From Streptomyces venezuelae (GTDB lineage: Bacteria > Actinomycetota > Actinomycetes > Streptomycetales > Streptomycetaceae), in the NCBI RefSeq assembly GCF_008642355.1, contig NZ_CP029193.1:620001-684000 (forward strand): a stretch of DNA of 64,000 nucleotides, read 5' to 3'. Within the stretch, counting starts at the first letter, position 1; each line of letters begins with the position of its first letter. A program made the translations under genes and the position numbers. Shown piece after piece: positions 1 to 64,000 of this stretch. The notes beneath the pieces were generated by a model. The model was not told where the DNA came from, made no database searches, and saw only the letters and a list, made by a program, of their open reading frames with translations.

Positions 1-1296
1 TCCTGGGCACCGTCCGCCCCGCCCGAGTCCGCACGGGTCCCCGCGCACGCCGTCACCCCGGCCCGTCGGGCGCGGCTCTCGGACCGCTTCCCCGGCGAGC
101 GGCTCCTCGTGCCCGCGGGCGAGCTCACCGTCCGGTCGAACGACTGCGACCACCGCTTCCGGCCGCACAGCGCGTACGCCTGGCTGACCGGGCTCACCGG
201 TGAGGACCAGGCCGGCGCCGTACTGGTCATGGAACCCTCGGGACCGCACGCGCACGAAGCGGTGCTGTATCTGCGGCCGCGCTCCCCGCGCGTCGACGGC
301 GACGAGGAGTTCTACCGGGACCGGCGCCACGGCGAGTTCTGGGTGGGCCGCCGCCCCGACCTCGCCGAGGCGGAACGGCTCACCGGCATCCGCTGCGCCC
401 ACCTGGACGCGCTGGGGACACCGACAGGCCGCAACGCCGCCACCGACCCCGAACTGGCTTCCGCCCTCTCCGAGTTGCGGCTCGTCAAGGACGCCTGGGA
501 GATCGAGCAGCTGCAGCTGGCCGTCGACCACACCACCGCGGGGTTCGAGGACGTGGTCCGAGCGCTGCCGCGCGCGCTCGCGCATCCGCGCGGGGAACGG
601 TGGATCGAGGGGGTCTTCGGCCTGCGTGCCCGCGCCGAGGGCAACGGCACCGGCTACGAGACCATCGCGGCCTCCGGAGCCCACGCCTGCGTGCTCCACT
701 GGATCCGCAACGACGGGCGTCTGCACCGCGACGACCTCCTGCTCCTGGACGCGGGCGTGGAGACCGACAGCCTCTACACCGCGGACATCACCCGCACCCT
801 GCCGCTCTCCGGCCGCTTCTCCCCCGTCCAGCGCCAGGTGTACGAGCTGGTGCTCGCCGCCCAGGAAGCGGGCATCGCGGCGCTGCGTCCCGGTGCGCGC
901 TTCCGTGACTTCCACCGCGCGGCGATGGGGGTCATCTCGGAGGGGCTCGTCGAGTGGGGTGTGCTGAAGGGCGCGCGGGGCGACCTGCACCGCCGCTACA
1001 CCCTGTGCGGCAGCGGCCACATGCTCGGGCTCGACGTGCACGACTGCGCCACGGCGCGCGCCGAGACCTACCTGGACGGCGTCCTGGAGGAAGGCCAGGT
1101 CCTCACCGTGGAGCCGGGCCTCTACCTCCAGCCCGACGACAAGACGCTCCCCGCCGAGCTGCGCGGCATCGGCGTCCGGATCGAGGACGACCTGGTCGTC
1201 ACGGCGGAAGGTGCGCGCCTGATGTCGGGAGCGCTGCCGCGCACGGTCGCGGGCATCGAGGAGTGGATGGGCGCGCTGCTCGACACCCGCTCCTGA
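1..1296 (+). CDS. Xaa-Pro aminopeptidase (M24 family), 5' end outside window
   Basis: Cytosolic metallopeptidase that removes an N-terminal residue preceding proline. The reading frame is open from base 1 (431 residues here), so the GTG at 109 is internal and the true start lies upstream. The pita-bread fold metal ligands are visible in order: LLLDAGVE and TADITRT (two Asp), GSGHMLGLDVHD (His), TVEPGLY (Glu) and VRIEDDLVV (Glu). The N-terminal creatinase-like part, including LTGLTGEDQAG, is also present. No partner gene is in the window. The family call is secure; substrate preference is inferred from the family only. Confidence 0.93.
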   Translation, partial: SWAPSAPPESARVPAHAVTPARRARLSDRFPGERLLVPAGELTVRSNDCDHRFRPHSAYAWLTGLTGEDQAGAVLVMEPSGPHAHEAVLYLRPRSPRVDGDEEFYRDRRHGEFWVGRRPDLAEAERLTGIRCAHLDALGTPTGRNAATDPELASALSELRLVKDAWEIEQLQLAVDHTTAGFEDVVRALPRALAHPRGERWIEGVFGLRARAEGNGTGYETIAASGAHACVLHWIRNDGRLHRDDLLLLDAGVETDSLYTADITRTLPLSGRFSPVQRQVYELVLAAQEAGIAALRPGARFRDFHRAAMGVISEGLVEWGVLKGARGDLHRRYTLCGSGHMLGLDVHDCATARAETYLDGVLEEGQVLTVEPGLYLQPDDKTLPAELRGIGVRIEDDLVVTAEGARLMSGALPRTVAGIEEWMGALLDTRS

Positions 1297-1386
1297 GCCG
1301 CTCCTGGCCGCGCGTTTCCCTTCCGCCCGGTCCATGGGGTACAGTCGATCATGTGCTCGACGCCGGAACGACGGCGCAGGGCCCGC

Positions 1387-1456
1387 GCGTTGGTGGTCCA
1401 AGGAAAGGCGCCCCACTTCCTGTGGGGAGATGCAGGTGCAAGGCCTGCCCAGCGCT
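1387..1456 (+). tRNA. tRNA-Gly(UCC)-like gene with atypical T-loop
   Basis: A complete cloverleaf can be drawn. The acceptor stem GCGTTGG/CCAGCGC has 7 bp with one G-U. U8 is present. A 3-bp D stem carries a loop with G18-G19. The anticodon stem CCCCA/TGGGG holds loop CTTCCTG, giving U33 and anticodon UCC (1418-1420). The variable loop is AGAT. The T stem GCAGG/CCTGC holds loop TGCAAGG. Glycine identity elements are all present: G1-C72, C2-G71, G3-C70, U73, C35, C36. Oddities are G55 instead of U55, U37 instead of a purine and a short D-loop. No CCA is encoded. A possible -10 (TACAGT, 1340-1345) and a strong terminator at 1466-1500 make it a stand-alone unit. It could be a low-scoring genuine tRNA-Gly or a tRNA-like RNA. 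Confidence 0.7.
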
Positions 1457-1465
1457 CAAGGAGAG

Positions 1466-1500
1466 AAGGCCCCGGCCTCCGTCACGGAGACCGGGGCCTT
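1466..1500 (+). terminator. Rho-independent-type terminator behind the tRNA-like gene
   Basis: A perfect 10-bp stem (AAGGCCCCGG / CCGGGGCCTT) can be extended through the CCTCCG/CGGAGA region. It starts 10 bases after the tRNA 3' end and lies just before the next gene at 1532. It most likely ends the short RNA transcript. Confidence 0.75.
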
Positions 1501-1531
1501 CTCGCGCAGGCGAGACTGGGACACTGGGACC

Positions 1532-2260
1532 ATGTTCGTCGACCGTCTTCTTCCCCCGCACTTCTACGGGCGTCTCCGCGTCGAGCGCGACGACCTGTCC
1601 CCCACCCGCTGGCTGGCACAACGCCCTGGGGACGCGGACGGGTTCGGGACGGTCGCCGCCGTGTGCGCCCCCGGGTTCGAGGCGTACGCGCGCATCCTGC
1701 ACCCCGCGCGGCTCGGCACCGCACCGGTGCGGTGGGACCGGGCCGCCGCCGCGTACGGCGCGACGGTCGGTGCGGCGACGCGCTGGCACGAACTGATCGG
1801 CGCCGAGGACCGTCTGCTCTACCGCAACGACGACACCCCGGCCGTCCCCGGCGTCTGGGACGAACACCCGCACGAAGGGCCGACGTCGGGCGATGTGGCC
1901 CGAACCCTGATCCCCGTCCTGGCCCGGCACACCGGGACGCCCGACCGGTGTTGGTACGGACTCTGGGCCGGTTATGGACACGTGGAATGGGACGGCGTGC
2001 CCGTCTTCGACACGCCGGGCCGCGAGGAGATCCTGCTCTCCGGCCCCCTCGACGACGCCGACTCGCCCGCACCCGGCTGGGTCGACGGAGTGCCCGAACT
2101 CCCCGACCTGTGGTGGCCCGAGGACCGCGCCTGGTGTGTGGGCGGCGACGTCGGCCTCGTCAGCACCTACGTCGGAGGCTCGGCGCAGTGCGTCGCCGAC
2201 ATCCTCGCGACCCCGGGCCTGGAGGCGTTCGAGGTCGACGCGACGTCCGCGGTGGACTGA
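1532..2260 (+). CDS. hypothetical protein, 242 aa
   Basis: No family was recognised. The frame has actinobacterial codon bias and starts at ATG 1532; longer in-frame starts would run back through the tRNA and terminator and are rejected. The protein is acidic, rich in Trp and Gly, with no signal peptide or membrane segment. The C-terminal half has motifs such as WYGLWAGYG and PELPDLWWPEDRAWCV followed by GDVGLVSTYVGGS. Only 31 bases separate the start from the terminator and the Shine-Dalgarno match is weak, so its promoter must be very close or it depends on read-through. Confidence 0.75.
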   Translation: MFVDRLLPPHFYGRLRVERDDLSPTRWLAQRPGDADGFGTVAAVCAPGFEAYARILHPARLGTAPVRWDRAAAAYGATVGAATRWHELIGAEDRLLYRNDDTPAVPGVWDEHPHEGPTSGDVARTLIPVLARHTGTPDRCWYGLWAGYGHVEWDGVPVFDTPGREEILLSGPLDDADSPAPGWVDGVPELPDLWWPEDRAWCVGGDVGLVSTYVGGSAQCVADILATPGLEAFEVDATSAVD

Positions 2261-2285
2261 ACCCGCGAAGGTCGCGGGCCACCGG

Positions 2286-3947
2286 TCAGCGCAGCAGGCC
2301 CGCGCGGCCCGACCGTGCCGTGGAGACGAGTTCGGCGATCGTGGCGATCTTGACGCGCGGGCGGCCCGCGCTCGCGCCCCGGGTCACCTCGGCGCGTTCG
2401 ATGGCTGCCAGGCCGCGCGCGTCGACCACGTGGCGGTTGCGGCGGCGCGCCAGCCGGTGGAAGGCCTTCGTCGGGTGGAGCGGGGCGGGCAGCGCGCCCG
2501 CGACCGCGTCGGCGAGAAGCGTGGCGACCGTTTCGGCGGCGCAGGTGCGGTTGGCGCCGATGCCACCGCTCGGGCCGCGTTTGATCCAGCCCACCACATA
2601 GGTGCCGGGCCGTCCCTCGACCCGGCCGCCCTCGTGGGGCACGGTGCCGCCGGTCTCGTCGAAGGGCAGTCCCGGGACGGGCGTGCCGCGGTAGCCGATG
2701 GCGCGCAGAAGGAGGCCCGCCGGGATCGACTCCTCCCCCGCGGCCGTCGTCACGCGCACCGCGTCGACCCGTTCCGTGCCGAGGACTTCGGCGGGTTCGC
2801 AGTGGAACCGCAGCACGATGCGACGGCCGGGTTCCGGCTGCCGCTCCCAGTCCGGGCGCGCGCGGGTGACGCCCCGCAGGACCGCTGCCTTGTCCTTCGT
2901 ACCCGCCGTGTCGATGGCGTCCGCGACGCGCGGGTCGTGGTCGTCGACGACCAGGTCCACGCCCGGCAGGTGCTTGAGGGCGAGGAGTTCGGACGTGGTG
3001 TACGCGGCGTCCCCGGGGCCGCGCCGGGCGAGCAGGACGACTTCGCGGACCTTGCTGCCGCGCAGGGCGCGCAGGGCGTGGTCGGCGATGTCGGTGCGGG
3101 CGAGTGTGTCGGGGTCGGCGAGCAGGATGCGGGCGACGTCCAGGGCCACGTTGCCGTTGCCGACGACGACGGCGCGCTCCGCCGACAGGTCGATGCCGTC
3201 CGGCTTCGCGTCCGGGTGGGCGTTGTACCAGGCGACGAACGCGGTCGCGGAGATGCTGCCGGGCAGTTCCTCGCCAGGGATCGACAGGCGTCGGTCGGCC
3301 GAGGCGCCCACGGCGTAGACGACCGCGTCGTGGTGGGCCGCGATCTCCTCCGGGGTGACGTCGGTGCCGACGTCGAGGCCGAGGTGCATCCGGACCCGCG
3401 GGTGCGTGTGGAAGCGGGCGAAGGTCTCGCCGACCTTCTTGGTCGCGGGGTGGTCGGGCGCGACGCCGTAGCGCACGAGTCCACCGGCGACGGGGAGCCG
3501 GTCGATGAGGGTGACCTCGGCGCTGGTGTGGAGCAGCAGATCCTGCACGGCGTACATTCCGGCGGGGCCCGTGCCGACGACGGCGACCTTCGGCGGCGCG
3601 AAGTCCGCGGGCAGGACGCGGGGGAAGGTCGGCTCGCCCCAGGCATGGAAGTTGGGTCCGTCCGGGTCGGGCTCGGGTGCGTCGTCCGCCGACGCGTCCT
3701 CGTAGTAGGCCGCGTTGATGGCGGCGTACTCCTTCTGCGCGAGCGGCAGGGTGTCCACCGGGAAGATCGCGTCGACGGGGCACGCGTCGGCGCAGGCGCC
3801 GCAGGAGATGCACGTCTTCGGGTCGATGTGCAGCATCTCCGTGCTGCCGAACGCCCGCTCCTGTGGCGTGGGGTGGATGCAGTTGACCGGGCACACGGCG
3901 ACGCAGGTGGCGTCGTTGCAGCAGGTCTGGGTGATGGCGTAGGTCAT
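2286..3947 (-). CDS. fprB: ferredoxin / ferredoxin-NADP reductase fusion (FprB-like)
   Basis: Soluble redox enzyme of 553 aa passing electrons between NADP(H) and Fe-S centres. Residues 1-60 form a 7Fe ferredoxin domain with cysteines near 9, 15, 19, 23 (CVAVCPVNC) and 46, 49, 52, 56 (CISCGACADACP). An adrenodoxin-reductase-like FAD domain begins with VAVVGTGPAGMYA (121-133); the NADP motif VVVGNGNVALDVA is near 260-272. ATG 3947 was chosen because the N-terminal MTYAITQTC begins the ferredoxin fold; the open frame further upstream is antisense to the next gene. It lies 38 bases downstream of the diiron oxygenase, in the same direction, so it is probably co-transcribed and may be that enzyme's reductase (inference). 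Confidence 0.93.
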   Translation of the reverse strand: MTYAITQTCCNDATCVAVCPVNCIHPTPQERAFGSTEMLHIDPKTCISCGACADACPVDAIFPVDTLPLAQKEYAAINAAYYEDASADDAPEPDPDGPNFHAWGEPTFPRVLPADFAPPKVAVVGTGPAGMYAVQDLLLHTSAEVTLIDRLPVAGGLVRYGVAPDHPATKKVGETFARFHTHPRVRMHLGLDVGTDVTPEEIAAHHDAVVYAVGASADRRLSIPGEELPGSISATAFVAWYNAHPDAKPDGIDLSAERAVVVGNGNVALDVARILLADPDTLARTDIADHALRALRGSKVREVVLLARRGPGDAAYTTSELLALKHLPGVDLVVDDHDPRVADAIDTAGTKDKAAVLRGVTRARPDWERQPEPGRRIVLRFHCEPAEVLGTERVDAVRVTTAAGEESIPAGLLLRAIGYRGTPVPGLPFDETGGTVPHEGGRVEGRPGTYVVGWIKRGPSGGIGANRTCAAETVATLLADAVAGALPAPLHPTKAFHRLARRRNRHVVDARGLAAIERAEVTRGASAGRPRVKIATIAELVSTARSGRAGLLR

Positions 3948-3985
3948 GTTCGTCGGCTCGCTCGGCTCAGGTGGGTCGGGTCGGC

Positions 3986-4900
3986 TCAGATGAGGTGGGC
4001 GCGCTTGTAGAAGACCAGGGCCGGCTTGGTGAGCAGGCCGCACGAGGCGAGGAACTCCATGAGGCCCGAACAGCTCGACCGCATCATGGACTTGTGGTGC
4101 TCGTTGGCCTTGGCCTCGGCGACCGCGCGCTCCTCGTCGAGTCCGGCGTTCGCGTACACCTTGCGGTTCACCATGCTGGTGACGATGACGTACGACGCGA
4201 TGGCGATGACGAGCGAGTTGATCTCGCGGCGCACCCGGCCGGCGCCCGCGAGCTGCTTGCGCGTCTGGTCGCGGGCGAACTTCATGTGCCGCGACTCCTC
4301 GACGACATGGATGTTGTTGATGGTGCGGACGAACGGCACGACACGCTCGTCCCGCATCCAGTCGCGCTGCATCACGTCGAGGACTTCCTCGGCGACGAGG
4401 ATCGCCGCGTACGCGGCCTCGCCGAAGGCGACGGACTTGAAGACCCTGCCGAGTTCGGTCGCCCAGCGGCGCGGCCGGTAGGCGGGGGCGCCGAGCTTCT
4501 CGGCGCCGCGGGCGAACATGATGGAGTGGCGGCACTCCTCGGCGATCTCGGTGAGCGCCCACTGCACCTCGGTGCTGGTCGGGTCCTTGGCGTAGACGTC
4601 GCGCAGCACCATCTGCTGCAGGATCATCTCGAACCAGATGCCCGTGCTGGCCACCGAGGCGGCCTCCTGCCGGGTCAGCTCCTTGCGCTGCTCCTCGGTC
4701 ATCTCCTGCCAGTAGGCGGTGCCGTAGAGCGTGCTCCACTCCGGGCTGGCGCCGTGGCAGTCGCGGTCGAGGGGGGTGTCCCAGTCGACTTCGACGGCCG
4801 GGTCGTACGCCAGCACCGCGGCCGAGTCCAACAGCCGCCGGGCGACATCGCCCTCCGGGGAACTGCCCTGTGTGCTCGGCCGAACACTGCTGCTTGCCAT
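3986..4900 (-). CDS. AurF-like diiron oxygenase
   Basis: 304 aa, the usual length of the p-aminobenzoate N-oxygenase (AurF, PF11583) family, cytosolic di-iron enzymes that oxidise amines or other small substrates. Candidate iron ligands are Glu91, the EECRH motif (122-125), the EEVLD region (171-172) and HVVEESRH (198-205), arranged as in the ferritin-like four-helix fold. ATG 4900 has a good Shine-Dalgarno (AAGGAG). It heads an apparent two-gene unit with the ferredoxin-reductase fusion, which fits its need for two electrons per turnover. The substrate is unknown. A 13-bp inverted repeat lies about 83 bases upstream. Confidence 0.88.
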   Translation of the reverse strand: MASSSVRPSTQGSSPEGDVARRLLDSAAVLAYDPAVEVDWDTPLDRDCHGASPEWSTLYGTAYWQEMTEEQRKELTRQEAASVASTGIWFEMILQQMVLRDVYAKDPTSTEVQWALTEIAEECRHSIMFARGAEKLGAPAYRPRRWATELGRVFKSVAFGEAAYAAILVAEEVLDVMQRDWMRDERVVPFVRTINNIHVVEESRHMKFARDQTRKQLAGAGRVRREINSLVIAIASYVIVTSMVNRKVYANAGLDEERAVAEAKANEHHKSMMRSSCSGLMEFLASCGLLTKPALVFYKRAHLI

Positions 4901-4983
4901 GCTGCGGCTCCTTGGCTCGGTGACGCGTCGGCTCCGACGGCGTCAAGGCAGCGGGCACGGCGCCTCGTCACACAGCGGGCCGC

Positions 4984-5020
4984 GACCCCCTTGTTAGACA
5001 GAACGTATAACAAGGGGGTC
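4984..5020. promoter_or_regulatory. 13-bp perfect inverted repeat upstream of the diiron oxygenase gene
   Basis: GACCCCCTTGTTA (4984-4996) and TAACAAGGGGGTC (5008-5020) are exact inverse complements separated by 11 bases. It lies between the end of the MFS gene (5087) and the start of the oxygenase (4900), both on the minus strand. The inner TTGTTA/TAACAA looks like a TetR-type operator; no T-run follows on the minus strand, so a terminator for the upstream operon is the weaker reading. Either role is inference. Confidence 0.55.
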
Positions 5021-5086
5021 GGGTACGCCTACCCTCGAGTAAGAAAGGAATTGGACAGAGCCGGTGGAGCCGTAAAGCCGTGCTGG

Positions 5087-6283
5087 TCAGCCGGTCGTGG
5101 CAGGCCAGCGGATCCGCGTGCTGCACGCCGAGACGACCAGCGCGGAGGCGGCGACGGCTGCCAGTCCCCACACCAGGCTGCTGGCGTGGGCGATGAAGCC
5201 GATGAGCGGCGGCCCGGCCAGCAGACCCGTCGTCCCCATCGCCGCCACCAGGGTCAGCGAGTCCGAGCCCTGTCCGGCCGCGGCCACGTAGACGCACGGC
5301 GTGACGGCCGCGATGCCGAGCCCGACACAGGCGAAGCCGAGCAGCGCGGGCACCAGACCCCCGCTCAGCAGGGCGAGTGCCAGACCGGCCCCGGCCAGCA
5401 CGCTCCCGGTCAGGACGACACGCCCGTCGCCCCAGCGGCTGCGCCACCCGTCGGCGAAGAGGCGGGCGACGACCATCATTCCGGAGACGACGGCGATGCC
5501 CAGGGGCGCCAGCTCCGCGGACGCCTCGGCGACGTCCTCCAGATAGAGCGCCGACCAGTCGTTCATGGCGCCCTCGGTGACGGTGCCGAAGGCCATGGCG
5601 ACGCACATCCACAGCGTCATCCTGGACGGCACCGTCCACTTGGACTTCTTCTTCCCGGCCGACGCGTCCGGCGCCGCGTCCGACTCCCCCGCCGCGCCGT
5701 CGACCGCCCGCTCCTCCGTCAGCAGACCCGTGCGGGCACACACCACCAGCAGGAGCAGGAACAGCGCGGCCGCCCCGAAGTGCGCGGCGACCGCCGAGGT
5801 CACCGCGTTCATGCCGGACGCCAGCAGCGCGGCGAGCAGTGAACCGCCGCTGAACGTCGCGTGCAGGCGGGCCATGGCGTTGCGCTCGTACCGCTTCTCC
5901 AGCTCGGCACCCTGCGCGTTCATGGCCACGTTGAGACAGCCCACGAGGACACCGTCGACGCACATGACGAGCAGCGCCACGGGATAGTTGGGCGCCCCGG
6001 CCAGCGCCAGGAGCAACAGCGCCAGACAGAGCGCCGACAGGAGCGCGAGGCGCTGCGAGCCGAGGCGGCGCATCAGGACGGCGACGAGCGGGAACGACAC
6101 GGCCGCGCCGATGCCCGCGGCCATCAGGAGCACGCCGACCTCGGCCGCCGACAGGCCGAGGTCCTCCTTGATGGCCGGAATGCGCGACGCCCAGGTCGCG
6201 TACTGGAAGCCGAGCGAGCAGAACAGTGCCGCGATCGCCAGCTGGCTCCGATGGAAAGGATCACGCACGCGGAGCACCCGCAT
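5087..6283 (-). CDS. MFS transporter, last gene of five-gene operon
   Basis: 398 aa polytopic membrane protein with about twelve hydrophobic segments and a longer polar loop near the middle (KKKSKWTVPSRMT, about residues 205-220). The N-terminal region GFQYATWASRIPAIKEDLG is typical of a small-molecule/sugar-like MFS subfamily. ATG 6283 lies 23 bases inside the preceding acetyltransferase gene, so translation is probably coupled. As the terminal gene of a biosynthetic-looking operon it most likely exports the product or confers self-protection (inference); import cannot be excluded. Confidence 0.88.
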   Translation of the reverse strand: MRVLRVRDPFHRSQLAIAALFCSLGFQYATWASRIPAIKEDLGLSAAEVGVLLMAAGIGAAVSFPLVAVLMRRLGSQRLALLSALCLALLLLALAGAPNYPVALLVMCVDGVLVGCLNVAMNAQGAELEKRYERNAMARLHATFSGGSLLAALLASGMNAVTSAVAAHFGAAALFLLLLVVCARTGLLTEERAVDGAAGESDAAPDASAGKKKSKWTVPSRMTLWMCVAMAFGTVTEGAMNDWSALYLEDVAEASAELAPLGIAVVSGMMVVARLFADGWRSRWGDGRVVLTGSVLAGAGLALALLSGGLVPALLGFACVGLGIAAVTPCVYVAAAGQGSDSLTLVAAMGTTGLLAGPPLIGFIAHASSLVWGLAAVAASALVVSACSTRIRWPATTG

Positions 6284-6842
6284 CAGCCCACTTCTCCGGT
6301 TCTTGCGCCGGTACGGTCACCGGTCGTGTGGTTCTCGTCGTCGAGGGACCCGTCGTTCTCGACATGTAGACGGCCGTCGGGCCGTAGCCGGCCGGGGGCG
6401 GGCCCGGGTGTGCGGCGAAGCCGCGGCCCGACCAGAACGTCTCGCTGCCGCCGACGGCGACGAGGGAGATCTGCTCGTACGCGTGCGCGCGGGCCGTCGC
6501 CATGAGGTGGCGCAGGAGGTGCCGGGCGAGCCCCCGATGCCGCAGGTGTTCCGCGACGACGATGTCGTGCAGGTGCAGGTTGCGCGACGCGGGCGACGGC
6601 CCGCGTTCGGGCCCGTTCAGCTCCGGGTACGCGGACTCCGGGTACGGCAGGGCGAGCAGATAGCCCGCGAGCTGCTCTCCGAGGTCCAGTGCGAAGCACG
6701 TCCCGGGTGACGCGTCGGCCCGGGACTCCAGCGCCTCCCGCCCCTCGGAGAGGCCGAGGGGCGCGTAGGCGCGGGACTCCAGTTCCACGATGCCGGGCCA
6801 GTCGGCGTCGGCGATGCGGCGGATGCGTACGGCCTCGGTCAT
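6261..6842 (-). CDS. GNAT family N-acetyltransferase
   Basis: 193 aa cytosolic acetyl-CoA-dependent acyltransferase. The acetyl-CoA pyrophosphate-binding motif is seen as HRGLARHLLRHL near residues 100-112 after the strand LHLHDIVVAEHL, and the C-terminal strand ISLVAVGGSETFWSGRGF is typical. ATG 6842 overlaps the stop of the decarboxylase gene as ATGA. The tail after residue 160 is Thr/Pro-rich and overlaps the MFS start. In context it may acylate an amine released by the decarboxylase (inference). Confidence 0.9.
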   Translation of the reverse strand: MTEAVRIRRIADADWPGIVELESRAYAPLGLSEGREALESRADASPGTCFALDLGEQLAGYLLALPYPESAYPELNGPERGPSPASRNLHLHDIVVAEHLRHRGLARHLLRHLMATARAHAYEQISLVAVGGSETFWSGRGFAAHPGPPPAGYGPTAVYMSRTTGPSTTRTTRPVTVPAQEPEKWADAGAPRA

Positions 6843-8035
6843 GCCGCCTCGCCGTCGATCCAGGTGTACGGGAGCGGGCTGAAGCCGTTGAAGCCCTGCG
6901 TCATGTAGCTGGTCGCGTACGCGCCGCAGGACATCACCCAGACCGGGTCGCCCGAGACGAGCGTCTTGGGCACCGGCACGAGGCCGTCCTCGTGCGAGTA
7001 GGCGTCGTCGCTGTCGCAGGTGGGCCCCGCGACCACGGCGGGGACGGACTCGGCGTCGCGGTGCGAGGGGAAGACGAGCCGGTACTGCAGCTGGTCCATC
7101 TCGTAGAGTCCGTTGAATTTGCCGCAGCTCAGGTACAGCCAGTACTGACGCTCGCCGTCCGGCCCGCGGCGCGCGGAGAGCCGGGAGACGTGGGCGCGGA
7201 TGGCGCCGTGGTCGGCGATGAGGTAGCGGCCCGGCTCGATGACGAAGCCCAGGTCGTGTCCGGGCAGCGCGCTCAGGCGGGCCATGCCCTCGCGGATGAC
7301 GGTGAAGATCTTGTCCATCGGCGGTTCGAGGGGCGTGCCGTGCTTGTCGCGGTAACCGAGCGCGGGCAGGCCGCCGCCGAGGTTGACGTGGTCGAGGGCG
7401 ATGCCGCGGCCCGCGAGCGCGGTCAGTACGTCGGCGATGCGGTCGAACGCGCCGTTCCAGGCGTCGGCGGTCATCTGCTGCGACCCGACGTGCACGGAGA
7501 GACCCGCGGGGGTGAGTCCCAGGTCGCGTGCCGTCCCCAGGATCGTGAGGGCGTCCTCGGGCGAGCAGCCGTACTTGTTGCTGAGTCCCCAGAGCGCGCC
7601 CTCGCCGGTGGTGGCGAGGCGGCAGAACACCCGGCTGCCCGGCGCGTGTTCGGCGACGGCCCGCACGTCCTCCAGGCTGTCGGTCGCGAAGTCCCTGATG
7701 CCGAGCCGGAACGCGTCGGCGATGTTGCGGTCGGACTTGACGGTGTTGCCGTAGTGCACGCGCCCGATGGGCACGCCCGCCCGCAGCGCCTGTTCCACCT
7801 CGATGGGGCTCGCCGCGTCGACGCCGGAGCCGTGCCGGGCGAGGAGGGCGAGGACCTCGTCGACGGGGCAGGCCTTCATGGCGAAGCGGACGGCGACTCC
7901 GGGGAGTTCGCGCAGCAGCGTGTCGTACCCCTCCTCGATGCCGAGGAGGTCGAAGACGATCTGGTCCTCGGCGGCGGCCGCGAGGGCCGCGCGGAGCGAG
8001 GCGCTGTCGGGCTCGTACGTCGTCGTGGCGTTCAC
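6839..8035 (-). CDS. fold-III PLP-dependent amino acid decarboxylase (ODC/DapDC-like)
   Basis: 398 aa alanine-racemase-fold decarboxylase. The Schiff-base lysine is Lys54 in VRFAMKACP; HVGSQ (182-186), the glycine loop NLGGGLPALG (218-227) and EPGRY (267-271) bind PLP phosphate. The catalytic cysteine from the partner subunit is Cys340 in GPTCDSDDAY, the signature of ornithine/lysine/diaminopimelate decarboxylases. The start is the GTG at 8035, sharing GTGA with the preceding stop; the longer upstream frame overlaps the neighbour and is rejected. It is not a standard lysA by context, since the neighbours are an oxygenase, a DUF6271 protein and an acetyltransferase. The exact substrate is unknown. 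Confidence 0.92.
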   Translation of the reverse strand: MNATTTYEPDSASLRAALAAAAEDQIVFDLLGIEEGYDTLLRELPGVAVRFAMKACPVDEVLALLARHGSGVDAASPIEVEQALRAGVPIGRVHYGNTVKSDRNIADAFRLGIRDFATDSLEDVRAVAEHAPGSRVFCRLATTGEGALWGLSNKYGCSPEDALTILGTARDLGLTPAGLSVHVGSQQMTADAWNGAFDRIADVLTALAGRGIALDHVNLGGGLPALGYRDKHGTPLEPPMDKIFTVIREGMARLSALPGHDLGFVIEPGRYLIADHGAIRAHVSRLSARRGPDGERQYWLYLSCGKFNGLYEMDQLQYRLVFPSHRDAESVPAVVAGPTCDSDDAYSHEDGLVPVPKTLVSGDPVWVMSCGAYATSYMTQGFNGFSPLPYTWIDGEAA

Positions 8036-9351
8036 GCGGAGCTTCCCGTCGCCGGGAGCGGGCCGGTGTCCTGGGCCGCGCGCATCAACGGCTGCCATGC
8101 CTCGGTCAGCAGGGCGAAGTCCTCGATGTCGCCGCGTGCCTCGTCGAGGAGGCGTTCGCGGTGTGCGGCCAGGTGGTCGGCGACATCGGCGTACCGGCCG
8201 CCGAGCGTGCGGTGGGCGGCGTCGAGACGGTCGAGGCGCCGGACGTTCTCCGCCTGGTCGAGTGCGGTGCTCTGCCGGGCGAACTCGGCGATGACGGAGG
8301 GGCGCACGTGGCCCTGCTCGTCGAGCAGGCCCTCGCCGGCCGCAGCCATGCGGTCGTAGATGTGGTTGAAGTAGAGCATCGACAGGAGGAACTTCGCGTA
8401 GCGGGTCTGGTACGCGAGGAAACCGGCGTCGGTCCTGCGTTCCCCGGTGTAGTAGTTGACGATGTTCCTGTTGTGCAGGACGCCGGGCAGGGCGGCGTCG
8501 TGGACCAGGTGGATGAGGAAGTAGTCACTGCCGATGGTGTCGGTCGCGGGCGGCAGCGGCACGCGCTCGTGCACGTCGTGGAAGCTGATGTTGCACATGT
8601 CGACGCGCATCGGGTCCACGAGGCCGAGGAGTGCGTGGTCGCGCTCGAACGGGTCGGTGCCCGCGCCCCGGAAGGACTCCTCGACCAGCGCCCGCTTCTC
8701 GGCGTCGGACCAGTGCTCGGGCGCCCAGAGGCTGACCACGTCGTAGTAGACGTCCGGGTCGATGCGCTGGATCTCGCCGATGTCGACGGAGAGTTCCCCG
8801 ACGAAGGAGCTGCCCACCATCGCCACGCGCCGGTCGGCGAGGCGCGGGTCGAGAGCGCTCTCCGAAACGCCGTGCGCGGCCTCCCGCGCGGGCTTGCCGA
8901 GCGACATCAGTTCGTGGTGCACCGGGAAGACGGGCTCGCCGTCGACGCTCTGGTAGCGGCTGTCGGAGTCCCTGCGGTGGACGGACTCGCAGCCGAGCGC
9001 ACGGGCGATCAGGAAGGCGCGGTTGGTGCAGGCTCCGTAGGAGAGGCGGTCCGGCAGCATCAGGTCGAGCATCAGCTCGGGCTTGGCGACCTGCGCCCGG
9101 TCGATCACGGCGCGCAGGAAGTCGCGCTGGGCCGCCTCGTCGAGGTGGTGCACGACGACGTGCGGCACGTCGGGCAGTGCGGCGACGGCCCGGGTGTGCT
9201 CGGCGAACGTGGCGGTGTCGGAGGAGTCCAGGATCAGCAGGTGCGCCTCGATGCCGAAGTGCGCGGCCGCGTACGCGGCTTCCGCACCGATCGCCGCGAT
9301 GGTCTCGGGGCAGGAGCGGTTGGTGGGGAGGGTCAGGCAGATGCGTCGCAT
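8032..9351 (-). CDS. DUF6271-like protein with glycosyltransferase-A features
   Basis: 439 aa, no signal peptide. I recognise the N-terminus (ICLTLPTNRSC) as that of DUF6271 proteins, a family without an assigned function. Visible features suggest a GT-A-like nucleotide-sugar fold: an initial beta strand ending in PTNR, LLILDSSD near 38-45, and a DxD-like DSD (128-130) in HRRDSDSRYQ. The C-terminal half (about 250-439) is mostly helical, with FLIHLVHDAALPGVLHNRN near the middle. ATG 9351 lies 19 bases inside the preceding oxygenase gene, and its stop overlaps the decarboxylase GTG. A role in assembling a conjugated small molecule is inference. Confidence 0.8.
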   Translation of the reverse strand: MRRICLTLPTNRSCPETIAAIGAEAAYAAAHFGIEAHLLILDSSDTATFAEHTRAVAALPDVPHVVVHHLDEAAQRDFLRAVIDRAQVAKPELMLDLMLPDRLSYGACTNRAFLIARALGCESVHRRDSDSRYQSVDGEPVFPVHHELMSLGKPAREAAHGVSESALDPRLADRRVAMVGSSFVGELSVDIGEIQRIDPDVYYDVVSLWAPEHWSDAEKRALVEESFRGAGTDPFERDHALLGLVDPMRVDMCNISFHDVHERVPLPPATDTIGSDYFLIHLVHDAALPGVLHNRNIVNYYTGERRTDAGFLAYQTRYAKFLLSMLYFNHIYDRMAAAGEGLLDEQGHVRPSVIAEFARQSTALDQAENVRRLDRLDAAHRTLGGRYADVADHLAAHRERLLDEARGDIEDFALLTEAWQPLMRAAQDTGPLPATGSSA

Positions 9352-10373
9352 GCGGCTTCCCCGTTCCAGGACTTGAGGCCAAGCAGCTTGGCGCCCAGGT
9401 CGTTGAGGGCGGCGGTGCCGTAGCGCAGCGATTCGTGCTTGTGGGCGTCGCCGAGCAGCGTGGCGTTCCACTCGGGGGTGCTCAGGTTGGACCAGGAGTC
9501 GATGCGGGAGCGGCGCAGCTCCTCGTGGGACTCCAGGGCGGGCATCATCGAGAGGTACTGGACCGCGCGGACGCCGTCCTTCGAGGTGTTGGGGGCGACG
9601 CCGTGGGCCAGCAGGCCGTTCCAGATGAGCAGGTCGCCGGCTTCCAGCTCGGGGCGGACGACGGGCATCTCGTCGCGGTCGATCGCGGGGCGGATGGGGT
9701 CGCGGTCGTCGGGCTGGAGGGCCTTCCACCGGTCGAACTGCCGGAACAGTTCGGGGCAGCACTGGAAGCCGCCGTGGTCCTCTTGGGTGTCGTCGAGGGC
9801 GATGATGCCCTGCACACGCTGGGGCAGCACGCCGAGGGTGGTGTCGACGTCCCAGTGAAGGTTGATGTCGAAGCCGCGCTCGGTGGGTGCGATCAGCGAG
9901 CGGGAGCGGTTCCTGATGTTGGGCGGGTTGAGGTTGAGGCGGTCCAGGGTGACCCAGAGCTCCTCGCAGTCCCATACGTCGACGAAGGCGTCGTAGACCC
10001 GCTGCGTCTGGCGGCTGTCCCAGATCAGCTGGTGGTGATAGGCCTCGACGAAGCCGTAGACGTGCAGCTCGCGGTCGAGGTCGGAGCGCCACTCGCGGTC
10101 CTCGTACCAGGTCTCGGGGCGGCCGCGGTCCAGGCCCTGGAACTCCCAGGCGAAGTCGAGGAGGTCCTTGGCGGCCTCGCGGGAGATCGCCTGCTTCACG
10201 ACTATGTAGCCGTACGTCTGCCAGTGCGCGAAGTCCTCCTCGGAGAGGACGCGCAGGGGCCGGGTCTTCTCGAGGTCGCGCAGCTGCGTCTGGGCCAGGT
10301 ACGTGTCGGCGTCCGAGCTGAAGTACGGGACATCGGAGGGGGCTCGATGGAGGTAGCGGTCACTCGCTGCCAT
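9333..10373 (-). CDS. phytanoyl-CoA dioxygenase (PhyH) family oxygenase, operon leader
   Basis: 346 aa Fe(II)/2-oxoglutarate-dependent oxygenase. The facial triad is visible: His173-x-Asp175 in NLHWDVD and the distal His257 in LLAHGVAPN, with Arg269 (GVRAVQYL) as the likely 2-oxoglutarate anchor. ATG 10373 is preceded by TTGGAGCACCAC, a clear Shine-Dalgarno; the longer frame upstream contains the promoter and is rejected. It is the first gene of the overlapping five-gene operon and probably hydroxylates or desaturates the pathway intermediate. Similar secreted-product clusters use PhyH enzymes on free or carrier-bound amino acids, but no carrier is present here. Confidence 0.9.
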   Translation of the reverse strand: MAASDRYLHRAPSDVPYFSSDADTYLAQTQLRDLEKTRPLRVLSEEDFAHWQTYGYIVVKQAISREAAKDLLDFAWEFQGLDRGRPETWYEDREWRSDLDRELHVYGFVEAYHHQLIWDSRQTQRVYDAFVDVWDCEELWVTLDRLNLNPPNIRNRSRSLIAPTERGFDINLHWDVDTTLGVLPQRVQGIIALDDTQEDHGGFQCCPELFRQFDRWKALQPDDRDPIRPAIDRDEMPVVRPELEAGDLLIWNGLLAHGVAPNTSKDGVRAVQYLSMMPALESHEELRRSRIDSWSNLSTPEWNATLLGDAHKHESLRYGTAALNDLGAKLLGLKSWNGEAACDASA

Positions 10374-10431
10374 GTGGTGCTCCAAGGATCGGTTCTCATC
10401 TCCGGCGGCAGATCTCCACGCCGGATCACCA

Positions 10432-10460
10432 AAATGGACTAGACCAACTCTCCGTGTCAA
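10432..10460 (-). promoter_or_regulatory. promoter with embedded GntR/DasR-like operator
   Basis: On the minus strand a perfect -35 (TTGACA, 10455-10460) precedes a weak -10 (CCATTT, 10432-10437) with a 17-base spacer. The spacer holds TTGGTCTAGTCCAT (10434-10447), whose 12-base core matches the DasR/HutC-type operator TGGTCTAGACCA at 11 of 12 positions. A repressor bound here would block RNA polymerase. The site is 60 bases upstream of the PhyH start, so it should govern the whole five-gene operon. Confidence 0.65.
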
Positions 10461-10577
10461 CAATTGAATTGGGCGCCTTGAGGGATAAAAAGGCGACATT
10501 TACCCCCAGTTCACTCGCCCGCCATATGTGGATTCGGCAAAGATCCCGCAGCTCAACTCGGGCCTACCGGCGGGTAG

Positions 10578-10591
10578 TTGGTCCGGACCAA
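10578..10591. promoter_or_regulatory. perfect 14-bp palindrome, second GntR-like site
   Basis: TTGGTCCGGACCAA is a perfect palindrome whose core differs from TGGTCTAGACCA at two central bases. It lies 131 bases upstream of the operon-proximal site, with the same outer sequence TTGGTC/GACCAA, suggesting cooperative or looping repression. It is also next to the FG-GAP gene terminator, so a chance or structural role remains possible. Confidence 0.4.
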
Positions 10592-10597
10592 AAGAAG

Positions 10598-10659
10598 GGA
10601 GGCGTCACCGCGCGCGGTGACGCCTCCTGAGACCCGGGGCGGGAACGTCCTGCCCCGGG
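10598..10659 (-). terminator. double-hairpin terminator of the FG-GAP gene
   Basis: Two stem-loops follow the stop at 10690 on the minus strand. CCCGGGGC/GCCCCGGG occupies 10633-10659, then GGAGGCGTCACC/GGTGACGCCTCC occupies 10598-10626. The second is followed on the minus strand by CTTCTTTTGG, a short T-rich tail. This gives a good intrinsic terminator separating the FG-GAP gene from the downstream operon. Confidence 0.75.
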
Positions 10660-10689
10660 GGACCTCTCGTTACACGCTGTTACCTGCTG

Positions 10690-12168
10690 TTACTCGTCGA
10701 TCGCCGCCCCGAACGCCGCGTCCGCGGACGGCGCGCCGAGCGAACCCGCGCCGTACGTCCAGGACCCGGCAGCCGTGACCCCGCCGGAGTTCGCGGACAG
10801 GACCCACACCACGCCGTCCCCGGTGTTCTCGCCCGGTGCCGCCGCGAGGAGCCCGAAGCGGCCGTCGCGGTTCGGGTCCGTGAGCCGCACCTGCGCGCCC
10901 CACTTGTCGCCCTTCTCGGCGTCACCCGGGATGTCCGCGGAGTTCTGGTCGAACGACTTCGCGCCGCTCGCCGTCATCCCGTTCTCCGAGCCGCGGAGCA
11001 CCCAGACGGCGCCCGCGTCGGCGACCGTCCCGATGTCCTCGCCCGGTGCGCCGATCGCCACGTCGGCGTAACCGTCGCCGTTGGTGTCCGCCACCGACAG
11101 GTCGGCGCCCCAGCCGTCTCCCTGCTCGGCGACGCCGGGCACGCCCTCGGCGTCCTGCGTCCACCACTTGGCCTCGTTCACGAGGCCGTCCGCGGTTCCG
11201 TAGCGCACGCCGACCAGACCGCCGGTCATCGTCTCGCCGCCGTCGTCCGGGGACGCGGGCTCGCCGGTCACCAGGTCGTCGTAGCCGTCGTTGTTGATGT
11301 CGCCGGAGGCCGCGACCGGGCCGCCGCGCAGGTCGTTCTTGTACGTCAGGCCGTCGGCGCCGCCCGCGAACTGCACGGACCAGCCGTGACCGGGCTCGTC
11401 CCCTTCGGTGGTTCCGGAGGCGACGAGGTCCGCGTAGCCGTTCTTGTCGTAGTCGCCGGTGGTCAGCGACTTGGACACGATGGCGCTCGCGGCGGCCGAC
11501 CTGCCGAGCCGCTCGGTGGCCTGACGGCGCAGCGGCGCCTCGCCCCGGGCCTGCGGAGCGGGGTCGTACACGTACAGGTCCACGTTGTCCTTGTCGAGGA
11601 CGGCGAGGAGGTCGCCCGGGGTGTCCGCGGTGAAGTGCGCCGCGGCCAGACCGAGGCCGAACTGCTGGCCCGCGGCGGCGTCCTGGCTCTGCAGCCAGCT
11701 GCTCGCGGAGCCGGCGAGCCCCGACTTCGAGCCCCACAGGACGGCGACACCACCGGCGTCCGCGCCGGCGTCGAGGTCCTCCCCGGGGATGCCGATGACC
11801 GCGTCGTCGTATCCGTCGCCGTCGAGGTCACCGGTCGCGACGGCCTTGCCGAAGTTGTCGCCCGCCTCGGCGGCGCCGGAGACACCGGACGTCGACTGGC
11901 TGAATCTGGCGACGTTGCTGGTGTTGATGCCGCCGGTGGAGCCGTACTGGACCGTGACGAGACCTGCGCCCTTGGCGCCGCTCACCGTGGCACCAGGGGC
12001 GCCGACCAGCACGTCCTCGTATCCGTCGCCGTTGAAGTCGCTGTTGCGGTCGTCGGCGCGGGTACCCCCAGGGGTGCCGGCGAAGGCGGAGGGGGCGGCG
12101 GCGATACCGGCCCCGGTCAGCAGAAGGAACGATGCCGCGGCGAGGGCGGCCGAACGGTTCTTGCGCAC
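10690..12168 (-). CDS. secreted FG-GAP repeat (integrin-like) beta-propeller protein
   Basis: 492 aa. The start is GTG 12168, with CAGGAG six bases upstream, giving a signal peptide (KNRSAALAAASFLLLTGAG, cleavage after SAFA near residue 31). The mature chain is about seven propeller blades with the calcium-binding pattern D-x-N/D-x-D-G-Y-x-D: DFNGDGYEDVLVGAPG, DLDGDGYDDAVIGIPG, DYDKNGYADLV, DINNDGYDDLVTG, DTNGDGYADVAIGAPG and a last degenerate copy DPNRDGRFG. These proteins are extracellular and bind Ca2+; the ligand is unknown. The long upstream open frame is out of the translated part. Two hairpins terminate the gene. Confidence 0.92.
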   Translation of the reverse strand: MRKNRSAALAAASFLLLTGAGIAAAPSAFAGTPGGTRADDRNSDFNGDGYEDVLVGAPGATVSGAKGAGLVTVQYGSTGGINTSNVARFSQSTSGVSGAAEAGDNFGKAVATGDLDGDGYDDAVIGIPGEDLDAGADAGGVAVLWGSKSGLAGSASSWLQSQDAAAGQQFGLGLAAAHFTADTPGDLLAVLDKDNVDLYVYDPAPQARGEAPLRRQATERLGRSAAASAIVSKSLTTGDYDKNGYADLVASGTTEGDEPGHGWSVQFAGGADGLTYKNDLRGGPVAASGDINNDGYDDLVTGEPASPDDGGETMTGGLVGVRYGTADGLVNEAKWWTQDAEGVPGVAEQGDGWGADLSVADTNGDGYADVAIGAPGEDIGTVADAGAVWVLRGSENGMTASGAKSFDQNSADIPGDAEKGDKWGAQVRLTDPNRDGRFGLLAAAPGENTGDGVVWVLSANSGGVTAAGSWTYGAGSLGAPSADAAFGAAIDE

Positions 12169-12325
12169 GAGCGGCTCCTGTGAAGGAAGGTGGCCGGGCA
12201 GGCGCGGGGGGTGTCCGGAAAGGGCCCGTTCCTTGTCCGGCGCCCTGTTCGACACGGGATGGGGCACCAGGGTTGTACGGGGTTCACGATCCGCTTCCGG
12301 AGCGTGCGCTCGCAATTCGCGGAAC

Positions 12326-12373
12326 CGTCACTTCCATCTGGCGTCACTCCCATCCGGCGTCACTTCCATCCGT
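12326..12373. repeat. three tandem 16-bp repeats at the GH16 gene end
   Basis: CGTCACTTCCATCTGG (12326-12341), CGTCACTCCCATCCGG (12342-12357) and CGTCACTTCCATCCGT (12358-12373) lie head to tail. The last copy encodes the final residues and stop codon of the GH16 gene (minus strand), so the gene's 3' end appears to have been duplicated twice downstream. Confidence 0.8.
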
Positions 12374-13271
12374 ACGCGTACGCCGCCACCCAGGTGATCT
12401 CCAGCCGCGCGCTGCTGCCGGGTGCGGCCCCCGGTCCTTCCAGGGCGCTCTCGTTCTGCAGGACCCAGGAGAGCGGGCGGTCGGGGACTCCACGCGTGTC
12501 GTGCCCGACCTCCCTTCCGTCGACGAAGAACCGGACGTGGCCGGGTGTCCACTCGGTGGAGACGGTGTGCCAGTCGGTCCAGGAACCGGCGCCGGGGTAC
12601 GCGCCCTGTTCGCCCCCGCCGCAGGGGTGGTGGAAGGCGGTGAGGGGGCCGGTCCACTCGCCTTCCGGGTGGTCCATCTCGCAGCCGCCGCCGTAGTGCA
12701 GCCACGCCGACTTGTAGCCGGGGGCCGGTTCGGTCACCTTGACGCGGGCGCTGTACTTGCCGTACTTCATCTGCATGACCGCGCGTGGTACCACCGCCGA
12801 CGCGTGGACGGGCCCTCCGTCGGCGGGCCGCCACATGCGGATGCGCATGCGCCCGTCGCCGTCCGCCGCAGGACCCACGCTCACCGTGTCCTCCGGGTGG
12901 TAGACGCCCACGACGTCCCGGCCCCGGTCACCCGCCGTGTCGGGCCAGCCGGTCGGGTAGGCCCACCAGTTGTCCCGGTACGACCCGTCGAGGCCCCCGC
13001 AGTACGCGGCGGAGGTGTCGGCGTGGTGGTCGCAGTCGCTGAAGGCGCCCAGCGGCACCCGGTCGCCGTCGAAGTCCTCGGCGAGCACCTGCCAGAACGG
13101 CCCGCAGTCGCCGACCGGCAGCGCGCTGCCCGCGGTGCGGCAGGCGTCCGCCGACACCGGCGCTCCCCCGGCGCTCGGAACGCAGAACAGGACCCCCAGC
13201 AGCGTCGCGCCGAGCGCCCCGAACACGACCGGCCGCCGACGCCGCCGTCCGGCCGCAGCATGTGATCCCAT
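12360..13271 (-). CDS. secreted glycoside hydrolase family 16 protein
   Basis: 303 aa beta-glucan-type endohydrolase or transglycosylase. The start is ATG 13271 with GGAGG seven bases upstream; the longer open frame has no ribosome site. A basic N-terminus (GRRRRRP) and hydrophobic stretch LGATLLGVLF form a signal peptide. The catalytic E-x-D-x-x-E motif is seen as CEMDHPEGEW (Glu198, Asp200, Glu203), downstream of the GH16-typical KYGKYSARVKV strand. Many cysteines suggest disulfides. It may cleave laminarin-, lichenan- or agar-like polymers; the substrate cannot be told. Two extra copies of its 3' end follow as tandem repeats. Confidence 0.9.
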   Translation of the reverse strand: MGSHAAAGRRRRRPVVFGALGATLLGVLFCVPSAGGAPVSADACRTAGSALPVGDCGPFWQVLAEDFDGDRVPLGAFSDCDHHADTSAAYCGGLDGSYRDNWWAYPTGWPDTAGDRGRDVVGVYHPEDTVSVGPAADGDGRMRIRMWRPADGGPVHASAVVPRAVMQMKYGKYSARVKVTEPAPGYKSAWLHYGGGCEMDHPEGEWTGPLTAFHHPCGGGEQGAYPGAGSWTDWHTVSTEWTPGHVRFFVDGREVGHDTRGVPDRPLSWVLQNESALEGPGAAPGSSARLEITWVAAYAYGWK

Positions 13272-13483
13272 CGCGCCGCCTCCGCTCCACGGACGCCCCC
13301 GCGAAAAGGGCCGCGCCCTGTCGAGGGGGACATCCTCGTGGAGACACGGAGGTGCCGCCACACGGACGGCGCAACGCTCGTCCTTTGCAGTGCTCTTCCG
13401 ATGAAGCGCGGATCGGTTGAACGGTCCGGGACGTCGATCGTGCGAGCCTCCCCACGTCTCATTTGACCCTTGTGGGAGCTGAT

Positions 13484-15595
13484 GTGCGCGTGACCTTTCC
13501 TTCCCTCGTCCGGACCGGGACGAGGTACCTCTGTCTCCTCGGCGTCGTGGCCGGGACGAGCCTGTCGGCCCTGCCTCTCGCCGAGGCCGCCGCGAAGCCC
13601 CTGCCCGGCGGCCTCGGGCCGTGCGTGCCGGGCAACTGCCCCGACGGCGACTACCCGCCGATCAACAACGGGGGGATCAAGTACCGCGACAACGGCATCA
13701 ACATCTACGTGGGCGGGGACTTCCTCGTCCGCGAGAAGGCCTCGGAAGCCGAGGGGCGGGTCGTCGTCCTCGGCGACTTCGACCAGGACAAGGCGGCCGG
13801 TGTCAGCGGCGTCTACAACGTCGGCGAGGCCGGCGTCGGCTCCCGGGTGGCGCCTCCCAAGGGTGCCGACTGGCTCACCGCGGGCGGCAACGTCACCGTC
13901 GGCAGCGGAGAGCGGCTCCTCGCCGAGGACGGCGTGGTCCGGTACGCCGAGGACGCCGACGGCACGATCCTCGCCACGAAGCGCAAGGACCCCGACGCCG
14001 CCAAGCCGTACATCCCGCTGCGCGACGAGCTGACCGCCGCCAGCCAGTGCTACGCGCACCCCGAGGGCGGCACACGCACGCCCACCGGCACGGCCGTCCA
14101 CGCGGGCGGCGAGACCCTGTTCCGCGGCGACAACACCTCCATGCTCCAGGTCTTCAACGTCGACTTCGACCTGATGGGCGGCAGCGGCGGTCAGGAAGGC
14201 ATCCGCTTCGAGGGCATCCCGGACGGCGCCACGATCCTGGTCAACATCCTGGGCTCCAAGCGCACCATCAACACGTACAGCGGCACCATCGACGACAGCA
14301 GTCAGCTCAACAAGCTGCGCAGCCGTCTGCTGTGGAACTTCCCCGACGCCACCTCGGTGGAGGTCAAGGGCACCGGGCAGTTCCAGGGCAGCGTCCTGGT
14401 CGGCAACCAGGCCTCGATGACGACGGTCAGCGTGCCGGGCATGAACGGCCGCTTCTTCACCACGGGCTCCCTCACGCACACCAGCTCAGCGTCGGGCGGC
14501 GGCGGCCAGGAGTTCCACAACTACCCCTTCCTCGGCGACCTGCCGGACTGCGCCACCACGCCCGCCACCGGCGAGGTGAAGGTCGTCAAGACCGACGAGG
14601 ACGGCGGCGAGCCGCTGAAGGGCGCCGAGTTCGAACTGTGGCGCGAGTCCAACGGTGTCGACGGGCTGCAGACGGGCGGCGACGACCCGGACACGAAGGT
14701 CGGCGACGACTGCGTCACCGAGGCGCAGGGCGAGTGCGCGCAGACCGTGCCGCTCGGCACGTACTACTGGCGCGAGACCAAGGCGCCGAAGGGGTACGAA
14801 CGCCCGACCCCGAACGTCTTCGGACCGCTGGAGCTGACCGGGGCGAACGCCTCCGAGGGCGTGTCGGTACCGGCCACCAACAGGAAGAAGGAGGAACCCT
14901 CCGTCAAGGAGGGCCCGGTCACGGTCCACAAGAAGGACCAGGACACGGGGAAGCCCCTGCCGGGTGCCGTCTTCCAGCTCTGGCGCGAGACCAACGGCAC
15001 GCCGGGCCTCCAGCGCGGCGGCGCGGACCCGGACACCGCCCAGGGATCGCCCTGCACGACGAACGCGAAGGGTGCCTGCCGCGAAACCGTCAAGCCCGGC
15101 ACGTACTACTGGGTGGAGACCAAGGCGCCGAACGGCTACGAGCTGCCGGACCCGGCGGTCTTCGGCCCCCTCGTCCTGACCGGGTCCGACGTCGCGCTCG
15201 GGGCCTCCGTGGAGGCGCTGAACCGCAAGGAACGGCAGCCCGACGTCCGCGGCTCCCTCACGGTCGTCAAGAAGGACGGGAAGACGGGCAGGCCACTGGC
15301 CGGCGCGGTCTTCCAGCTCTGGCGCGAGAGCAACGGCACGGCCGGACTCCAGACATCGGGCGCGCGCCGGGACACCCTCGCCGACCGGGGCTGCGCCACG
15401 GACGGCCGCGGGCGGTGCGCTTTCCAGGGCCTGACGCCCGGCTCGTACTACCTCAGGGAGACCGCCGTTCCCGACGGCTACGTCATGCCCGCGAAGAGGG
15501 TCAGCGGGCCGCACAAGGTGACAGGGCACAAGCCCGCCAAGGACGTCACGGTGACGCTCACCAACCAGCGAGGCGGTGGCAAGAAGGGGAAATGA
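13484..15595 (+). CDS. choice-of-anchor A / triple SpaA-domain surface protein
   Basis: 703 aa exported protein. GTG 13484 is preferred because GGGAG ends five bases upstream; a signal peptide follows (LCLLGVVAGTSLSALPLAEA). Residues about 60-335 are a choice-of-anchor A domain (NIYVGGDFLV, FNVDFDLMGG, GTGQFQGSVLVGNQ). Three SpaA prealbumin-like domains start near 363, 477 and 590. Each has the isopeptide lysine region (VKVVKTDEDGG, VTVHKKDQDTG, LTVVKKDGKTG) and the catalytic-Glu E-box (ETKAPKGY, ETKAPNGY, ETAVPDGY). The domains are near-copies (FQLWRE-NG-GLQ repeated), indicating internal duplication. There is no LPxTG or terminal membrane segment, only a basic GGGKKGK tail, so attachment is unclear. 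Confidence 0.88.
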   Translation: MRVTFPSLVRTGTRYLCLLGVVAGTSLSALPLAEAAAKPLPGGLGPCVPGNCPDGDYPPINNGGIKYRDNGINIYVGGDFLVREKASEAEGRVVVLGDFDQDKAAGVSGVYNVGEAGVGSRVAPPKGADWLTAGGNVTVGSGERLLAEDGVVRYAEDADGTILATKRKDPDAAKPYIPLRDELTAASQCYAHPEGGTRTPTGTAVHAGGETLFRGDNTSMLQVFNVDFDLMGGSGGQEGIRFEGIPDGATILVNILGSKRTINTYSGTIDDSSQLNKLRSRLLWNFPDATSVEVKGTGQFQGSVLVGNQASMTTVSVPGMNGRFFTTGSLTHTSSASGGGGQEFHNYPFLGDLPDCATTPATGEVKVVKTDEDGGEPLKGAEFELWRESNGVDGLQTGGDDPDTKVGDDCVTEAQGECAQTVPLGTYYWRETKAPKGYERPTPNVFGPLELTGANASEGVSVPATNRKKEEPSVKEGPVTVHKKDQDTGKPLPGAVFQLWRETNGTPGLQRGGADPDTAQGSPCTTNAKGACRETVKPGTYYWVETKAPNGYELPDPAVFGPLVLTGSDVALGASVEALNRKERQPDVRGSLTVVKKDGKTGRPLAGAVFQLWRESNGTAGLQTSGARRDTLADRGCATDGRGRCAFQGLTPGSYYLRETAVPDGYVMPAKRVSGPHKVTGHKPAKDVTVTLTNQRGGGKKGK

Positions 15596-15627
15596 CCGGG
15601 TGACCGGATTACCGGGTGCGGGTGGCG

Positions 15628-16302
15628 TCAGCCGCCCGTGCCCGGCTTCGTTCCCCAGAGGTAGATGCGGTCGCCCTTCTGCAACAGGTCGTACAGCCGC
15701 CGGGCGTCGTTCACGGCCAGGTTCACGCAGCCTCCCGAACCGGACCTGAAGAGGTCGGAGCGGGTGCCGTGCAGGGCCTGTCCGCCGTTGAAGAACTGCG
15801 CGTACGGCATGGGGACGTGGTAGATCGTCGAGTAGTGGTGACGGTGCCTCAGGTAGATCCGCTGCCAGCCGCGGCGGGTCTCCAGACCGTCCCGGCCGCT
15901 GCGCACCGGCACCGGATCGAAGACCAGCCTGCGTCCGCTCTGCGCCCACAGGATCTGCCGCGTCAGGTCCACGCAGGTGATCCGGTACGGCTTCGCGGGG
16001 CAGGCCCGCCGCTGCGCCGGGTCGCGCCGGATCTTGTCGGCGACGAGGAAGCGGTACGTCCGCAGCGTCGCCCTGCCGTCCGCGGGACGGACGCCGAGCC
16101 GCTGCTGGAGCCGCCGGATGGCCGCGCAGTCCGCGGCGGACTGCCGCCCGTCGACGGGCAGCCGCAGCTCCCGCTCCAGCTGGCGCTGGTACGGGGCGGT
16201 GCCGCCCCGGCACGCGGGGCCGTGGGCGGGCCCGGGAGGCGCCGCGTACGACACGGGGACGGCCAACGACAGTACGGCGATCGCCGGAAGGAGCCAACGC
16301 AT
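15628..16302 (-). CDS. L,D-transpeptidase (YkuD) with peptidoglycan-binding-like region
   Basis: 224 aa exported enzyme forming 3-3 peptidoglycan cross-links or attaching proteins to the wall. ATG 16302 gives a signal peptide (WLLPAIAVLSLAVPVSYA). Residues 55-90 (ADCAAIRRLQQRLGVRPADG) resemble a peptidoglycan-binding domain. The YkuD core begins near 108 (ITCVDLTRQILWAQ) and carries the catalytic HGTRSDLFRSGSGGCVNL motif with His178 and Cys192. It is convergent with the SpaA-repeat surface protein, 32 bases away, which raises the possibility of a functional link to wall anchoring. Confidence 0.92.
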   Translation of the reverse strand: MRWLLPAIAVLSLAVPVSYAAPPGPAHGPACRGGTAPYQRQLERELRLPVDGRQSAADCAAIRRLQQRLGVRPADGRATLRTYRFLVADKIRRDPAQRRACPAKPYRITCVDLTRQILWAQSGRRLVFDPVPVRSGRDGLETRRGWQRIYLRHRHHYSTIYHVPMPYAQFFNGGQALHGTRSDLFRSGSGGCVNLAVNDARRLYDLLQKGDRIYLWGTKPGTGG

Positions 16303-16435
16303 CGCACCAGCTTCACCTGTGTGCGGCCTCTCCCCGGGCGACACGACCCGACCATCGCACAATTGCTCCGAACAGCGGCCCCCGTGTCCCCGCCTCGCAA
16401 CCCTGTTGCAACGTGCCGCGGGGCAGAGTCCCGCC

Positions 16436-16828
16436 ATGGACCGTCATGACCGTCATGAGACGAAGGGCACCGGGAGCGACGTCCCCCTGGTGGAGCTCAC
16501 CCCCGCCGCGGCCCGGCTCCTGCGGACATTGCGGGAGGCCCACGGGCCGCTGATGTTCCATCAGTCCGGCGGCTGCTGCGACGGCAGCGCCCCCATGTGC
16601 TACCCGGACGGCGAGTTCCGTACCGGCCAATCCGACGTCCACCTCGCGTCGCTGACGGTCGAAGGGGTGGCCGAGCCCGTAGCGTTCTGGATGTCGAAGA
16701 GCCAGTACGAGCTGTGGAGCCACACCCGGCTGATCGTGGACGTCGTGCCGGGGCGGGGCAGCGGCTTCTCGCTGGAGGCCCCGGAAGGCGTACGTTTCCT
16801 GATCCGTTCCCGGCTGGTCGGGACGTAG
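16436..16828 (+). CDS. DUF779 domain protein
   Basis: 130 aa cytosolic protein. The DUF779 signature is clear: LRTLREAHGPLMFHQSGGCC, then GSAPMCYPDGEF and WMSKSQYELWSHT. Paired cysteines plus a third suggest a metal or redox site. DUF779 genes usually accompany aldehyde or alcohol dehydrogenases; here none is adjacent, so this copy is an orphan. ATG 16436 follows a purine-rich GGGGCAGAG. The gene starts 133 bases from the divergent transpeptidase start. Confidence 0.9.
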   Translation: MDRHDRHETKGTGSDVPLVELTPAAARLLRTLREAHGPLMFHQSGGCCDGSAPMCYPDGEFRTGQSDVHLASLTVEGVAEPVAFWMSKSQYELWSHTRLIVDVVPGRGSGFSLEAPEGVRFLIRSRLVGT

Positions 16829-16904
16829 CCACCGCCGTCTGGTGAACTCCTCTGGCTGCTGCGACAGTTGATTCGCTGTCCGGTCGGAAACCCAGGGGGA
16901 TCTG

Positions 16905-18179
16905 TTGACTCGCCAGAAGCTGTGCGGTGGACGGTTCAGAACAGGCCTGACCCTCGTCACGACGCTCGGCATGCTGGCCGGCGCGGCTCTCACGGGAGCG
17001 GCGCCGGCCGGTGCCGTTCCCAGGGGTGACGAGCGCGCGTCCGGGCCGGTGGCGCCGGGTGTGCAGTATCGATACTTCGATGTGGCGGGATCCCACGGAG
17101 AGGCCCGCGTGCACATGCTCGACGTGGATCTGCGCGACCCGCGCACCAGCGTCGGCCTGCTGTATCCGGGCAAGGTCGCCGCGCGTGCGCCCGTCTCCGC
17201 GCTCGCGGACGGTGCCGGTGCCGTCGGCGGCATCAACGGCGACTTCTTCAACATCACCGAGACGCAGCACCCCGGCGTGGAGGCGACCGGCGCGCCCGTC
17301 GGCCCCGCGATCACGGGCGGCCACGCGCTCAAGGGCGCCGTGCCGAACGGGCAGCGGTTCGGTCCCGCGATGCCGCCGGGCGTGACCACGGAGGCCGTCC
17401 TCGGCGTCGGGTACGACCGCAGGGCCCGCCTGGACAGGCTCACTCTGGACGGGTGGATCCGCACCAAGGGCGCCCGGCTGCCGCTCGGTGGCCTCAACCA
17501 GTACGCGCTGCCGGTGGGCTCCGTCGGCGCGTTCACCGGCGACTGGGGCTCCGCGTCACGGGTGCGGACGACCTGCGGCACGGACACGAACCGCGGCGCG
17601 CCGTGCAGCACGGACACCCACGAGGTGACGGTCCGCGACGGACGCGTGGTGGCCTCGGCCGACACGCCGGGCACCGGACCGATCGCCCGCGGCACCACGG
17701 TCCTCGTGGGCCGCGAGGCGGGCGCGCAGGAGCTGCGGAAGCTGTCGGCGGGCGACTGGGTGCGCGTCAGTCACCGCCTGGTGGCGGCCGAGTCGCACAT
17801 GCCGCTGCGCTTCGCGCTCGGCGGCTACCCGGTGCTCCGCGGCGGCGAGCCGCTGCCCGGCCTCGACGGGACCACGTCTGCGGTGCGGACCGCCGCCGGT
17901 ATCGCCGACGGCGGACGGCGCCTGCTGCTCCTGTCGCTCGACGGGTCGCCGCAGTTCCGTACGGGCCTGACGATCGCCGAGATGGCGCGGGTGCTCCAGG
18001 ACCTCGGGGCACGGGACGGCTTCAGTCTGGACGGCGGCGGTTCCTCCACGCTGGTCTCCGCCACGTCCACGCTGGTCGCGCGGCCTCCGGGCGCCGAGGC
18101 CGTGGTGGTCCGCAACAACCCCAGCGGAGGGATCGAGCGTCCGGTACCGAACGGCATCGGCGTGTTCTCCCGGTCCTGA
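16905..18179 (+). CDS. secreted phosphodiester glycosidase (NAGPA domain) protein
   Basis: 424 aa. TTG 16905 is preceded by AGGGGGA and starts a signal peptide (TLVTTLGMLAGAALTGAAPAG, cleavage near AGAVP). The NAGPA fold (PF09992) is shown by VGGINGDFFN near residue 108 and FSLDGGGSSTLV near 373, the two most conserved blocks. Family members remove GlcNAc-1-phosphate caps or cleave similar phosphodiesters, and in bacteria act outside the cell or on the envelope. A cysteine pair (TTCGTDTNRGAPC) may form a disulfide. It is convergent with the next gene. Confidence 0.9.
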   Translation: MTRQKLCGGRFRTGLTLVTTLGMLAGAALTGAAPAGAVPRGDERASGPVAPGVQYRYFDVAGSHGEARVHMLDVDLRDPRTSVGLLYPGKVAARAPVSALADGAGAVGGINGDFFNITETQHPGVEATGAPVGPAITGGHALKGAVPNGQRFGPAMPPGVTTEAVLGVGYDRRARLDRLTLDGWIRTKGARLPLGGLNQYALPVGSVGAFTGDWGSASRVRTTCGTDTNRGAPCSTDTHEVTVRDGRVVASADTPGTGPIARGTTVLVGREAGAQELRKLSAGDWVRVSHRLVAAESHMPLRFALGGYPVLRGGEPLPGLDGTTSAVRTAAGIADGGRRLLLLSLDGSPQFRTGLTIAEMARVLQDLGARDGFSLDGGGSSTLVSATSTLVARPPGAEAVVVRNNPSGGIERPVPNGIGVFSRS

Positions 18180-18198
18180 ACGGTCCCGAGCCGGTCGC

Positions 18199-19767
18199 TC
18201 ACTCGGTGTCGCGCACCGCCACGAGCCCGTTGAAGGCGCCCACGTAGGCGGTGCCGTCGGGTCCCAGTGTCACGGGCGCCCAGTTGTTGTCGTACGCGAT
18301 GCCCGTGCCGGCGAGCCGCTTCCAGCGGGTGTCACCGGTGCGGAAGTCGACGGCGGTCAGGTACCAGGCGTCGATGCCGAGCCGGTTGGGTTCCTTCGTG
18401 TAGAAGTACAACAGGCCGTTCGCGGTGGACAGTTTGGGCACTGTGGACGGGGAGCGTTCGCCGCTCTCCCAGACGGTGTCGCAGCCGCTGCCGTCCTCGC
18501 GCACGTCGATCCTGCTGACGCCGCCGACGACGCTGCGGCCGAGGGTGAGCGAGGTGATGTTCTCGTAGCCGTAGTTGTTCTCGACGACGATGCTGTCGCC
18601 CCAGGTGATCAGCGAGTTGTCGGTGGTGGAGGCACCGGGGCCGAAGACGGGGACCTTGCAGACGAGCCGTTCGTCGTCCGGCACGCCGGCGCCGCGCCGG
18701 TAGACGAGGACGTTCATGCGGTCGTCGGCGTTGTCGGTGATCGCCACGTAGTCGTCGTGCGCGCCGAAGAGGTCGGGTGTCGTGCCGGAACCCTGGTTGA
18801 CGGAGCCGGGCTTGGTGCCCGTGCCGCGGTCGTACGTCTGGCGCCACTGGGCCTTCGGCGTGCCGTCGGCGGTGGCACGGAAGCTGTACAGGGCGTGGTC
18901 GGAGACGATCGAGACGCCGTCCTCGGCGACGGAGAACGAGTTCTGGATCTCCTCGCCGTCGAGGCGGACGGAGCGGATGCCGCCGGACTCCGGGTCGACG
19001 GTGCCGACGCGGCCCTGCCGGGTCACCCACCAGATGCGGCCGTCCCAGTCCGGCATCACCGACGTGACGGGGTCGCACTCGCCGCTCGGGTAGAGGTTGG
19101 TCCAGCTCACGCAGTCGTGCGGGACGTGGGCGGTCAGGTCCCACTCCTTGTCGACGACGAAGCGCCACTTCCCGTCCGCGGTGCGTTCGTGCGCGAGCCG
19201 CACGATGTGCTGGCGCGAGTCGGCGAGGACGAGCCGGTCCTGGTCGTCGAGGTACGAGTAGGCACCGCCCGACGTGTCCTTGAAGATCTTCGAGAAGTCG
19301 AGGCGGGTGATGGCCTCGACGGTCGAGGGCCGCTGCGGCAGCTTGTACTCGGCGAGCGTGTCCAGCGTCCCCGGGTCGAGCAGCTTGACCAGGAAACCGG
19401 TGAACGTGCCGCACACGGTGACGATGCGCCCGTCGCGGTCGAAGGTGACGGTCGCGCACTCGCCGCCGAGCGCCGCCATCTTCTCGCTGTCGACAACCGG
19501 CCGCTTTCCGAGCGGCCCGTTCCAGGGGTACGTTCCGCTGCCGGCGGCGTCGGCGTGCATGCCGCTGCGGCCGTTGGCCGCGAGGTACGGGTGCTGGGGC
19601 GGCGGGGTGCCGGGCAGCGGGCGGGCCTCGGCGGGCGCGCCCTGGTACTGCTCGACGAGCCGGTGCCCGGGGGCGTTGGGTATCTCGTCGGCGTACGCGG
19701 GAACCGCGAGGGACACGGTCAGGGCCACGACTCCGGCGGGTACGATGCGGCGCATTCTGCTGGACAT
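18199..19767 (-). CDS. secreted beta-propeller-like protein of unknown function
   Basis: 522 aa. ATG 19767 (or ATG 19755) gives a signal peptide (RIVPAGVVALTVSLAVPAYA). The mature chain is built of repeating strand units with aromatic/Gly turns (DWDGRIWWVTRQGRVG, SVAEDGVSIVSDHALYSF, GDSIVVENNYGYEN, LGPDGTAYVGAFNGLVAV), characteristic of PQQ/SMP-30-like propellers, with four scattered cysteines. No catalytic motif was recognised. It stands alone with its own upstream inverted repeat, and its end is 19 bases from the phosphodiester glycosidase end. Confidence 0.85.
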   Translation of the reverse strand: MSSRMRRIVPAGVVALTVSLAVPAYADEIPNAPGHRLVEQYQGAPAEARPLPGTPPPQHPYLAANGRSGMHADAAGSGTYPWNGPLGKRPVVDSEKMAALGGECATVTFDRDGRIVTVCGTFTGFLVKLLDPGTLDTLAEYKLPQRPSTVEAITRLDFSKIFKDTSGGAYSYLDDQDRLVLADSRQHIVRLAHERTADGKWRFVVDKEWDLTAHVPHDCVSWTNLYPSGECDPVTSVMPDWDGRIWWVTRQGRVGTVDPESGGIRSVRLDGEEIQNSFSVAEDGVSIVSDHALYSFRATADGTPKAQWRQTYDRGTGTKPGSVNQGSGTTPDLFGAHDDYVAITDNADDRMNVLVYRRGAGVPDDERLVCKVPVFGPGASTTDNSLITWGDSIVVENNYGYENITSLTLGRSVVGGVSRIDVREDGSGCDTVWESGERSPSTVPKLSTANGLLYFYTKEPNRLGIDAWYLTAVDFRTGDTRWKRLAGTGIAYDNNWAPVTLGPDGTAYVGAFNGLVAVRDTE

Positions 19768-19791
19768 GCGCCGAAGCTAGATGCCGCTCGC

Positions 19792-19820
19792 ACAACTGTC
19801 CATGACACAACGTCAGTTGT
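19792..19820. promoter_or_regulatory. inverted repeat upstream of the secreted propeller gene
   Basis: ACAACTG (19792-19798) and CAGTTGT (19814-19820) are inverse complements with a 15-base spacer; an inner ACAAC/GTTGT pair shares the right arm. It lies 25-53 bases upstream of the start, where a promoter-operator would be expected. There is no recognised regulator. Confidence 0.3.
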
Positions 19821-19858
19821 TCACGAACCTGCAAGACGGGACGGTGCCACGGTCGGTG

Positions 19859-20053
19859 TCACGGCCGGATCGAGCTGACGATGTCGGCGGTGGCGGTGAG
19901 TCCGTCGTGGATGGTGGGCGCCATGCTCGTGCTCGCCAGATAGAACCCGAGGAGCCCGCAGACGACGGCGTGCGACACCTTCAGCGCTCCGTTGCGCAGA
20001 AAGACCACCGCAAGGATCACCAGGAGCAGCACGACAGAGATCGAGACAGCCAT
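19859..20053 (-). CDS. small conserved membrane protein, 64 aa
   Basis: The start is ATG 20053, with AGGAGGT seven bases upstream, a near-perfect ribosome site. It has two hydrophobic segments: ISVVLLLVILAVVFL (residues 4-18) and a central AVVCGLLGFYLAST (about 31-44), separated by RNGALKVSH, then a polar tail ending IVSSIRP. The sequence is of a type commonly seen in Streptomyces genomes without an assigned function. It is monocistronic, with 91 bases to the propeller gene start on one side and 129 to the phosphodiesterase gene end on the other. Confidence 0.85.
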   Translation of the reverse strand: MAVSISVVLLLVILAVVFLRNGALKVSHAVVCGLLGFYLASTSMAPTIHDGLTATADIVSSIRP

Positions 20054-20182
20054 GGGAAGTACCTCCTCCGCCACGTGGAACCGCGGCTTCCGGCCGTCAG
20101 TCTGGCGTAGCGGAGGGAGCGTCCGGGCGTCTGACCTGTGCTCCGAACGGGTGTTACTTGCGCGAGGGTTGATCCTCGAAGA

Positions 20183-21043
20183 TCATCCGCGGTGTGCGTC
20201 GAGGAACGCTTCGAGCCCCGCGAGGTCGTCGGTGTTGAGGTGATCCACCCCGGCGGCGAGCAGTTCGCCCCAGACCGCTTCGCGCTGCGGACCCGGCAGG
20301 TCGGGCGTGGCCCAGAAGCGCACGCGCTGCCGGCGCGCGTGGGCGGCGGAGACGATGCCGCGCAGCTTCTCGCGTTCGGCGGACGGTATGGGCCCCACGC
20401 CCTGCCAGCTGAAGTTGAGGGACCAGTTGTCGCTGATCAGCGGGATGAGCGAGGCGGGCGCGGGACCGCCGAGGTCGGCGAGCCGCCCGTCGTAGAAGGC
20501 GTACCGCACGCGCTGAGCCTCCATCGGCCCGCGCGCCGCCCGGTCCCCGGAGACGACGGCGGTGACGGCGCCGCGGCGCACCTTCCCGTGGCTGTACGTC
20601 GTGAAGAGGCGCCGGTAGGGCCGCAGATGGCGGTGGAGCTCCGCGTACGTCGACGCGCCCTCGGTCTTGATGTCGATGAGCAGCTGGAAGGGGGTGCGGT
20701 GATACCCCCGGTACACGGAACCGTGCTGGGCGCGCACCCGGGCGGCCAGGGGCGCCAGGTAGAGCGACTCCAGGGTGCGGGTGGGGTCGAGGTCCACGGG
20801 GTCGTGGGCGACGAGCAGCTGCCCGTCGACGAGGTGGATGTCGGCCTCGACGCTGCCGAAGCGGTGGTCGAGCGCGTCGAGGAGCGGGCGGGGGTGTTCG
20901 TAGTCGTTGTGGGCGTGGGCACGGATCAGGGGCCTGGGGTGGTGACCACGTCCGGTCGCGTGCGCGTAGGCGGGCGTCGCGACGCCGCCGACAAGGGCGG
21001 CTCCGAAGGTGGTGAGGGCTCTGCGACGGGTGGTGAGGGCCAT
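20183..21043 (-). CDS. secreted glycerophosphodiester phosphodiesterase-like protein
   Basis: 286 aa PLC-like TIM-barrel phosphodiesterase. ATG 21043 follows GGGAGG; the N-terminus TTRRRALTTFGAALVGG with a twin-arginine pattern (TTRRRALTTF) suggests Tat export. Active-site elements: HAHNDYEH near residue 42, the metal-binding EADIHLVDGQLLVAHDP near 66-82, and LLIDIKTEG near 122-130. In this subfamily HAHNDY replaces the usual HRG. The substrate is likely a glycerophosphodiester or lipid headgroup outside the cell; specificity is unknown. Confidence 0.87.
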   Translation of the reverse strand: MALTTRRRALTTFGAALVGGVATPAYAHATGRGHHPRPLIRAHAHNDYEHPRPLLDALDHRFGSVEADIHLVDGQLLVAHDPVDLDPTRTLESLYLAPLAARVRAQHGSVYRGYHRTPFQLLIDIKTEGASTYAELHRHLRPYRRLFTTYSHGKVRRGAVTAVVSGDRAARGPMEAQRVRYAFYDGRLADLGGPAPASLIPLISDNWSLNFSWQGVGPIPSAEREKLRGIVSAAHARRQRVRFWATPDLPGPQREAVWGELLAAGVDHLNTDDLAGLEAFLDAHRG

Positions 21044-21245
21044 GCTGCCTCCCGGGGGCGAGTGGATGTGGGGTGTCGCCGCACGACGACGGGCGGGACC
21101 ACAGTGAGTATGGGGTCCCACCCGCGCCGGGAAACCCTGCCTGTCCGGGAGTTGGCGCTATCGACGCCGTGCGTTCACGGGCGGGCCGAGGGGCGGCACA
21201 GACGTGTGGTCCGTGCCGCGGAGTTGCCGTGCCGTCAGGTACGGC

Positions 21246-22176
21246 TCAGCGAGGAAGCTGCTCCCCGTTCTGGTCCTGTTTGCCGCACGTGTACTGGATC
21301 AGCTGCGATCCCTTGGCGACGTTGGCGCCGAGGGCGAGGCACTTGGCCGCTGCCGTCGGCGGCACACGGCTTGAGATCGGCAGCGCCCTCTGGTGCCAGC
21401 GGGCCGAGGAGACGCCGTTCTCGATGCCGGTGCGCTCGTCGCTCGCCCTCATCTTCCACAGGTGCTGGAAGTCGTAGACCTGCAGCTCCCCGCCATGGGC
21501 CACGAACAGCTTGTTGCCGTACCAGACCGTTCCGTCGGCGTGGACGTTGTCCACCGGGCTGAAGTCGCCGCTTGGTTCGTCGCCCGTCGGCATGACCAGC
21601 AGGACGTGACCGTAACTCCACTTCCTGCCGGTGGAGTTGACGAGGGAGATCCGGCCGAGGAGGTTGCGCTTGCCGTCACCCATGCCGTTGCACCACGACC
21701 CGGCGTAGAGGTGGTGGCCGTCGACGGTGCCGCCCGGCTGTGCGTCGTGCGAGGCGGTCAGGGCCTGCGGGTGCCAGCCGCCCTTGGGTTCGTAGGAGCC
21801 GGTGAGGTCGTCGCCCTCGTCCCAGCAGAAGCCGATGTACTGGAACGTGCCGTTGATGCCCGTCGTGTGGCACAGCGGACGCCCGGTGTGTCGGCCCGAG
21901 GTCGCGACGTCGGCCGGCGACGCCTTGGTGACGGCGCCGGTCCGCTCGACGCCGCGGATCGCCGCACCGTGGTCGTCGAACATCGTCTCGCGGTCGATCG
22001 CGGGGTGGAACTTCTTGGCCTGCTCGGCGGAGCGCCGCGTCAACGGCCCTTCCTTCGCGTCAGGTTGAGCGGACGCCGGGTCGGCGGTCAGGAGACCGAT
22101 GGCGAGCGAGGCCGGCGAGAGGAGGACCGCGAGAGCCGCCGTGACGGGACTCCGGCGTCCTGCCTGCCTTGGACAT
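21246..22176 (-). pseudogene. frameshifted secreted protein with ricin-like C-terminus
   Basis: The main frame (21246 to about 22150) is fully open upstream of the TTG at 22043 and encodes a signal peptide (SPVTAALAVLLSPASLAIGL, then LLTADPASAQ), but has no start codon. ATG 22176 in another frame (MSKAGR) would join it if one base near 22157 were removed. The body contains HTTGINGTFQYIGFCWDEGD and HHLYAGSWCNGMGDGKRN. The C-terminus CLALGANVAKGSQLIQYTC is a truncated ricin-B-like repeat that stops before the usual QxW. I read it as a frameshifted, possibly decaying gene or a one-base sequencing error. The alternative is an internal TTG start without export. Confidence 0.6.
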
Positions 22177-22239
22177 CACGCCGCAAATTCCTACTTGGCC
22201 GGCGGCGCTGAGATCACGTGTGGTCACGCGGCCGTCGGC

Positions 22240-22900
<661 letters not shown>

Positions 22901-22908
<8 letters not shown>

Positions 22909-23878
22909 GGGGCGCCTCCAGCACGTCCGCGTGGGGGTGGTGGCAGGCGGCGCCGTCGGTGAGCGCAGGCAGCGCACCGCACGCGTCGTCGGCCCGGTCG
23001 CAGCGCGCCGCGAAGGCGCACCCGGCGGGGAGCGCGGAGAGTTCGGGCGGCATGCCGGGGACGGGGGTGAAGGCGCGCTCCGGCAGGGCGTTCAGGAGGC
23101 CGCGGGCGTAGGGGTGCCGGGGGCCGGGCGTGCCGAAGAACGTGTCGGCGTCGGCGAGTTCGACGACGCGGCTCGCGTACATCACGGCGACCCGGTCGGC
23201 GATGCGCTCGGCGGCGGCGAGGTCGTGGGTGATGAGGAGCAGCGCGCGGTCGTCGCCGACGTGCCGGCGCAGCTCGTCGACGGTGCGGTCGACCAGGTCG
23301 CGGTCGAGGCCGGTGGTGGGCTCGTCGGCGAGGAGGAGCGGCGCGTCGCCGATGAGGGCGAGCGCGGTGGCGGCGCGCTGGGCGAGGCCGCCGGACAGTT
23401 CGTGCGGGTAGCGGTCGAGGTGGCCGAGGGGGAACGCGGCGCGTTCGGCGGCCGCTTCCGCGGCGGCCCTCAGCCGCGGCTTCCGTACGCCCACGAGTTC
23501 GCGGAGGGTCTCCTCCAGCTGGGAGCGGACGGTGCGGACGGGTGTCAGGTGGGCGGCCGGGCTCTGCGGTACGAGGCCGACGCGGCGGCCCCGCACGGTG
23601 CGGGCCAGCGTGCGCTCGTCGGCGGTGAGCAGGTCGACGGGGGGCTGGCCGTCCGGGCCCGCGATCAGCGCGGACCCCGCGGTCTGCGCGTTCTCCGGGA
23701 GCAGGCCGAGCAGCGCGGAGGCGAGCACCGACTTGCCGCAGCCGCTCTCGCCGACCAGGGCGAGGCACTCCCCCGCCGCGAGGTCGAAGGTGGCGTCGGT
23801 GACGGCGGAGACGTGCGTGCCGCCGCGCATGCGGAAGCGTACGGAGAGACCGTTCACGGAAAGGACGGGGACCGTCAC
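22901..23878 (-). CDS. ABC transporter ATPase (first), DppD/OppD-like
   Basis: 325 aa. Walker A GESGCGKS near residue 41, Q-loop LVPQSP, signature PHELSGGLAQRAATALAL, Walker B LLLADEPTTGLD and the switch HD in LLLITHDLAAAE are all intact. The C-terminal CAFAARCDRADDAC is the oligopeptide/dipeptide-type cysteine domain that in relatives binds a 4Fe-4S cluster. GTG 23878 shares GTGA with the permease stop, so the genes are translationally coupled. The partner ATPase has weaker motifs, giving an asymmetric ATPase pair typical of this family. Confidence 0.93.
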
Positions 23879-24804
23879 AGCATGAGCTCCGATCGGCGCC
23901 GGGGGTTGATCCGCTCCCGCCAGGCGCCCGCGAGGCCCGCGATCGCCAGGGTGGGCACGATGATGAACAGGCCGGGGAACAGCGTCGGCCACCAGTCGCC
24001 CGCGAGGAGCGAGCCGCGGGCGCTCTGCACGAGCGTGCCGAGGCTGGCCTGGTGGGAGGGGAGCCCGAGGCCGAGGAAGGACAGCGCGGACTCGTGCCAG
24101 ATGGCGTGCGGCACCATGAGGACGGCGGCGAGTCCGGCCTGCGGCAGGACGCCGGGCAGGAGGTGCCGCACGGCGACGCGCAGCCGCGAGGCGCCGCCGG
24201 ATATCGCCGCGTCGACGTAGGGCCGCGAGCGCAGCGACAGGACCTCGGCGCGCACGATGCGGGCGGTGGACAGCCAGTGGGTGAGCGCCACGGAGACGAC
24301 GACCGGCCAGACGCCGGGCCTGAACATCGCGACGATGAAGATGCCGAGCAGCAGGTGCGGCACGGACGCGAAGACGTCGACGAGCCGCATGACGAGGCGG
24401 TCCACCCAGCCTCCGGAGGCGGCCGCCAGCGCGCCCACCGCCGTGCCGATGACGGTGGCGACCACCGCCGCGACGACACCGACCAGAAGTGACACCCGCA
24501 GCCCGTACACGCAGCGCAGCAGCAGGTCGCGGCCCACGTCGTCGGTGCCGAAGGGGTGCGACAGCGACGGCGGCCGGAGCTTCGACGCGAGGTCGACGGC
24601 CTGCTCGTCGAGGTGGACGAGCGGCGGTACGAGGAGGACGGCGAGGACGACCGCGGCGACGAGCACCGCGGACGTGCGCACCCGCCACGCGCGCGTGGAG
24701 CGGCGCACGCCGCCCCGGTCGCGCCACACGACGTCAGCGGTCGCGGTCTCCTCAGCCTTCTGAGACATCTCAGCCACCTCTGCCATCTCGGCCATCTCAG
24801 CCAT
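23875..24804 (-). CDS. ABC transporter permease (DppC/OppC-like)
   Basis: 309 aa integral membrane subunit. After a repetitive N-terminus (MAEMAEMAEVAEM, from tandem nine-base repeats) comes a first membrane segment (SAVLVAAVVLAVLLVPPLV), the family sequence HPFGTDDVGRDLL, then five more hydrophobic segments. The EAA coupling loop is seen as YVDAAISGGASRLRVAVRHL. ATG 24804 overlaps the upstream permease gene by eight bases; a shorter start after the repeats is possible. Confidence 0.92.
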   Translation of the reverse strand: MAEMAEMAEVAEMSQKAEETATADVVWRDRGGVRRSTRAWRVRTSAVLVAAVVLAVLLVPPLVHLDEQAVDLASKLRPPSLSHPFGTDDVGRDLLLRCVYGLRVSLLVGVVAAVVATVIGTAVGALAAASGGWVDRLVMRLVDVFASVPHLLLGIFIVAMFRPGVWPVVVSVALTHWLSTARIVRAEVLSLRSRPYVDAAISGGASRLRVAVRHLLPGVLPQAGLAAVLMVPHAIWHESALSFLGLGLPSHQASLGTLVQSARGSLLAGDWWPTLFPGLFIIVPTLAIAGLAGAWRERINPRRRSELML

Positions 24805-25825
24805 CGAATCCCACCCTCGGATCGGCGAGGCCGTACAGGAGGTCGGCCACGAGGTTGCCGAGGAGCACAGCGACCGTGGCGAGCGCGGTCAGCGCGGCGA
24901 GCAGCGGGAAGTCCACGGAGGTCGCGGCCTGCACGGTGGCCGCGGCGATGCCGGGCCAGCTGAAGACGGTCTCCACCAGGAGCGCTCCGGTGATCAGTTC
25001 GGGCACGCGCGAGCCGATGAGCGTGAGGACGGGCAGCATGCCGGAGCGCAGCGCGTGGCCGAGGAGCACGGTCCGTTCGGCGAGGCCACGCGCGCGTGCC
25101 CCGCGCACGGGGTCGTCGCCCAGGGCGTCGCCGACCCCCTGACGCACGTACAGGACGAACCAGGGCAGCTGCGAGATCGCGAGCACACCGGCGGGCAGCA
25201 CGAGGTGACTCGCGACCTGTCCCGCCGTCACGGTCGAGCTGGCCGTGTCGGTGAGTCCGCCGGAGGGCAGGACGCCGAGCTTCAGCGCGAAGAACCAGAC
25301 GGCGAGCAGGCCGAGCCAGAAGGGCGGCGCCGCTTCGAGGGTGTACGCGAGGGACGTCACGGCGCGGTCGAGCCAGCCGCCGGGCCTGCGGGCGGCGAGC
25401 ACGCCGAGCGCGGTGCCGAGGAGGATGGCGACGACGAACGCGGTCGCGGCGAGCAGCACGGACCAGCCGATGCGTTCGCCGATGGCGTCCGCGACGGGTT
25501 GCCTGAGGGTGCTGGAGTCTCCGAAGTCACCGGTGAGGGCCGAGGTCAGCCAGTCCCACCAGCGGGCGGTCAGCGGCCGGTCGACGCCGAGGTTGGCGCG
25601 CAGCTGGTCGAGGTTCTCCTGCGAGGCGGTGAGCCCCGCCGTGCCCGCGTACGCCTTGACGGGGTCGAAGGGCGACGCGGCGGCGATGGCGAAGACGCCG
25701 AAGGTGACGAGCAGCAGTACGGGCACGGCGAACAGGGCCCGACGGGCGACCAACCGGGCCATCGGCCCCCAGGGAAGGCGACGGCGCGTCGCCTCCCCCG
25801 CGGCTTTCGATGTCGCCGGTGTCAC
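24797..25825 (-). CDS. ABC transporter permease (DppB/OppB-like)
   Basis: 342 aa with six predicted membrane segments, first LFAVPVLLLVTFGVFAIAAA. Family features are NLGVDRPLTARWWDWL after segment one and the coupling loop VRGARARGLAERTVLLGHAL. GTG 25825 shares GTGA with the stop of the binding-protein gene. It forms the membrane channel with the DppC-like subunit. Every junction in this operon overlaps, so expression is likely stoichiometric and coupled. Confidence 0.92.
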   Translation of the reverse strand: MTPATSKAAGEATRRRLPWGPMARLVARRALFAVPVLLLVTFGVFAIAAASPFDPVKAYAGTAGLTASQENLDQLRANLGVDRPLTARWWDWLTSALTGDFGDSSTLRQPVADAIGERIGWSVLLAATAFVVAILLGTALGVLAARRPGGWLDRAVTSLAYTLEAAPPFWLGLLAVWFFALKLGVLPSGGLTDTASSTVTAGQVASHLVLPAGVLAISQLPWFVLYVRQGVGDALGDDPVRGARARGLAERTVLLGHALRSGMLPVLTLIGSRVPELITGALLVETVFSWPGIAAATVQAATSVDFPLLAALTALATVAVLLGNLVADLLYGLADPRVGFDG

Positions 25826-27411
25826 TTCTTCGGCTGCCAGTCCTCGACGTTCCACCAGGGGCCGGAGGCCAGGCCGTGGTCGTGCGGCTCGACCTGGGTG
25901 CTCAGGTCGCCGAACTTCTTGTCGACGACGTAGAGGTGGTCGATGTGCGTGAGGAACGTGTAGCCGGGGTTCTTCACGAGCTCGCGCTGGATCGTGTCGT
26001 ACGCGGCCTGGCGCTTCGCGTGGTCGCCGCTCTTGCGGGCGTCCTCCAGGGCCTTGTCGACCTTGGGGTTGTCGTAGTGCGCCATGTTGTTGAAGCCGTC
26101 ACCGGCGAGGGAGGACTTCAGAAGCGTGTACTGGTCGAAGTCGGGGTCGGCCGGGGAGCCGCCGCCGGCGAGGACCGCGTCCTTGGGCATGCGGGGCTCG
26201 ATGACCTCCCACGTGCCGGACTGGACCTCGACCTTGATGCCGAGCTTCTTGGCGTCGGAGGCGTAGGCGAGGGCGTGGTCCTGGCGGAGCTTGTCGCCGG
26301 AGAGGTACCAGAGGGGGAACTTCGCCTGGACGCCGTCCTTCTCGCGGATGCCGTCCTTGCCGGGCTTCCATCCGGCGTCGTCGAGGATCTTCTTCGCCTT
26401 CGCGGCGTCGAACTCGCGCTCGGTGCCCTTGGTGAACCAGGGGCTGTCGGTCGGGACGGGCCCGTAGGCCTCCTTGCCCTCGCCGTACAGGATCGAGTCG
26501 ACCATGGCCTTGCGGTCCACGCCGGTGTCGAGGGCGCGGCGGATGTCGGTGTCGCCGGTGACCTTGTTGCCGGTGGGCAGGGTCACCACGCGGTAGTCGA
26601 AGGTCTTGGCGGCGTAGGTGTTCTTGCCGCTGTCCTTCTTGTACTTCTTGGCGAGGTTGGGCGGCAGGATCGCGCCGTCGAGCTCACCGGCGTCGAGCCG
26701 GGTGGCGCGGATGTCGTCGTCCTTGATGATCGCCATGGTGAAGTTCTTGACCTTCGGCGCGCCGCCCCAGTAGTCGGGGTTGGCCTTGAAGGTGAGCTTC
26801 TCACCCTTGGACCACTTGACGAGCTTGTACGGTCCCGTGCCGACCGGCTTGGTGGTGAAGGTGCCGGTGTTCACGTCCTGCTTGCCCGCGACGTGCTCGG
26901 GGGCGATGGGCAGGACGGTGCGCTCGGCGAACGGCGCGTAGGGGTACTTGAGGTGGAAGACGACGGTGTCGTCGCCCTTGGCCTCGACGCTCTTGACGGC
27001 GTCCAGCTCGGTCTTGGACGCGTTGTTCGTCTTCTTGTCGAGGATCGTCTCGTACGTGAAGACGACGTCCTTCGCCGAGAAGGGTTTGCCGTCGCTGAAC
27101 TTGACGCCCTTGCGGAGCTTGTACGTGTAGGTCGTGCCGTCGTCGGCGACCTCGGGCAGCTCGGCGGCGAGGGCGGGCTTGAGCTTCATGTCGGCGTCGT
27201 GCGTGAGCAGGCCGTCGAAGATCTTCGAGTTGCCGTCCTTGCCGTAGCCGAGGAGCGGGCTGAGGGTCTCGGGTTCGTAGGCGATGCCGACGACCGCGGA
27301 GTCCTTCGCGTCGCTGCCGCCGTCGCCGGGCGCCGAGCACGCGGAGGCGGCGACCGCTATCGCGGCCGCCGTCGCCGTCGCGCCTGCGCCCCGTATCGAT
27401 CGGGCCCTCAT
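25822..27411 (-). CDS. family-5 extracellular solute-binding lipoprotein
   Basis: 529 aa periplasmic-type binding protein tethered by a lipid. ATG 27411 (GTG 27420 is an alternative) leads into a signal peptide with lipobox ASAC (about residue 22). The SBP_bac_5 pattern is clear: VGIAYEPETLSPLL, LRKGVKFSDGKPFSAKDVVF, PVGTGPYKLVKW and the repeated DDAGWKPGKDGIREKDG near 320. Ligands of the family are peptides, nickel or opines; none can be assigned here. It is the first gene of the five-gene importer operon, under a promoter region with a small palindrome at 27443-27459. Confidence 0.93.
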   Translation of the reverse strand: MRARSIRGAGATATAAAIAVAASACSAPGDGGSDAKDSAVVGIAYEPETLSPLLGYGKDGNSKIFDGLLTHDADMKLKPALAAELPEVADDGTTYTYKLRKGVKFSDGKPFSAKDVVFTYETILDKKTNNASKTELDAVKSVEAKGDDTVVFHLKYPYAPFAERTVLPIAPEHVAGKQDVNTGTFTTKPVGTGPYKLVKWSKGEKLTFKANPDYWGGAPKVKNFTMAIIKDDDIRATRLDAGELDGAILPPNLAKKYKKDSGKNTYAAKTFDYRVVTLPTGNKVTGDTDIRRALDTGVDRKAMVDSILYGEGKEAYGPVPTDSPWFTKGTEREFDAAKAKKILDDAGWKPGKDGIREKDGVQAKFPLWYLSGDKLRQDHALAYASDAKKLGIKVEVQSGTWEVIEPRMPKDAVLAGGGSPADPDFDQYTLLKSSLAGDGFNNMAHYDNPKVDKALEDARKSGDHAKRQAAYDTIQRELVKNPGYTFLTHIDHLYVVDKKFGDLSTQVEPHDHGLASGPWWNVEDWQPKK

Positions 27412-27442
27412 GCTCCACACCCCTACTGAAGATCAACCGTTG

Positions 27443-27459
27443 TTGCGAACGGCTCGCAA
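27443..27459. promoter_or_regulatory. palindromic site upstream of the ABC importer operon
   Basis: TTGCGA and TCGCAA form a perfect 6-bp inverted repeat with a five-base spacer, 32-48 bases upstream of the binding-protein ATG. Nearby on the minus strand CATAAT (within GGCATAATTGCG) could be the -10 element. An AT-rich patch here is unusual for the window. The regulator is unknown. Confidence 0.4.
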
Positions 27460-27490
27460 TTATGCCTTATGTAATAGCGGCGTAAAACGC

Positions 27491-27519
27491 GCAGCCCGCA
27501 CCTGGTAGGTGCGGGCTGC
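27491..27519 (-). terminator. terminator of the acyl-CoA dehydrogenase operon
   Basis: GCAGCCCGCACC and GGTGCGGGCTGC form a perfect 12-bp stem with a five-base loop, starting 23 bases after the stop at 27542. On the minus strand it is followed by GCGCGTTTTACG. It also insulates the ABC importer promoter downstream. Confidence 0.85.
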
Positions 27520-27541
27520 ATGAATGTGGGGCGAGCGCGCG

Positions 27542-28645
27542 TCAGGGGGCCTGGAGGTCGACCAGTTCCGCCAGCGCCTCGCGGTGCCGGCCGGCCGTGC
27601 CGTAGGCGATCGAGTCCGCCTTGGCGCGCTTCAGGTACAGGTGGACGGGGTGCTCCCAGGTCATGCCGATACCGCCGTGCAGCTGGAGCGCCTCCTCGGC
27701 GGCGTGCACCGCGACGGGGGCGGCGTAGGCCTGGGCGAGAGCGGCGGCCACATCGGCGTCGGTGCTGTCCGCGGCGAGCGCGTCGGCGGCGTTGCGCGCG
27801 GCGGCGCGGGTGTTCACGACCTCCAGCCACAGCTCGGCGAGCCGGTGCTTGAGCGCCTGGAAGGAGCCCACGGGCCGGTTGAACTGGTGCCGCTCCTTCG
27901 TGTACCTGACGGTCTCGGTCAGGCACCACTCGGCGATCCCGAGCTGTTCCGAGGCCAGCAGCGCGGCACCGGCCCGCAGACCGCGCCGTACCGCCGCGTC
28001 GGCGCCCCGGGTGAGCTCTCGCGCGGCTGCCGCCTCGAAGGTCACCGCGGCGAGCGGGCGGGTCAGGTCGAGGGAGGTCCGCGGGGTGACGGTGACGCCG
28101 TCCTGCGCCGTGTGGACGGCGTAGAGCGCGCCGTCGTCGGCGGGAACGAGCAGGATGTCGGCGCCGGCCGCGTCGGCGATGCCGGTCAGTTCGCCGTGCA
28201 GGGCGCCCGCGTCATGGCGTACGTCCTGGAAGGGGGCTCCGGGGGCGGTCGCGAGACCCACCGCGAGCGCGCCCACCGTCCGTCCGGCGGCGAGCGCGCT
28301 CAGCAACTCGGCGGCCTCGCTTCCCCCGCAGGCCAGCAGCGCCTCCGTGGCGACGACGGCACTGGTGAGGTAGGGCACGGGTGCGACCGCGCGGCCCAAC
28401 TCCTCCAGGACGACGGCCGCTTCGCGGTGCGTCGCGCCCTGGCCGCCCAGCTCCTCGGGGACGAGGAGCCCGGCGAGGCCCATGCCCTCGGTGAGCGCCT
28501 TCCACAGTTCGCGGTCGTGCGGTCCTTCGGCGGCCGGAGCTTCGGCGCGGGCGAGGACGGTGGCGGCGTCGCACCGGTCGGCGAGCAGGTCCCGCACGGC
28601 CCGGCGCAGCGCCTCTTCCTCTTCGGAGTACAGCAGGTCGCTCAT
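27542..28645 (-). CDS. acyl-CoA dehydrogenase family protein (small subunit type)
   Basis: 367 aa FAD flavoprotein oxidising an acyl-CoA thioester at C2-C3. Family blocks are seen: VPEELGGQGATHREAAVVLEE, the helical C-terminal QFNRPVGSFQALKHRLAEL and ALQLHGGIGMTWEHPVHLYL. The usual catalytic Glu region of the C-terminal domain is poorly matched, as in the non-catalytic or partner subunits of paired actinobacterial dehydrogenases. ATG 28645 overlaps the upstream dehydrogenase stop as ATGA, which suggests a heteromeric complex. Confidence 0.9.
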   Translation of the reverse strand: MSDLLYSEEEEALRRAVRDLLADRCDAATVLARAEAPAAEGPHDRELWKALTEGMGLAGLLVPEELGGQGATHREAAVVLEELGRAVAPVPYLTSAVVATEALLACGGSEAAELLSALAAGRTVGALAVGLATAPGAPFQDVRHDAGALHGELTGIADAAGADILLVPADDGALYAVHTAQDGVTVTPRTSLDLTRPLAAVTFEAAAARELTRGADAAVRRGLRAGAALLASEQLGIAEWCLTETVRYTKERHQFNRPVGSFQALKHRLAELWLEVVNTRAAARNAADALAADSTDADVAAALAQAYAAPVAVHAAEEALQLHGGIGMTWEHPVHLYLKRAKADSIAYGTAGRHREALAELVDLQAP

Positions 28646-29829
28646 CGCGCGAGGTCCTTCCAGGCGACGTCCTTGTCGGTGCGCGGCTCGGCGGGGAGGC
28701 CCAGGACGCGCTCGGCGACGATGTTCAGCAGGACCTCGCTGGTCCCGCCCTCGATGCTGTTGCCCTTGGAGCGCAGATAGCGGTATCCCGCCTCGCGGCC
28801 CACGAAGTCGACCAGCTCGGGCCTGCGCATCGTCCAGTCGTCGTACAGCAGGCCCTCCTCACCGAGGAGTTCCACCTCCAGACCGCTGATCTCCTGGTTG
28901 AGGCGGGCGAAGCCGAGCTTCATGCCGGAGCCCTCGGGTCCGGGCTGTCCGGCGACAAGCTGCTGGCGCAGCCGCTCGCCGGTGAGGCGCGCGACCTCCG
29001 CGTCCACCCAGAGCTTCAGGAGCCGCTGGTGGAGGTCGTGGGTGCGCAGCTCGGGGCGGTCGCGCCAGGCCTTGGCGACCGGGCCGATCATGCCGCCCTC
29101 GCGCGGGATGCGCATGCCGCCGATGGAGACGCGCTCGTTCATGAGGGTGGTCTGGGCGACCTTCCAGCCTTCGCCGACCTCGCCGAGCCGGTGGGCGTCG
29201 GGGACGCGCACGTCGGTGAGGAACACCTCGTTGAACTCGGCCTCGCCGGTGATCTGGCGCAGCGGTCGCACCTCGACGCCGGGGTCGGTCATGTCGCACA
29301 CGAAGTACGTGATGCCGCGGTGCTTGGGCAGGTCCGGGTCGGTGCGGGCGATGAGGATGGCCCAGCGCGCCGTGTGGGCGCTGGAGGTCCACACTTTCTG
29401 GCCGTTCACCACCCAGTCGCCGCTCTCCGCGTCGCGGACGGCGCGCGTGCCGAGCGCCGCGAGGTCGGAGCCCGCGCCCGGCTCGCTGAAGAGCTGGCAC
29501 CACACTTCCTCGCCGGTCCACAGTGGGCGCAGGAAGCGCTGCTTCTGCTCCTCGGTGCCGAAGCCGAGGACGGTCGGCGCGGCCATGCCGAGGCCGATGC
29601 CGATGCGGCGCGGATCGTTGTCGGGGGCTCCCGCGGCCTCCAGTTCGGCGTCCACGACAGCCTGGAGGGAGCGGGGCGCGCCGAGGCCGCCGAGGCCCTC
29701 GGGGTAGTGCACCCAGGCGAGTCCGGCGTCGAAGCGTGCCTTCAGGAAGTCGGCGCGGTCCGTCGTGGCGGGCGGATGCGCCTCGAGCAACGCGCGGGTA
29801 CGGGTGCGCAGTTCACCGGCGTCGATCAT
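28642..29829 (-). CDS. acyl-CoA dehydrogenase family protein (large subunit type)
   Basis: 395 aa. The FAD and substrate-binding blocks are CQLFSEPGAGSDLAAL, VVNGQKVWTSSAH and the C-terminal YRYLRSKGNSIEGGTSEV, characteristic of long- or branched-chain actinobacterial enzymes such as FadE-type pairs. ATG 29829 overlaps the stop of the oxidoreductase gene as ATGA. Together with the next gene it probably forms a two-gene heteromeric dehydrogenase acting on an unusual (for example cyclic or branched) acyl-CoA (inference). Confidence 0.92.
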   Translation of the reverse strand: MIDAGELRTRTRALLEAHPPATTDRADFLKARFDAGLAWVHYPEGLGGLGAPRSLQAVVDAELEAAGAPDNDPRRIGIGLGMAAPTVLGFGTEEQKQRFLRPLWTGEEVWCQLFSEPGAGSDLAALGTRAVRDAESGDWVVNGQKVWTSSAHTARWAILIARTDPDLPKHRGITYFVCDMTDPGVEVRPLRQITGEAEFNEVFLTDVRVPDAHRLGEVGEGWKVAQTTLMNERVSIGGMRIPREGGMIGPVAKAWRDRPELRTHDLHQRLLKLWVDAEVARLTGERLRQQLVAGQPGPEGSGMKLGFARLNQEISGLEVELLGEEGLLYDDWTMRRPELVDFVGREAGYRYLRSKGNSIEGGTSEVLLNIVAERVLGLPAEPRTDKDVAWKDLAR

Positions 29830-30794
29830 GCGGAACCTCCGTGCGGCAGGACGACCACGCGGCCGGTGGTGACGCCGTCGGCGACGCGCTGCACGGCGGA
29901 GGCGCCGTCGGCCATCGATACGCGCTCGCTCACCAGCGGTTTGATGGCGCCCTTGGCGGCGAGCTCGGTGAGCTCCTCGTGGCAGCGCAGGACGGAGCTC
30001 GGGTCCTTGGTCTTGTAGAGGCCCCAGTGCAGGCCCAGGATCGAGTAGTTCTTCACGAGGGCGTGGTTGAGCGCGGGGGTGGGGATGGCGCCGCCGGCAA
30101 AGCCGATGACGACGATGCGCCCCTCGAAGGCCACGCACTTCGTGGACTGCGTGTAGGCGTCGCCGCCCACGGGGTCGTAGATCACGTCGGCGCCGCGTCC
30201 GCCGGTCGCTTCCTTGACGGCGCCGATCACGTCGTCCGAGCGCCGGTCGAGGACGAGGTCGCAGCCGAGCTCGCGCGCGACCCGCGCCTTCTCCGCGCCG
30301 CCGACGACGCCGATGACCTTGGCGCCCGCCGCCTTGCCGAGCTGCACCGCGGCGCTGCCCACGCCACCGGCGGCGGCGTGCACGAGCAGCGTCTCGCCCT
30401 CCTGGAGGTGCGCGCGGCGGTGCAGGGCGAACCAGCCCGTCTGGTAGCCGACGTGGAGCGCGGCGGCCTCCGCGTCATCGAGCGCGTCGGGTGCGGGCAG
30501 CAGTCCGGCGGCGTCCGCGACGGCGTACTCGGCGAGTCCTCCGTACGGCAGCACGGAGTTGGCGATCACGCGCCGCCCGTCCTCCGTCTCACCGCAGATC
30601 TCCACGCCGGGCGTGAACGGCAGCGGCGGCCTGACCTGGTACTGCCCTCGGCAGAGCAGCGCGTCCGGGAAGTTGATGTTCGCGGCGCGGACCTTCAGCA
30701 GCACCTGCCCCTCTTCGAGCGCGGGGCGTTCCACCTCGGCGAGGCGCATCACCTCGCCCGGCTCGCCGTTCTCGTGCACTTGCCATGCCTGCAT
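29826..30794 (-). CDS. NADPH:quinone oxidoreductase-family (zeta-crystallin-like) enzyme
   Basis: 322 aa zinc-independent medium-chain reductase. It has the GroES-like N-terminal half (MQAWQVHENGEPGEVMRL to FTPGVEICG) and the Rossmann motif LVHAAAGGVGSAAVQLGKAAG near 140-160. The structural-zinc cysteines are absent, as in quinone/enone reductases. ATG 30794 has GGAGG six bases upstream; the longer open frame runs through the promoter. It leads the three-gene operon with two acyl-CoA dehydrogenases. It may reduce an enoyl or quinone intermediate (inference). Confidence 0.9.
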   Translation of the reverse strand: MQAWQVHENGEPGEVMRLAEVERPALEEGQVLLKVRAANINFPDALLCRGQYQVRPPLPFTPGVEICGETEDGRRVIANSVLPYGGLAEYAVADAAGLLPAPDALDDAEAAALHVGYQTGWFALHRRAHLQEGETLLVHAAAGGVGSAAVQLGKAAGAKVIGVVGGAEKARVARELGCDLVLDRRSDDVIGAVKEATGGRGADVIYDPVGGDAYTQSTKCVAFEGRIVVIGFAGGAIPTPALNHALVKNYSILGLHWGLYKTKDPSSVLRCHEELTELAAKGAIKPLVSERVSMADGASAVQRVADGVTTGRVVVLPHGGSA

Positions 30795-30840
30795 GCGGGG
30801 CCTCCACGGGGCTGTCGTCGACCGTGCTCGACCGCATACT

Positions 30841-30852
30841 AAGCGGTCGCTT
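30841..30852. promoter_or_regulatory. palindrome upstream of the oxidoreductase/acyl-CoA dehydrogenase operon
   Basis: AAGCGGTCGCTT (5-bp arms, two-base centre) lies 47-58 bases upstream of the start. On the minus strand it overlaps TTAGTAT, a possible -10. AAGCG-type palindromes are common TetR-family sites near actinobacterial acyl-CoA catabolic genes. No TetR gene is adjacent, so the regulator would act from elsewhere. Confidence 0.45.
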
Positions 30853-30891
30853 GCCCTTAGGGGAACAGTCCCGGACGCCCTCCCCGCCCGC

Positions 30892-31530
30892 TCAGTCCGC
30901 CCCACCCTTGCGGGTGGGCCGGGCCCGTACGTGCATGCGCTCCCCCTGCGGCCCGAAGAGGCTGATGAACTCCGCGCCGCCCTCGCTCGTCGCCCCGAAC
31001 CAGTGCGGGACCCGGGTGTCGAACTCCGCGGCCTCCCCCGGCCCGAGCACCACGTCGTGGTCGCCGAGGATCAGGCGCAGCCTGCCCGAGAGCACGTACA
31101 GCCACTCGTACCCCTCGTGCGTCTGCGGGTCCGGGGTGGGCGCGGTGCGGGCGGGTTCGACGACCTTGTACGCCTGGAGGCCGCCGGGCTGGCGGGTCAG
31201 TGGCAGCATGGTGCGCCCGTGCCGGACGATCGGCTTGGCCCGCACACGCGGGTCGCCGACGGGCGGGGCGCCGACCAGCTCGTCCAGGGGGACCTGGTGG
31301 GCGCGGGCGATCGGCAGGAGCAGTTCGAGGCTGGGCTTGCGGTGTCCGGACTCCAGGCGCGACAGGGTGCTGACGGAGATGCCGGTGGCCGCGGAGAGAC
31401 CGGCGAGGGTGGCGCCGCGCTCCTTGCGGATGCGGCGGAGCCGGGGCCCCACCTCGGTGAGGACCTGGTCCATGGCTTCCGGTTCCGCGGCGTCGCTCTC
31501 CCGGGCGTGCCCGGCGTGCTTTTCACTCAT
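30892..31530 (-). CDS. XRE-family regulator with C-terminal cupin
   Basis: 212 aa DNA-binding protein. A helix-turn-helix is at about 28-82 (RLRRIRKERGATLAGLSAA, then TGISVSTLSRLESGHRKPSL). A linker leads to a cupin_2 domain (HEGYEWLYVLSGRLRLILGD, then VLGPGEAAEFDTRVPHWFGA), which in relatives senses a small ligand. It is transcribed divergently from the thioredoxin-reductase-like flavoprotein and probably controls it and itself. ATG 31530 is followed by a charged leader; ATG 31473 (MDQVLTEVG) is an alternative start. Confidence 0.92.
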   Translation of the reverse strand: MSEKHAGHARESDAAEPEAMDQVLTEVGPRLRRIRKERGATLAGLSAATGISVSTLSRLESGHRKPSLELLLPIARAHQVPLDELVGAPPVGDPRVRAKPIVRHGRTMLPLTRQPGGLQAYKVVEPARTAPTPDPQTHEGYEWLYVLSGRLRLILGDHDVVLGPGEAAEFDTRVPHWFGATSEGGAEFISLFGPQGERMHVRARPTRKGGAD

Positions 31531-31536
31531 GGCGCC

Positions 31537-31568
31537 ATCATGCCAGTTGTTGCCGTATCAGCAAGGCA
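31537..31568. promoter_or_regulatory. divergent promoter/operator between XRE-cupin and flavoprotein genes
   Basis: On the minus strand TTGCTG (31559-31564) and CATGAT (31537-31542), 16 bases apart, make a good promoter for the regulator. Overlapping it, nested inverted repeats TGCC/GGCA (31541-31544 and 31565-31568) and TTGC/GCAA (31550-31553 and 31561-31564) form a likely autoregulatory operator. Confidence 0.5.
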
Positions 31569-31619
31569 GCTTGTCGATTCCGCACCACCGGGGGCATGGT
31601 GCGAGTGGAGGTGGTCGCG

Positions 31620-32675
31620 ATGACCGAGAACACTCAGGACAGGGAGATCGGCATGGGGAACGGGCAGGCGTACGACGTGGTGGTCGTCGGCGGAGGGACC
31701 GCGGGGCTGAGCGCCGCGCTCGTGCTCGGCCGTTCCCGCCGACGGGTCCTCGTGGTCGACGCGGGCGAGCCGCGCAACGCGCCCGCCGCGCACATGCAGG
31801 GCTACCTGTCGCGGGACGGCATGCCGCCCGCCGAGTTCCTCGCCGAGGGCCGTCGGGAGCTGGAGCGGTACGGGGTGGAGGCCGTGCGCGACCGTGTGTC
31901 GGCCGTGCGGCCTGACGGCGCCGGGGAGTTCCGGGTCGCCCTCGCGGACGGCGGCGAGGTGCACGCGCGCAGGGTCGTCGTGGCCACGGGCCTCGTCGAC
32001 GAACTGCCCGCCGTGCCGGGCGTCGCCGAGCGCTGGGGCCGTGACGTGCTGCACTGCCCGTACTGCCACGGCTGGGAGGTGCGGGACGAGTCCTTCGGCG
32101 TCCTCGCCCCCGAGCCCTTCAACAGCCACCAGGCGCTCCTGGTGACCCAGTGGTCCAAGGACGTGACCCTGTTCCTGCACACCGTGCGGGACCTGCCGGA
32201 CGAGGAGTGGGAGCGTCTGGCCGCGGCCGGGGTCCAGGTCGTCGAGGGCGAGGTCGCCGGGCTCGCGGTCGAGGACGACCGGCTGGCGGGCGTGCGGCTC
32301 GCCGACGGCCGGGTCTTCCCCCGCTCGGTGCTGTTCGTCGCGGCGAAGCCGGTGGCGCGCGGCTCTCTCCTGGCCGATCTCGGGGCCGAGCACAAGGACA
32401 CCCCTTTCGGCCCGTACCCGACGGTGGACGAGACCGGCCGCACCAGCGTCCCGGGCGTCTGGGCGGTCGGCAACGCGGCGAGCCCCATGGAACAGGTGAT
32501 CAACGCGGCGAGCGCGGGCTACCGGGCCGGCCTGATGATCAACGCGGAGCTCGTCATGGCGGACATCGACGTGGAGGTGGCCAGGCGCCGGGCGGGCGTC
32601 TTCTCACCCCGCTTGGAGGCGGAGGTGGCCCGCGTAACGGCCGGCGCCCGCACCCACGAACTCACTGCGGGATAG
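31620..32675 (+). CDS. thioredoxin-reductase-like NAD(P)/FAD oxidoreductase
   Basis: 351 aa. The FAD motif VVVGGGTAGLSAALVLGRS is near residue 21, the disulfide redox centre is CPYC in LHCPYCHGWEV near 140, and the C-terminal FAD block is GVWAVGNAASPMEQVINAA. The NADPH-binding glycine motif is degenerate, so electrons may come from another donor, as in ferredoxin- or flavin-linked homologues. ATG 31620 is chosen because GGAGG lies eight bases upstream; earlier in-frame starts overlap the operator. Likely regulated by the divergent XRE-cupin protein. Confidence 0.9.
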   Translation: MTENTQDREIGMGNGQAYDVVVVGGGTAGLSAALVLGRSRRRVLVVDAGEPRNAPAAHMQGYLSRDGMPPAEFLAEGRRELERYGVEAVRDRVSAVRPDGAGEFRVALADGGEVHARRVVVATGLVDELPAVPGVAERWGRDVLHCPYCHGWEVRDESFGVLAPEPFNSHQALLVTQWSKDVTLFLHTVRDLPDEEWERLAAAGVQVVEGEVAGLAVEDDRLAGVRLADGRVFPRSVLFVAAKPVARGSLLADLGAEHKDTPFGPYPTVDETGRTSVPGVWAVGNAASPMEQVINAASAGYRAGLMINAELVMADIDVEVARRRAGVFSPRLEAEVARVTAGARTHELTAG

Positions 32676-33252
32676 AGCCCGTGTCCAGCAGGATCCACTG
32701 GTCGTCCGGCTCGTTCGCGGCCACGGAGGCGGGGACGGGCCGCGACTCCTCCCGCCAGGCGGAGCCGACCGCCTCCGTCGCGACCCCGCGCCAGAACCGG
32801 GCGGCCCCGGCGTTGGCGGGCTGGAACGCGATCGCCCAGGCGCCCGGCCGGGAGCGCAGCAGCTGGAGAGCGGCCTCCCGGCCGACACCGCGTCTGCGGA
32901 GCGCCCGTACGACGAAGAACGCGGAGATCGAGGTCGCGCCCTCGGCCATCGGGCGGGTCAGCACGAAGCCCGCGGGCACGGAACCGTACTGGATGAGCAG
33001 GGCCGTCCGTCCCGGCTCGGCGAAGAACACCGGCAGCTTGCCGAACTCGTACGTCCCGTCGGGCTCGGGGAGGTAGCCGATGAACTCCGACATGTCGTGA
33101 CGGTAGAGCTGCGCCAATCGCTCGACCACGGGGCGGAGTTCGGGTCCAACCGGGAGAAGCTCGGTTCGGGCGGGCTCTTCTGTGCTGATCGACTCTGTGC
33201 CGATCGACTCTGTGCTGACCGCTTCTGTGCTGACCGCTTCGGTGTTGACCAT
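32662..33252 (-). CDS. GNAT family N-acetyltransferase with repetitive N-terminus
   Basis: 196 aa. Residues 1-26 are a run of V/I-S-T-E-A/S pentapeptides from 15-bp tandem repeats. The GNAT core follows (ISAFFVVRALRRRGVGREAAL holds the acetyl-CoA R-R-G-V-G motif; PANAGAARFWRGVA is the typical C-terminal strand-helix). ATG 33252 is inside the repeat; a start after it would still give a full domain. It converges with the flavoprotein gene, overlapping by 14 bases. The substrate is unknown. Confidence 0.88.
   Translation of the reverse strand: MVNTEAVSTEAVSTESIGTESISTEEPARTELLPVGPELRPVVERLAQLYRHDMSEFIGYLPEPDGTYEFGKLPVFFAEPGRTALLIQYGSVPAGFVLTRPMAEGATSISAFFVVRALRRRGVGREAALQLLRSRPGAWAIAFQPANAGAARFWRGVATEAVGSAWREESRPVPASVAANEPDDQWILLDTGSIPQ
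33181..33252. repeat. 15-bp tandem repeats encoding a pentapeptide leader
   Basis: Four 15-bp units begin at 33181, 33196, 33211 and 33226, with a partial fifth at 33241-33252. The last two complete units are identical (TGTGCTGACCGCTTC); the others differ at a few bases. The unit length is a multiple of three, so copy-number change would alter only the leader length of the acetyltransferase. Confidence 0.85.
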
Positions 33253-33439
33253 GGCGGGATTCTCGCACCGCGGCCACACGGCGCCGGTCCCTAGCCCAAC
33301 CAGGTCACATCTGCGCCCAACCCTCCCCCCGTCGGTGCGTCCCCGCAGCCCGCGCGGGCCGCTCGGACGATGTTGGTGCCGGTGTGCGTGCCGGTTGCGG
33401 CTTCGGCACCGGACAGGGACCAGAGCGAGGGAGCGCACG

Positions 33440-34906
33440 ATGCCGGAACTGTTCGTCGACGGGGAGTGGACGGGGGCCGTCGAAGGGGCGCGGCGGGACG
33501 TGATCAATCCGTTCGACGCGTCCGTCGTCCAGCAGGTCGACGACGCCGGAGAGGCGGACGTGGACCTCGCTGTGCGTGCCGCGCGGCGGGCCTTCGACCG
33601 CGGCGACTGGTCCTCGGCGCCGACTCGGGAGCGGGCCGACGTGCTCCTGAGGGTGTCGCGGTTCCTGCTGCGGGACCAGGAGGAGATCGCCCACGTCGAG
33701 TCCCTCGACACGGGCAAGACGCTCGCCGAGGCCCGCATCGACGTCGAGGACGTGTCGAACGCGTTCCGCTACTTCGCCGAGATCGCCGACAAGGACGGCG
33801 GCCGTGTCGTGGACGTCGGCCCGGACGTGCTCAGCCGGGTCACGTACCACCCCATCGGGGTCTGCGCCCTGATCGCTCCGTGGAACTACCCGCTGCTCCA
33901 GGCTTCCTGGAAGGTCGCCCCCGCCCTGGTCGCGGGCAACACCTTCGTCCTCAAGCCCAGTGAGATCACGCCGCTCTCCACGATCCACATGATCAAGCTG
34001 ATCGCCGAGGCGGGCGCTCCGGCGGGCGTCGCGAACCTGGTGCTCGGTCCGGGCGGCACCGTGGGCGCGGCCATGTCCTCGCACCCCGAGGTGGACCTGG
34101 TCTCCTTCACCGGCGGTCTGGCCACCGGGCGCCGCATCATGGAGGCGTGCGCGCCGGGCGTGAAGAACCTCGCCCTGGAGCTCGGCGGCAAGAACCCCAA
34201 CGTGGTCTTCGCCGACTGCGACTTCGAGACGGCCGTCGACCATGCGCTGGAAGCATCGTTCCTGCACTCCGGTCAGGTCTGCTCGGCGGGTTCCCGGCTG
34301 CTCGTGGAGGACTCCCTGCACGACCGTTTCGTGGAGCGGCTCGCCGCCCGCGCGCAGGCCATCCGTCTCGGCAACGGGCTCGACCCGGAGACGGAGAGCG
34401 GACCGCTGAGCTCGGCGGAGCACCGGGACAAGGTCGAGGGCTATCTGGAAGTAGCCCGCGAGGAGGGCGCCCGTCTGGTGTGCGGCGGCCGTCGGCCGGA
34501 CGACCCCGATCTCTCGCGCGGCTTCTTCCTGCTGCCCACGATCTACGCCGACTGCGACCGCTCCATGCGCATCGTGCAGGAGGAGGTCTTCGGTCCGGTC
34601 GTCACGGTGGAGCGCTTCCGCTCCGAGGACGAGGCCGTGGAGCTGGCCAACGACACCCGTTACGGCCTCGCGGGCGGCATCTGGACGAACGACGCGAGCC
34701 GCGCCCAGCGGGTCGCCGCCCGGCTGCGGCACGGCACGGTCTGGATCAACGACTTCCACCCCTACGTCCCGCAGGCGGAGTGGGGCGGCTTCGGCATGTC
34801 CGGTTTCGGCCGGGAGCTCGGGCCGACGGGCCTGCGCGAGTACCAGGAGGCCAAGCACATCTACCAGAACCTCAGGCCGGGTCCCTCCGGCTGGTTCAAG
34901 GGCTGA
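33440..34906 (+). CDS. betB: betaine-aldehyde-dehydrogenase-like aldehyde dehydrogenase
   Basis: 488 aa NAD(P)-dependent enzyme. Conserved blocks: APWNYPLLQASWKVAPALVA, VSFTGGLATGRRI (usual G-S-T replaced by G-L-A), LELGGKNPNVVF with the general-base Glu, and SGQVCSAGSRL with the catalytic Cys near residue 283. ATG 33440 follows GAGGGAG. It is the first gene of an operon with a GMC oxidoreductase and an APC permease, the arrangement expected for choline oxidation to glycine betaine via betaine aldehyde; other amino alcohols are possible. Confidence 0.88.
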   Translation: MPELFVDGEWTGAVEGARRDVINPFDASVVQQVDDAGEADVDLAVRAARRAFDRGDWSSAPTRERADVLLRVSRFLLRDQEEIAHVESLDTGKTLAEARIDVEDVSNAFRYFAEIADKDGGRVVDVGPDVLSRVTYHPIGVCALIAPWNYPLLQASWKVAPALVAGNTFVLKPSEITPLSTIHMIKLIAEAGAPAGVANLVLGPGGTVGAAMSSHPEVDLVSFTGGLATGRRIMEACAPGVKNLALELGGKNPNVVFADCDFETAVDHALEASFLHSGQVCSAGSRLLVEDSLHDRFVERLAARAQAIRLGNGLDPETESGPLSSAEHRDKVEGYLEVAREEGARLVCGGRRPDDPDLSRGFFLLPTIYADCDRSMRIVQEEVFGPVVTVERFRSEDEAVELANDTRYGLAGGIWTNDASRAQRVAARLRHGTVWINDFHPYVPQAEWGGFGMSGFGRELGPTGLREYQEAKHIYQNLRPGPSGWFKG

Positions 34907-34939
34907 GCGGACTCCACGGACGAGACGGAAGGCGACGGC

Positions 34940-36508
34940 ATGGCCGACGAGACGACGACCTACGACTACCTGATCATCGGCGGCGGTACGGCGGGCTCCG
35001 TACTGGCCGCCCGCCTGAGCGAGGACCCGGCGTCCCGGGTCTGTGTGGTGGAGGGCGGACCCAGCGACGTCGGCGACGACCGCATCCTGAAGCTCCGCAA
35101 CTGGATCAACCTGCTCGGCGGCGAGTTCGACTACGGCTACACCACCGAGGAACAGCCGCGGGGCAACTCCCACATCCTGCACTCACGGGCGCGTGTGCTC
35201 GGCGGCTGCTCCTCGCACAACACCCTGATCAGTTTCCTGCCGTTCCCGCAGGACCTCGACGAGTGGGTGGCGAGCGGCTGCGAAGGATGGGGGCCGGAGA
35301 CGATCCTGCCGTACCGGTCGCGGCTGCAGAACACGATCGTGCCCGTCGGCGCCGCCGACCGTAATCCGATCGCCCAGGACTTCGTGACGGCGGCGACGAG
35401 CCGACTCGGCGTCCCGGTCGTCGAGGACTTCAACGCCCGCCCGTTCACCGACGGCGCCGGCTTCTTCTCCCTCGCGTACGACCCGCAGACCAACAACCGC
35501 TCCTCCGCGTCGGTCGCCTATCTGCACCCCATCCTGGACCGTCCGAACCTGACGCTCCGTCTGGAGACGTGGGCGTACCGGCTGCTGCGCGATGAGGAGG
35601 GCCGCTTCACCCGCGTGCAGGTCCGCAACCCGGACGGCTCGGTGTCGATCCTGGAGGCGGAGGCTGAGGTCCTGCTCTGCGCCGGCGCCATCGACACGCC
35701 CCGGCTCCTGATGCTCTCCGGGATCGGCCCCGCCGATCAGCTGCGCGACCTCGGCATCGAGGTCCGCGCGGATCTGCCGGGCATCGGGGAGAACCTCCTG
35801 GACCACCCCGAGTCGGTGATGGTGTGGGAGACGAGCGGGCCGCTGCCGCCCAACTCCGCCATGGACTCCGACGCCGGTCTCTTCCTGCGGCGCGACGCGG
35901 CGGGCGGGCCGCGCCCCGACCTGATGTTCCACTTCTACCAAGTGCCGTTCACGGTCAATACGGAACGTCTCGGCTATCCCGTTCCCGAGCACGGTGTCTG
36001 CATGACGCCGAACGTGCCGCGCGCCCGGTCCATCGGCCGCATGTGGCTGCGCAGCGCCGACCCGGCCGTCAAACCGGCCCTGGACTTCCGGTACTTCACG
36101 GACCCGGAGGGGCACGACGAGCGCACGATCGTCGACGGTCTGCGCATCGCACGGGAAGTGGCCGCCACGGCCCCGCTCAGCGACTGGCTGCTGCGCGAGG
36201 TCGCCCCCGGCCCGGACGTGCAGTCGGACGCGGACCTCTCCGAGTACGGGCGACGGGCCGCGCACACCGTCTACCACCCGGCGGGAACCTGCCGCATGGG
36301 CGCCGAGGACGACCCGATGGCGGTCGTCGACCCGGAGCTGCGGCTGCGCGGACACGATGGTCTGCGCATCGTCGACGCGTCCATCTTCCCGACCATGCCG
36401 ACCATCAACCCGATGGTCACGGTGCTCCTCGCCGCCGAACGCGCCGCGGACCTCATCATGGCTAGGCCCGCCCCCGGGGCCGCGGGCACGGAAGGGGCCC
36501 ACCAGTGA
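34940..36508 (+). CDS. betA: GMC-family oxidoreductase, choline dehydrogenase-like
   Basis: 522 aa flavoprotein. The N-terminal dinucleotide motif is IIGGGTAGSVLAARLSE, followed by RARVLGGCSSHN (GMC signature 1) and LLCAGAIDTPRLLMLSGIG (signature 2). The catalytic His is in YHPAGTCRMG and the second base region is PTINPMVTVLL. It starts 33 bases after the aldehyde dehydrogenase stop, with GGAAGGCG upstream. It would oxidise an alcohol such as choline to the aldehyde used by the preceding enzyme. Confidence 0.9.
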   Translation: MADETTTYDYLIIGGGTAGSVLAARLSEDPASRVCVVEGGPSDVGDDRILKLRNWINLLGGEFDYGYTTEEQPRGNSHILHSRARVLGGCSSHNTLISFLPFPQDLDEWVASGCEGWGPETILPYRSRLQNTIVPVGAADRNPIAQDFVTAATSRLGVPVVEDFNARPFTDGAGFFSLAYDPQTNNRSSASVAYLHPILDRPNLTLRLETWAYRLLRDEEGRFTRVQVRNPDGSVSILEAEAEVLLCAGAIDTPRLLMLSGIGPADQLRDLGIEVRADLPGIGENLLDHPESVMVWETSGPLPPNSAMDSDAGLFLRRDAAGGPRPDLMFHFYQVPFTVNTERLGYPVPEHGVCMTPNVPRARSIGRMWLRSADPAVKPALDFRYFTDPEGHDERTIVDGLRIAREVAATAPLSDWLLREVAPGPDVQSDADLSEYGRRAAHTVYHPAGTCRMGAEDDPMAVVDPELRLRGHDGLRIVDASIFPTMPTINPMVTVLLAAERAADLIMARPAPGAAGTEGAHQ

Positions 36509-37986
36509 CCTCCCCTGGCACCCCGGACGGAACCGCGGACGCCGAGACGGCCCCCGGGGAAGCGAAGTCGGAGTTCCGCAAGGAGATGGGGCCGTGGGCG
36601 AACTTCGCCCTGGGCTTCACCTACCTCTCCCCCGTGGTCAGCACGTACACCCTCTTCGGCACGGCCCTCGCCGACGGCGGGCCGCCCATGATCTGGGCGT
36701 TCGTCATGGCGGGGTGCGGGCAGTTCCTCGTCGCCCTCGTCTTCGGCGAGGTCGTCGCGCAGTATCCCGTCGCGGGCGGCGTCTACCCGTGGGCGCGGCG
36801 GCTCTGGGGCGTGCGCTGGGCGTGGATGACCGGCTGGGTCTACATGTGGGCGCTGCTCGTCACCATCACCAGCGTCGCGTACGGCGCTGGACCCTACATC
36901 GCGATCCTGCTCGGTTTCCGCCCGACCGTGCACACCACGGTGCTGTGCACCATCGCGCTGATCGTGATCTCCGTTCTCATCAACTACGCGGGCACGAAGG
37001 CCCTTTCGTGGGCGGCGCTCATCGGGTTCAGCGCGGAGCTGCTCGGTGCGCTCGTCGTCGGCATCATCCTGCTGACCACGCACCGCTTCCACGGCCTCGG
37101 CGTCCTCTTCGACGACTACGGCGCGGCCGGTGACAGCTCCTATCTGCCCGTCTTCCTCGGCGCGGCGATCATCGGCTTCTACCAGTACTACGGCTTCGAG
37201 GCGTGCGGAGACGTCGCCGAGGAGGTCAAGCACCCCGGCAAGGTCATCCCGAAGGCGATGCGCCGCACCATCTACGTCGGCGGAGCGGCGGCGACGTTCA
37301 CCTGTCTGACGTTGCTCCTCGCCGTCGTCGACTACCGGGCCGTCATCTCGGGGAAGGACCCGGACCCGGTGGTCAGGGTCCTTTTCGACGCCCTCGGCGA
37401 GGCGGGCGCGCGCACGGTCATGGCCGTCGTCCTCATCTCCTTCCTGTCCTGCACGATCAGCCTGCAGGCCGCCGCCGGACGGCTGATCTACTCGTACGCC
37501 CGCGACGAGATGATCTTCGGTCACCGGCTGCTGCGGAAGTTCTCGTCGGCCCGCGCGGTCCCGCCGTACGCGTTGTTCATCGCGGCTGTCGTGCCCGCGC
37601 TGATCGCCGTCGGCTCGCTCATCTCGGAGGACGCCCTGACGAAGATCGTGTCCTTCGCGATCCTCGGCATCTACGCGTCGTTCCAGATGGTCGTCCTCGC
37701 CGCGCTGCGGGCCCGCCTGAAGGGGTGGAAGCCGAGCGGCGAGTACCGGCTCGGGCGGTGGGGGCTGCTGGTCAACGTCGGGGCGCTCGCCTACGGGATC
37801 TTCGCCATCGTCAACATCGCCTGGCCCCGCACGCCCGAGGCACCCTGGTACGACAACTGGATCGTGCTGCTGAGCGGCGGCGTCGTGGTGGCCGCGGGAC
37901 TGCTGTACATGTTCACGACGCACCACTACGGACGCAGCGACGCCCCGGCGGACAACGCGGTGCCCGACGAGGCGGACACCGCCTGA
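36505..37986 (+). CDS. APC-superfamily amino acid/amine permease
   Basis: 493 aa with about twelve hydrophobic segments. The APC signature is near the N-terminus (MGPWANFALGFTYLSPVVST) and in GGVYPWARRLWGVRWAWMTG. GTG 36505 overlaps the GMC stop as GTGA, so the permease is coupled to the catabolic enzymes and probably imports their substrate (choline or a related amine, inferred from context). The N-terminal 25 residues are acidic and cytosolic. Confidence 0.9.
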   Translation: MTSPGTPDGTADAETAPGEAKSEFRKEMGPWANFALGFTYLSPVVSTYTLFGTALADGGPPMIWAFVMAGCGQFLVALVFGEVVAQYPVAGGVYPWARRLWGVRWAWMTGWVYMWALLVTITSVAYGAGPYIAILLGFRPTVHTTVLCTIALIVISVLINYAGTKALSWAALIGFSAELLGALVVGIILLTTHRFHGLGVLFDDYGAAGDSSYLPVFLGAAIIGFYQYYGFEACGDVAEEVKHPGKVIPKAMRRTIYVGGAAATFTCLTLLLAVVDYRAVISGKDPDPVVRVLFDALGEAGARTVMAVVLISFLSCTISLQAAAGRLIYSYARDEMIFGHRLLRKFSSARAVPPYALFIAAVVPALIAVGSLISEDALTKIVSFAILGIYASFQMVVLAALRARLKGWKPSGEYRLGRWGLLVNVGALAYGIFAIVNIAWPRTPEAPWYDNWIVLLSGGVVVAAGLLYMFTTHHYGRSDAPADNAVPDEADTA

Positions 37987-38000
37987 CGGCCGGCGGTCGC

Positions 38001-38674
38001 CTACCGGAGGTGGGTGAGGAGCGCGTCGAGTGCCTTGTGAGGGACTCGGCGTTGCCCGCGTCGAACCACGTGGTGCGGATGCGCTCGTTGCTGCCGCCGG
38101 GCGTCTCGTGGTCGCCCGCCAGCCCCTTCGGTGAGCGCGTCTCGTCGCCGCGGGCGCGTCCGACGGCCTGGAAGAGGCCGCGGACGTACCGGTCGGCCTC
38201 CCGGGCCGGGATGCCCTGCCGGGCGGCCCAGTCGGTGAGGGTCGCCAGGTACGCGTAGTGGGCGCTCAGCGTGCCCGTCAGCGTGGAGGACACGGTGTGG
38301 TCCGCCTCGCCGCGACGGGCAGCGCGCCGCCGAGCCCGTCGAAGAAGGTGTCGACGACCGGGTGGGCCGGGAAGGTCACGGTGACGGACCTGCGCTCACG
38401 CACGGCGGGCAGCGGGATGGCCCGCACCACGGGGGCGGCGGTGCCGAGCAGGTCACGCACCTCGTCGACGCCGACGCTTCTCGCCTCGCGGGGCCCGTAC
38501 CGCCGCCGGGTTGGCCCACCGCTACCCGAACGTACGGGTGTGCGCCGACAACCAGGAGGTCGCGGACCGCGCCGACAGGTGGATCTCCGTCGGCTTCCGG
38601 GCGCCGTCGCACAAGCCGTCCACCATGGCCCGGCCCATCTCGCCGACGCCGATGATCCCGATGCGGTCCGCCAC
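38001..38674 (-). pseudogene. proC-like (pyrroline-5-carboxylate reductase) pseudogene with inverted segment
   Basis: The remnant begins at GTG 38674 (preceded by GGGGAGAACC) with the NADP motif RIGIIGVGEMGRAMVDGL. It resumes in the same strand as GVDEVRDLLGT and AIPLPAVRERRSVTVTF, and ends STLTGTLSAHYAYLATLTDW, then WAARQGIPAREADRYVRG. The piece that should follow EIHLSAR is present in opposite orientation: the plus strand at about 38488-38576 reads LAHRYPNVRVCADNQEVADR. After it about 20 codons are missing. Single-base losses near 38312 and 38034 shift the frame again, and a TAG interrupts the inverted part. The gene cannot make an enzyme. Confidence 0.85.
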
Positions 38675-38731
38675 GGTTCTCCCCTGTCATGTCGATGGAG
38701 GTTTTGCCTCGCACGAGGTATCCATGCGCGC

Positions 38732-39715
38732 ATGACGGACCACGACACGCCGGGCGGGTCCGGCGGGCTGCCCGGACTGCCCCCGCCTCCCCCGCTGGGC
38801 GCGACCGCCCTGCCGCCGGGCACGTACGACGGGACGGTCGTCCTCGTCACGGGTGGCGGAACGGGTCTGGGCAAGGCGGTCGCCGCCGAGTTCGCGCGGC
38901 TGGGCGCCGATCTGGTGATCGCGAGCCGCAACGAGGACCGGCTCAGGGCGGCGCGGGACGAACTGGCCGCGCTGGGCGGACGCGTGACGGCCGCGGTCTG
39001 CGACATCCGGGACGCCGACCGCGTCGCCGAGGTCTTCGACGCGGCGCGGGAGGCGTACGGGCTGCCGGGGGTGCTGGTGAACAACGCCGCCGCCAACTTT
39101 CCCGTGCCCGCCGAGGACATGTCGCCGGGCGCCTGGCGTGCGGTCGTGGACACCACGCTCACGGGCACGTTCCTGATGACGCGGGAGTTCGGCCGCCGTC
39201 ATCTGGCCGCGGGCGTCCCTGGTTCGGTCATCGACATCGGGGCGTCGTACGCGTGGACGGGCGGCCCCGGATTCGCGCACGGCGCGGCGGCCAAGGCCGG
39301 GGTGAAGAGCCTGGTGGAGACCCTCGCGGTGGAGTGGGGGCCGTACGGCATTCAGGTCAACGGCCTGGTGCCGGGGCTGATGCCGCACGACGACATGACC
39401 GCGGACATCCGCGGCAACCTGGACCCGGCCGGACCCCTGGCCGCCCGCCAGCCCGCCCTGCGCGTCGGCCTGCCCCGTGAACTGGGCTGGGCCGCCACGT
39501 TCCTGGCGTCCCCGTACGCCCGCTTCATCACGGGTCACACGCTGGTGGTCGACGGCGCGAACTGGCAGCGCAGGGGCCTGGTCGGTGCGCCGGTGGTGAC
39601 GGTGCGGGAGCAGATGGGAAGGGCCGCTTTCGACGGCGGCGCTACTTCCCCTCGAACGCCGCGGGCCGACCCGCCGCCTTCGCCGCGTACCCCTCTCGGG
39701 AGTCCTCCGACGTGA
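38732..39715 (+). CDS. SDR oxidoreductase, 2,4-dienoyl-CoA reductase-like
   Basis: 327 aa. After a Gly/Pro-rich leader, residues about 35-45 hold TGGGTGLGKA for NADP(H) binding. LVNNAAANFP matches NNAG. The active-site region SYAWTGGPGFAHGAAAKAG has Ser-Tyr and Lys spaced as in dienoyl-CoA reductases rather than the classical YxxxK. TLAVEWGPYGIQVNGLVPG is also dienoyl-reductase-like. ATG 38732 was chosen at the domain start; the longer frame covers the pseudogene. The last 25 codons overlap the convergent enoyl-CoA hydratase gene, suggesting a 3' extension of this reading frame. Confidence 0.88.
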   Translation: MTDHDTPGGSGGLPGLPPPPPLGATALPPGTYDGTVVLVTGGGTGLGKAVAAEFARLGADLVIASRNEDRLRAARDELAALGGRVTAAVCDIRDADRVAEVFDAAREAYGLPGVLVNNAAANFPVPAEDMSPGAWRAVVDTTLTGTFLMTREFGRRHLAAGVPGSVIDIGASYAWTGGPGFAHGAAAKAGVKSLVETLAVEWGPYGIQVNGLVPGLMPHDDMTADIRGNLDPAGPLAARQPALRVGLPRELGWAATFLASPYARFITGHTLVVDGANWQRRGLVGAPVVTVREQMGRAAFDGGATSPRTPRADPPPSPRTPLGSPPT

Positions 39716-40475
39716 GGGTGATCGCCGCGTTCATCGCGACGCGGTCGAGGGCCTCGGTCATCCCCGCGTCGGCGTACGCGTCGATGCCGCGCTTGATGCC
39801 CTGCACGGCGAGCGGCGCGTTCGCCGCGATCTCCGCCGCCAGGGCGCGGGACGTCCCGCTCAACTCCGCTGTCGGCACGAACTGTTGGACGAGTCGCAGG
39901 CGTTCCGCCGTGGGCGCTTCGATCCGGCGGCCGGTGAGGGCGAGCAGCTTCGCCCACCCCGCACCGGCCTCGCGGGCGATGCGCAGGTCGCCGCCCGCGT
40001 CCACGGCGACGCCGAGGCCCGCCTCGGGCAGCGCGAAGACCGCGTCGTCCGCCGCGATCCGTACGTCGGCCATGAGCGCCAGTTCGAAGCCGAAGCCCAG
40101 GCAGTACCCCTGGACGGCCGCGACGACCGGCTGCGGGAGCCGGGCGAAGGCCCGGAAGCGCTCATGGGCCCAGCGCAGCCCCTCGTAGTAGTGATGGGTG
40201 CGTTCGGCGCCGGAGCGGCCGGTGATCGCGCCGCCCGGCGCCGTGACGTCGATGCCCGCGCAGAACGCCCGGCCCTCGGCGCGCAGCAACACCGCCCTGA
40301 TGGACCCGTCGAAGCGGATCCGGTCGGCGAACAGGCCGAGTTGGCGGGTGGATTCCCAGCTCCACGCGTTGAGCTTGCGCGGCCGGCAGAGGGTGAGGAC
40401 GCCGAGTCCGTCCTCGACGTCGAGGCGCAGTCGTTCCTCGCCCTCCGGGATGTCCGTGCCGATGGTGTCGATCAC
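39642..40475 (-). CDS. enoyl-CoA hydratase/isomerase family protein
   Basis: 277 aa crotonase-fold enzyme. Oxyanion-hole segments are LRAEGRAFCAGIDVTAPGG and AVQGYCLGFGFELALMADV. The residues at the usual two catalytic Glu positions are ALPEAGLGVAVDAGG, so only one acidic residue is obvious. Hydratase, isomerase or hydrolase activity is therefore open. ATG 40475 starts with a charged leader. Its end overlaps the SDR gene by 74 bases on opposite strands; both may serve unsaturated acyl-CoA breakdown. Confidence 0.9.
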   Translation of the reverse strand: MIDTIGTDIPEGEERLRLDVEDGLGVLTLCRPRKLNAWSWESTRQLGLFADRIRFDGSIRAVLLRAEGRAFCAGIDVTAPGGAITGRSGAERTHHYYEGLRWAHERFRAFARLPQPVVAAVQGYCLGFGFELALMADVRIAADDAVFALPEAGLGVAVDAGGDLRIAREAGAGWAKLLALTGRRIEAPTAERLRLVQQFVPTAELSGTSRALAAEIAANAPLAVQGIKRGIDAYADAGMTEALDRVAMNAAITLTSEDSREGYAAKAAGRPAAFEGK

Positions 40476-40513
40476 GCGCGCAGGCTACGCGCATCGGCGC
40501 GACGACTGAAGAC

Positions 40514-41275
40514 TCAACGGCTGAAGACCTCGAACGCCACCGCGGGCTTCCCTCCGAAGCGCGACGCCAGGGACTGCGCGTTGCCCGTCAGGAACGTACG
40601 GCAGTACTTCTCGGGGTCCTCGTCCGTCAACGCCTCGATGTACGTGCGGTGTTCGAGGAGCGAGGCCACCGAACGCTCCAGACCGGCCGTCGCGTCCACG
40701 GCGTGCGTGGGCGTCGACGAACCGGCGACGGCGACCCACCGCACACCGTTCCACGGCTCCAGGCCCTGCTCCGCGATGAGCTCCGGGAAGATCCAGCGGT
40801 TGCCCGCGTCCGCGGCGGCGTCCAGCGTGGCGCGGCCGACGGCCACGTGGTCGGGGGTGTTCCAGGCGACGCCGCCCCAGGTGTCGCGGTGGTTGAGCGT
40901 GATGACCAGCTCGGGGCGGTGCCTGCGGATCGCGGCGGCGATGTCGCGGCGCAGCGCCGTGCCGTACTCGACGACGCCGTCCTTGTGGTCGAGGAACTCC
41001 ACGGTGTCGACGCCGACGACGGCGGCGCTCGCCCGCTGCTCCCGCTCGCGCAGCGGCCCGCAGGTGGCGGGGTCGATCGTGTCGATGCCGGCCTCGCCAC
41101 GGGTGGCCAGGAGGTACGCGACCTCCCGGCCGCCGTCGGTCCAGCCCGCGATGGCCGCCGCGCACCCGTACTCCAGGTCGTCCGGGTGGGCGACGACGGC
41201 GAGCGCGCGCCGCCAGTCCTCGGGCATGGGGGTGAGCTGGTCGGCGGGGGCGGCTGAAGTCTGCGGCTCGGTCAT
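40514..41275 (-). CDS. PIG-L (LmbE) family zinc deacetylase
   Basis: 253 aa. The zinc motif AHPDDLEYG is near residue 34, the third ligand is His in NTPDHVAVG near 143, and the family fold is otherwise clear (YLLATRGEAGI, FLDHKDGVVEYG, VITLNHRDTWGG). Relatives remove acetyl from GlcNAc-linked or similar substrates, as in mycothiol biosynthesis (MshB, Mca), but this copy is shorter than MshB and has no thiol-pathway neighbours. ATG 41275 follows no strong ribosome site. It is probably a cytosolic N-deacetylase of unknown substrate. Confidence 0.9.
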   Translation of the reverse strand: MTEPQTSAAPADQLTPMPEDWRRALAVVAHPDDLEYGCAAAIAGWTDGGREVAYLLATRGEAGIDTIDPATCGPLREREQRASAAVVGVDTVEFLDHKDGVVEYGTALRRDIAAAIRRHRPELVITLNHRDTWGGVAWNTPDHVAVGRATLDAAADAGNRWIFPELIAEQGLEPWNGVRWVAVAGSSTPTHAVDATAGLERSVASLLEHRTYIEALTDEDPEKYCRTFLTGNAQSLASRFGGKPAVAFEVFSR

Positions 41276-41299
41276 GATTCCCAGCCTAGCCGCGGCGCC

Positions 41300-42601
41300 T
41301 CAGGCTTCGCCGTGCACCAGTGCGAGGAGCCGGTCGAGCACGCGTGGTCCGCTGACGCGCAGTCCGTCGTGCTCGAACTCGTCGGTGACCCAGGTGCGCA
41401 GGCCGCGGATGGCGCGGGCGGTGCGCAGGGAGTGCTCCGTGTCGACGTACAGGTCGTCGTGGTAGATCGCCGCTGCCGTCGGCACCTCGTTCGCGGCGAG
41501 GCGTCCGGTGTCGTACAGGCGCGGCCAGTCGGTGCGCTCGGCGAGGAGGTCGGCGGTCTCGCGCAGGGGGCGCAGCGCCGGGTCGCTGTCGAACATCCAG
41601 CGCTGCACGGCCTCTCCGGTGAAGAGCAGCGGGGCGTCGCCCGCCAGTGTCTTCTCCGGGTCGAACTGCGGGAACTCGCCGCGCGTCCGCTCGGCCGACC
41701 AGGCGGTGGGGCGCCCGCCCTGGCCGTAGATCGCCTCGTGCAGGACGGCGAAGAGCGGGTTGCCCGCATACGAGAGGGCCGTACGCATGTTCTCCAGGAA
41801 GGCGTCGGAGAGCGCGGGCCCGGCCGGGGTGGGCACGAAGGCGTCCTCCAAGAGGTAGTGCAGGCGGTGGCTGCCGTCGCCCGTGCCGAGGAGCATGCCG
41901 AGGGACTGGAAGGCCGGGACGGTCAGCCTGTAGCCGCCCTCCAGGACGGTGTCGTGCTCCGCGAGGTGGGCGGCGATGCGGCGGGCGCGCTCGACGTCCT
42001 GGGGGTAGCGGGCGTAGTGCGCTGCGGTCTTGCGCTCCATGCGCGGGTAGGCCGCGCGGTACACGTCGTCCGCGTGGCCGTCGAGGGTGGGCAGGCCGCC
42101 GGTGATCAGGGCGGCGGCGAGGCCCTCGGGCGCCGACGACAGGTAGTGGGTGGCGCAGAAGCCGCCGAAGCTCTGCCCGAGGACGGTCCAGGGGGCGCCG
42201 CCCGTCACCTGGGGACGGATGGCCTCGCAGTCGCGGACGATGGAGTCGGCGCGGAAGTGGGCGAGGTAGTCGGCCTGTTCGCGGGGTCCGCCGCGCAGCG
42301 GGAGCGTCTGGCGGTTGGCGGGCGTGGAGCTGCCGGTGCCGCGCTGGTCGACGAGGAGGACGCGGTAGTCCTGGAGGGCGCGGGCGAGCCAGGACTCCGC
42401 GCCGTTGAAGCGCGTGGCACCGAACCCCGGGCCGCCCTGGAGGTAGACCAGCCAGGGCCGGTCCGCGCCGCCGCGTGACGCAGAGACCGCTTCGCGCGCG
42501 AAGATCTCGATCCGCTCCCCCGTCGGGTCGTCGTGGTCGAGCGGCACGCTGAAGCGGCGGTCGGCGAGTACGACTCCAGGCTGACGGTACGAGAAGGTCA
42601 C
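41300..42601 (-). CDS. alpha/beta hydrolase, proline iminopeptidase-like
   Basis: 433 aa cytosolic serine peptidase or esterase. The oxyanion segment is YLQGGPGFGATRF; the nucleophile elbow is LGQSFGGFCATHYLS (GQSFGG, Ser near 155); a large helical cap lies between about 190 and 330. DQRGTGSSTP is the typical prolyl aminopeptidase motif. GTG 42601 has AGGAG six bases upstream, and there is no signal peptide. With the aminopeptidase at the window start it would fit peptide recycling, but no local partner exists. Confidence 0.9.
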   Translation of the reverse strand: MTFSYRQPGVVLADRRFSVPLDHDDPTGERIEIFAREAVSASRGGADRPWLVYLQGGPGFGATRFNGAESWLARALQDYRVLLVDQRGTGSSTPANRQTLPLRGGPREQADYLAHFRADSIVRDCEAIRPQVTGGAPWTVLGQSFGGFCATHYLSSAPEGLAAALITGGLPTLDGHADDVYRAAYPRMERKTAAHYARYPQDVERARRIAAHLAEHDTVLEGGYRLTVPAFQSLGMLLGTGDGSHRLHYLLEDAFVPTPAGPALSDAFLENMRTALSYAGNPLFAVLHEAIYGQGGRPTAWSAERTRGEFPQFDPEKTLAGDAPLLFTGEAVQRWMFDSDPALRPLRETADLLAERTDWPRLYDTGRLAANEVPTAAAIYHDDLYVDTEHSLRTARAIRGLRTWVTDEFEHDGLRVSGPRVLDRLLALVHGEA

Positions 42602-42720
42602 TGGGGCTCCTGGCGGGTGGCGGATGGGTGTCTGCGCAGGGCCAGTCCAGCACACACGTGGAGCCGGAGGGCTGCCGGGTACGCTGCATCCATCCGATGA
42701 CCGACTGGGAGGAGCCCGCG

Positions 42721-43482
42721 ATGCGTGTCGCTCTGTTCCTGACCTGCGTCAACGACACGCTGTATCCGGGGACGGGTCGGGCCGTGGTGAAACTGCTGAC
42801 CAGACTGGGAGTTGACGTCGACTTCCCGATGGCGCAGACCTGCTGCGGGCAGGCGCACTACAACACCGGCTATCGGCATCAGGCCGAGCCGCTGGCCCGG
42901 CATTTCTCCGATGTCTTCGGTTCGGACGCGTACGACGCGGTCGTGACGCCGTCGGGGTCGTGCGGGGCGATGGTGCGGGAACTGTACCCGCGCATGGGTG
43001 AGCGGGCCCGTGCGGAGGGCCGGGGCGGCGGTCTGGCGCGGGCGGTCGCGCCGGTGGTCCCGAAGACGTACGAACTCACGGAGTTCCTGGTGGACGTCCT
43101 CGGTGTCACCGATGTGGGCGCCTACTACCCGCACACGGTGACGTACCACCCGACCTGTCACGGGTTGCGCGCGCTGGGGCTCGCCGACCGGCCCACGCGG
43201 CTCCTGCGGGCGGTCAAGGGACTGGAGTTGGTCGAGCTGCCCGGCGCCGAGGAGTGCTGCGGTTTCGGCGGCACCTTCGCCGTGAAGAACGCCGACGTCT
43301 CGGCCGCGATGGGCGCCGACAAGGTGCGCAACGCCGAGTCGACCGGGGCGGAGGTGCTGTGCGCGGCGGACAACTCCTGCCTGATGCACATCGGCGGGAC
43401 GATGACCCGGCTGCGCACGGCCGTACGTCCCGTGCACATCGCGGAGATCCTGGCGAGCACGGAAGAGGAGGCCTCGTCATGA
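42721..43482 (+). CDS. lutA: LutA: lactate utilisation Fe-S protein
   Basis: 253 aa with two CCG-type cysteine domains: QTCCGQAHYNTG near residue 40 and the more C-terminal EECCGFGGTF near 178, plus an isolated HPTCHG. These bind an Fe-S cluster in LutA/YkgE and heterodisulfide-reductase-like proteins. It acts with LutB and LutC in NAD-independent oxidation of L-lactate to pyruvate. ATG 42721 is preceded by GGGAGGAG at eight bases; the earlier in-frame starts lie in the region shared with the divergent hydrolase. Its stop overlaps lutB as ATGA. Confidence 0.95.
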   Translation: MRVALFLTCVNDTLYPGTGRAVVKLLTRLGVDVDFPMAQTCCGQAHYNTGYRHQAEPLARHFSDVFGSDAYDAVVTPSGSCGAMVRELYPRMGERARAEGRGGGLARAVAPVVPKTYELTEFLVDVLGVTDVGAYYPHTVTYHPTCHGLRALGLADRPTRLLRAVKGLELVELPGAEECCGFGGTFAVKNADVSAAMGADKVRNAESTGAEVLCAADNSCLMHIGGTMTRLRTAVRPVHIAEILASTEEEASS

Positions 43483-44990
43483 GCGGCGGCACGTTCGTCG
43501 GCATGCCCGCGTTCCCGGCGGCCGCGCGGGAGGCGGTCGGGAACACCACGCTGCGGGCCAACCTGCGGCACGCCACGCACACCATCCGCGACAAGCGGGC
43601 CCGTGCCGTCGCCGAGCTGTCCGACTGGGACCGGCTGCGCGAGGCGGGCAAGCGGATCAAGGACCACACGCTGCGCCACCTCGACCGCTACCTCGTGCAG
43701 TTGGAGGAGTCCGTCGAGCGGGCGGGCGGCACCGTGCACTGGGCGGCCGACGCCGAGGAGGCGAACCGCATCGTCGCCGGCCTGGTGCGGGCCACCGGCG
43801 AGACGGAGGTCGTCAAGGTCAAGTCGATGGCGACGCAGGAGATCGGCCTCAACGAAGCCCTGGAGGCGGAGGGCATCCGTGCCTACGAGACCGACCTCGC
43901 CGAGCTCATCGTGCAGCTCGGCCACGACCGGCCCTCGCACATCCTGGTGCCCGCCATCCACCGCAACCGCGGGGAGATCCGTGACATTTTCCGCGAGGAG
44001 ATGGCCGGCTGGGGCCGCCCGGCGCCGGACGGTCTCACCGACACCCCGGCCGAGCTGGCGGAGGCGGCGCGGCTGCACCTGCGGGAGAAGTTCCTGCGCG
44101 CCAAGGTGGGGATCTCCGGGGCCAACTTCATGGTCGCCGAGACCGGCACGCTGGTCGTCGTGGAGTCGGAGGGCAACGGCCGGATGTGCCTCACGCTGCC
44201 CGAGACGCTGATTTCCGTCGTCGGCATCGAGAAGGTCGTGCCCGCGTGGCGTGACCTGGAAGTGTTCCTCCAGACGCTCCCCCGCTCCTCGACCGCCGAG
44301 CGCATGAACCCGTACACGTCGATGTGGACGGGCACGACCGACGAGGACGGCCCGAGCACCTTCCACCTCGTCCTGCTCGACAACGGCCGCACCGACACCC
44401 TCGCCGACGAGGTGGGCCGTCAGGCGCTGCGCTGCATCCGCTGCTCGGCGTGTCTCAACGTCTGCCCGGTGTACGAGCGGGCGGGCGGGCACGCGTACGG
44501 GTCGGTCTACCCGGGGCCCATCGGCGCGATCCTCAGCCCGCAGCTCCGGGGCACCGGGAGCGAGATCGACGCCTCGCTGCCGTACGCGTCCTCGCTCTGC
44601 GGGGCCTGCTACGAGGTGTGCCCGGTGGCGATCGACATCCCCGAGGTCCTCGTGCACCTGCGGGAGCGGGTCGTGCAGGGCGGCGAGGCGACGCGGGGCG
44701 GCAACAGGGTGACGCTGAAGCCCGCCAAGGGGCACGCGGCGGAGCGGGCGGCGATGCGCGCGGCGGGTCTCGCGTTCGCCCGGCCGGGTGCGCTCCGCGC
44801 GGGTCAGCGTCTGGCGTCGCGGACCCGGCGGCTCCATCCGCGCGCGCTCCCCGGGCCCGGCAGGGCGTGGAGCGCGACGCGGGATCTGCCGGAGGTGCCG
44901 GTGGAGCCGTTCCGTGACTGGTGGCAGCGCACGCGGGGCGGCGGCGGTGGCAGCGGAGACGACCGTACGACGGAAGGAAACGGCAGGTGA
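43479..44990 (+). CDS. lutB: LutB: iron-sulfur subunit of L-lactate oxidation
   Basis: 503 aa. The N-terminal DUF162/LUD region (HIRDKRARA-like ATHTIRDKRARAVAEL, VGISGANFMVAETGTLVVVE) precedes two 4Fe-4S motifs, CIRCSACLNVCPVY near residue 318 and CGACYEVCPVAIDIP near 378. The C-terminal 90 residues are basic and rich in Gly (TRGGGGGSGDD). ATG 43479 overlaps lutA, and its stop overlaps lutC as GTGA, so all three are coupled. Confidence 0.95.
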   Translation: MSGGTFVGMPAFPAAAREAVGNTTLRANLRHATHTIRDKRARAVAELSDWDRLREAGKRIKDHTLRHLDRYLVQLEESVERAGGTVHWAADAEEANRIVAGLVRATGETEVVKVKSMATQEIGLNEALEAEGIRAYETDLAELIVQLGHDRPSHILVPAIHRNRGEIRDIFREEMAGWGRPAPDGLTDTPAELAEAARLHLREKFLRAKVGISGANFMVAETGTLVVVESEGNGRMCLTLPETLISVVGIEKVVPAWRDLEVFLQTLPRSSTAERMNPYTSMWTGTTDEDGPSTFHLVLLDNGRTDTLADEVGRQALRCIRCSACLNVCPVYERAGGHAYGSVYPGPIGAILSPQLRGTGSEIDASLPYASSLCGACYEVCPVAIDIPEVLVHLRERVVQGGEATRGGNRVTLKPAKGHAAERAAMRAAGLAFARPGALRAGQRLASRTRRLHPRALPGPGRAWSATRDLPEVPVEPFRDWWQRTRGGGGGSGDDRTTEGNGR

Positions 44991-45634
44991 GCGGCAGGGA
45001 CCGGGTTCTGGGGCGCGTGCGGCGGGCGCTCGCCGACGTGCCGGCCGACGGCCTCGCGTACGAACAGGCGGTGGACCGCGGGTACGCGCGCGAGCACGGG
45101 GAGCGGACCGCCGAGGAGACCGTGGACCTGCTCGCGGAGAACCTCGCGGACTACCGCGCGATCGTGCACCGCTGCACGGAGGACGAGGTGGCCGGTCTGC
45201 TGATGCGGCTGTACGCGGAGCGCGGTTCCCGGACCGTGCTCGTGCCGCCGGAGCTGCCGCCGCACTGGCCGGCGGCCGTCGGCCCCGTGCGGATCCACGA
45301 CCGCGCGGTGAGCACCCCGCACGAGCTCGACCGGGTCGACAGCGTCCTGACGGGGTGCGCCGTCGCGATCGCCGAGACCGGCACGATCGTGCTGGACGGC
45401 TCACCGGACCAGGGCCGCCGCCGCATCACCCTGGTGCCGGACCACCACGTCTGCGTCGTCCGGGTGCCCGGACAGGTCGTCGCCTCGGTGCCGCAGGCCC
45501 TCGAACGGCTCGACCCTGCGCGGCCTCTGACCTGGATCTCGGGGCCCTCCGCGACCAGCGACATCGAGCTCGACCGGGTCGAGGGAGTACATGGACCGCG
45601 CACCCTTGAGGTGGTGTTGATGAGCGGCGCGTGA
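44987..45634 (+). CDS. lutC: LutC: LUD-domain subunit of L-lactate oxidation
   Basis: 215 aa LUD (DUF162) domain protein. Landmarks are AVAIAETGTIVLDGSPDQG, matching the LutB ETGTLVVVE block, and the C-terminal GPSATSDIELDRVEGVHGP typical of LutC/YkgG. GTG 44987 overlaps the lutB stop. It ends 22 bases before opuCA, so read-through into the transporter ATPase gene is likely. No lutR or lactate permease gene is adjacent. Confidence 0.95.
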   Translation: MSGRDRVLGRVRRALADVPADGLAYEQAVDRGYAREHGERTAEETVDLLAENLADYRAIVHRCTEDEVAGLLMRLYAERGSRTVLVPPELPPHWPAAVGPVRIHDRAVSTPHELDRVDSVLTGCAVAIAETGTIVLDGSPDQGRRRITLVPDHHVCVVRVPGQVVASVPQALERLDPARPLTWISGPSATSDIELDRVEGVHGPRTLEVVLMSGA

Positions 45635-45656
45635 CGGGCGCGGCTAGCGTGAGGGC

Positions 45657-46820
45657 ATGATCCGGTTCGAGCAGGTGACCAAGCGCTATCCGGACGGCAC
45701 GACAGCCGTGGACGACCTCTCCTTCGAGGTCGCCGAGGGCGAACTGGTCACGCTCGTCGGCCCCTCGGGCTGCGGCAAGACCACCACGATGATGATGGTG
45801 AACCGCCTCATCGAACCGACGTCGGGCCGCATCTTCGTGAACGGCGAGAACATCGCCGACGTCGACCCGGTGCGCCTGCGCCGCCGTATCGGCTACGTCA
45901 TCCAGCAGGTCGGCCTCTTCCCGCACCGCACGATCCTCGACAACACGGCGACCGTCCCCGCCCTGGTCGGCTGGAAGAAGGCGAAGGCACGGGCACGGGC
46001 GGCGGAGCTCCTCGAACTGGTGGGCCTTGACCCGAAGACGTACGGCTCCCGGTACCCCGAACAGCTCTCCGGCGGCCAGCGCCAGCGCGTCGGCGTGGCC
46101 AGGGCGCTCGCCGCGGACCCGCCCGTGCTGCTGATGGACGAGCCGTTCGGCGCCGTCGACCCGGTGGTGCGCGAGCAGTTGCAGGACGAGTTCCTGCGGA
46201 TGCAGGCCGCGGTCCGCAAGACGGTGCTGCTGGTCACGCACGACATCGAGGAGGCGGTCCGGCTCGGCGACCGGATCGCGGTGTACGGGCAGGGGCGCAT
46301 CGAGCAGTTCGACACGCCGGGGGCGGTGCTCGGGGCGCCCGAGACGCCGTACGTCGCCGAGTTCGTGGGCGCCGACCGGGGCCTGAAGCGGCTCTCCGTC
46401 ACCGAGATCCGGACCGACGACCTGGAGGAGCCGCCGCTCGCCCGGCTCGACGAACCCGCCGCGCAGGCCGCGGCCCGGCTGCGCGAGGAAGAGGCGCGGT
46501 GGGCCGTCGTCCTCGACACCGACGGCGACCTGCACGGCTGGGTGGGCCTCGACGAGCTGGCGCTCGCCGGCACCGGCGGCACGGTCGGCGACCTGGCGCA
46601 CCGCATGAAGTCCTGGGTGCCGGTCGGCGCCCCGCTCAAGCAGGCCTTCGGCGTGATGCTGCAGCATGACGCGGGGTGGGTCGCGGTGCTCGACGGGGCG
46701 CGTTTCCTCGGCGTGCTCACCCCGGCGAAGCTGCATGAGGCGCTGCGCCGCTCGGTGGACGCGGACGCGCAGGGCATCGAGCGGGCCGAGGTGTGGTTCG
46801 ACTCGGTGTCAGACGCCTAG
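45657..46820 (+). CDS. opuCA: OpuCA-like osmolyte ABC transporter ATPase with CBS tail
   Basis: 387 aa. Walker A GPSGCGKTT near 36, Q-loop VIQQVGLFPHRT, signature QLSGGQRQRVGVARALA, Walker B LLMDEPFGAVDPVVR and switch THDIEEAV are intact. After residue 250 come two weakly conserved CBS-type halves (WAVVLDTDGDLHGWVGLDEL and GWVAVLDGARFLGVLTPAKL), which in OpuA-type transporters sense ionic strength. Its permeases and binding protein are the convergent genes 46885-49192, not in the same operon. It probably imports glycine betaine, choline or carnitine. Confidence 0.92.
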   Translation: MIRFEQVTKRYPDGTTAVDDLSFEVAEGELVTLVGPSGCGKTTTMMMVNRLIEPTSGRIFVNGENIADVDPVRLRRRIGYVIQQVGLFPHRTILDNTATVPALVGWKKAKARARAAELLELVGLDPKTYGSRYPEQLSGGQRQRVGVARALAADPPVLLMDEPFGAVDPVVREQLQDEFLRMQAAVRKTVLLVTHDIEEAVRLGDRIAVYGQGRIEQFDTPGAVLGAPETPYVAEFVGADRGLKRLSVTEIRTDDLEEPPLARLDEPAAQAAARLREEEARWAVVLDTDGDLHGWVGLDELALAGTGGTVGDLAHRMKSWVPVGAPLKQAFGVMLQHDAGWVAVLDGARFLGVLTPAKLHEALRRSVDADAQGIERAEVWFDSVSDA

Positions 46821-46830
46821 AGCGCCCGTG

Positions 46831-46886
46831 AGGGGCGCGGGGAACCGCGCGACACGCCGCGTCCGACCGGCGGGTGAAGGCCGGTC
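46831..46886. terminator. bidirectional terminator with dispersed Streptomyces repeat
   Basis: GCGCGG-GGAA-CCGCGC (46835-46850) is a 6-bp hairpin with a GGAA tetraloop. GACCGGC/GCCGGTC (46865-46871 and 46880-46886) forms a second 7-bp hairpin overlapping the binding-protein stop. The first is within AGGGGCGCGGGGAAC, a short element that also occurs at 57774. Position between two convergent stops fits a bidirectional terminator. Confidence 0.6.
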
Positions 46887-47826
46887 AGAGCAACCCTTTG
46901 TCCCGCAGATAGTTCTCCGCGACGTCCCGCGGCAGTCGCCGCCAGCTGTCGACCTGTTCGTTCATCGATGCCAGGTCCGACGTCGTCAGGACGGGATTGA
47001 GGCGACCGAGCGCGGCGGCGACGCCCTCGCTGCCCGCCCGTGAGCGGTTCACGACGGGCACGAGGTAGTCGGCGTTCTGCAGCTTCTTGTCGTCCTTGAG
47101 CAGCACCAGACCGAAGTCGTCCAGGGTCGCGTCCGTGGACGTGGTGAGCACCATCTGGTCCTGGCCGCCCTGGACGGCTTTCTTGGCCTGGGTCGTGCCG
47201 ACGCCCTTGGGGTCGACTCCGGTGATGTCGATGCCGTACACCTTCTTCAGGCCCGGGGCGCAGTAGGGGCGCTGCACGCATTCGTCGCCCGCGGCGAGCC
47301 GTACCTTGAGACCCGACCGGCCGAGGTCGCTGAGGGTCTTGAGCTCGTGCTGCTCGGCGTAGGACGCGGCGACGGCGAAGGCGTTCTGGTCGACGGCCTT
47401 GCCCGGGTCGAGGACGGTGAGACCGCGGGGGGCGGCGAGGCGGCGCAGGGCCTTCATGGTCGCGTCGAGGTCGGGCGAGCCGACGGGCCGCGCGTCGGCG
47501 CCGTTCTTCTTGGCGTTGAGCCAGTCGGCGAAGGTCGCCGCGTACTCGGGGACGACGTCGATCTGGCCGGACTCCAGGGCGGGTTCGTACAGCTCGCGGT
47601 TGGCGACGGACAGGATGCGCGTGCTGTAGCCCGCCTTGTTCAGGAGCAGTGTGTACATCTGGGCGAGCAGGTCGGACTCGGTGAAGCCCGCGGAGCCGAC
47701 GACGAGGCTCTTGCTGTCGCCGGGAGGCTCCGTGACCTCGCCCCTGGTCTCCAGGGAGGGGCCGGTCGCGCAGCCGCCGAGGAGCAGCAGGGCCGCGGCG
47801 CCCGCGACGCCCGTACGCCGCCTCAT
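46885..47826 (-). CDS. opuCC: OpuCC/ProX-like osmolyte-binding lipoprotein
   Basis: 313 aa. ATG 47826 gives a signal peptide ending at lipobox LGGC (Cys about 19). The OpuAC-type binding domain is clear: LVVGSAGFTESDLLAQMYTL near 40, QIDVVPEYAATFADWL, and QMVLTTSTDATLDDFGLVLL. It binds a quaternary ammonium compound through an aromatic cage in relatives; the aromatic residues cannot be assigned here with certainty. Its start overlaps the permease stop as ATGA. It is the last gene of a three-gene minus-strand operon. Confidence 0.93.
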   Translation of the reverse strand: MRRRTGVAGAAALLLLGGCATGPSLETRGEVTEPPGDSKSLVVGSAGFTESDLLAQMYTLLLNKAGYSTRILSVANRELYEPALESGQIDVVPEYAATFADWLNAKKNGADARPVGSPDLDATMKALRRLAAPRGLTVLDPGKAVDQNAFAVAASYAEQHELKTLSDLGRSGLKVRLAAGDECVQRPYCAPGLKKVYGIDITGVDPKGVGTTQAKKAVQGGQDQMVLTTSTDATLDDFGLVLLKDDKKLQNADYLVPVVNRSRAGSEGVAAALGRLNPVLTTSDLASMNEQVDSWRRLPRDVAENYLRDKGLL

Positions 47827-48506
47827 CCTCCGGCCCTCCCCCGGTTCCGCGCCCACCCCGGAGCGAACCGTTCGGCGACCTCGAAGGCGGCCTCCACGAG
47901 CAGCGCGAACACGGCGACGAGGATGGCGCCTGCCACGACCTGCGGGGTGCTCGCCAGGTTGAAGCCCGCCGTGATGATCCGGCCGAGTCCGCCGCCGCCC
48001 GCGAGCGCGGCGATGGTGGCGGTGGCGACGAGCTGCACCGCGGCGATGCGGATGCCGCTGAGCACCAGCGGCAGGGCGAGCGGCAGTTCGACGCGCCACA
48101 GCATCTGCCGTCCGGTCATGCCCATGCCGCGCGCCGCCTGGACGACGCCGCGGTCGACGCCGCGCATGCCGACGTACGCGTTGGTGAGCAGGGGCGGTAC
48201 GGCGAACAGGACGAGCGCGACGACGGTCGGGCCGTCGCCCCACGTGCCGAGCGGGGTGAGGAGCAGCAGGACGAGGACGGCGAAGGTGGGGACGGCGCGG
48301 CCGACGTTGGAGATGTTCACGGCGAGCGCGCCGCCCTTGCCGAGGTGGCCGAGGACGAGCGCGACGGGCAGGGCGATGAGGCAGCTGAGCAGCAGACAGA
48401 CGACGGTGAGGACGAGGTGCTGGGTGAGCCGGTGCCAGATGCCGTCGTCGCCGGCCCAGTGCGCCGGGTCGGTGAGCCACGACCAGGCGTCGCCGAGTGT
48501 CGTCAT
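47823..48506 (-). CDS. opuCD: Opu-type ABC permease (second)
   Basis: 227 aa with about five or six membrane segments (RLTQHLVLTVVCLLLSCLIA, FAVLVLLLLTPLG). The coupling loop is VVQAARGMGMTGRQMLWRVEL and the C-terminal LVATATIAALAGGGGLGRII is typical of osmolyte permeases. ATG 48506 overlaps the upstream permease stop (ATGA). The long upstream open frame is antisense and not used. Confidence 0.92.
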   Translation of the reverse strand: MTTLGDAWSWLTDPAHWAGDDGIWHRLTQHLVLTVVCLLLSCLIALPVALVLGHLGKGGALAVNISNVGRAVPTFAVLVLLLLTPLGTWGDGPTVVALVLFAVPPLLTNAYVGMRGVDRGVVQAARGMGMTGRQMLWRVELPLALPLVLSGIRIAAVQLVATATIAALAGGGGLGRIITAGFNLASTPQVVAGAILVAVFALLVEAAFEVAERFAPGWARNRGRAGG

Positions 48507-49192
48507 GGGCGTACCGCCCTCGTCGCCCGTTCCCATGGGGTGAGGACGCGTTGGACGCCGAGCAGCAGCAGGTCGGCGGCGACGGCGATGACGACGCAGA
48601 GCACGGACGCGGTGAGCACCTGCGCTTTGAAGTAGGTGTTCATGCCGGTGTAGATGAGGTTGCCGAGCCCGCCGAAGCCGACGATGGCGCCGATGGTGAC
48701 GAGGGAGACGGCGGAGACCGTGGCGATGCGCAGCCCGGCCATGGCGGCGGGCAGCGCGAGCGGGAGTTCGACCGTGAGCAGGAGGCGGACCGGGCCGTAG
48801 CCCATGCCGCGGGCGGCCTGCCGGGTGTCCTCGGGGACGGCGCGCAGCCCGGCGAGGATGTTCCGCACGAGCAGGGTCAGCGAGTAGAGGACGAGGCCCG
48901 CGACGACGAGTGAGGCGGAGAGTCCGTACACCGGGAGCAGCAGCGAGAACATCGCGAGCGAGGGGATGGTGTACAGGACGGTGGTGAGCGCGAGGACCGG
49001 GCCCGCGGCCCATCCCCAGCGGCGGGCGAGCACGGCCAGCGGAACGGCGACGACGAGCGCGATCAGGACGGAGAGCGACGTCAGCTGGAGGTGCTGGACG
49101 ACCGCGTCGAGCAGGATCTGGCGGCGGGTGCTCAGGTACTCACCGCAGATCCACTCGTTGCGCGCGAGGCAGTCGTCGGGAGGCGCTGTCAC
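48503..49192 (-). CDS. opuCB: Opu-type ABC permease (first)
   Basis: 229 aa. After a 20-residue cysteine-containing leader (DDCLARNEWICGEYLSTRR) come membrane segments beginning LTSLSVLIALVVAVPLAVLA and the coupling loop DTRQAARGMGYGPVRLLLTV. The C-terminal block GFGGLGNLIYTGMNTYFKA is diagnostic of OpuCB/OpuCD permeases. The start is GTG 49192 with only a weak ribosome site; the reading frame upstream is open but shows no coding pattern. It is the first gene of permease-permease-binding protein and is divergent from the ArsR-type regulator. Confidence 0.9.
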   Translation of the reverse strand: MTAPPDDCLARNEWICGEYLSTRRQILLDAVVQHLQLTSLSVLIALVVAVPLAVLARRWGWAAGPVLALTTVLYTIPSLAMFSLLLPVYGLSASLVVAGLVLYSLTLLVRNILAGLRAVPEDTRQAARGMGYGPVRLLLTVELPLALPAAMAGLRIATVSAVSLVTIGAIVGFGGLGNLIYTGMNTYFKAQVLTASVLCVVIAVAADLLLLGVQRVLTPWERATRAVRP

Positions 49193-49295
49193 CCGTTCAT
49201 TCAAGGCGCAGGTGCGGGGGGACGGCGCGTTCTGGTGACCCGTACGGGTCGGGGTGGCGTCGTCGCCCGTACGGGTTCCGTGAGGGTCGAGGGCC

Positions 49296-49381
49296 GACCC
49301 TGAGATGTCCCCCATCTGACCCTGAGATGTGTCAGGAATCTTTGACACGTCCTCCGCACAGGTGTCAGCGTTTCTTGACAG
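49296..49381. promoter_or_regulatory. tandem GTGTCA-N8-TGACA operators plus direct repeats
   Basis: Two inverted repeats have the same geometry: GTGTCA(49329-49334)-N8-TGACAC(49343-49348), and GTGTCA(49362-49367)-N8-TGACAG(49376-49381). They are centred 33 bases apart, just upstream of the regulator start at 49401. Upstream, GACCCTGAGATGT occurs twice (49296-49308 and 49318-49330), 22 bases apart. The region lies between the opu permease operon and the ArsR-type gene, so the regulator probably controls both. Confidence 0.65.
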
Positions 49382-49400
49382 GCACCGAGGAGAGACCCCG

Positions 49401-49763
49401 ATGACCGAGGAACCGGTTCCGGAGCCGACGGGCGACGCGCTCCTGAAGGCGCTCACCGCCCTGGGCAATCCACACCGCATGCGGATCGTCGCGGCGCTCA
49501 CCGAGCGCCGCAACTACGTCAGCGCGCTGGCCCGCGAGATCGGCATGGGCCGCCCTCTGCTGCACATGCACCTGAAGCTGCTCGAGGGGGCCGGCCTCGT
49601 CGTCGGTTCGCTCGAGGTGAGCGAGGACGGAAAACAGATGAAGTACTACGAAGTGGCGCCGTTCTTCTACGCGTTGACGCCACAACTCGTCCACCGGGCG
49701 GTCCTGACCCTCACGGACACCCGGGAGAAAACCGTGGAGACCGCGAAAGAGGCAGCGAAGTGA
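49401..49763 (+). CDS. ArsR-type winged-helix regulator
   Basis: 120 aa. The helix-turn-helix is LGNPHRMRIVAALTERRNYV, then SALAREIGMGRPLLHMHLKL, with the wing GSLEVSEDGKQMKYYEVA. There are no metal-binding cysteines, so it is not a classical metal sensor; the C-terminal helix is a likely dimerisation element. ATG 49401 follows GAGGAGAG. The stop overlaps the next gene's GTG. Its operators are the tandem palindromes directly upstream, which would also be within reach of the divergent opu operon. Confidence 0.9.
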   Translation: MTEEPVPEPTGDALLKALTALGNPHRMRIVAALTERRNYVSALAREIGMGRPLLHMHLKLLEGAGLVVGSLEVSEDGKQMKYYEVAPFFYALTPQLVHRAVLTLTDTREKTVETAKEAAK

Positions 49764-50071
49764 ACGGACAACTGGTGACGCTCGCCGACGGCGGGGACGT
49801 GGGCGACTGGGTCGGAGCGGTCGGCGCGGCAGGGTTCTTCCTGCTGCTGATCGTCCTCGTCTGGCAGATCGCCGCCACCTGGCGCGCCCGGATGCTGGCC
49901 GCCCGCGAGGAGCAGTACAAGACGCTCGCCGCGCGGTACGCGCAGCTGCTCGAGGACAACGTCGAGCTGCACCGGCGCTCCCTGGAGGAGATGCGGCAGA
50001 CCCGCGAGGAGTTGGCGCAGACCCGGCACACGGTCGGCTCGATGGAGAAGATGATGCGCGAGATCGAATAG
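49760..50071 (+). CDS. small membrane-anchored coiled-coil protein, 103 aa
   Basis: GTG 49760 overlaps the regulator's stop (GTGA), so the two are co-translated. One membrane segment, VGAVGAAGFFLLLIVLVWQIAA (residues 18-39), is followed by a cytosolic helical tail with heptad-like spacing: LLEDNVELHRRSLEEMRQ, then TREELAQTRHTVGSMEKMM. No enzyme motif. In relatives such a pair is used for membrane-tethered control of a regulator; here that is inference from operon structure only. Confidence 0.85.
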   Translation: MNGQLVTLADGGDVGDWVGAVGAAGFFLLLIVLVWQIAATWRARMLAAREEQYKTLAARYAQLLEDNVELHRRSLEEMRQTREELAQTRHTVGSMEKMMREIE

Positions 50072-50641
50072 CCCGCGCCCCCGGCCCACCCGCACGGGGA
50101 CCCGCCGCACGCGGTGCGGCCGGGAGGTGCAGCTCCCGGCCGCGCCCAGGGCGTGAGCACCGCGGCGGACCCGACGGAGAGCAGCGGGAAGAGCCGGAGG
50201 GCCGGGCCGCGGTACGTGAGGAGCGGCAGCACGGCCACCACGGCCCCGGTGGCGATCATCAGCGTCGAGTTACGCCGTCCGCACGGTCCTGGTACCGGTC
50301 CTGGACCTGGACGTGGACCTCGGCCGGTGGTTCTGGTGGCCGGGGCCCTGGTCGAGGCGCTGGGCCGCGGAACGCGACGGGAGCGCGCCACCGGTGCCGT
50401 CGGCTGCGCGGGACACGGCACGGGAACCCGCGTGAGCAGCGGGGCGGGGGCAGGCGTGGGGTGCTGCGGGCGGCGCGTCCGTGGGCCTGAGGTGCGGCGT
50501 CGGCCGCGTGCCCGAGGCCCCGGCGCGCATCACGGGCCGAGGGCGCGGCGTCGTCCGCCGACCGCGGGCACGACACTGCCGCAGGCAGGCGCGGCACAGC
50601 CGCGGGCAAGCGCCGCGCCGGTCACGGGCCGGGGCGCAGCC
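50072..50641. other. 570-base stretch without a convincing gene
   Basis: No frame here combines a ribosome site, start and typical coding bias. Short open frames exist on both strands and are proline, glycine and arginine rich. One minus-strand frame contains a membrane-like stretch LMIATGAVVAVLPLLTYRG, but it continues without a stop into the antisense of the upstream gene, so it is not called. The segment around 50281-50330 has irregular GGACCTGGAC-type repeats. It may be a decayed gene or a long untranslated spacer. Confidence 0.5.
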
Positions 50642-51544
50642 TCAGTCGGCGCCTCCTCGCGCCGCCCTCCCCGCCTCCGCCCGCAGCGCGTCGACCGCGA
50701 TGCGGGACGCCGTGCCGATGACCGCGTCGGCCGCGGGGAGGATCGCCGCGGTGCTCGCGGCGCGGGTGAAGACGGCGACGGCGTAGCGGCCGCCGTCGGG
50801 GTACTCGACGACGCCGACCTCGTTGCGCAACGTGGGCAGGCTGCCCGTCTTGCCCGCGACGTGGACGTCGTCGAAGGGGAAGCCCGACGCCATCCGGTGC
50901 GGCCAGACCTGGAGGCCGAGGAGGCGGCGCAGCGCGGGACCGTGCTGGGGGGCGCACGCCTCGTCCCGCCAGACGGCGGCGAGGAGGCGGGTCATGTCGC
51001 GCGGGGTGCTGCGGTTGCCGCGAGCGGGGTCGAGGGCCCGCAGCCGTGCGATGACGTGGGGATCGGTGAGCGCCTGCGCGCCGCCGGGCCCCGCGTCCTC
51101 CTTCATCGTGGCGAGGAGTTCGCCGAAGGTGTGTGTCGCGTGCGTACGGTCCAGGCCGAGCGCGGCGGTGGTCAGGTTGACGGCGTCCAGGCCGACGCGG
51201 GCGAGGAGGAGGTCCGCTGCGGTGTTGTCGCTGACGGCCATCATCAGGAAGGCGATGTCGCGCAGGGACATGCGGACGGGGTCGAGCATGGCGGACAGGC
51301 CGGTGGGCCCGGGCGTACGCAGGTCCGCGGGGCACTCGACCTGCTCGGTGAGGTCCAACGCCCCCGCCGCGGCCCGCTGGTGGAGCGTCACGAGCAGGCA
51401 GAGCTTGTGCACGCTTGCGGTGACGACCGGCTGGTCCGCGCCGAAGTCGACCTCCACGCCGGAGTCGATGTCGACGGCGTGCAGGCGGCCTGTGACACCG
51501 GCCTGGGCGAACGCCTCTCGCAGGAGGCCCCGGGTGCTGCTCAC
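50642..51544 (-). CDS. BlaB-like class A serine beta-lactamase-fold protein
   Basis: 300 aa. The three active-site motifs of class A enzymes are present: Ser44-V-H-Lys47, Ser105-Asp106-Asn107, and Lys232-Thr233-Gly234. A clear Glu166 equivalent in an omega loop is not obvious. There is no signal peptide (the N-terminus STRGLLREAFAQAG is polar), so it is probably cytosolic. GTG 51544 overlaps the LysR stop as GTGA. A LysR gene coupled to a cytosolic class A-fold protein is the organisation of blaA-blaB, the beta-lactam-sensing regulators of Streptomyces cacaoi. Here a penicillin-binding protein gene lies divergent. A true non-secreted beta-lactamase is the alternative. Confidence 0.85.
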   Translation of the reverse strand: MSSTRGLLREAFAQAGVTGRLHAVDIDSGVEVDFGADQPVVTASVHKLCLLVTLHQRAAAGALDLTEQVECPADLRTPGPTGLSAMLDPVRMSLRDIAFLMMAVSDNTAADLLLARVGLDAVNLTTAALGLDRTHATHTFGELLATMKEDAGPGGAQALTDPHVIARLRALDPARGNRSTPRDMTRLLAAVWRDEACAPQHGPALRRLLGLQVWPHRMASGFPFDDVHVAGKTGSLPTLRNEVGVVEYPDGGRYAVAVFTRAASTAAILPAADAVIGTASRIAVDALRAEAGRAARGGAD

Positions 51545-52521
51545 AGGTAGTACTCCGCCGCCGGGCGCAGGTGGACGGGGCGCGAGGGCAGGTCGGTGGT
51601 CACCGCGGCAGTTTTCCACATGGCGTGCGTCGTGGCGTCGGCGAAGGCGGTGACGGCGGCGTCGCTGCGCCCCTGCGGCCACGCCACCGAGCTGCGCAGG
51701 GCGAGGGGCGCTCCGGCCAGCGGGCGCCACACGATCTCGGGATCGTCGACGGGGGCATCGACGGTCCCGTCGACGGAGCGGCTCTCGCGCGGCCGGAAGG
51801 CCACGGAGCCGGCGGAGCGGATGAGGCCGCGGATGAAGCTGGGGCCCTGACCGTGCCGGATGGCGGGGGGCGTGTAGCCGTTGCGGGCACAGGTGGTGAG
51901 CAGGTCGTCGTGCAGGGCGGGCGCGTTGGCGCGCGGGAAGAGGATCAGGTCGTGGTCGGCGAGGGCGCTCAGCGGCACCTCGTCGCGTGCGGCGGCGGGA
52001 GCGTCGCGCGGCAGCAGTACGCCCAGTTCGCGCCGGAGGACGGGGCCGAGGCCGAGGCCCGTGACGTCGCAGGGGTGGTGGATGAGCCCGACGTCGAGGT
52101 CGTGCGAGGCGAACCGGGCGAGCTGCTCCGAGGTGGACAGTTCGTGCAGCTCCAGTTCGACGTCCGCGTGCCGCCGCCGGAACTCCGCCAGGATCTCGGC
52201 GACGGTCTCCCCGGCGATGTCGGGCGGCAGCGCGGCGCGCAGCAGCCCGGCGTCGCCGTCCCGGATGCGGCGGCTGGTCGCCATCAGGGCCTCCGCGCGG
52301 GCCAGCAGCTCGCGGGCTTCGTCAAGGAGGAGCGTCCCGCCCTTGGTGATCGTCACCTGTCGGCTGTTGCGCTCGAAGAGCCGCACCCCGAGCTCACGCT
52401 CCAGGCGCTGGATGCGCTGCGACAGGGGCGGCTGAGCCGTGCCGAGACGGGCGGCGGCACGGCCGAAATGTGACTCTTCTGCAACAGCCACGAAGCACCG
52501 GAGATGCAGTATCAGGTCCAC
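51541..52521 (-). CDS. LysR-type regulator (AmpR/BlaA-like)
   Basis: 326 aa. The N-terminal winged helix reads HLRCFVAVAEESHFGRAAAR, then LGTAQPPLSQRIQRLERELG. The effector-binding domain follows, with ELGVLLPRDAPAAARDEVPL near 195. The start is set at GTG 52521, eleven codons before the helix-turn-helix; TTG codons just upstream are alternatives. It is divergent from pbpA with 85 bases between the starts, and its stop overlaps the serine-hydrolase gene. It probably regulates pbpA and its own operon. Confidence 0.92.
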   Translation of the reverse strand: MDLILHLRCFVAVAEESHFGRAAARLGTAQPPLSQRIQRLERELGVRLFERNSRQVTITKGGTLLLDEARELLARAEALMATSRRIRDGDAGLLRAALPPDIAGETVAEILAEFRRRHADVELELHELSTSEQLARFASHDLDVGLIHHPCDVTGLGLGPVLRRELGVLLPRDAPAAARDEVPLSALADHDLILFPRANAPALHDDLLTTCARNGYTPPAIRHGQGPSFIRGLIRSAGSVAFRPRESRSVDGTVDAPVDDPEIVWRPLAGAPLALRSSVAWPQGRSDAAVTAFADATTHAMWKTAAVTTDLPSRPVHLRPAAEYYL

Positions 52522-52536
52522 GAACAGCAACGATAT

Positions 52537-52550
52537 CCGAGTTTGATCGG
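52537..52550. promoter_or_regulatory. LysR-type site in the lysR/pbpA intergenic region
   Basis: CCGA-N6-TCGG (52537-52540, 52547-52550) forms a small inverted repeat and includes the T-N11-A spacing expected for LysR proteins. It is 16 bases upstream of the LysR start and 57 bases upstream of the pbpA start. This supports one regulator controlling both divergent genes, but the motif is short. Confidence 0.4.
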
Positions 52551-52606
52551 TACGCCCTCCATATCCATCTTGGACACATCGGCCATGGAGCTGCTCTGCT
52601 CGGCTC

Positions 52607-54079
52607 ATGAACAGGACAATGCGGCACATAGCCGTCTTCTGTGGGGTCCTCGTGCTGTCCTTGCTGGTACGAGCCACGTGGGTGCAGTTCGCCCGCGCCG
52701 ACAGCCTCGCCGAGCACAAGAAGAACCGGCGGGTGCAGATCGACACGTTCAGCGCTCCGCGCGGTGACATCGTCGTCGGCGGCAAGGCGATCACTGGCTC
52801 CGTGGCGACGCCGGGTTCCGACCTCAAGTACAAGCGCACCTTCAAGGAAGGTCCGATGTACGCGCCGGTCACCGGCTACTTCTCGCAGGCCCAGGGCGCG
52901 ACGTTCCTCGAAGGCGTCGAGAACGACCTCCTGAGCGGCAAGGACCGCAGGCTCCTCGGCAGCCCCCTGGATGTCCTGACCAGGGAGAAGCCGCGGCCCG
53001 GCGACGTCGTCACCACCATCGACCCCAAGGCGCAGAAGGCCGCCTACAAGGGGCTGACGGATCTCGACGCGAAGGGCGCGGTGGTCGCCATCGACCCGCG
53101 CTCCGGCAGGATCCTCGCGATGGCGAGCACCCCTTCGTACGACCCGTCGGTCTTCGCCGGTATCTCCGGCAAGGAGAGCGAGGCGTTCCGGGAGCTCGAC
53201 CGGCGCAAGGACAAACCGCTGAACAACAGGGCGACGCGCGAGACCTACCCGCCCGGCTCCACCTTCAAGATCCTCACCGCTGCCGCGGCGCTGGAGCACG
53301 GCACGGTGACCGACATCGACGCCCCGTCCGGCGCTCGTGCCCCGTACCGGTTGCCGCTCAGCACCACGGAGATCGGCAACGTCGTTCCGAATTCGATGTG
53401 CGACGAGGTGTCGATGAAGACGGCGATGCAGTGGTCGTGCAACAACGTCTTCCTGGACGCGGCGCTGAAGACCGGCAAGGACAAGATGCGGGAGACCGCG
53501 GAGAAGTTCGGGTTCAACAAGGAGCAGTTCACGCCGGTACGGTCGGCGGCGAGCGCCTACCCGAAGGAACTGGACAAGCCGCAGACCGCGCTGACCGGCA
53601 TGGGCCAGGGCAGCGTGACCAGCACACCCCTGCAGATGGCCATGACCGTCGCGGGCCTCGCCAACGACGGCAAGGTGATGAAGCCGTACATGGTGGACGA
53701 GCTGCGCGGCCCCGACCTGTCGGTGATCGAGAAGGCCGAACCCGAGGTGCTGGACCGCGCCGTCTCCGTGGACACGGCGAAGAAGGTGCAGGCCATGATG
53801 GAGCACACGGTGACCGACGGCACGGCGGACAAGGTGCGCATGCGGGGCGTCACCGTGGGCGGCAAGCCGGGCACCGCGCAGCACGGCGCGGATGTGCGCG
53901 ACGAACGCCCGTACGCGTGGTTCGTCTCGTACGCCAAGCAGCCGGACGGCACGTCACCGGTGGCGGTCGCGGTGCTCGTCGATCCCGAGGACATGGACAT
54001 CTCCCGCTCCGAGATCGCGGGCGGCCGACTGGGGGCGCCGATCGCGAAGGCGGTGATGGAGGCGGTGCTCAGGCGGTAG
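52607..54079 (+). CDS. pbpA: penicillin-binding protein 2 (PbpA-like transpeptidase)
   Basis: 490 aa D,D-transpeptidase of the membrane-bound PbpA/FtsI class. A single N-terminal membrane segment (HIAVFCGVLVLSLLVRATWV) is followed by the dimerisation region. The active-site motifs are S218-T-F-K, S277-C-N and K420-P-G-T, where KPGT replaces the usual KTG or KSG. ATG 52607 matches the typical PbpA N-terminus; ATG 52619 is an alternative. No rodA or FHA/kinase cluster is adjacent, so it is a stand-alone extra pbpA, divergent from the LysR/BlaB-like pair. Confidence 0.93.
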   Translation: MNRTMRHIAVFCGVLVLSLLVRATWVQFARADSLAEHKKNRRVQIDTFSAPRGDIVVGGKAITGSVATPGSDLKYKRTFKEGPMYAPVTGYFSQAQGATFLEGVENDLLSGKDRRLLGSPLDVLTREKPRPGDVVTTIDPKAQKAAYKGLTDLDAKGAVVAIDPRSGRILAMASTPSYDPSVFAGISGKESEAFRELDRRKDKPLNNRATRETYPPGSTFKILTAAAALEHGTVTDIDAPSGARAPYRLPLSTTEIGNVVPNSMCDEVSMKTAMQWSCNNVFLDAALKTGKDKMRETAEKFGFNKEQFTPVRSAASAYPKELDKPQTALTGMGQGSVTSTPLQMAMTVAGLANDGKVMKPYMVDELRGPDLSVIEKAEPEVLDRAVSVDTAKKVQAMMEHTVTDGTADKVRMRGVTVGGKPGTAQHGADVRDERPYAWFVSYAKQPDGTSPVAVAVLVDPEDMDISRSEIAGGRLGAPIAKAVMEAVLRR

Positions 54080-54099
54080 CGGTTGCCGTTTCGGTAACG

Positions 54100-54131
<32 letters not shown>

Positions 54132-54257
54132 ACGCGAGGCGTTCGCAGCCGAACCGGCAACTCCCGCTCACATGCGGCTTGTTCAGGGCGGCGGCGGGGC
54201 CGTGACCGCGCCGCCCCGGGTGACAGCCGCGAGCTGACGCACCATGATGGTGGCGTC

Positions 54258-54815
54258 ATGGAGACTTCGGGACCGACGCCTCGCTCCCGGCCGCGCAACG
54301 GTCGCAGGACCACCGCGCCGCCGGGGGCGGCCGCACGTCCGGCGTCGCGGTCCTCCGTCCTCCCGCTGGCAGGCACGCTGTTCGCCGTCGCCGCGTATCA
54401 CCTCGTGTTCGGGTCCATGTTCGGGCCCGCGCCCGCGTGGGACACCCGGACGGTCGCCGCCGCGGTCCTGTTCCACACCGCGCTGTCGCTCCGCCTCGCC
54501 CTGCCGCAGGACGGGACGGGCCGCACCCGGTGGGCCCTGGCCCGCAGGAGGCCGCGCTCAGGCACCCGCTCCCCCGCGCCGACCGTCGCGCCCCGCCCGG
54601 TCGGCGGCGTCTCCCTCGTCCGGACCCTGCGCCTCCTCTGGGCCTTCCTGGCGCGGCTGCTGCGCCCGTTGCGGGCCCCGTCGGCTCTCATGCCACCGCC
54701 CTCGACGGCAACGCACCGTCCGACGCGACCGGCCCGCGCGCTCCCCCTCCCCCTCCTCCTCGCGGACGCACTGGTACGACGGGGCCCTCCGGCCCGCCCG
54801 CCGCTGACCGTCTGA
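54258..54815 (+). CDS. hypothetical protein with one or two membrane segments, 185 aa
   Basis: ATG 54258 opens a frame with a basic Pro/Arg-rich leader and a hydrophobic stretch (VLPLAGTLFAVAAYHLVFGS, about residues 34-53) and another at AAAVLFHTALSLRLAL. After residue 95 it becomes Arg/Pro-rich and loses coding character. The ribosome site is weak. Overlapping open frames on both strands are similarly long, so this is only a tentative gene; it could be a remnant. Confidence 0.4.
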   Translation: METSGPTPRSRPRNGRRTTAPPGAAARPASRSSVLPLAGTLFAVAAYHLVFGSMFGPAPAWDTRTVAAAVLFHTALSLRLALPQDGTGRTRWALARRRPRSGTRSPAPTVAPRPVGGVSLVRTLRLLWAFLARLLRPLRAPSALMPPPSTATHRPTRPARALPLPLLLADALVRRGPPARPPLTV

Positions 54816-54922
54816 CCCGGCTTCCTGCGCGTCCACCGCGCTGGCCGTCGTGGACGGGAGCGACTCCGGCCTGCCATCCGCATGTTCCGCCTGCTCCGCG
54901 TGTTCCGCTGGGAGGGACCCCC

Positions 54923-56116
54923 ATGTCCAAGACCGTCGTCGTCATCGGGGCGGGCCCGTACGGCCTGTCCGCCGCCGCACACCTCAGGGCACGCGGCATG
55001 CCCGTACGGATCTTCGGCGCCCCCGTGGCGAGCTGGGCCCGGCGCATGCCCGCCGGCATGCTCCTGCGGACGCCGCCCGCCGCGACCGAACTGGCGACCC
55101 CGCGCGAGGGGTTCACGCTCGACGACTACTGCCGCGACGCGGGCGAGCGGCGGCTCGGCGACCACGACCAGGTGCCTGTGGGTCTGTTCCTGCGGTACGG
55201 GAGGTGGTTCCGGGAGCGGCTCGTCCCCCGGGTCGAGGACGAGCGGGTGGCCGCGGTCGACCGAGGCGCGGACGGGTTCCGCGTGAAGCTGTCGTCGGGC
55301 GAGGTGCTCAGGGCGGGGGCGGTCGTCGTGGCCACCGGACTCACCGGGTTCGCGCATCTGCCCGCACCGCTCGCGGCGGCGGCGTCCGGCGGGCCCGCGG
55401 CCCTCGGCCTGATCTCGCACAGCTCCCAGCAGACCGACCCGAGCAGCTTCGCGGGGCGGAGCGTCACCGTCGTCGGAGCCGGTCAGTCCGCACTGGAGAG
55501 TGCCGCGCTGCTCCATGAGGCGGGCGCGGACGTGCGGGTGGTGGCACGCGGTCCACGGGTGCGGTTCGACGCGCCGCCGTCGGGACCGCAGTGGCGCCCC
55601 GACACCCCGGCGGGCCGCTCCTGGACCCTGTACGGCCTCACGCGTCAGCCCGCCGCGTTCCGTCGGCTGCCCGCGGCCGCCCGGCTCCGGCTCGCCGAGC
55701 GCGCGTTGCGGCCGGGCGGGGCGTGGTGGCTCAGGGAGCGGTTCGAGGGCAGAGTGCCCGTCCTCGCGGGGCGGGAGATCACGGGGGCGGAGGCGTACGG
55801 CGGTGGGATCACGCTGCGGACGACGACGCCCGACGGGCGTACCCAGACCGTCGAGTCCGAGCACGTCCTGGCCGCGACGGGCTACCGCGTCCAGCTGGAG
55901 TCCCTGGAGTTCCTCTCCCCCGAGCTCCGCGCGGACCTGGTACGTGTCGGCGGATTCCCCGTGCTGGACAAGGGTTTCTCCTCCAGCGTGCCGGGCCTGT
56001 ACTTCACGGGGCCGTCCGCGGTGGCGACGTACGGCCCCGCGATGCGACTGGTCAGCGGCACGCGGTTCGCGGGTCCCCGGCTGACGAAGTCCGTGGCGGC
56101 GTGCTGCGACGAGTGA
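54923..56116 (+). CDS. FAD-dependent NAD(P)-binding oxidoreductase (monooxygenase-like)
   Basis: 397 aa. Two Rossmann motifs are visible: VVVIGAGPYGLSAAAHLRA near residue 4 for FAD and VTVVGAGQSALESAALLHE near 183 for NAD(P)H. HSSQQTDPSSFAGR lies between them, where flavin monooxygenases have a similar linker. The C-terminal DKGFSSSVPGLYFTGPSAVA closes the FAD site. The start is ATG 54923 after GGGAGGG; the longer in-frame ORF is rejected. It could be an N-hydroxylase or Baeyer-Villiger-like enzyme. It ends 36 bases before the convergent TetR gene. Confidence 0.88.
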   Translation: MSKTVVVIGAGPYGLSAAAHLRARGMPVRIFGAPVASWARRMPAGMLLRTPPAATELATPREGFTLDDYCRDAGERRLGDHDQVPVGLFLRYGRWFRERLVPRVEDERVAAVDRGADGFRVKLSSGEVLRAGAVVVATGLTGFAHLPAPLAAAASGGPAALGLISHSSQQTDPSSFAGRSVTVVGAGQSALESAALLHEAGADVRVVARGPRVRFDAPPSGPQWRPDTPAGRSWTLYGLTRQPAAFRRLPAAARLRLAERALRPGGAWWLRERFEGRVPVLAGREITGAEAYGGGITLRTTTPDGRTQTVESEHVLAATGYRVQLESLEFLSPELRADLVRVGGFPVLDKGFSSSVPGLYFTGPSAVATYGPAMRLVSGTRFAGPRLTKSVAACCDE

Positions 56117-56152
56117 GCGCGCGCCGCCACGGAGCCGGGGGCCGCCGCGCGT

Positions 56153-56740
56153 TCACCGCGACACGAGCAGGGCGACCAGTCGCTCGGCCTGCTCGCGCGG
56201 GTCGGGCGCGCCGGCCCAGCCGCCCGTCATCAGGAGGTGGTGGACGGTGCCGACGAGAGCGAGCGCCGTCATGGCGGTGTCGGTGCCGTCCGCGACGCGG
56301 CCGAGCCGCACCTCGGCGTCGAGGTAGTCGGTGAGCGCGCGCTGGATCGCGCAGAAGCCGGGGGACCCCTCCGCCAGTGCGTCGCGGATGTGCCGGGAGG
56401 TGGCGTTGCTCGTCAGGGCCAGGCCGACGACCCTCGGGTCGAGGGAGTCGAGGAGCCCGAGCGCGACGCCGGTCAGGTTCGCCGCGACGGTGTCCTGACC
56501 CGCACGGCCGGGGAGCCCCTGGGCGCGGGCCGCGGTGCGCGCGAACCGGTCGAGCACGAGCTCGGCGACGAAGGCGTCCACACCTCCGAAGTGCGTGTGC
56601 AGTATGCCTTTGGCGCAGTCCGCCTCAGTGGTGATGGCCCGGCTGGTGAGCGCCGCGGCACCCTCGCGCGCGACGATCCGCTCCGCCGCGCCGAACAGCC
56701 GCTCGCGTAGATCGGGGATCGCGACTCCGCGCGGTGACAT
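56153..56740 (-). CDS. TetR-family regulator
   Basis: 195 aa. The N-terminal helix-turn-helix is LRERLFGAAERIVAREGAAA, then TSRAITTEADCAKGILHTHF. The ligand domain spans about 60-195 with a C-terminal dimerisation helix. ATG 56740 follows GAGGAAGTC. It is divergent from a methyltransferase gene, and three palindromic half-site pairs lie between. It probably represses itself and the methyltransferase in the absence of a small ligand. Confidence 0.92.
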   Translation of the reverse strand: MSPRGVAIPDLRERLFGAAERIVAREGAAALTSRAITTEADCAKGILHTHFGGVDAFVAELVLDRFARTAARAQGLPGRAGQDTVAANLTGVALGLLDSLDPRVVGLALTSNATSRHIRDALAEGSPGFCAIQRALTDYLDAEVRLGRVADGTDTAMTALALVGTVHHLLMTGGWAGAPDPREQAERLVALLVSR

Positions 56741-56800
56741 GACTTCCTCCTCGGCATCGACGGCGCCGACACAACTCGGCGCACGTAACGCCCCGTTGCA

Positions 56801-56858
56801 AGTATGGGCGTTCGCCCATACTGTTTGGGCGAGCGCCCATTCTATCGGTGCGCCCATA
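56801..56858. promoter_or_regulatory. TetR operator array between divergent TetR and methyltransferase genes
   Basis: The strongest element is AGTATGGGCG-TT-CGCCCATACT (56801-56822), a perfect 22-base palindrome. TGGGCG-AG-CGCCCA (56826-56839) follows, and a degenerate TATCGGTG-CGCCCATA (56843-56858) is third. Centres are 21 and 18 bases apart. The array fills the region upstream of both starts. Confidence 0.75.
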
Positions 56859-56881
56859 TCGGCATGCGTCAGGGGGACGGA

Positions 56882-57799
56882 GTGCAGAGCATCATCAACA
56901 CCGAGCAGGCACAGGCGTGGAACGGTTACGAGGGTGAGCACTGGGCCGGCAACCAGGAGCGCTGGGACGCGGTGAACGCGGGCTTCAACGCCCCGCTCCT
57001 GGACGCCGCTTCGGTCGGCGCCGGCGATCGCGTCCTGGACGTCGGCTGCGGCGCCGGGCAGACGACCCGGCTGGCCGCCCGCCGCGCGCACGGCGGTCAC
57101 GCGCTGGGCCTCGACCTGTCGGCACCCATGCTGGCCGGGGCACGCCGGGCCGCTCGCCGCGAGGGCCTGGACAACGTCTCCTTCACGCAGGGCGACGCCC
57201 AGGTCCACCCGTTCGCCCCGGGCTCGTACGACGTGGCGATCAGCCGTTACGGCGTCCTGTTCTTCGCCGACCCCGTGGCAGGCTTCGGCAACATCGCCCG
57301 CGCGCTGCGCCCCGGCGGCCGGGCGGCGTTCATCTGCGGCGCGTACCCCGAGGCCAACGAGTGGCTCCGGGCGTTCGCCGCACTGGGCGACCTGCTCCCC
57401 CTGGGCGGCTTCGGCGCTCCCGGCGGCCCCGGCATGTTCTCCCTCGCGGACGCCGCCAGGACGTGCGAGGTACTGTCGGCAGCCGGGTTCGACCACGTCG
57501 AGGCGAGGCGGGTCGAGACGTACGGAACGTGGGGCAGGGACGCGGCCGACGCGGCGGCGTTCCTCCTCGACTCGGGCCCCGGCCGCCACCTGACCAGCCA
57601 GGTCACCCCCGAGACCCGCACCCGGGCCCACGCCCTCCTCACAGAAACCCTGCGCCCCCACGAGAAGGACGGGGCGCTGCGACTGCGCAGCGCGGCGCTG
57701 TTGGTGACGGGCGTGAGGGGGATGAGGGAGACGGGACCGGCACCGAGCCCTGGAGGTGGGCGAGCCGCCTGTCAGGGGCGCGGGGAACTGCGCGGGTAG
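56882..57799 (+). CDS. SAM-dependent class I methyltransferase
   Basis: 305 aa. Motif I is RVLDVGCGAGQTTRLAA near residue 45, motif II GHALGLDLSAPML, and motif III QGDAQVHPFAPGSYDVAI; the acceptor is unknown. GTG 56882 follows AGGGGGACGGA; ATG 56864 is an alternative. The last 20 or so residues (after RSAALLVTG) run into a dispersed repeat at 57774 and look like a non-native extension. Likely controlled by the divergent TetR protein. Confidence 0.88.
   Translation: MQSIINTEQAQAWNGYEGEHWAGNQERWDAVNAGFNAPLLDAASVGAGDRVLDVGCGAGQTTRLAARRAHGGHALGLDLSAPMLAGARRAARREGLDNVSFTQGDAQVHPFAPGSYDVAISRYGVLFFADPVAGFGNIARALRPGGRAAFICGAYPEANEWLRAFAALGDLLPLGGFGAPGGPGMFSLADAARTCEVLSAAGFDHVEARRVETYGTWGRDAADAAAFLLDSGPGRHLTSQVTPETRTRAHALLTETLRPHEKDGALRLRSAALLVTGVRGMRETGPAPSPGGGRAACQGRGELRG
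57774..57794. repeat. second copy of dispersed AGGGGCGCGGGGAAC element
   Basis: AGGGGCGCGGGGAACTGCGC matches the copy at 46831 except for T in place of C after GGAAC. It contains GCGC-N8-GCGC. Elements of this sequence are common between Streptomyces genes. Here it is inside the 3' end of the methyltransferase frame. Confidence 0.7.
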
Positions 57800-57914
57800 G
57801 GACCACCGGCGGTCGGACGCCCAACAAGCCCCGGCGGCAAGGCGGTGGGCGGCCTTCAGGTGCGGAGGGGGGAGCCGCACGGCCCCCGCCCACCGATCGC
57901 TACGATGCCCAGCG

Positions 57915-58340
57915 ATGAGACGACCGTCGCAGTGGACCCGCACGGCCCAGCACGCCTGGCGCCACGTCGCACCCACCGCTGCGCTCGTCTCCCTCGTCGC
58001 CACCTTGTTCATGTGCCTCGCCCCAGTCGCTCCCGACGGAGCGCATGAGGGTACGGGCCACGCGACCGTCGTCACCCGGACGGCGCCTGCCGACTGCTCC
58101 GCCTCCCCCCGCCACCGCGCCGCAGCCGTCGGAAGCCCCGACTGCCCGGACGACGACCACTGCTGCGCGCCCTCCGCCCACGGCGTCCGCGCGACGCCCG
58201 CCCCGGCAGGGCCGACGCTCGCGGACCCGCACCGGCAAGTGCCCTACCCCCAGGCCCTTTCGGCGCCCGGCCCGGCGCCGGAACAGCCCTCGAACCGCGG
58301 CTCTCCCGACCTCCACATGCTCCAGGTGCAGCGGACCTAG
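57915..58340 (+). CDS. small exported His/Cys-rich protein, 141 aa
   Basis: ATG 57915 starts a basic N-terminus and a hydrophobic segment (TAALVSLVATLFMCLAPVAP) consistent with a signal peptide or anchor. The rest is polar, with clusters of Cys and His: HEGTGHATVV, ADCSASPRHRA, and DCPDDDHCCAPSAHGVR. No domain was recognised. It precedes the DUF3105 gene by 83 bases in the same orientation. Metal binding is suggested by composition only. Confidence 0.7.
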   Translation: MRRPSQWTRTAQHAWRHVAPTAALVSLVATLFMCLAPVAPDGAHEGTGHATVVTRTAPADCSASPRHRAAAVGSPDCPDDDHCCAPSAHGVRATPAPAGPTLADPHRQVPYPQALSAPGPAPEQPSNRGSPDLHMLQVQRT

Positions 58341-58423
58341 GCGGACCCCGTCACGACACGGCATCCACCGCCCAGACTCCGCCACCACCGCCGCGCCCCG
58401 TGCGGCGGGGACAGGGAACCCCC

Positions 58424-59131
58424 ATGGCCAAGGCCAAGTCCAACTCCGGCAGCAAGCCGAACAGACCCACCACCGCCAACAAGCCCGGCAAGAAAGCCGT
58501 CGCCGCCGAACGCAGAGCCCGCGTCGAGGCCATGCAGCGCGCCGAGCAGGCACGCGAGCGCCGCAACCGCATCATCACCGTCTCGGTGAGCACGGTCATC
58601 GTCGCCGCACTCATCGGCTTCGGCGCGTACGCCGTCGACCGGGCCGACGACAAGGAGGAACAGAACGCCGCCGCCGCGAAGAAGCCCGTGCGGGGCGAGA
58701 AGACGTGGGACGCGAAGAAGCTGGGCCGCAACCACGTCGAGAAGGCCGTCGACTACCCGATGACCCCGCCGGTAGGCGGCGACCACAGCCAGGCCTGGAT
58801 GACCTGTGAGGCCAAGGTCTACAAGAAGCCCATACCGAACGAGAACGCCGTGCACAGCCTCGAACACGGCGCCGTCTGGGTCACGTACAACGGCAAGGCC
58901 CCCGACGCCGAAGTGAAGAAGCTGGCCGACAAGGTCTCCCGGACCTCGTACAGCCTGATGAGCCCGGTCGAAAAACAGGGGAGCCCCATCATGCTGTCGG
59001 CCTGGGGACATCAGCTGACCGTGGACAGCGCCGCCGACCCGCGGGTCGGGGAGTTCTTCAGCAAGTACGTGCAGGGCCCGCAGACCCCGGAGCCGGGCGC
59101 CGCGTGCGCCGGAGGGATCGACTCCGCGTGA
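58424..59131 (+). CDS. DUF3105 membrane-anchored protein
   Basis: 235 aa. A Lys-rich cytosolic N-terminus (about 55 residues, AERRARVEAMQRAEQARERR) precedes one membrane segment (IITVSVSTVIVAALIGFGAY) and a DUF3105 domain: YPMTPPVGGDHSQAWMTCEA, then NAVHSLEHGAVWVTY. The domain has conserved His residues (GGDHS, HSLEHGA) and Cys, as in other family members; its function is unknown. ATG 58424 follows ACAGGGAACC. A strong hairpin ends the gene. Confidence 0.9.
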   Translation: MAKAKSNSGSKPNRPTTANKPGKKAVAAERRARVEAMQRAEQARERRNRIITVSVSTVIVAALIGFGAYAVDRADDKEEQNAAAAKKPVRGEKTWDAKKLGRNHVEKAVDYPMTPPVGGDHSQAWMTCEAKVYKKPIPNENAVHSLEHGAVWVTYNGKAPDAEVKKLADKVSRTSYSLMSPVEKQGSPIMLSAWGHQLTVDSAADPRVGEFFSKYVQGPQTPEPGAACAGGIDSA

Positions 59132-59139
59132 TCCGGCCC

Positions 59140-59173
59140 GGTCGGCGCGCGGCACTCACGCCGCGCGCCGACC
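59140..59173. terminator. bidirectional terminator between DUF3105 and MFS genes
   Basis: GGTCGGCGCGCGG (59140-59152) and CCGCGCGCCGACC (59161-59173) form a perfect 13-bp stem with an eight-base loop, between stops at 59131 (+) and 59213 (-). Very GC-rich, no T-run. Confidence 0.7.
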
Positions 59174-59212
59174 GGACCGGGGTGGTGTGCGGTCTTCGGT
59201 CAGTCCATCAGG

Positions 59213-60538
59213 TCAGGCCCGCACCGACCGCTCCTCCGACGACGGCACGGGGGTCAGCCGTCCCGCGCGGTGCAGCCCGTACAGAGCTCCCGAGCAGCCG
59301 AGGCCGAGCAGCAGCAGCGCGAGCCACGGCAGCGCCGACATCCCCGCCTCCCGCGCCGCGTCCAGGGCGGCTCCCGTCAGCAGATTGCCGATCGTGATGC
59401 CGACGCCGCAGATGGTGTTGTAGAGGCCGTAGTGCGTGGCGACCAGCCGGTTCCCCGCCAGCCGGACGATCGTGTCCATCTCGAAGGGGTACGCGATCAT
59501 CGTGCCCAGGGCGAGCAGCAGCGCGGCGAGCGTCGGCGGGACGGCGGCGAGCAGCCACCGCCCGGTTCCCCCGTCCGGCACCGGCAGAGCCGTCGCCGCG
59601 AGGAGCGGCACGAAGGCGACACCCATGCACAACAGGCCCCGGGCCAGGGCCTGTCCGGGCGTCAGCCGTTCCTTGCACCAGGCGGTCACGCGGGTCTGCC
59701 CGAGGATGGTCGCGAGGCCGGAGACTGCGAAGAGCAGCGCGACGGCGACGGTACCGAAGTCGCCGTCACCGCCGAGGCGTCGTACCTCCAGGGGCAGCGC
59801 AAGGTAGACCTGGAAGGCCAGGACGTACGAGCCGATCATGGCCGTCGAGAAGAGCAGGAAGGCACGATTGCGGACGACGCGGCGCCACTGCGCGAGGACG
59901 CCGTCACCCGAACCGGCACCTTCACCGGCACCGGCCTCCCCCTTCGTCCCCGCGTCGTCGCCCCTGCGTGCGGGCAGCGCGCGGATCTGCACGACGCTCA
60001 GGAGCGCGAAGATCACCGCCGAGACGAGGCAGGTGACCCGGAAGTCCACGCCCGTGAGCAGCATGCCGACGAGCGGCCCCAGCAGGATGCCCGCCTGGTA
60101 GAAGACGTTGAACAGCGCGAAGGCCTCGACGCGGCGCTCCCCCGCGTCGGCGGCGAGGTAGGCCCGTACCGCGGGATTGAACAGCGCCCCGGCGAACCCG
60201 GTGGCCGCGGAGGCGACCAGCAGCGCGGGCACCGAGTCGACGAGTCCGAGGGTGGCGAATCCGACGGTACGCAGGACACATCCCGCGACGATCAACGGCT
60301 TGTACCCGAACCGGTCGGCGAGCGTGCCGCCGACGAGGAACATGCCCTGCTGGCTGAAGTTGCGTACGCCGAGCACGAGTCCGACGAGCCATCCGGCGAG
60401 GCCGAGGGTGCCGGAGAGGTGCTGGGCGAGGTACGGCATCAGCATGTAGAAGCCGAGGTTGATGGTGAACTGGTTGGCCAGGAGCAGCTGGACGCTCCGG
60501 TCGTAGGACCGGACCTGCGTGACAATCGCCGTCGTCAT
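59213..60538 (-). CDS. MFS transporter coupled to cysteine-synthase-like enzyme
   Basis: 441 aa with about twelve membrane segments. The N-terminal [20 protein letters not shown] loop and [17 protein letters not shown] are typical of drug/metabolite exporters; a long loop (about 205-225, [20 protein letters not shown]) separates the two halves. ATG 60538 overlaps the stop of the preceding gene as ATGA, so the enzyme and transporter are produced together. It probably exports the compound that enzyme makes (inference). Confidence 0.9.
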
Positions 60539-61764
60539 CGCGCCTCGCTCTCGGCGCGCAGCGGGTCCCGGACGGTGGTGCAGCGGGTCCAGCGGCCGAC
60601 CTCTTTCTCGTCGGGACTGTGCACGACGTCCGGATCGTCGGCCGGTGCCCCGTCGAGGAGCCCGTGCCGGGCGCAATACGTGTCGTCGTAGACGGTCTCC
60701 AAGTAGCGCTGCGGCCCGTCGGGGAAGACCGCGACGATACGAGTGTCGCGTGGCAGCGTCCGGGCGAGCCAGCCCGCCACCAGCGCGACCGCGCCGACGC
60801 TCCATCCGCCGGTCGCGTAGTGCGAGGTCGCCAACTTCCGGCATGCCCAGACGGATTCGGCGGGCGAGACCCAGTGGACCTCGCTGAAGTTCTCGTAGGC
60901 GACATTGCGCGGGTAGATGCTCGATCCCAGGCCGCGCATGAGCCGGGGCCTGGCGGGCTGGCCGAAGATGGTCGAGCCGACGGTGTCCACGCCGACGAGG
61001 CGCAGCCCGGGGTAGAGCTGCCGCAGGACGCGGGAAATGCCGGCGGAGTGGCCGCCCGTGCCGACGCTGCACACCAGGACGTCGATGTGGCCGAGCTGCG
61101 CGGCGAGTTCGAGGGCGAGCGGGGTGTAGGCGGCGACGTTGTCGGGGTTGCCGTACTGGTCGGGGCACCAGGATCCCGGGTGCTCGGCGAGGAGTTCGGC
61201 GACGCGGTCGCGGCGGGCCTGCTGCCACCCACCGGTGGGGTGCGGCTCGGGCACCGTGTCGACGGTCGCGCCATGGGCGGCGAGCAGTCGCGTCATGGAC
61301 GGCTCCAGGCCCGGGTCGGTGACCAGGGTGACGGGGTGCCCGTGGACCGTACCGGCCAGCGCGAGGCCGAGGCCGAGGGTGCCGCTGGTCGACTCGACGA
61401 TGCGGCAGCCGGGCCGCAACTCACCGCGCGCACGCGCTCGTTCGACCATGTGCAGCCCTGGCCGGTCCTTGATCCCACCGGGGTTGAAGCCTTCCAACTT
61501 GGCCCAGAAGCCGTGGCCGGGCGGGGTAAGGGGGTCGGAGACGCGCAGGACGGGGGTGTTTCCGACGAGGCCGGAGAGGGTGGATCCGGTGGGGGCGACG
61601 ACTTGATGGACGGGGTGGGCGGAGCGGACGGAGCCTGCGGCGTGGGCAGAGGCGGCGGCGTGGGCGGACTCGGGGGCGTTCGCGGAGTCGGGGGCGTTCG
61701 CGGAGTCGGGGACATGGGCGGAATGAGCGGCGTGGGCGGATTCGTGCGCGATCGGAGAATGCAT
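60535..61764 (-). CDS. PLP-dependent cysteine synthase-like (beta-substitution) enzyme
   Basis: 409 aa fold-type II PLP enzyme. After a 60-residue Ala/Ser/His-rich leader come [15 protein letters not shown], the PLP lysine in [15 protein letters not shown], the substrate loop [14 protein letters not shown] and phosphate-binding VGTGGHSAG. The C-terminal [15 protein letters not shown] matches cysteine synthase relatives such as SbnA. Cysteine or diaminopropionate formation is possible. ATG 61764 is preceded by AAGAG. The leader contains many His ([18 protein letters not shown]) and may bind metal. Coupled with an MFS exporter. Confidence 0.88.
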
Positions 61765-61823
61765 CTCTTCGCTTCTTCTTCGCTCTCGTTGGGGGGTGGA
61801 GGCATACGGGGACCACGGGCCCC

Positions 61824-62252
61824 CTATATGCGCCACCTGCACAGCGAGTTGAGGGCGGCCCGACCGCCTCCGCCGCCCGTGTCACCGCCCGGCGCGGCGC
61901 CCGGGGGACGCGACGCCGACGCGTGCTCCGCGCTCGCGGCCGGGGCGGTGGCGCTCACCAGTGCGTAGAGCCGGATGGACGACGGCACGCCGGAACCGGA
62001 GCCGCCGGGACCGGGGCTCGAACCGATCTCGTGACAGTGACCGGAAGACGGGGGCACGGGCACATCACCCCCGTCGCCCTCGTCGGCCCCCTCGCCCGCC
62101 GCATCGTCGGCGCCCCCCGTGCTCACATGAAGTCCGGAAGACGCCAACGGCCCTTCGGCACCCTGGCCGTAATGATGCCCGCCGGAGCACACGAGCACGG
62201 CGGCAAGCAGGAGGACGTACAACAGATTGCGGACGTACGGCCGAGGCAGCAC
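61824..62252 (-). CDS. small exported Gly/His-rich protein, 142 aa
   Basis: GTG 62252 follows GGAGGG. A hydrophobic segment ([19 protein letters not shown]) ending VLVC resembles a lipobox, so a lipoprotein is possible. The rest is low-complexity with His and Cys: CSGGHHYGQ and SSGHCHEIG, and it ends in NSLCRWRI. No domain was recognised. It lies immediately upstream of the cysteine-synthase-like gene on the same strand, 59 bases apart. Confidence 0.6.
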
Positions 62253-62342
62253 AGACCCTCCGCGCGACAGCTGCCCGGACCGGAGGCGCACTGGCACCTG
62301 CGGCCGGGACGAGGACAGACCGGTCGAAGCAGACCGGCCGGT

Positions 62343-62789
62343 CTAGACGCGGAGGATCGTCAGGTCGGCGGCGTGCGCTATCGGAGCCACGAAGTCGCGC
62401 CCCGCGACGCGCTGAGCAGTCACAGGCGCGGGCGCGTCATCCCGCCACGTGGAGTCCAGCGGCGAGAGACAGGGCAGATCGACACCGGGCCCTTGCGGAG
62501 GCTGCCCCAACGCGCACTCCTCGACAGTGTGCGAGGGGGGATGGTCGTGCCGCTCCTGCCCCGGCACATCCGCGACGACGGACGCATCACGCCCCGCCGA
62601 GTCCCCCGAAACGGCGGCCGAACCCGCCGCCACCACACCATGGCTCGACCCGAGGTGACGGCTGGTCGTCTCGGGACTGGCCACATGCGTGAACACCAGT
62701 CCGAACAGAACGATCCCCAGCCCCACGACGCGCCACAGAGCCACCATCGAGCGGCTCCGACGCGTACCGGAAGAAGACCAGGCCGTCAT
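62343..62789 (-). CDS. small membrane-anchored His/Cys-containing protein, 148 aa
   Basis: ATG 62789 begins a basic leader and one membrane segment (VALWRVVGLGIVLFGLVFTH). The extracytoplasmic part holds SRHLGSSHGV, GQERHDHPPSHTVEECALGQ and DLPCLSPLDS. No domain was recognised. It lies 90 bases upstream of the other small exported gene, same strand, so the two may form a transcript with the cysteine-synthase-like enzyme and exporter. Confidence 0.65.
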   Translation of the reverse strand: MTAWSSSGTRRSRSMVALWRVVGLGIVLFGLVFTHVASPETTSRHLGSSHGVVAAGSAAVSGDSAGRDASVVADVPGQERHDHPPSHTVEECALGQPPQGPGVDLPCLSPLDSTWRDDAPAPVTAQRVAGRDFVAPIAHAADLTILRV

Positions 62790-62992
62790 CACACGGCGAT
62801 CCTAGCGGGCACTCTCACCGTCCTCCTCTCCGAGTGCGCGGTCCGTGGCTTCCGCGGTGCTTTCCGTGGTGCTTTCCGTGGTGAGCACGGAAGCCGTCCG
62901 CACCTGCGACCGGGCAGGCTGTGATCACAGCGAACGGGCCGCCGTCCAACGGCGGCGGCACGGATCATGGATCGACAGCGCAGGGGTGGAAG

Positions 62993-63439
62993 ATGAGCAC
63001 CGTAGACGTTCACGAGGGGTTCTCGGCCGAGGAGCGGGCCGCGATGAAGGACCACGCCAAGGAGTTGAAGGCGGCGGCCCGTCGCGGCTCGCGTGCGGAC
63101 AAGGCGGCGGAGGCCGAGCGGGACGTTCTCGCGAGGATCGCCGAGATGGAGGACTCCGACCGGATCATGGCGGAGCGGGTGCACGCCGTCGTCACGGCGA
63201 ACGCCCCGGCCCTCGCGCCGAAGCTCTGGTACGGGATGCCCGCCTACGCGCTCGACGGAAAGGTCGTCTGCTTCTTCCAGAGTGCCGCCAAGTTCAAGGC
63301 CCGTTACGCGACCCTCGGGTTCAGCGATCTGGCCCAGCTGGACGAGGGACCGATGTGGGCGGCCGGCTTCGCGCTGCGCGAGGTGATCCCGGACGTGGAG
63401 GCGCGGATCGGTGCGCTCGTCAGACGGGCGGTGGGGTGA
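62993..63439 (+). CDS. DUF1801 (YdhG-like) domain protein
   Basis: 148 aa cytosolic protein. The family core is [20 protein letters not shown], then [20 protein letters not shown], preceded by a long charged helix ([20 protein letters not shown]). Relatives are called iron chaperones, without a firm activity. The start is ATG 62993 after GGGTGGAAG; upstream in-frame starts lack a ribosome site. It converges with the TPR-like gene at the window end. Confidence 0.87.
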
Positions 63440-63457
63440 GGTCGGGGCGGGGTGGCC

Positions 63458-64000
63458 TCACTCGGGCGGCTCGGTTCGCTGTTCCTGTCGGCCGGTGATC
63501 GGGTCGAGGCCGAGGGACGTCAGTGCCGCCCTCCCCCGGTCCGCGTGCGCGCCGCCCGCGAGCAGCAGCGTCCGCGCCGCCTGGTACGGGCAGCCTGCCG
63601 CCTGGAACGCGGCCCGGGTCGCGAGGAGGCGTGGCACGTCCTCGTCGAGCAGCGCCTGTGCCCGTTCCACCTGCGCGGCGGCGAGCGCGTCGCCCGCCAC
63701 GACGGTGCGGGCGGAGTCGACGCGGGACTGGGCCTCCGGGTGGCGGGCCAGCACCGACGCCTCCGCCCGGAGAGTCACGTACCAGTGCAGCCAGACCCAG
63801 CACACCCACTTCCACACCGCGTCCGGGGACCGTGCGACGCTCGACAGGGCGGCGTCCGGATCTCCGTGGTGGAGCCGGACCATGGCGTCGAAGACGGCGC
63901 CGTAACCCTTGCGGTGCTGTTCGGCGGTGTCGGCCTGCTCCACGAGGGCCAGCCAGTCCGCCCGCCCCTCCACGTCGCCGCGCAGGCCGTGGATCATGGC
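63458..64000 (-). CDS. C-terminal part of a large helical-repeat protein (regulator-like)
   Basis: At least 180 residues, with the start beyond the window; the internal ATG at 63997 is not assumed to be the true start. The sequence is entirely helical, Ala/Arg-rich, with TPR-like spacing: AEQHRKGYGAVFDAMVRLHH, HPEAQSRVDSARTVVAGDAL and LATRAAFQAAGCPYQAARTL, the last typical of the end of LuxR/AAA-ATPase regulators. No DNA-binding domain is in view. The last residues are PITGRQEQRTEPPE. Confidence 0.7.
   Translation of the reverse strand, partial: AMIHGLRGDVEGRADWLALVEQADTAEQHRKGYGAVFDAMVRLHHGDPDAALSSVARSPDAVWKWVCWVWLHWYVTLRAEASVLARHPEAQSRVDSARTVVAGDALAAAQVERAQALLDEDVPRLLATRAAFQAAGCPYQAARTLLLAGGAHADRGRAALTSLGLDPITGRQEQRTEPPE

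Follow-up and report, generated by a model that had tools for sequence, protein, structure and literature searches.

A window of 64,000 nucleotides from the complete genome of Streptomyces venezuelae (8,018,484 bases; positions 620,001 to 684,000 of contig NZ_CP029193.1) was analysed, and all positions given below count from its first base. Five genes on its minus strand, here called the cassette, overlap at their junctions by 19, 4, 4 and 23 bases, and it is close to certain that they form one unit, an operon. The proteins nearest to those of the window come from Streptomyces. The genes and the features preceding them are as follows.

9333..10373, minus strand: PHY, PhyH-type Fe(II)/2-oxoglutarate oxygenase, 346 residues, first gene (PF05721, 49.9 bits)
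8032..9351, minus strand: DUF6271, 439 residues, proposed sugar transferase (PF19787, 794.5 bits; GT-A fold closest to MtdL/UAM of family GT75)
6839..8035, minus strand: DEC, fold-III PLP decarboxylase, 398 residues, GTG start (PF02784, 135.1 bits)
6261..6842, minus strand: GNAT N-acetyltransferase, 193 residues (PF00583, 44.4 bits); the DEC-GNAT pair also occurs outside the cassette
5087..6283, minus strand: MFS transporter, 398 residues, proposed exporter (PF07690, 89.2 bits); order kept in 73 of the best 80 of 138 loci
10435..10446, no strand assigned: DasR-type operator (dre), TGGACTAGACCA on the plus and TGGTCTAGTCCA on the minus strand, one mismatch
10579..10590, no strand assigned: second dre-like site, TGGTCCGGACCA, two mismatches
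10598..10627, minus strand: terminator-like hairpin of the upstream FG-GAP gene, 13-pair stem, dividing that gene from the operon

The sequence-only reading had placed a five-gene overlapping operon here, and its position, overlaps and Pfam names were all confirmed; the claim that the set comes without an NRPS, PKS or carrier-protein gene is borne out for the five genes. A scan for terminator-like sites found none within the operon and a single one ahead of it, against 1.3 expected from shuffles. The reading frame of PHY stays open farther upstream; the 346-residue length of its homologues agrees with the ATG at 10373.

Two further minus-strand genes come after the MFS gene, an AurF-type diiron N-oxygenase (3986-4900; PF11583, 337 bits) and a ferredoxin/NADP reductase-like gene (about 2733-3947). 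Both are also found after MFS in the close relatives L035, L036 and L037, and AurF alone in L098. A palindrome at about 4987-5018, before the AurF gene, suggests that this gene has its own regulator.

Conservation and genomic neighbours of the cassette

Loci were fetched from named genomes by means of DUF6271, and the best 80 of 138 candidates encoding a relative were kept, among which DUF6271 identity is 63-89%. The order PHY-DUF6271-DEC-GNAT-MFS, on one strand, is present in 73 of these best 80, a figure conditional on DUF6271, since the loci were found through it; L098 was scored as full order though several of its genes are split into two frames. The exceptions are varied: MFS is inverted in L050 and absent from L109, the contig of L069 stops before it, GNAT was not detected in L091 and L106 (the DEC of L091 being also broken), and L105 and L111 hold PHY-DUF6271 only. 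The genera represented include Streptomyces, Actinacidiphila, Streptantibioticus and Actinokineospora. A search for the same five-gene order in other actinobacteria, as proposed at the outset, was thus rewarded, and the genes are not confined to close relatives, Actinokineospora having the cassette as well.

Of 295 genomes of the genus, 90 carry DUF6271, as do 57 of 197 from the order (in 3 of 6 genera) and 5 of 396 from the phylum, the last five all being Streptomyces. An independent search for DEC (E <= 1e-90) returned 65 of the 295 genomes, 63 of which also carry DUF6271 (Fisher p 7e-40, a value that assumes independent genomes, an assumption that does not hold); by their coordinates, 61 of 66 DEC genes in this sample adjoin DUF6271. 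The gene order is kept more than chance would allow. The junction overlaps differ from genome to genome: a start allowing a 4-base overlap was found for DUF6271-DEC in 59 of 73 loci, for DEC-GNAT in 36, for PHY-DUF6271 in 16 and for GNAT-MFS in 15. An apparent in-frame TGA in the DUF6271 gene of some genomes proved to be the normal stop in the 12 loci examined, read through because of its ATGA overlap with DEC.

A GH3 gene related to beta-N-acetylglucosaminidase (6k5j, E 5.9e-76) is found in 53 of the best 80 of 138 loci and stands directly before PHY in 52 of 75. It scores 184.6 bits on the NCBIfam beta-N-acetylhexosaminidase model, under the cut-off of 207. No GH3 gene lies beside the cassette in the window or in its nearest relatives L035, L037 and L098; the S. 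venezuelae genome has four GH3 genes elsewhere, one of them inside its das locus.

DasR-type operators before PHY

The DasR consensus of S. coelicolor is given as A(G/C)TGGTCTAGACCA(G/C)T in PMC4398421. The window has two sites with up to two mismatches (10435 and 10579), both ahead of PHY, and 0.97 would be expected in it; the window alone is not significant, 30 of 100 shuffles reaching two sites at this threshold. Among the loci, a one-mismatch site is found before PHY in 49 of 75, versus 25 of the 1166 regions that lie upstream of the remaining genes in these loci, and some of these control regions are GH3 or das promoters in the cassette's own unit. Across 1.6 Mb, 72 one-mismatch sites in 55 loci fall between -500 and +60 of PHY and 30 fall elsewhere, of which 16 mark the head of the das-type operon that precedes the cassette in 8 loci. 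The das operon of L101 is 72-81% identical to the das locus of S. venezuelae itself. In 68 of 77 loci a site with at most one mismatch lies in the 6 kb upstream, compared with 1 of 73 for the 6 kb downstream; the upstream count leaves aside L044, L096 and L114, which have under 400 bases of upstream sequence, and the 9 of 77 loci without such a site are L051, L056, L061, L072, L080, L097, L100, L103 and L109. Within the 8.02 Mb genome, TGGWCTAGWCCA is found at 4 places, of which one is here and another in the region of the das locus, and its reversed control pattern at 1 place. From the distribution of these sites, the operon is very likely to be under DasR-type control.

The operator is of the same type as that of the DasR/N-acetylglucosamine core regulon of S. 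coelicolor (PMC4398421). In the window, TTGGTCTAGTCCATT matches 15 of the 16 bases of a DasR-bound site described there for the SCO6032-33 region. This region was bound at 24 h and 54 h, in four experiments in all (Table 1 of that source, which lists no gel shift for the region), with cttggtctagtccatt at -154 and -278. A GH3 hexosaminidase lies on one side of it, and the site and its distances are about those of the S. violaceorubidus locus L065, where the same 15-mer is separated by 278 bases from the start called for PHY, which lies downstream of it, and by 137 from that of GH3. Given the shared 15-mer and the like distances, SCO6033 is very probably PHY. The 15-mer is present in 13 of 16 loci examined of the L065 group, with called distances that differ in the other loci of the group. 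The excerpted text of PMC4398421 names SCO6032 only and leaves the genes from SCO6033 on without discussion; a literature search returned nothing for SCO6033-SCO6037, and SCO6032 in this source only.

Enzymes encoded by the cassette

PHY matches PF05721 with 49.9 bits against a cut-off of 22, and its H173, D175 and H257 (HxD...H) and R269 are invariant in 33 sequences. No sequence relatives of PHY were found in the PDB, and the pLDDT of its predicted structure is only 44, the 33 input sequences being too alike.

The closest PDB relative of DEC is the lysine/ornithine decarboxylase 2plj (E 3.4e-38). DEC has in common with the fold-III lysine/ornithine decarboxylases 2plj and 5gjm the PLP lysine, the Cys-Asp and the Tyr (K54, D341 and Y373 in 79 of 79 sequences, C340 in 78 of 79), but their DDGxYGSF loop is replaced, with a three-residue gap, by S-x-G-K-F-N-G-L-Y-E-x-D, which is found in nearly all of the 79 sequences. 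In ornithine decarboxylase the DDGxYGSF loop carries Asp332 and reads the side-chain amine. Against the lysA model TIGR01048, DEC scores 128.4 bits, below the cut-off of 297.9, and two other genes of the genome pass with 478.0 and 417.8 bits; the case that the sequence-only reading had named against itself, that DEC is the cell's only lysA, is therefore ruled out. That reading had given basic amino acids or diaminopimelate as substrates of fold-III PLP enzymes in general; DEC has its nearest relatives among the lysine/ornithine decarboxylases and not in diaminopimelate decarboxylase. An amine-forming role would fit these sequence features.

DUF6271 has a sugar-nucleotide-type GT-A fold, with the GT75 core and helix domains. 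The metal-binding DxD, the His and the Asp of its structural relatives are all present, the DxD as D128-S129-D130 in 57 of 57 sequences. It resembles the GT75 enzymes MtdL and plant UAM/RGP in its fold and in the DxD, but differs from them in having no sequence match, probably no conserved arginine nucleophile, and an oxygenase and a decarboxylase as neighbours. PF19787 is its sole Pfam match at E <= 0.001, PF03214 being absent; a single-sequence search of the PDB was empty, a profile search returned chance matches only, and two bacterial RGP proteins, compared with it by profile (hhalign), showed no match. In MtdL the arginine that GT75 enzymes self-glycosylate is Arg159 (PMC9937993). No nearly invariant arginine occurs at DUF6271 131-304, the residue mapping to MtdL being inferred from spacing. 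A literature search found no study of DUF6271.

MtdL acts in the A201A pathway. That pathway, and further clusters that lack NRPS and PKS genes, likewise have a GT-A mutase-like enzyme within a small-molecule cluster, though the partner enzymes differ from those of the cassette. DUF6271 appears to form a new branch close to GT75, and it is likely that it uses a nucleotide sugar. Because the DxD, His and Asp are present and a conserved arginine that would hold the sugar itself probably is not, we propose that sugar is transferred to an acceptor. DUF6271 had earlier been suggested to conjugate the product, should it be a transferase; given the sugar-nucleotide-type fold, any conjugation that does occur probably attaches a sugar.

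Separate modules and the proposed product

PHY-DUF6271 and DEC-GNAT are each found apart from the other. In a sister cassette of five loci (L105, L111, L141, L142 and the S. clavuligerus locus L143), the genes after PHY-DUF6271 encode a condensation-domain protein and another MFS protein, and upstream lie genes for a relative of amino acid-[acyl-carrier-protein] ligases, for a short protein that resembles a carrier, and for a PPTase. The arrangement recalls the ligase systems represented by 3mey and 4h2w, to which the ligase relative matches at E 3e-23; on the NCBIfam model it scores 105.6, below the cut-off of 357, and the short protein, which has no Pfam match, was judged carrier-like by eye. 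The five-gene cassette differs in having no such ligase, and the S. venezuelae genome is without a match to it. In L142 (7204-10284, minus strand), DUF6271 and the condensation domain are fused in one natural frame of 1025 residues. Paired dre sites precede the sister cassette too.

DEC-GNAT, in turn, occurs without PHY-DUF6271 and without dre sites in five genomes (L172-L176), beside a glutamine-synthetase-like gene (PF00120) that scores best, among NCBIfam models, with gamma-glutamylputrescine synthetase (269.8 bits, below the cut-off of 650). The DEC loop is the same in all five, and the locus possibly belongs to a polyamine-type pathway.

Two loci combine these parts in other ways. A second PHY-DUF6271 pair on an S. 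clavuligerus plasmid (L146:10937-13332) has no DEC directly after it, lies near an N-acetyltransferase and an MBL-fold gene, and has no dre-like site just upstream. The hybrid L109:2908-13272 joins an amino acid-carrier protein ligase and a carrier-like protein to PHY-DUF6271-DEC-GNAT, with two ABC exporters where MFS would stand.

Streptomyces turn antibiotics on and off by sensing N-acetylglucosamine, and descriptions of the DasR core regulon name the uptake of sugars, the breakdown of chitin and known regulators of antibiotics. We regard as evenly balanced the reading that a DasR (N-acetylglucosamine)-controlled operon here makes and exports a small N-acetylated amine. Amino sugars from chitin would release DasR and turn the operon on; an amino-acid-type substrate would be hydroxylated by PHY, a sugar would be moved by DUF6271 from a nucleotide sugar to an acceptor, an amino acid would be converted by DEC into an amine that GNAT acetylates, and the product would leave through MFS. 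The GH3 hexosaminidase, where it is a neighbour, would serve to trim the sugar portion or to recycle it. The step order and the identity of the sugar are guesses. An exported N-acetylated amine would be the most likely product, probably sugar-modified; we lean towards an acetylated amine as such, and the presence of all modifications in one molecule with the sugar is at best evenly poised. We agree with the sequence-only reading that a small amine product is probable. Its single serial chain of oxidation, decarboxylation, acylation, conjugation and export is unsupported: DEC-GNAT stands alone in five genomes, without PHY-DUF6271 and dre sites, so DEC need not act on a PHY/DUF6271 product and the steps may not form one chain. 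The strongest point against such a chain is that each module also occurs alone. That reading had also missed the sister version with its carrier protein and condensation domain, the DasR-type control and the GH3 neighbour.

The separate occurrence of PHY-DUF6271 (with ligase, carrier, condensation domain and other MFS) and of DEC-GNAT speaks for two modules behind one promoter, PHY-DUF6271 modifying one molecule and DEC-GNAT turning an ordinary amino acid into an acetylated amine, as its partner or as a second product. We think this unlikely, however, as 61 of 66 DEC genes adjoin DUF6271 and both modules stay with MFS in 73 of the best 80 of 138 loci. DUF6271 might instead be a nucleotide-sugar mutase of the GT75 kind, whose fold it resembles, giving a furanose donor used elsewhere; the lack of a nearly invariant arginine at 131-304 to stand for Arg159 of MtdL (by a mapping inferred from spacing), the match to PF19787 only, with none to PF03214, and the absence of another glycosyltransferase from the cassette make this improbable.

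In 52 of 75 loci GH3 immediately precedes PHY, which together with DasR-type control could point to an amino-sugar inhibitor or mimic, such as an iminosugar acting on hexosaminidase, with GH3 as target or resistance enzyme. We give this little credence: the conserved set is without an aminotransferase, dehydrogenase or cyclase gene of the iminosugar kind, no GH3 gene lies in the window, and where present GH3 may belong to the set only as part of the same chitin regulon. A literature search on allosamidin found no matching paper. Very improbable, too, is a role in breakdown or detoxification, in which an amino acid or glycoside from chitin-rich material would be oxidised, decarboxylated, acetylated and expelled. 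The das uptake and hydrolase genes adjoining the cassette in 8 loci and the gamma-glutamylamine-type synthetase beside DEC-GNAT would suit it, but synthesis is what the GT-A protein suggests, as does the sister version with its carrier protein, and the last gene of the operon encodes an MFS transporter and not a catabolic enzyme.

The reading of a DasR-controlled operon for an exported N-acetylated amine can be extended to a tentative and, on balance, doubtful proposal. DUF6271 would be a new glycosyltransferase family, GT75-like but without an arginine acceptor of its own, placing sugar on a free amino acid hydroxylated by PHY, and DasR would link the breakdown of chitin to a new class of glycosylated acetyl-amines that are exported and are made without NRPS or PKS in about a quarter of Streptomyces species. 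If true, the DasR regulon would include a metabolite induced by chitin that no one has yet sought, from a cassette presumably present in the model strain S. coelicolor. The proposal gives a testable role to PF19787, a Pfam family of unknown function, and to an unusual decarboxylase. The enzymes come from known superfamilies; as far as our searches reach, their combination and its control are undescribed in the literature, and a narrow search for the combined gene set found no paper.

More distant relatives of DUF6271 were also seen. Divergent forms (about 25% identical) lie in low-GC3 clusters in L125 and L126, with a DegT aminotransferase and kinase/phosphatase-like, GT2-like and asparagine-synthetase-like proteins, the last two assigned by eye. 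An Apilactobacillus kunkeei plasmid (L147:5198-15596), for which a literature search found no matching paper, carries a distant relative (96.6 bits) within what looks like a biosynthetic cluster, together with a split transketolase, two ATP-grasp proteins, a carrier protein, a ligase-like protein and an aminotransferase.
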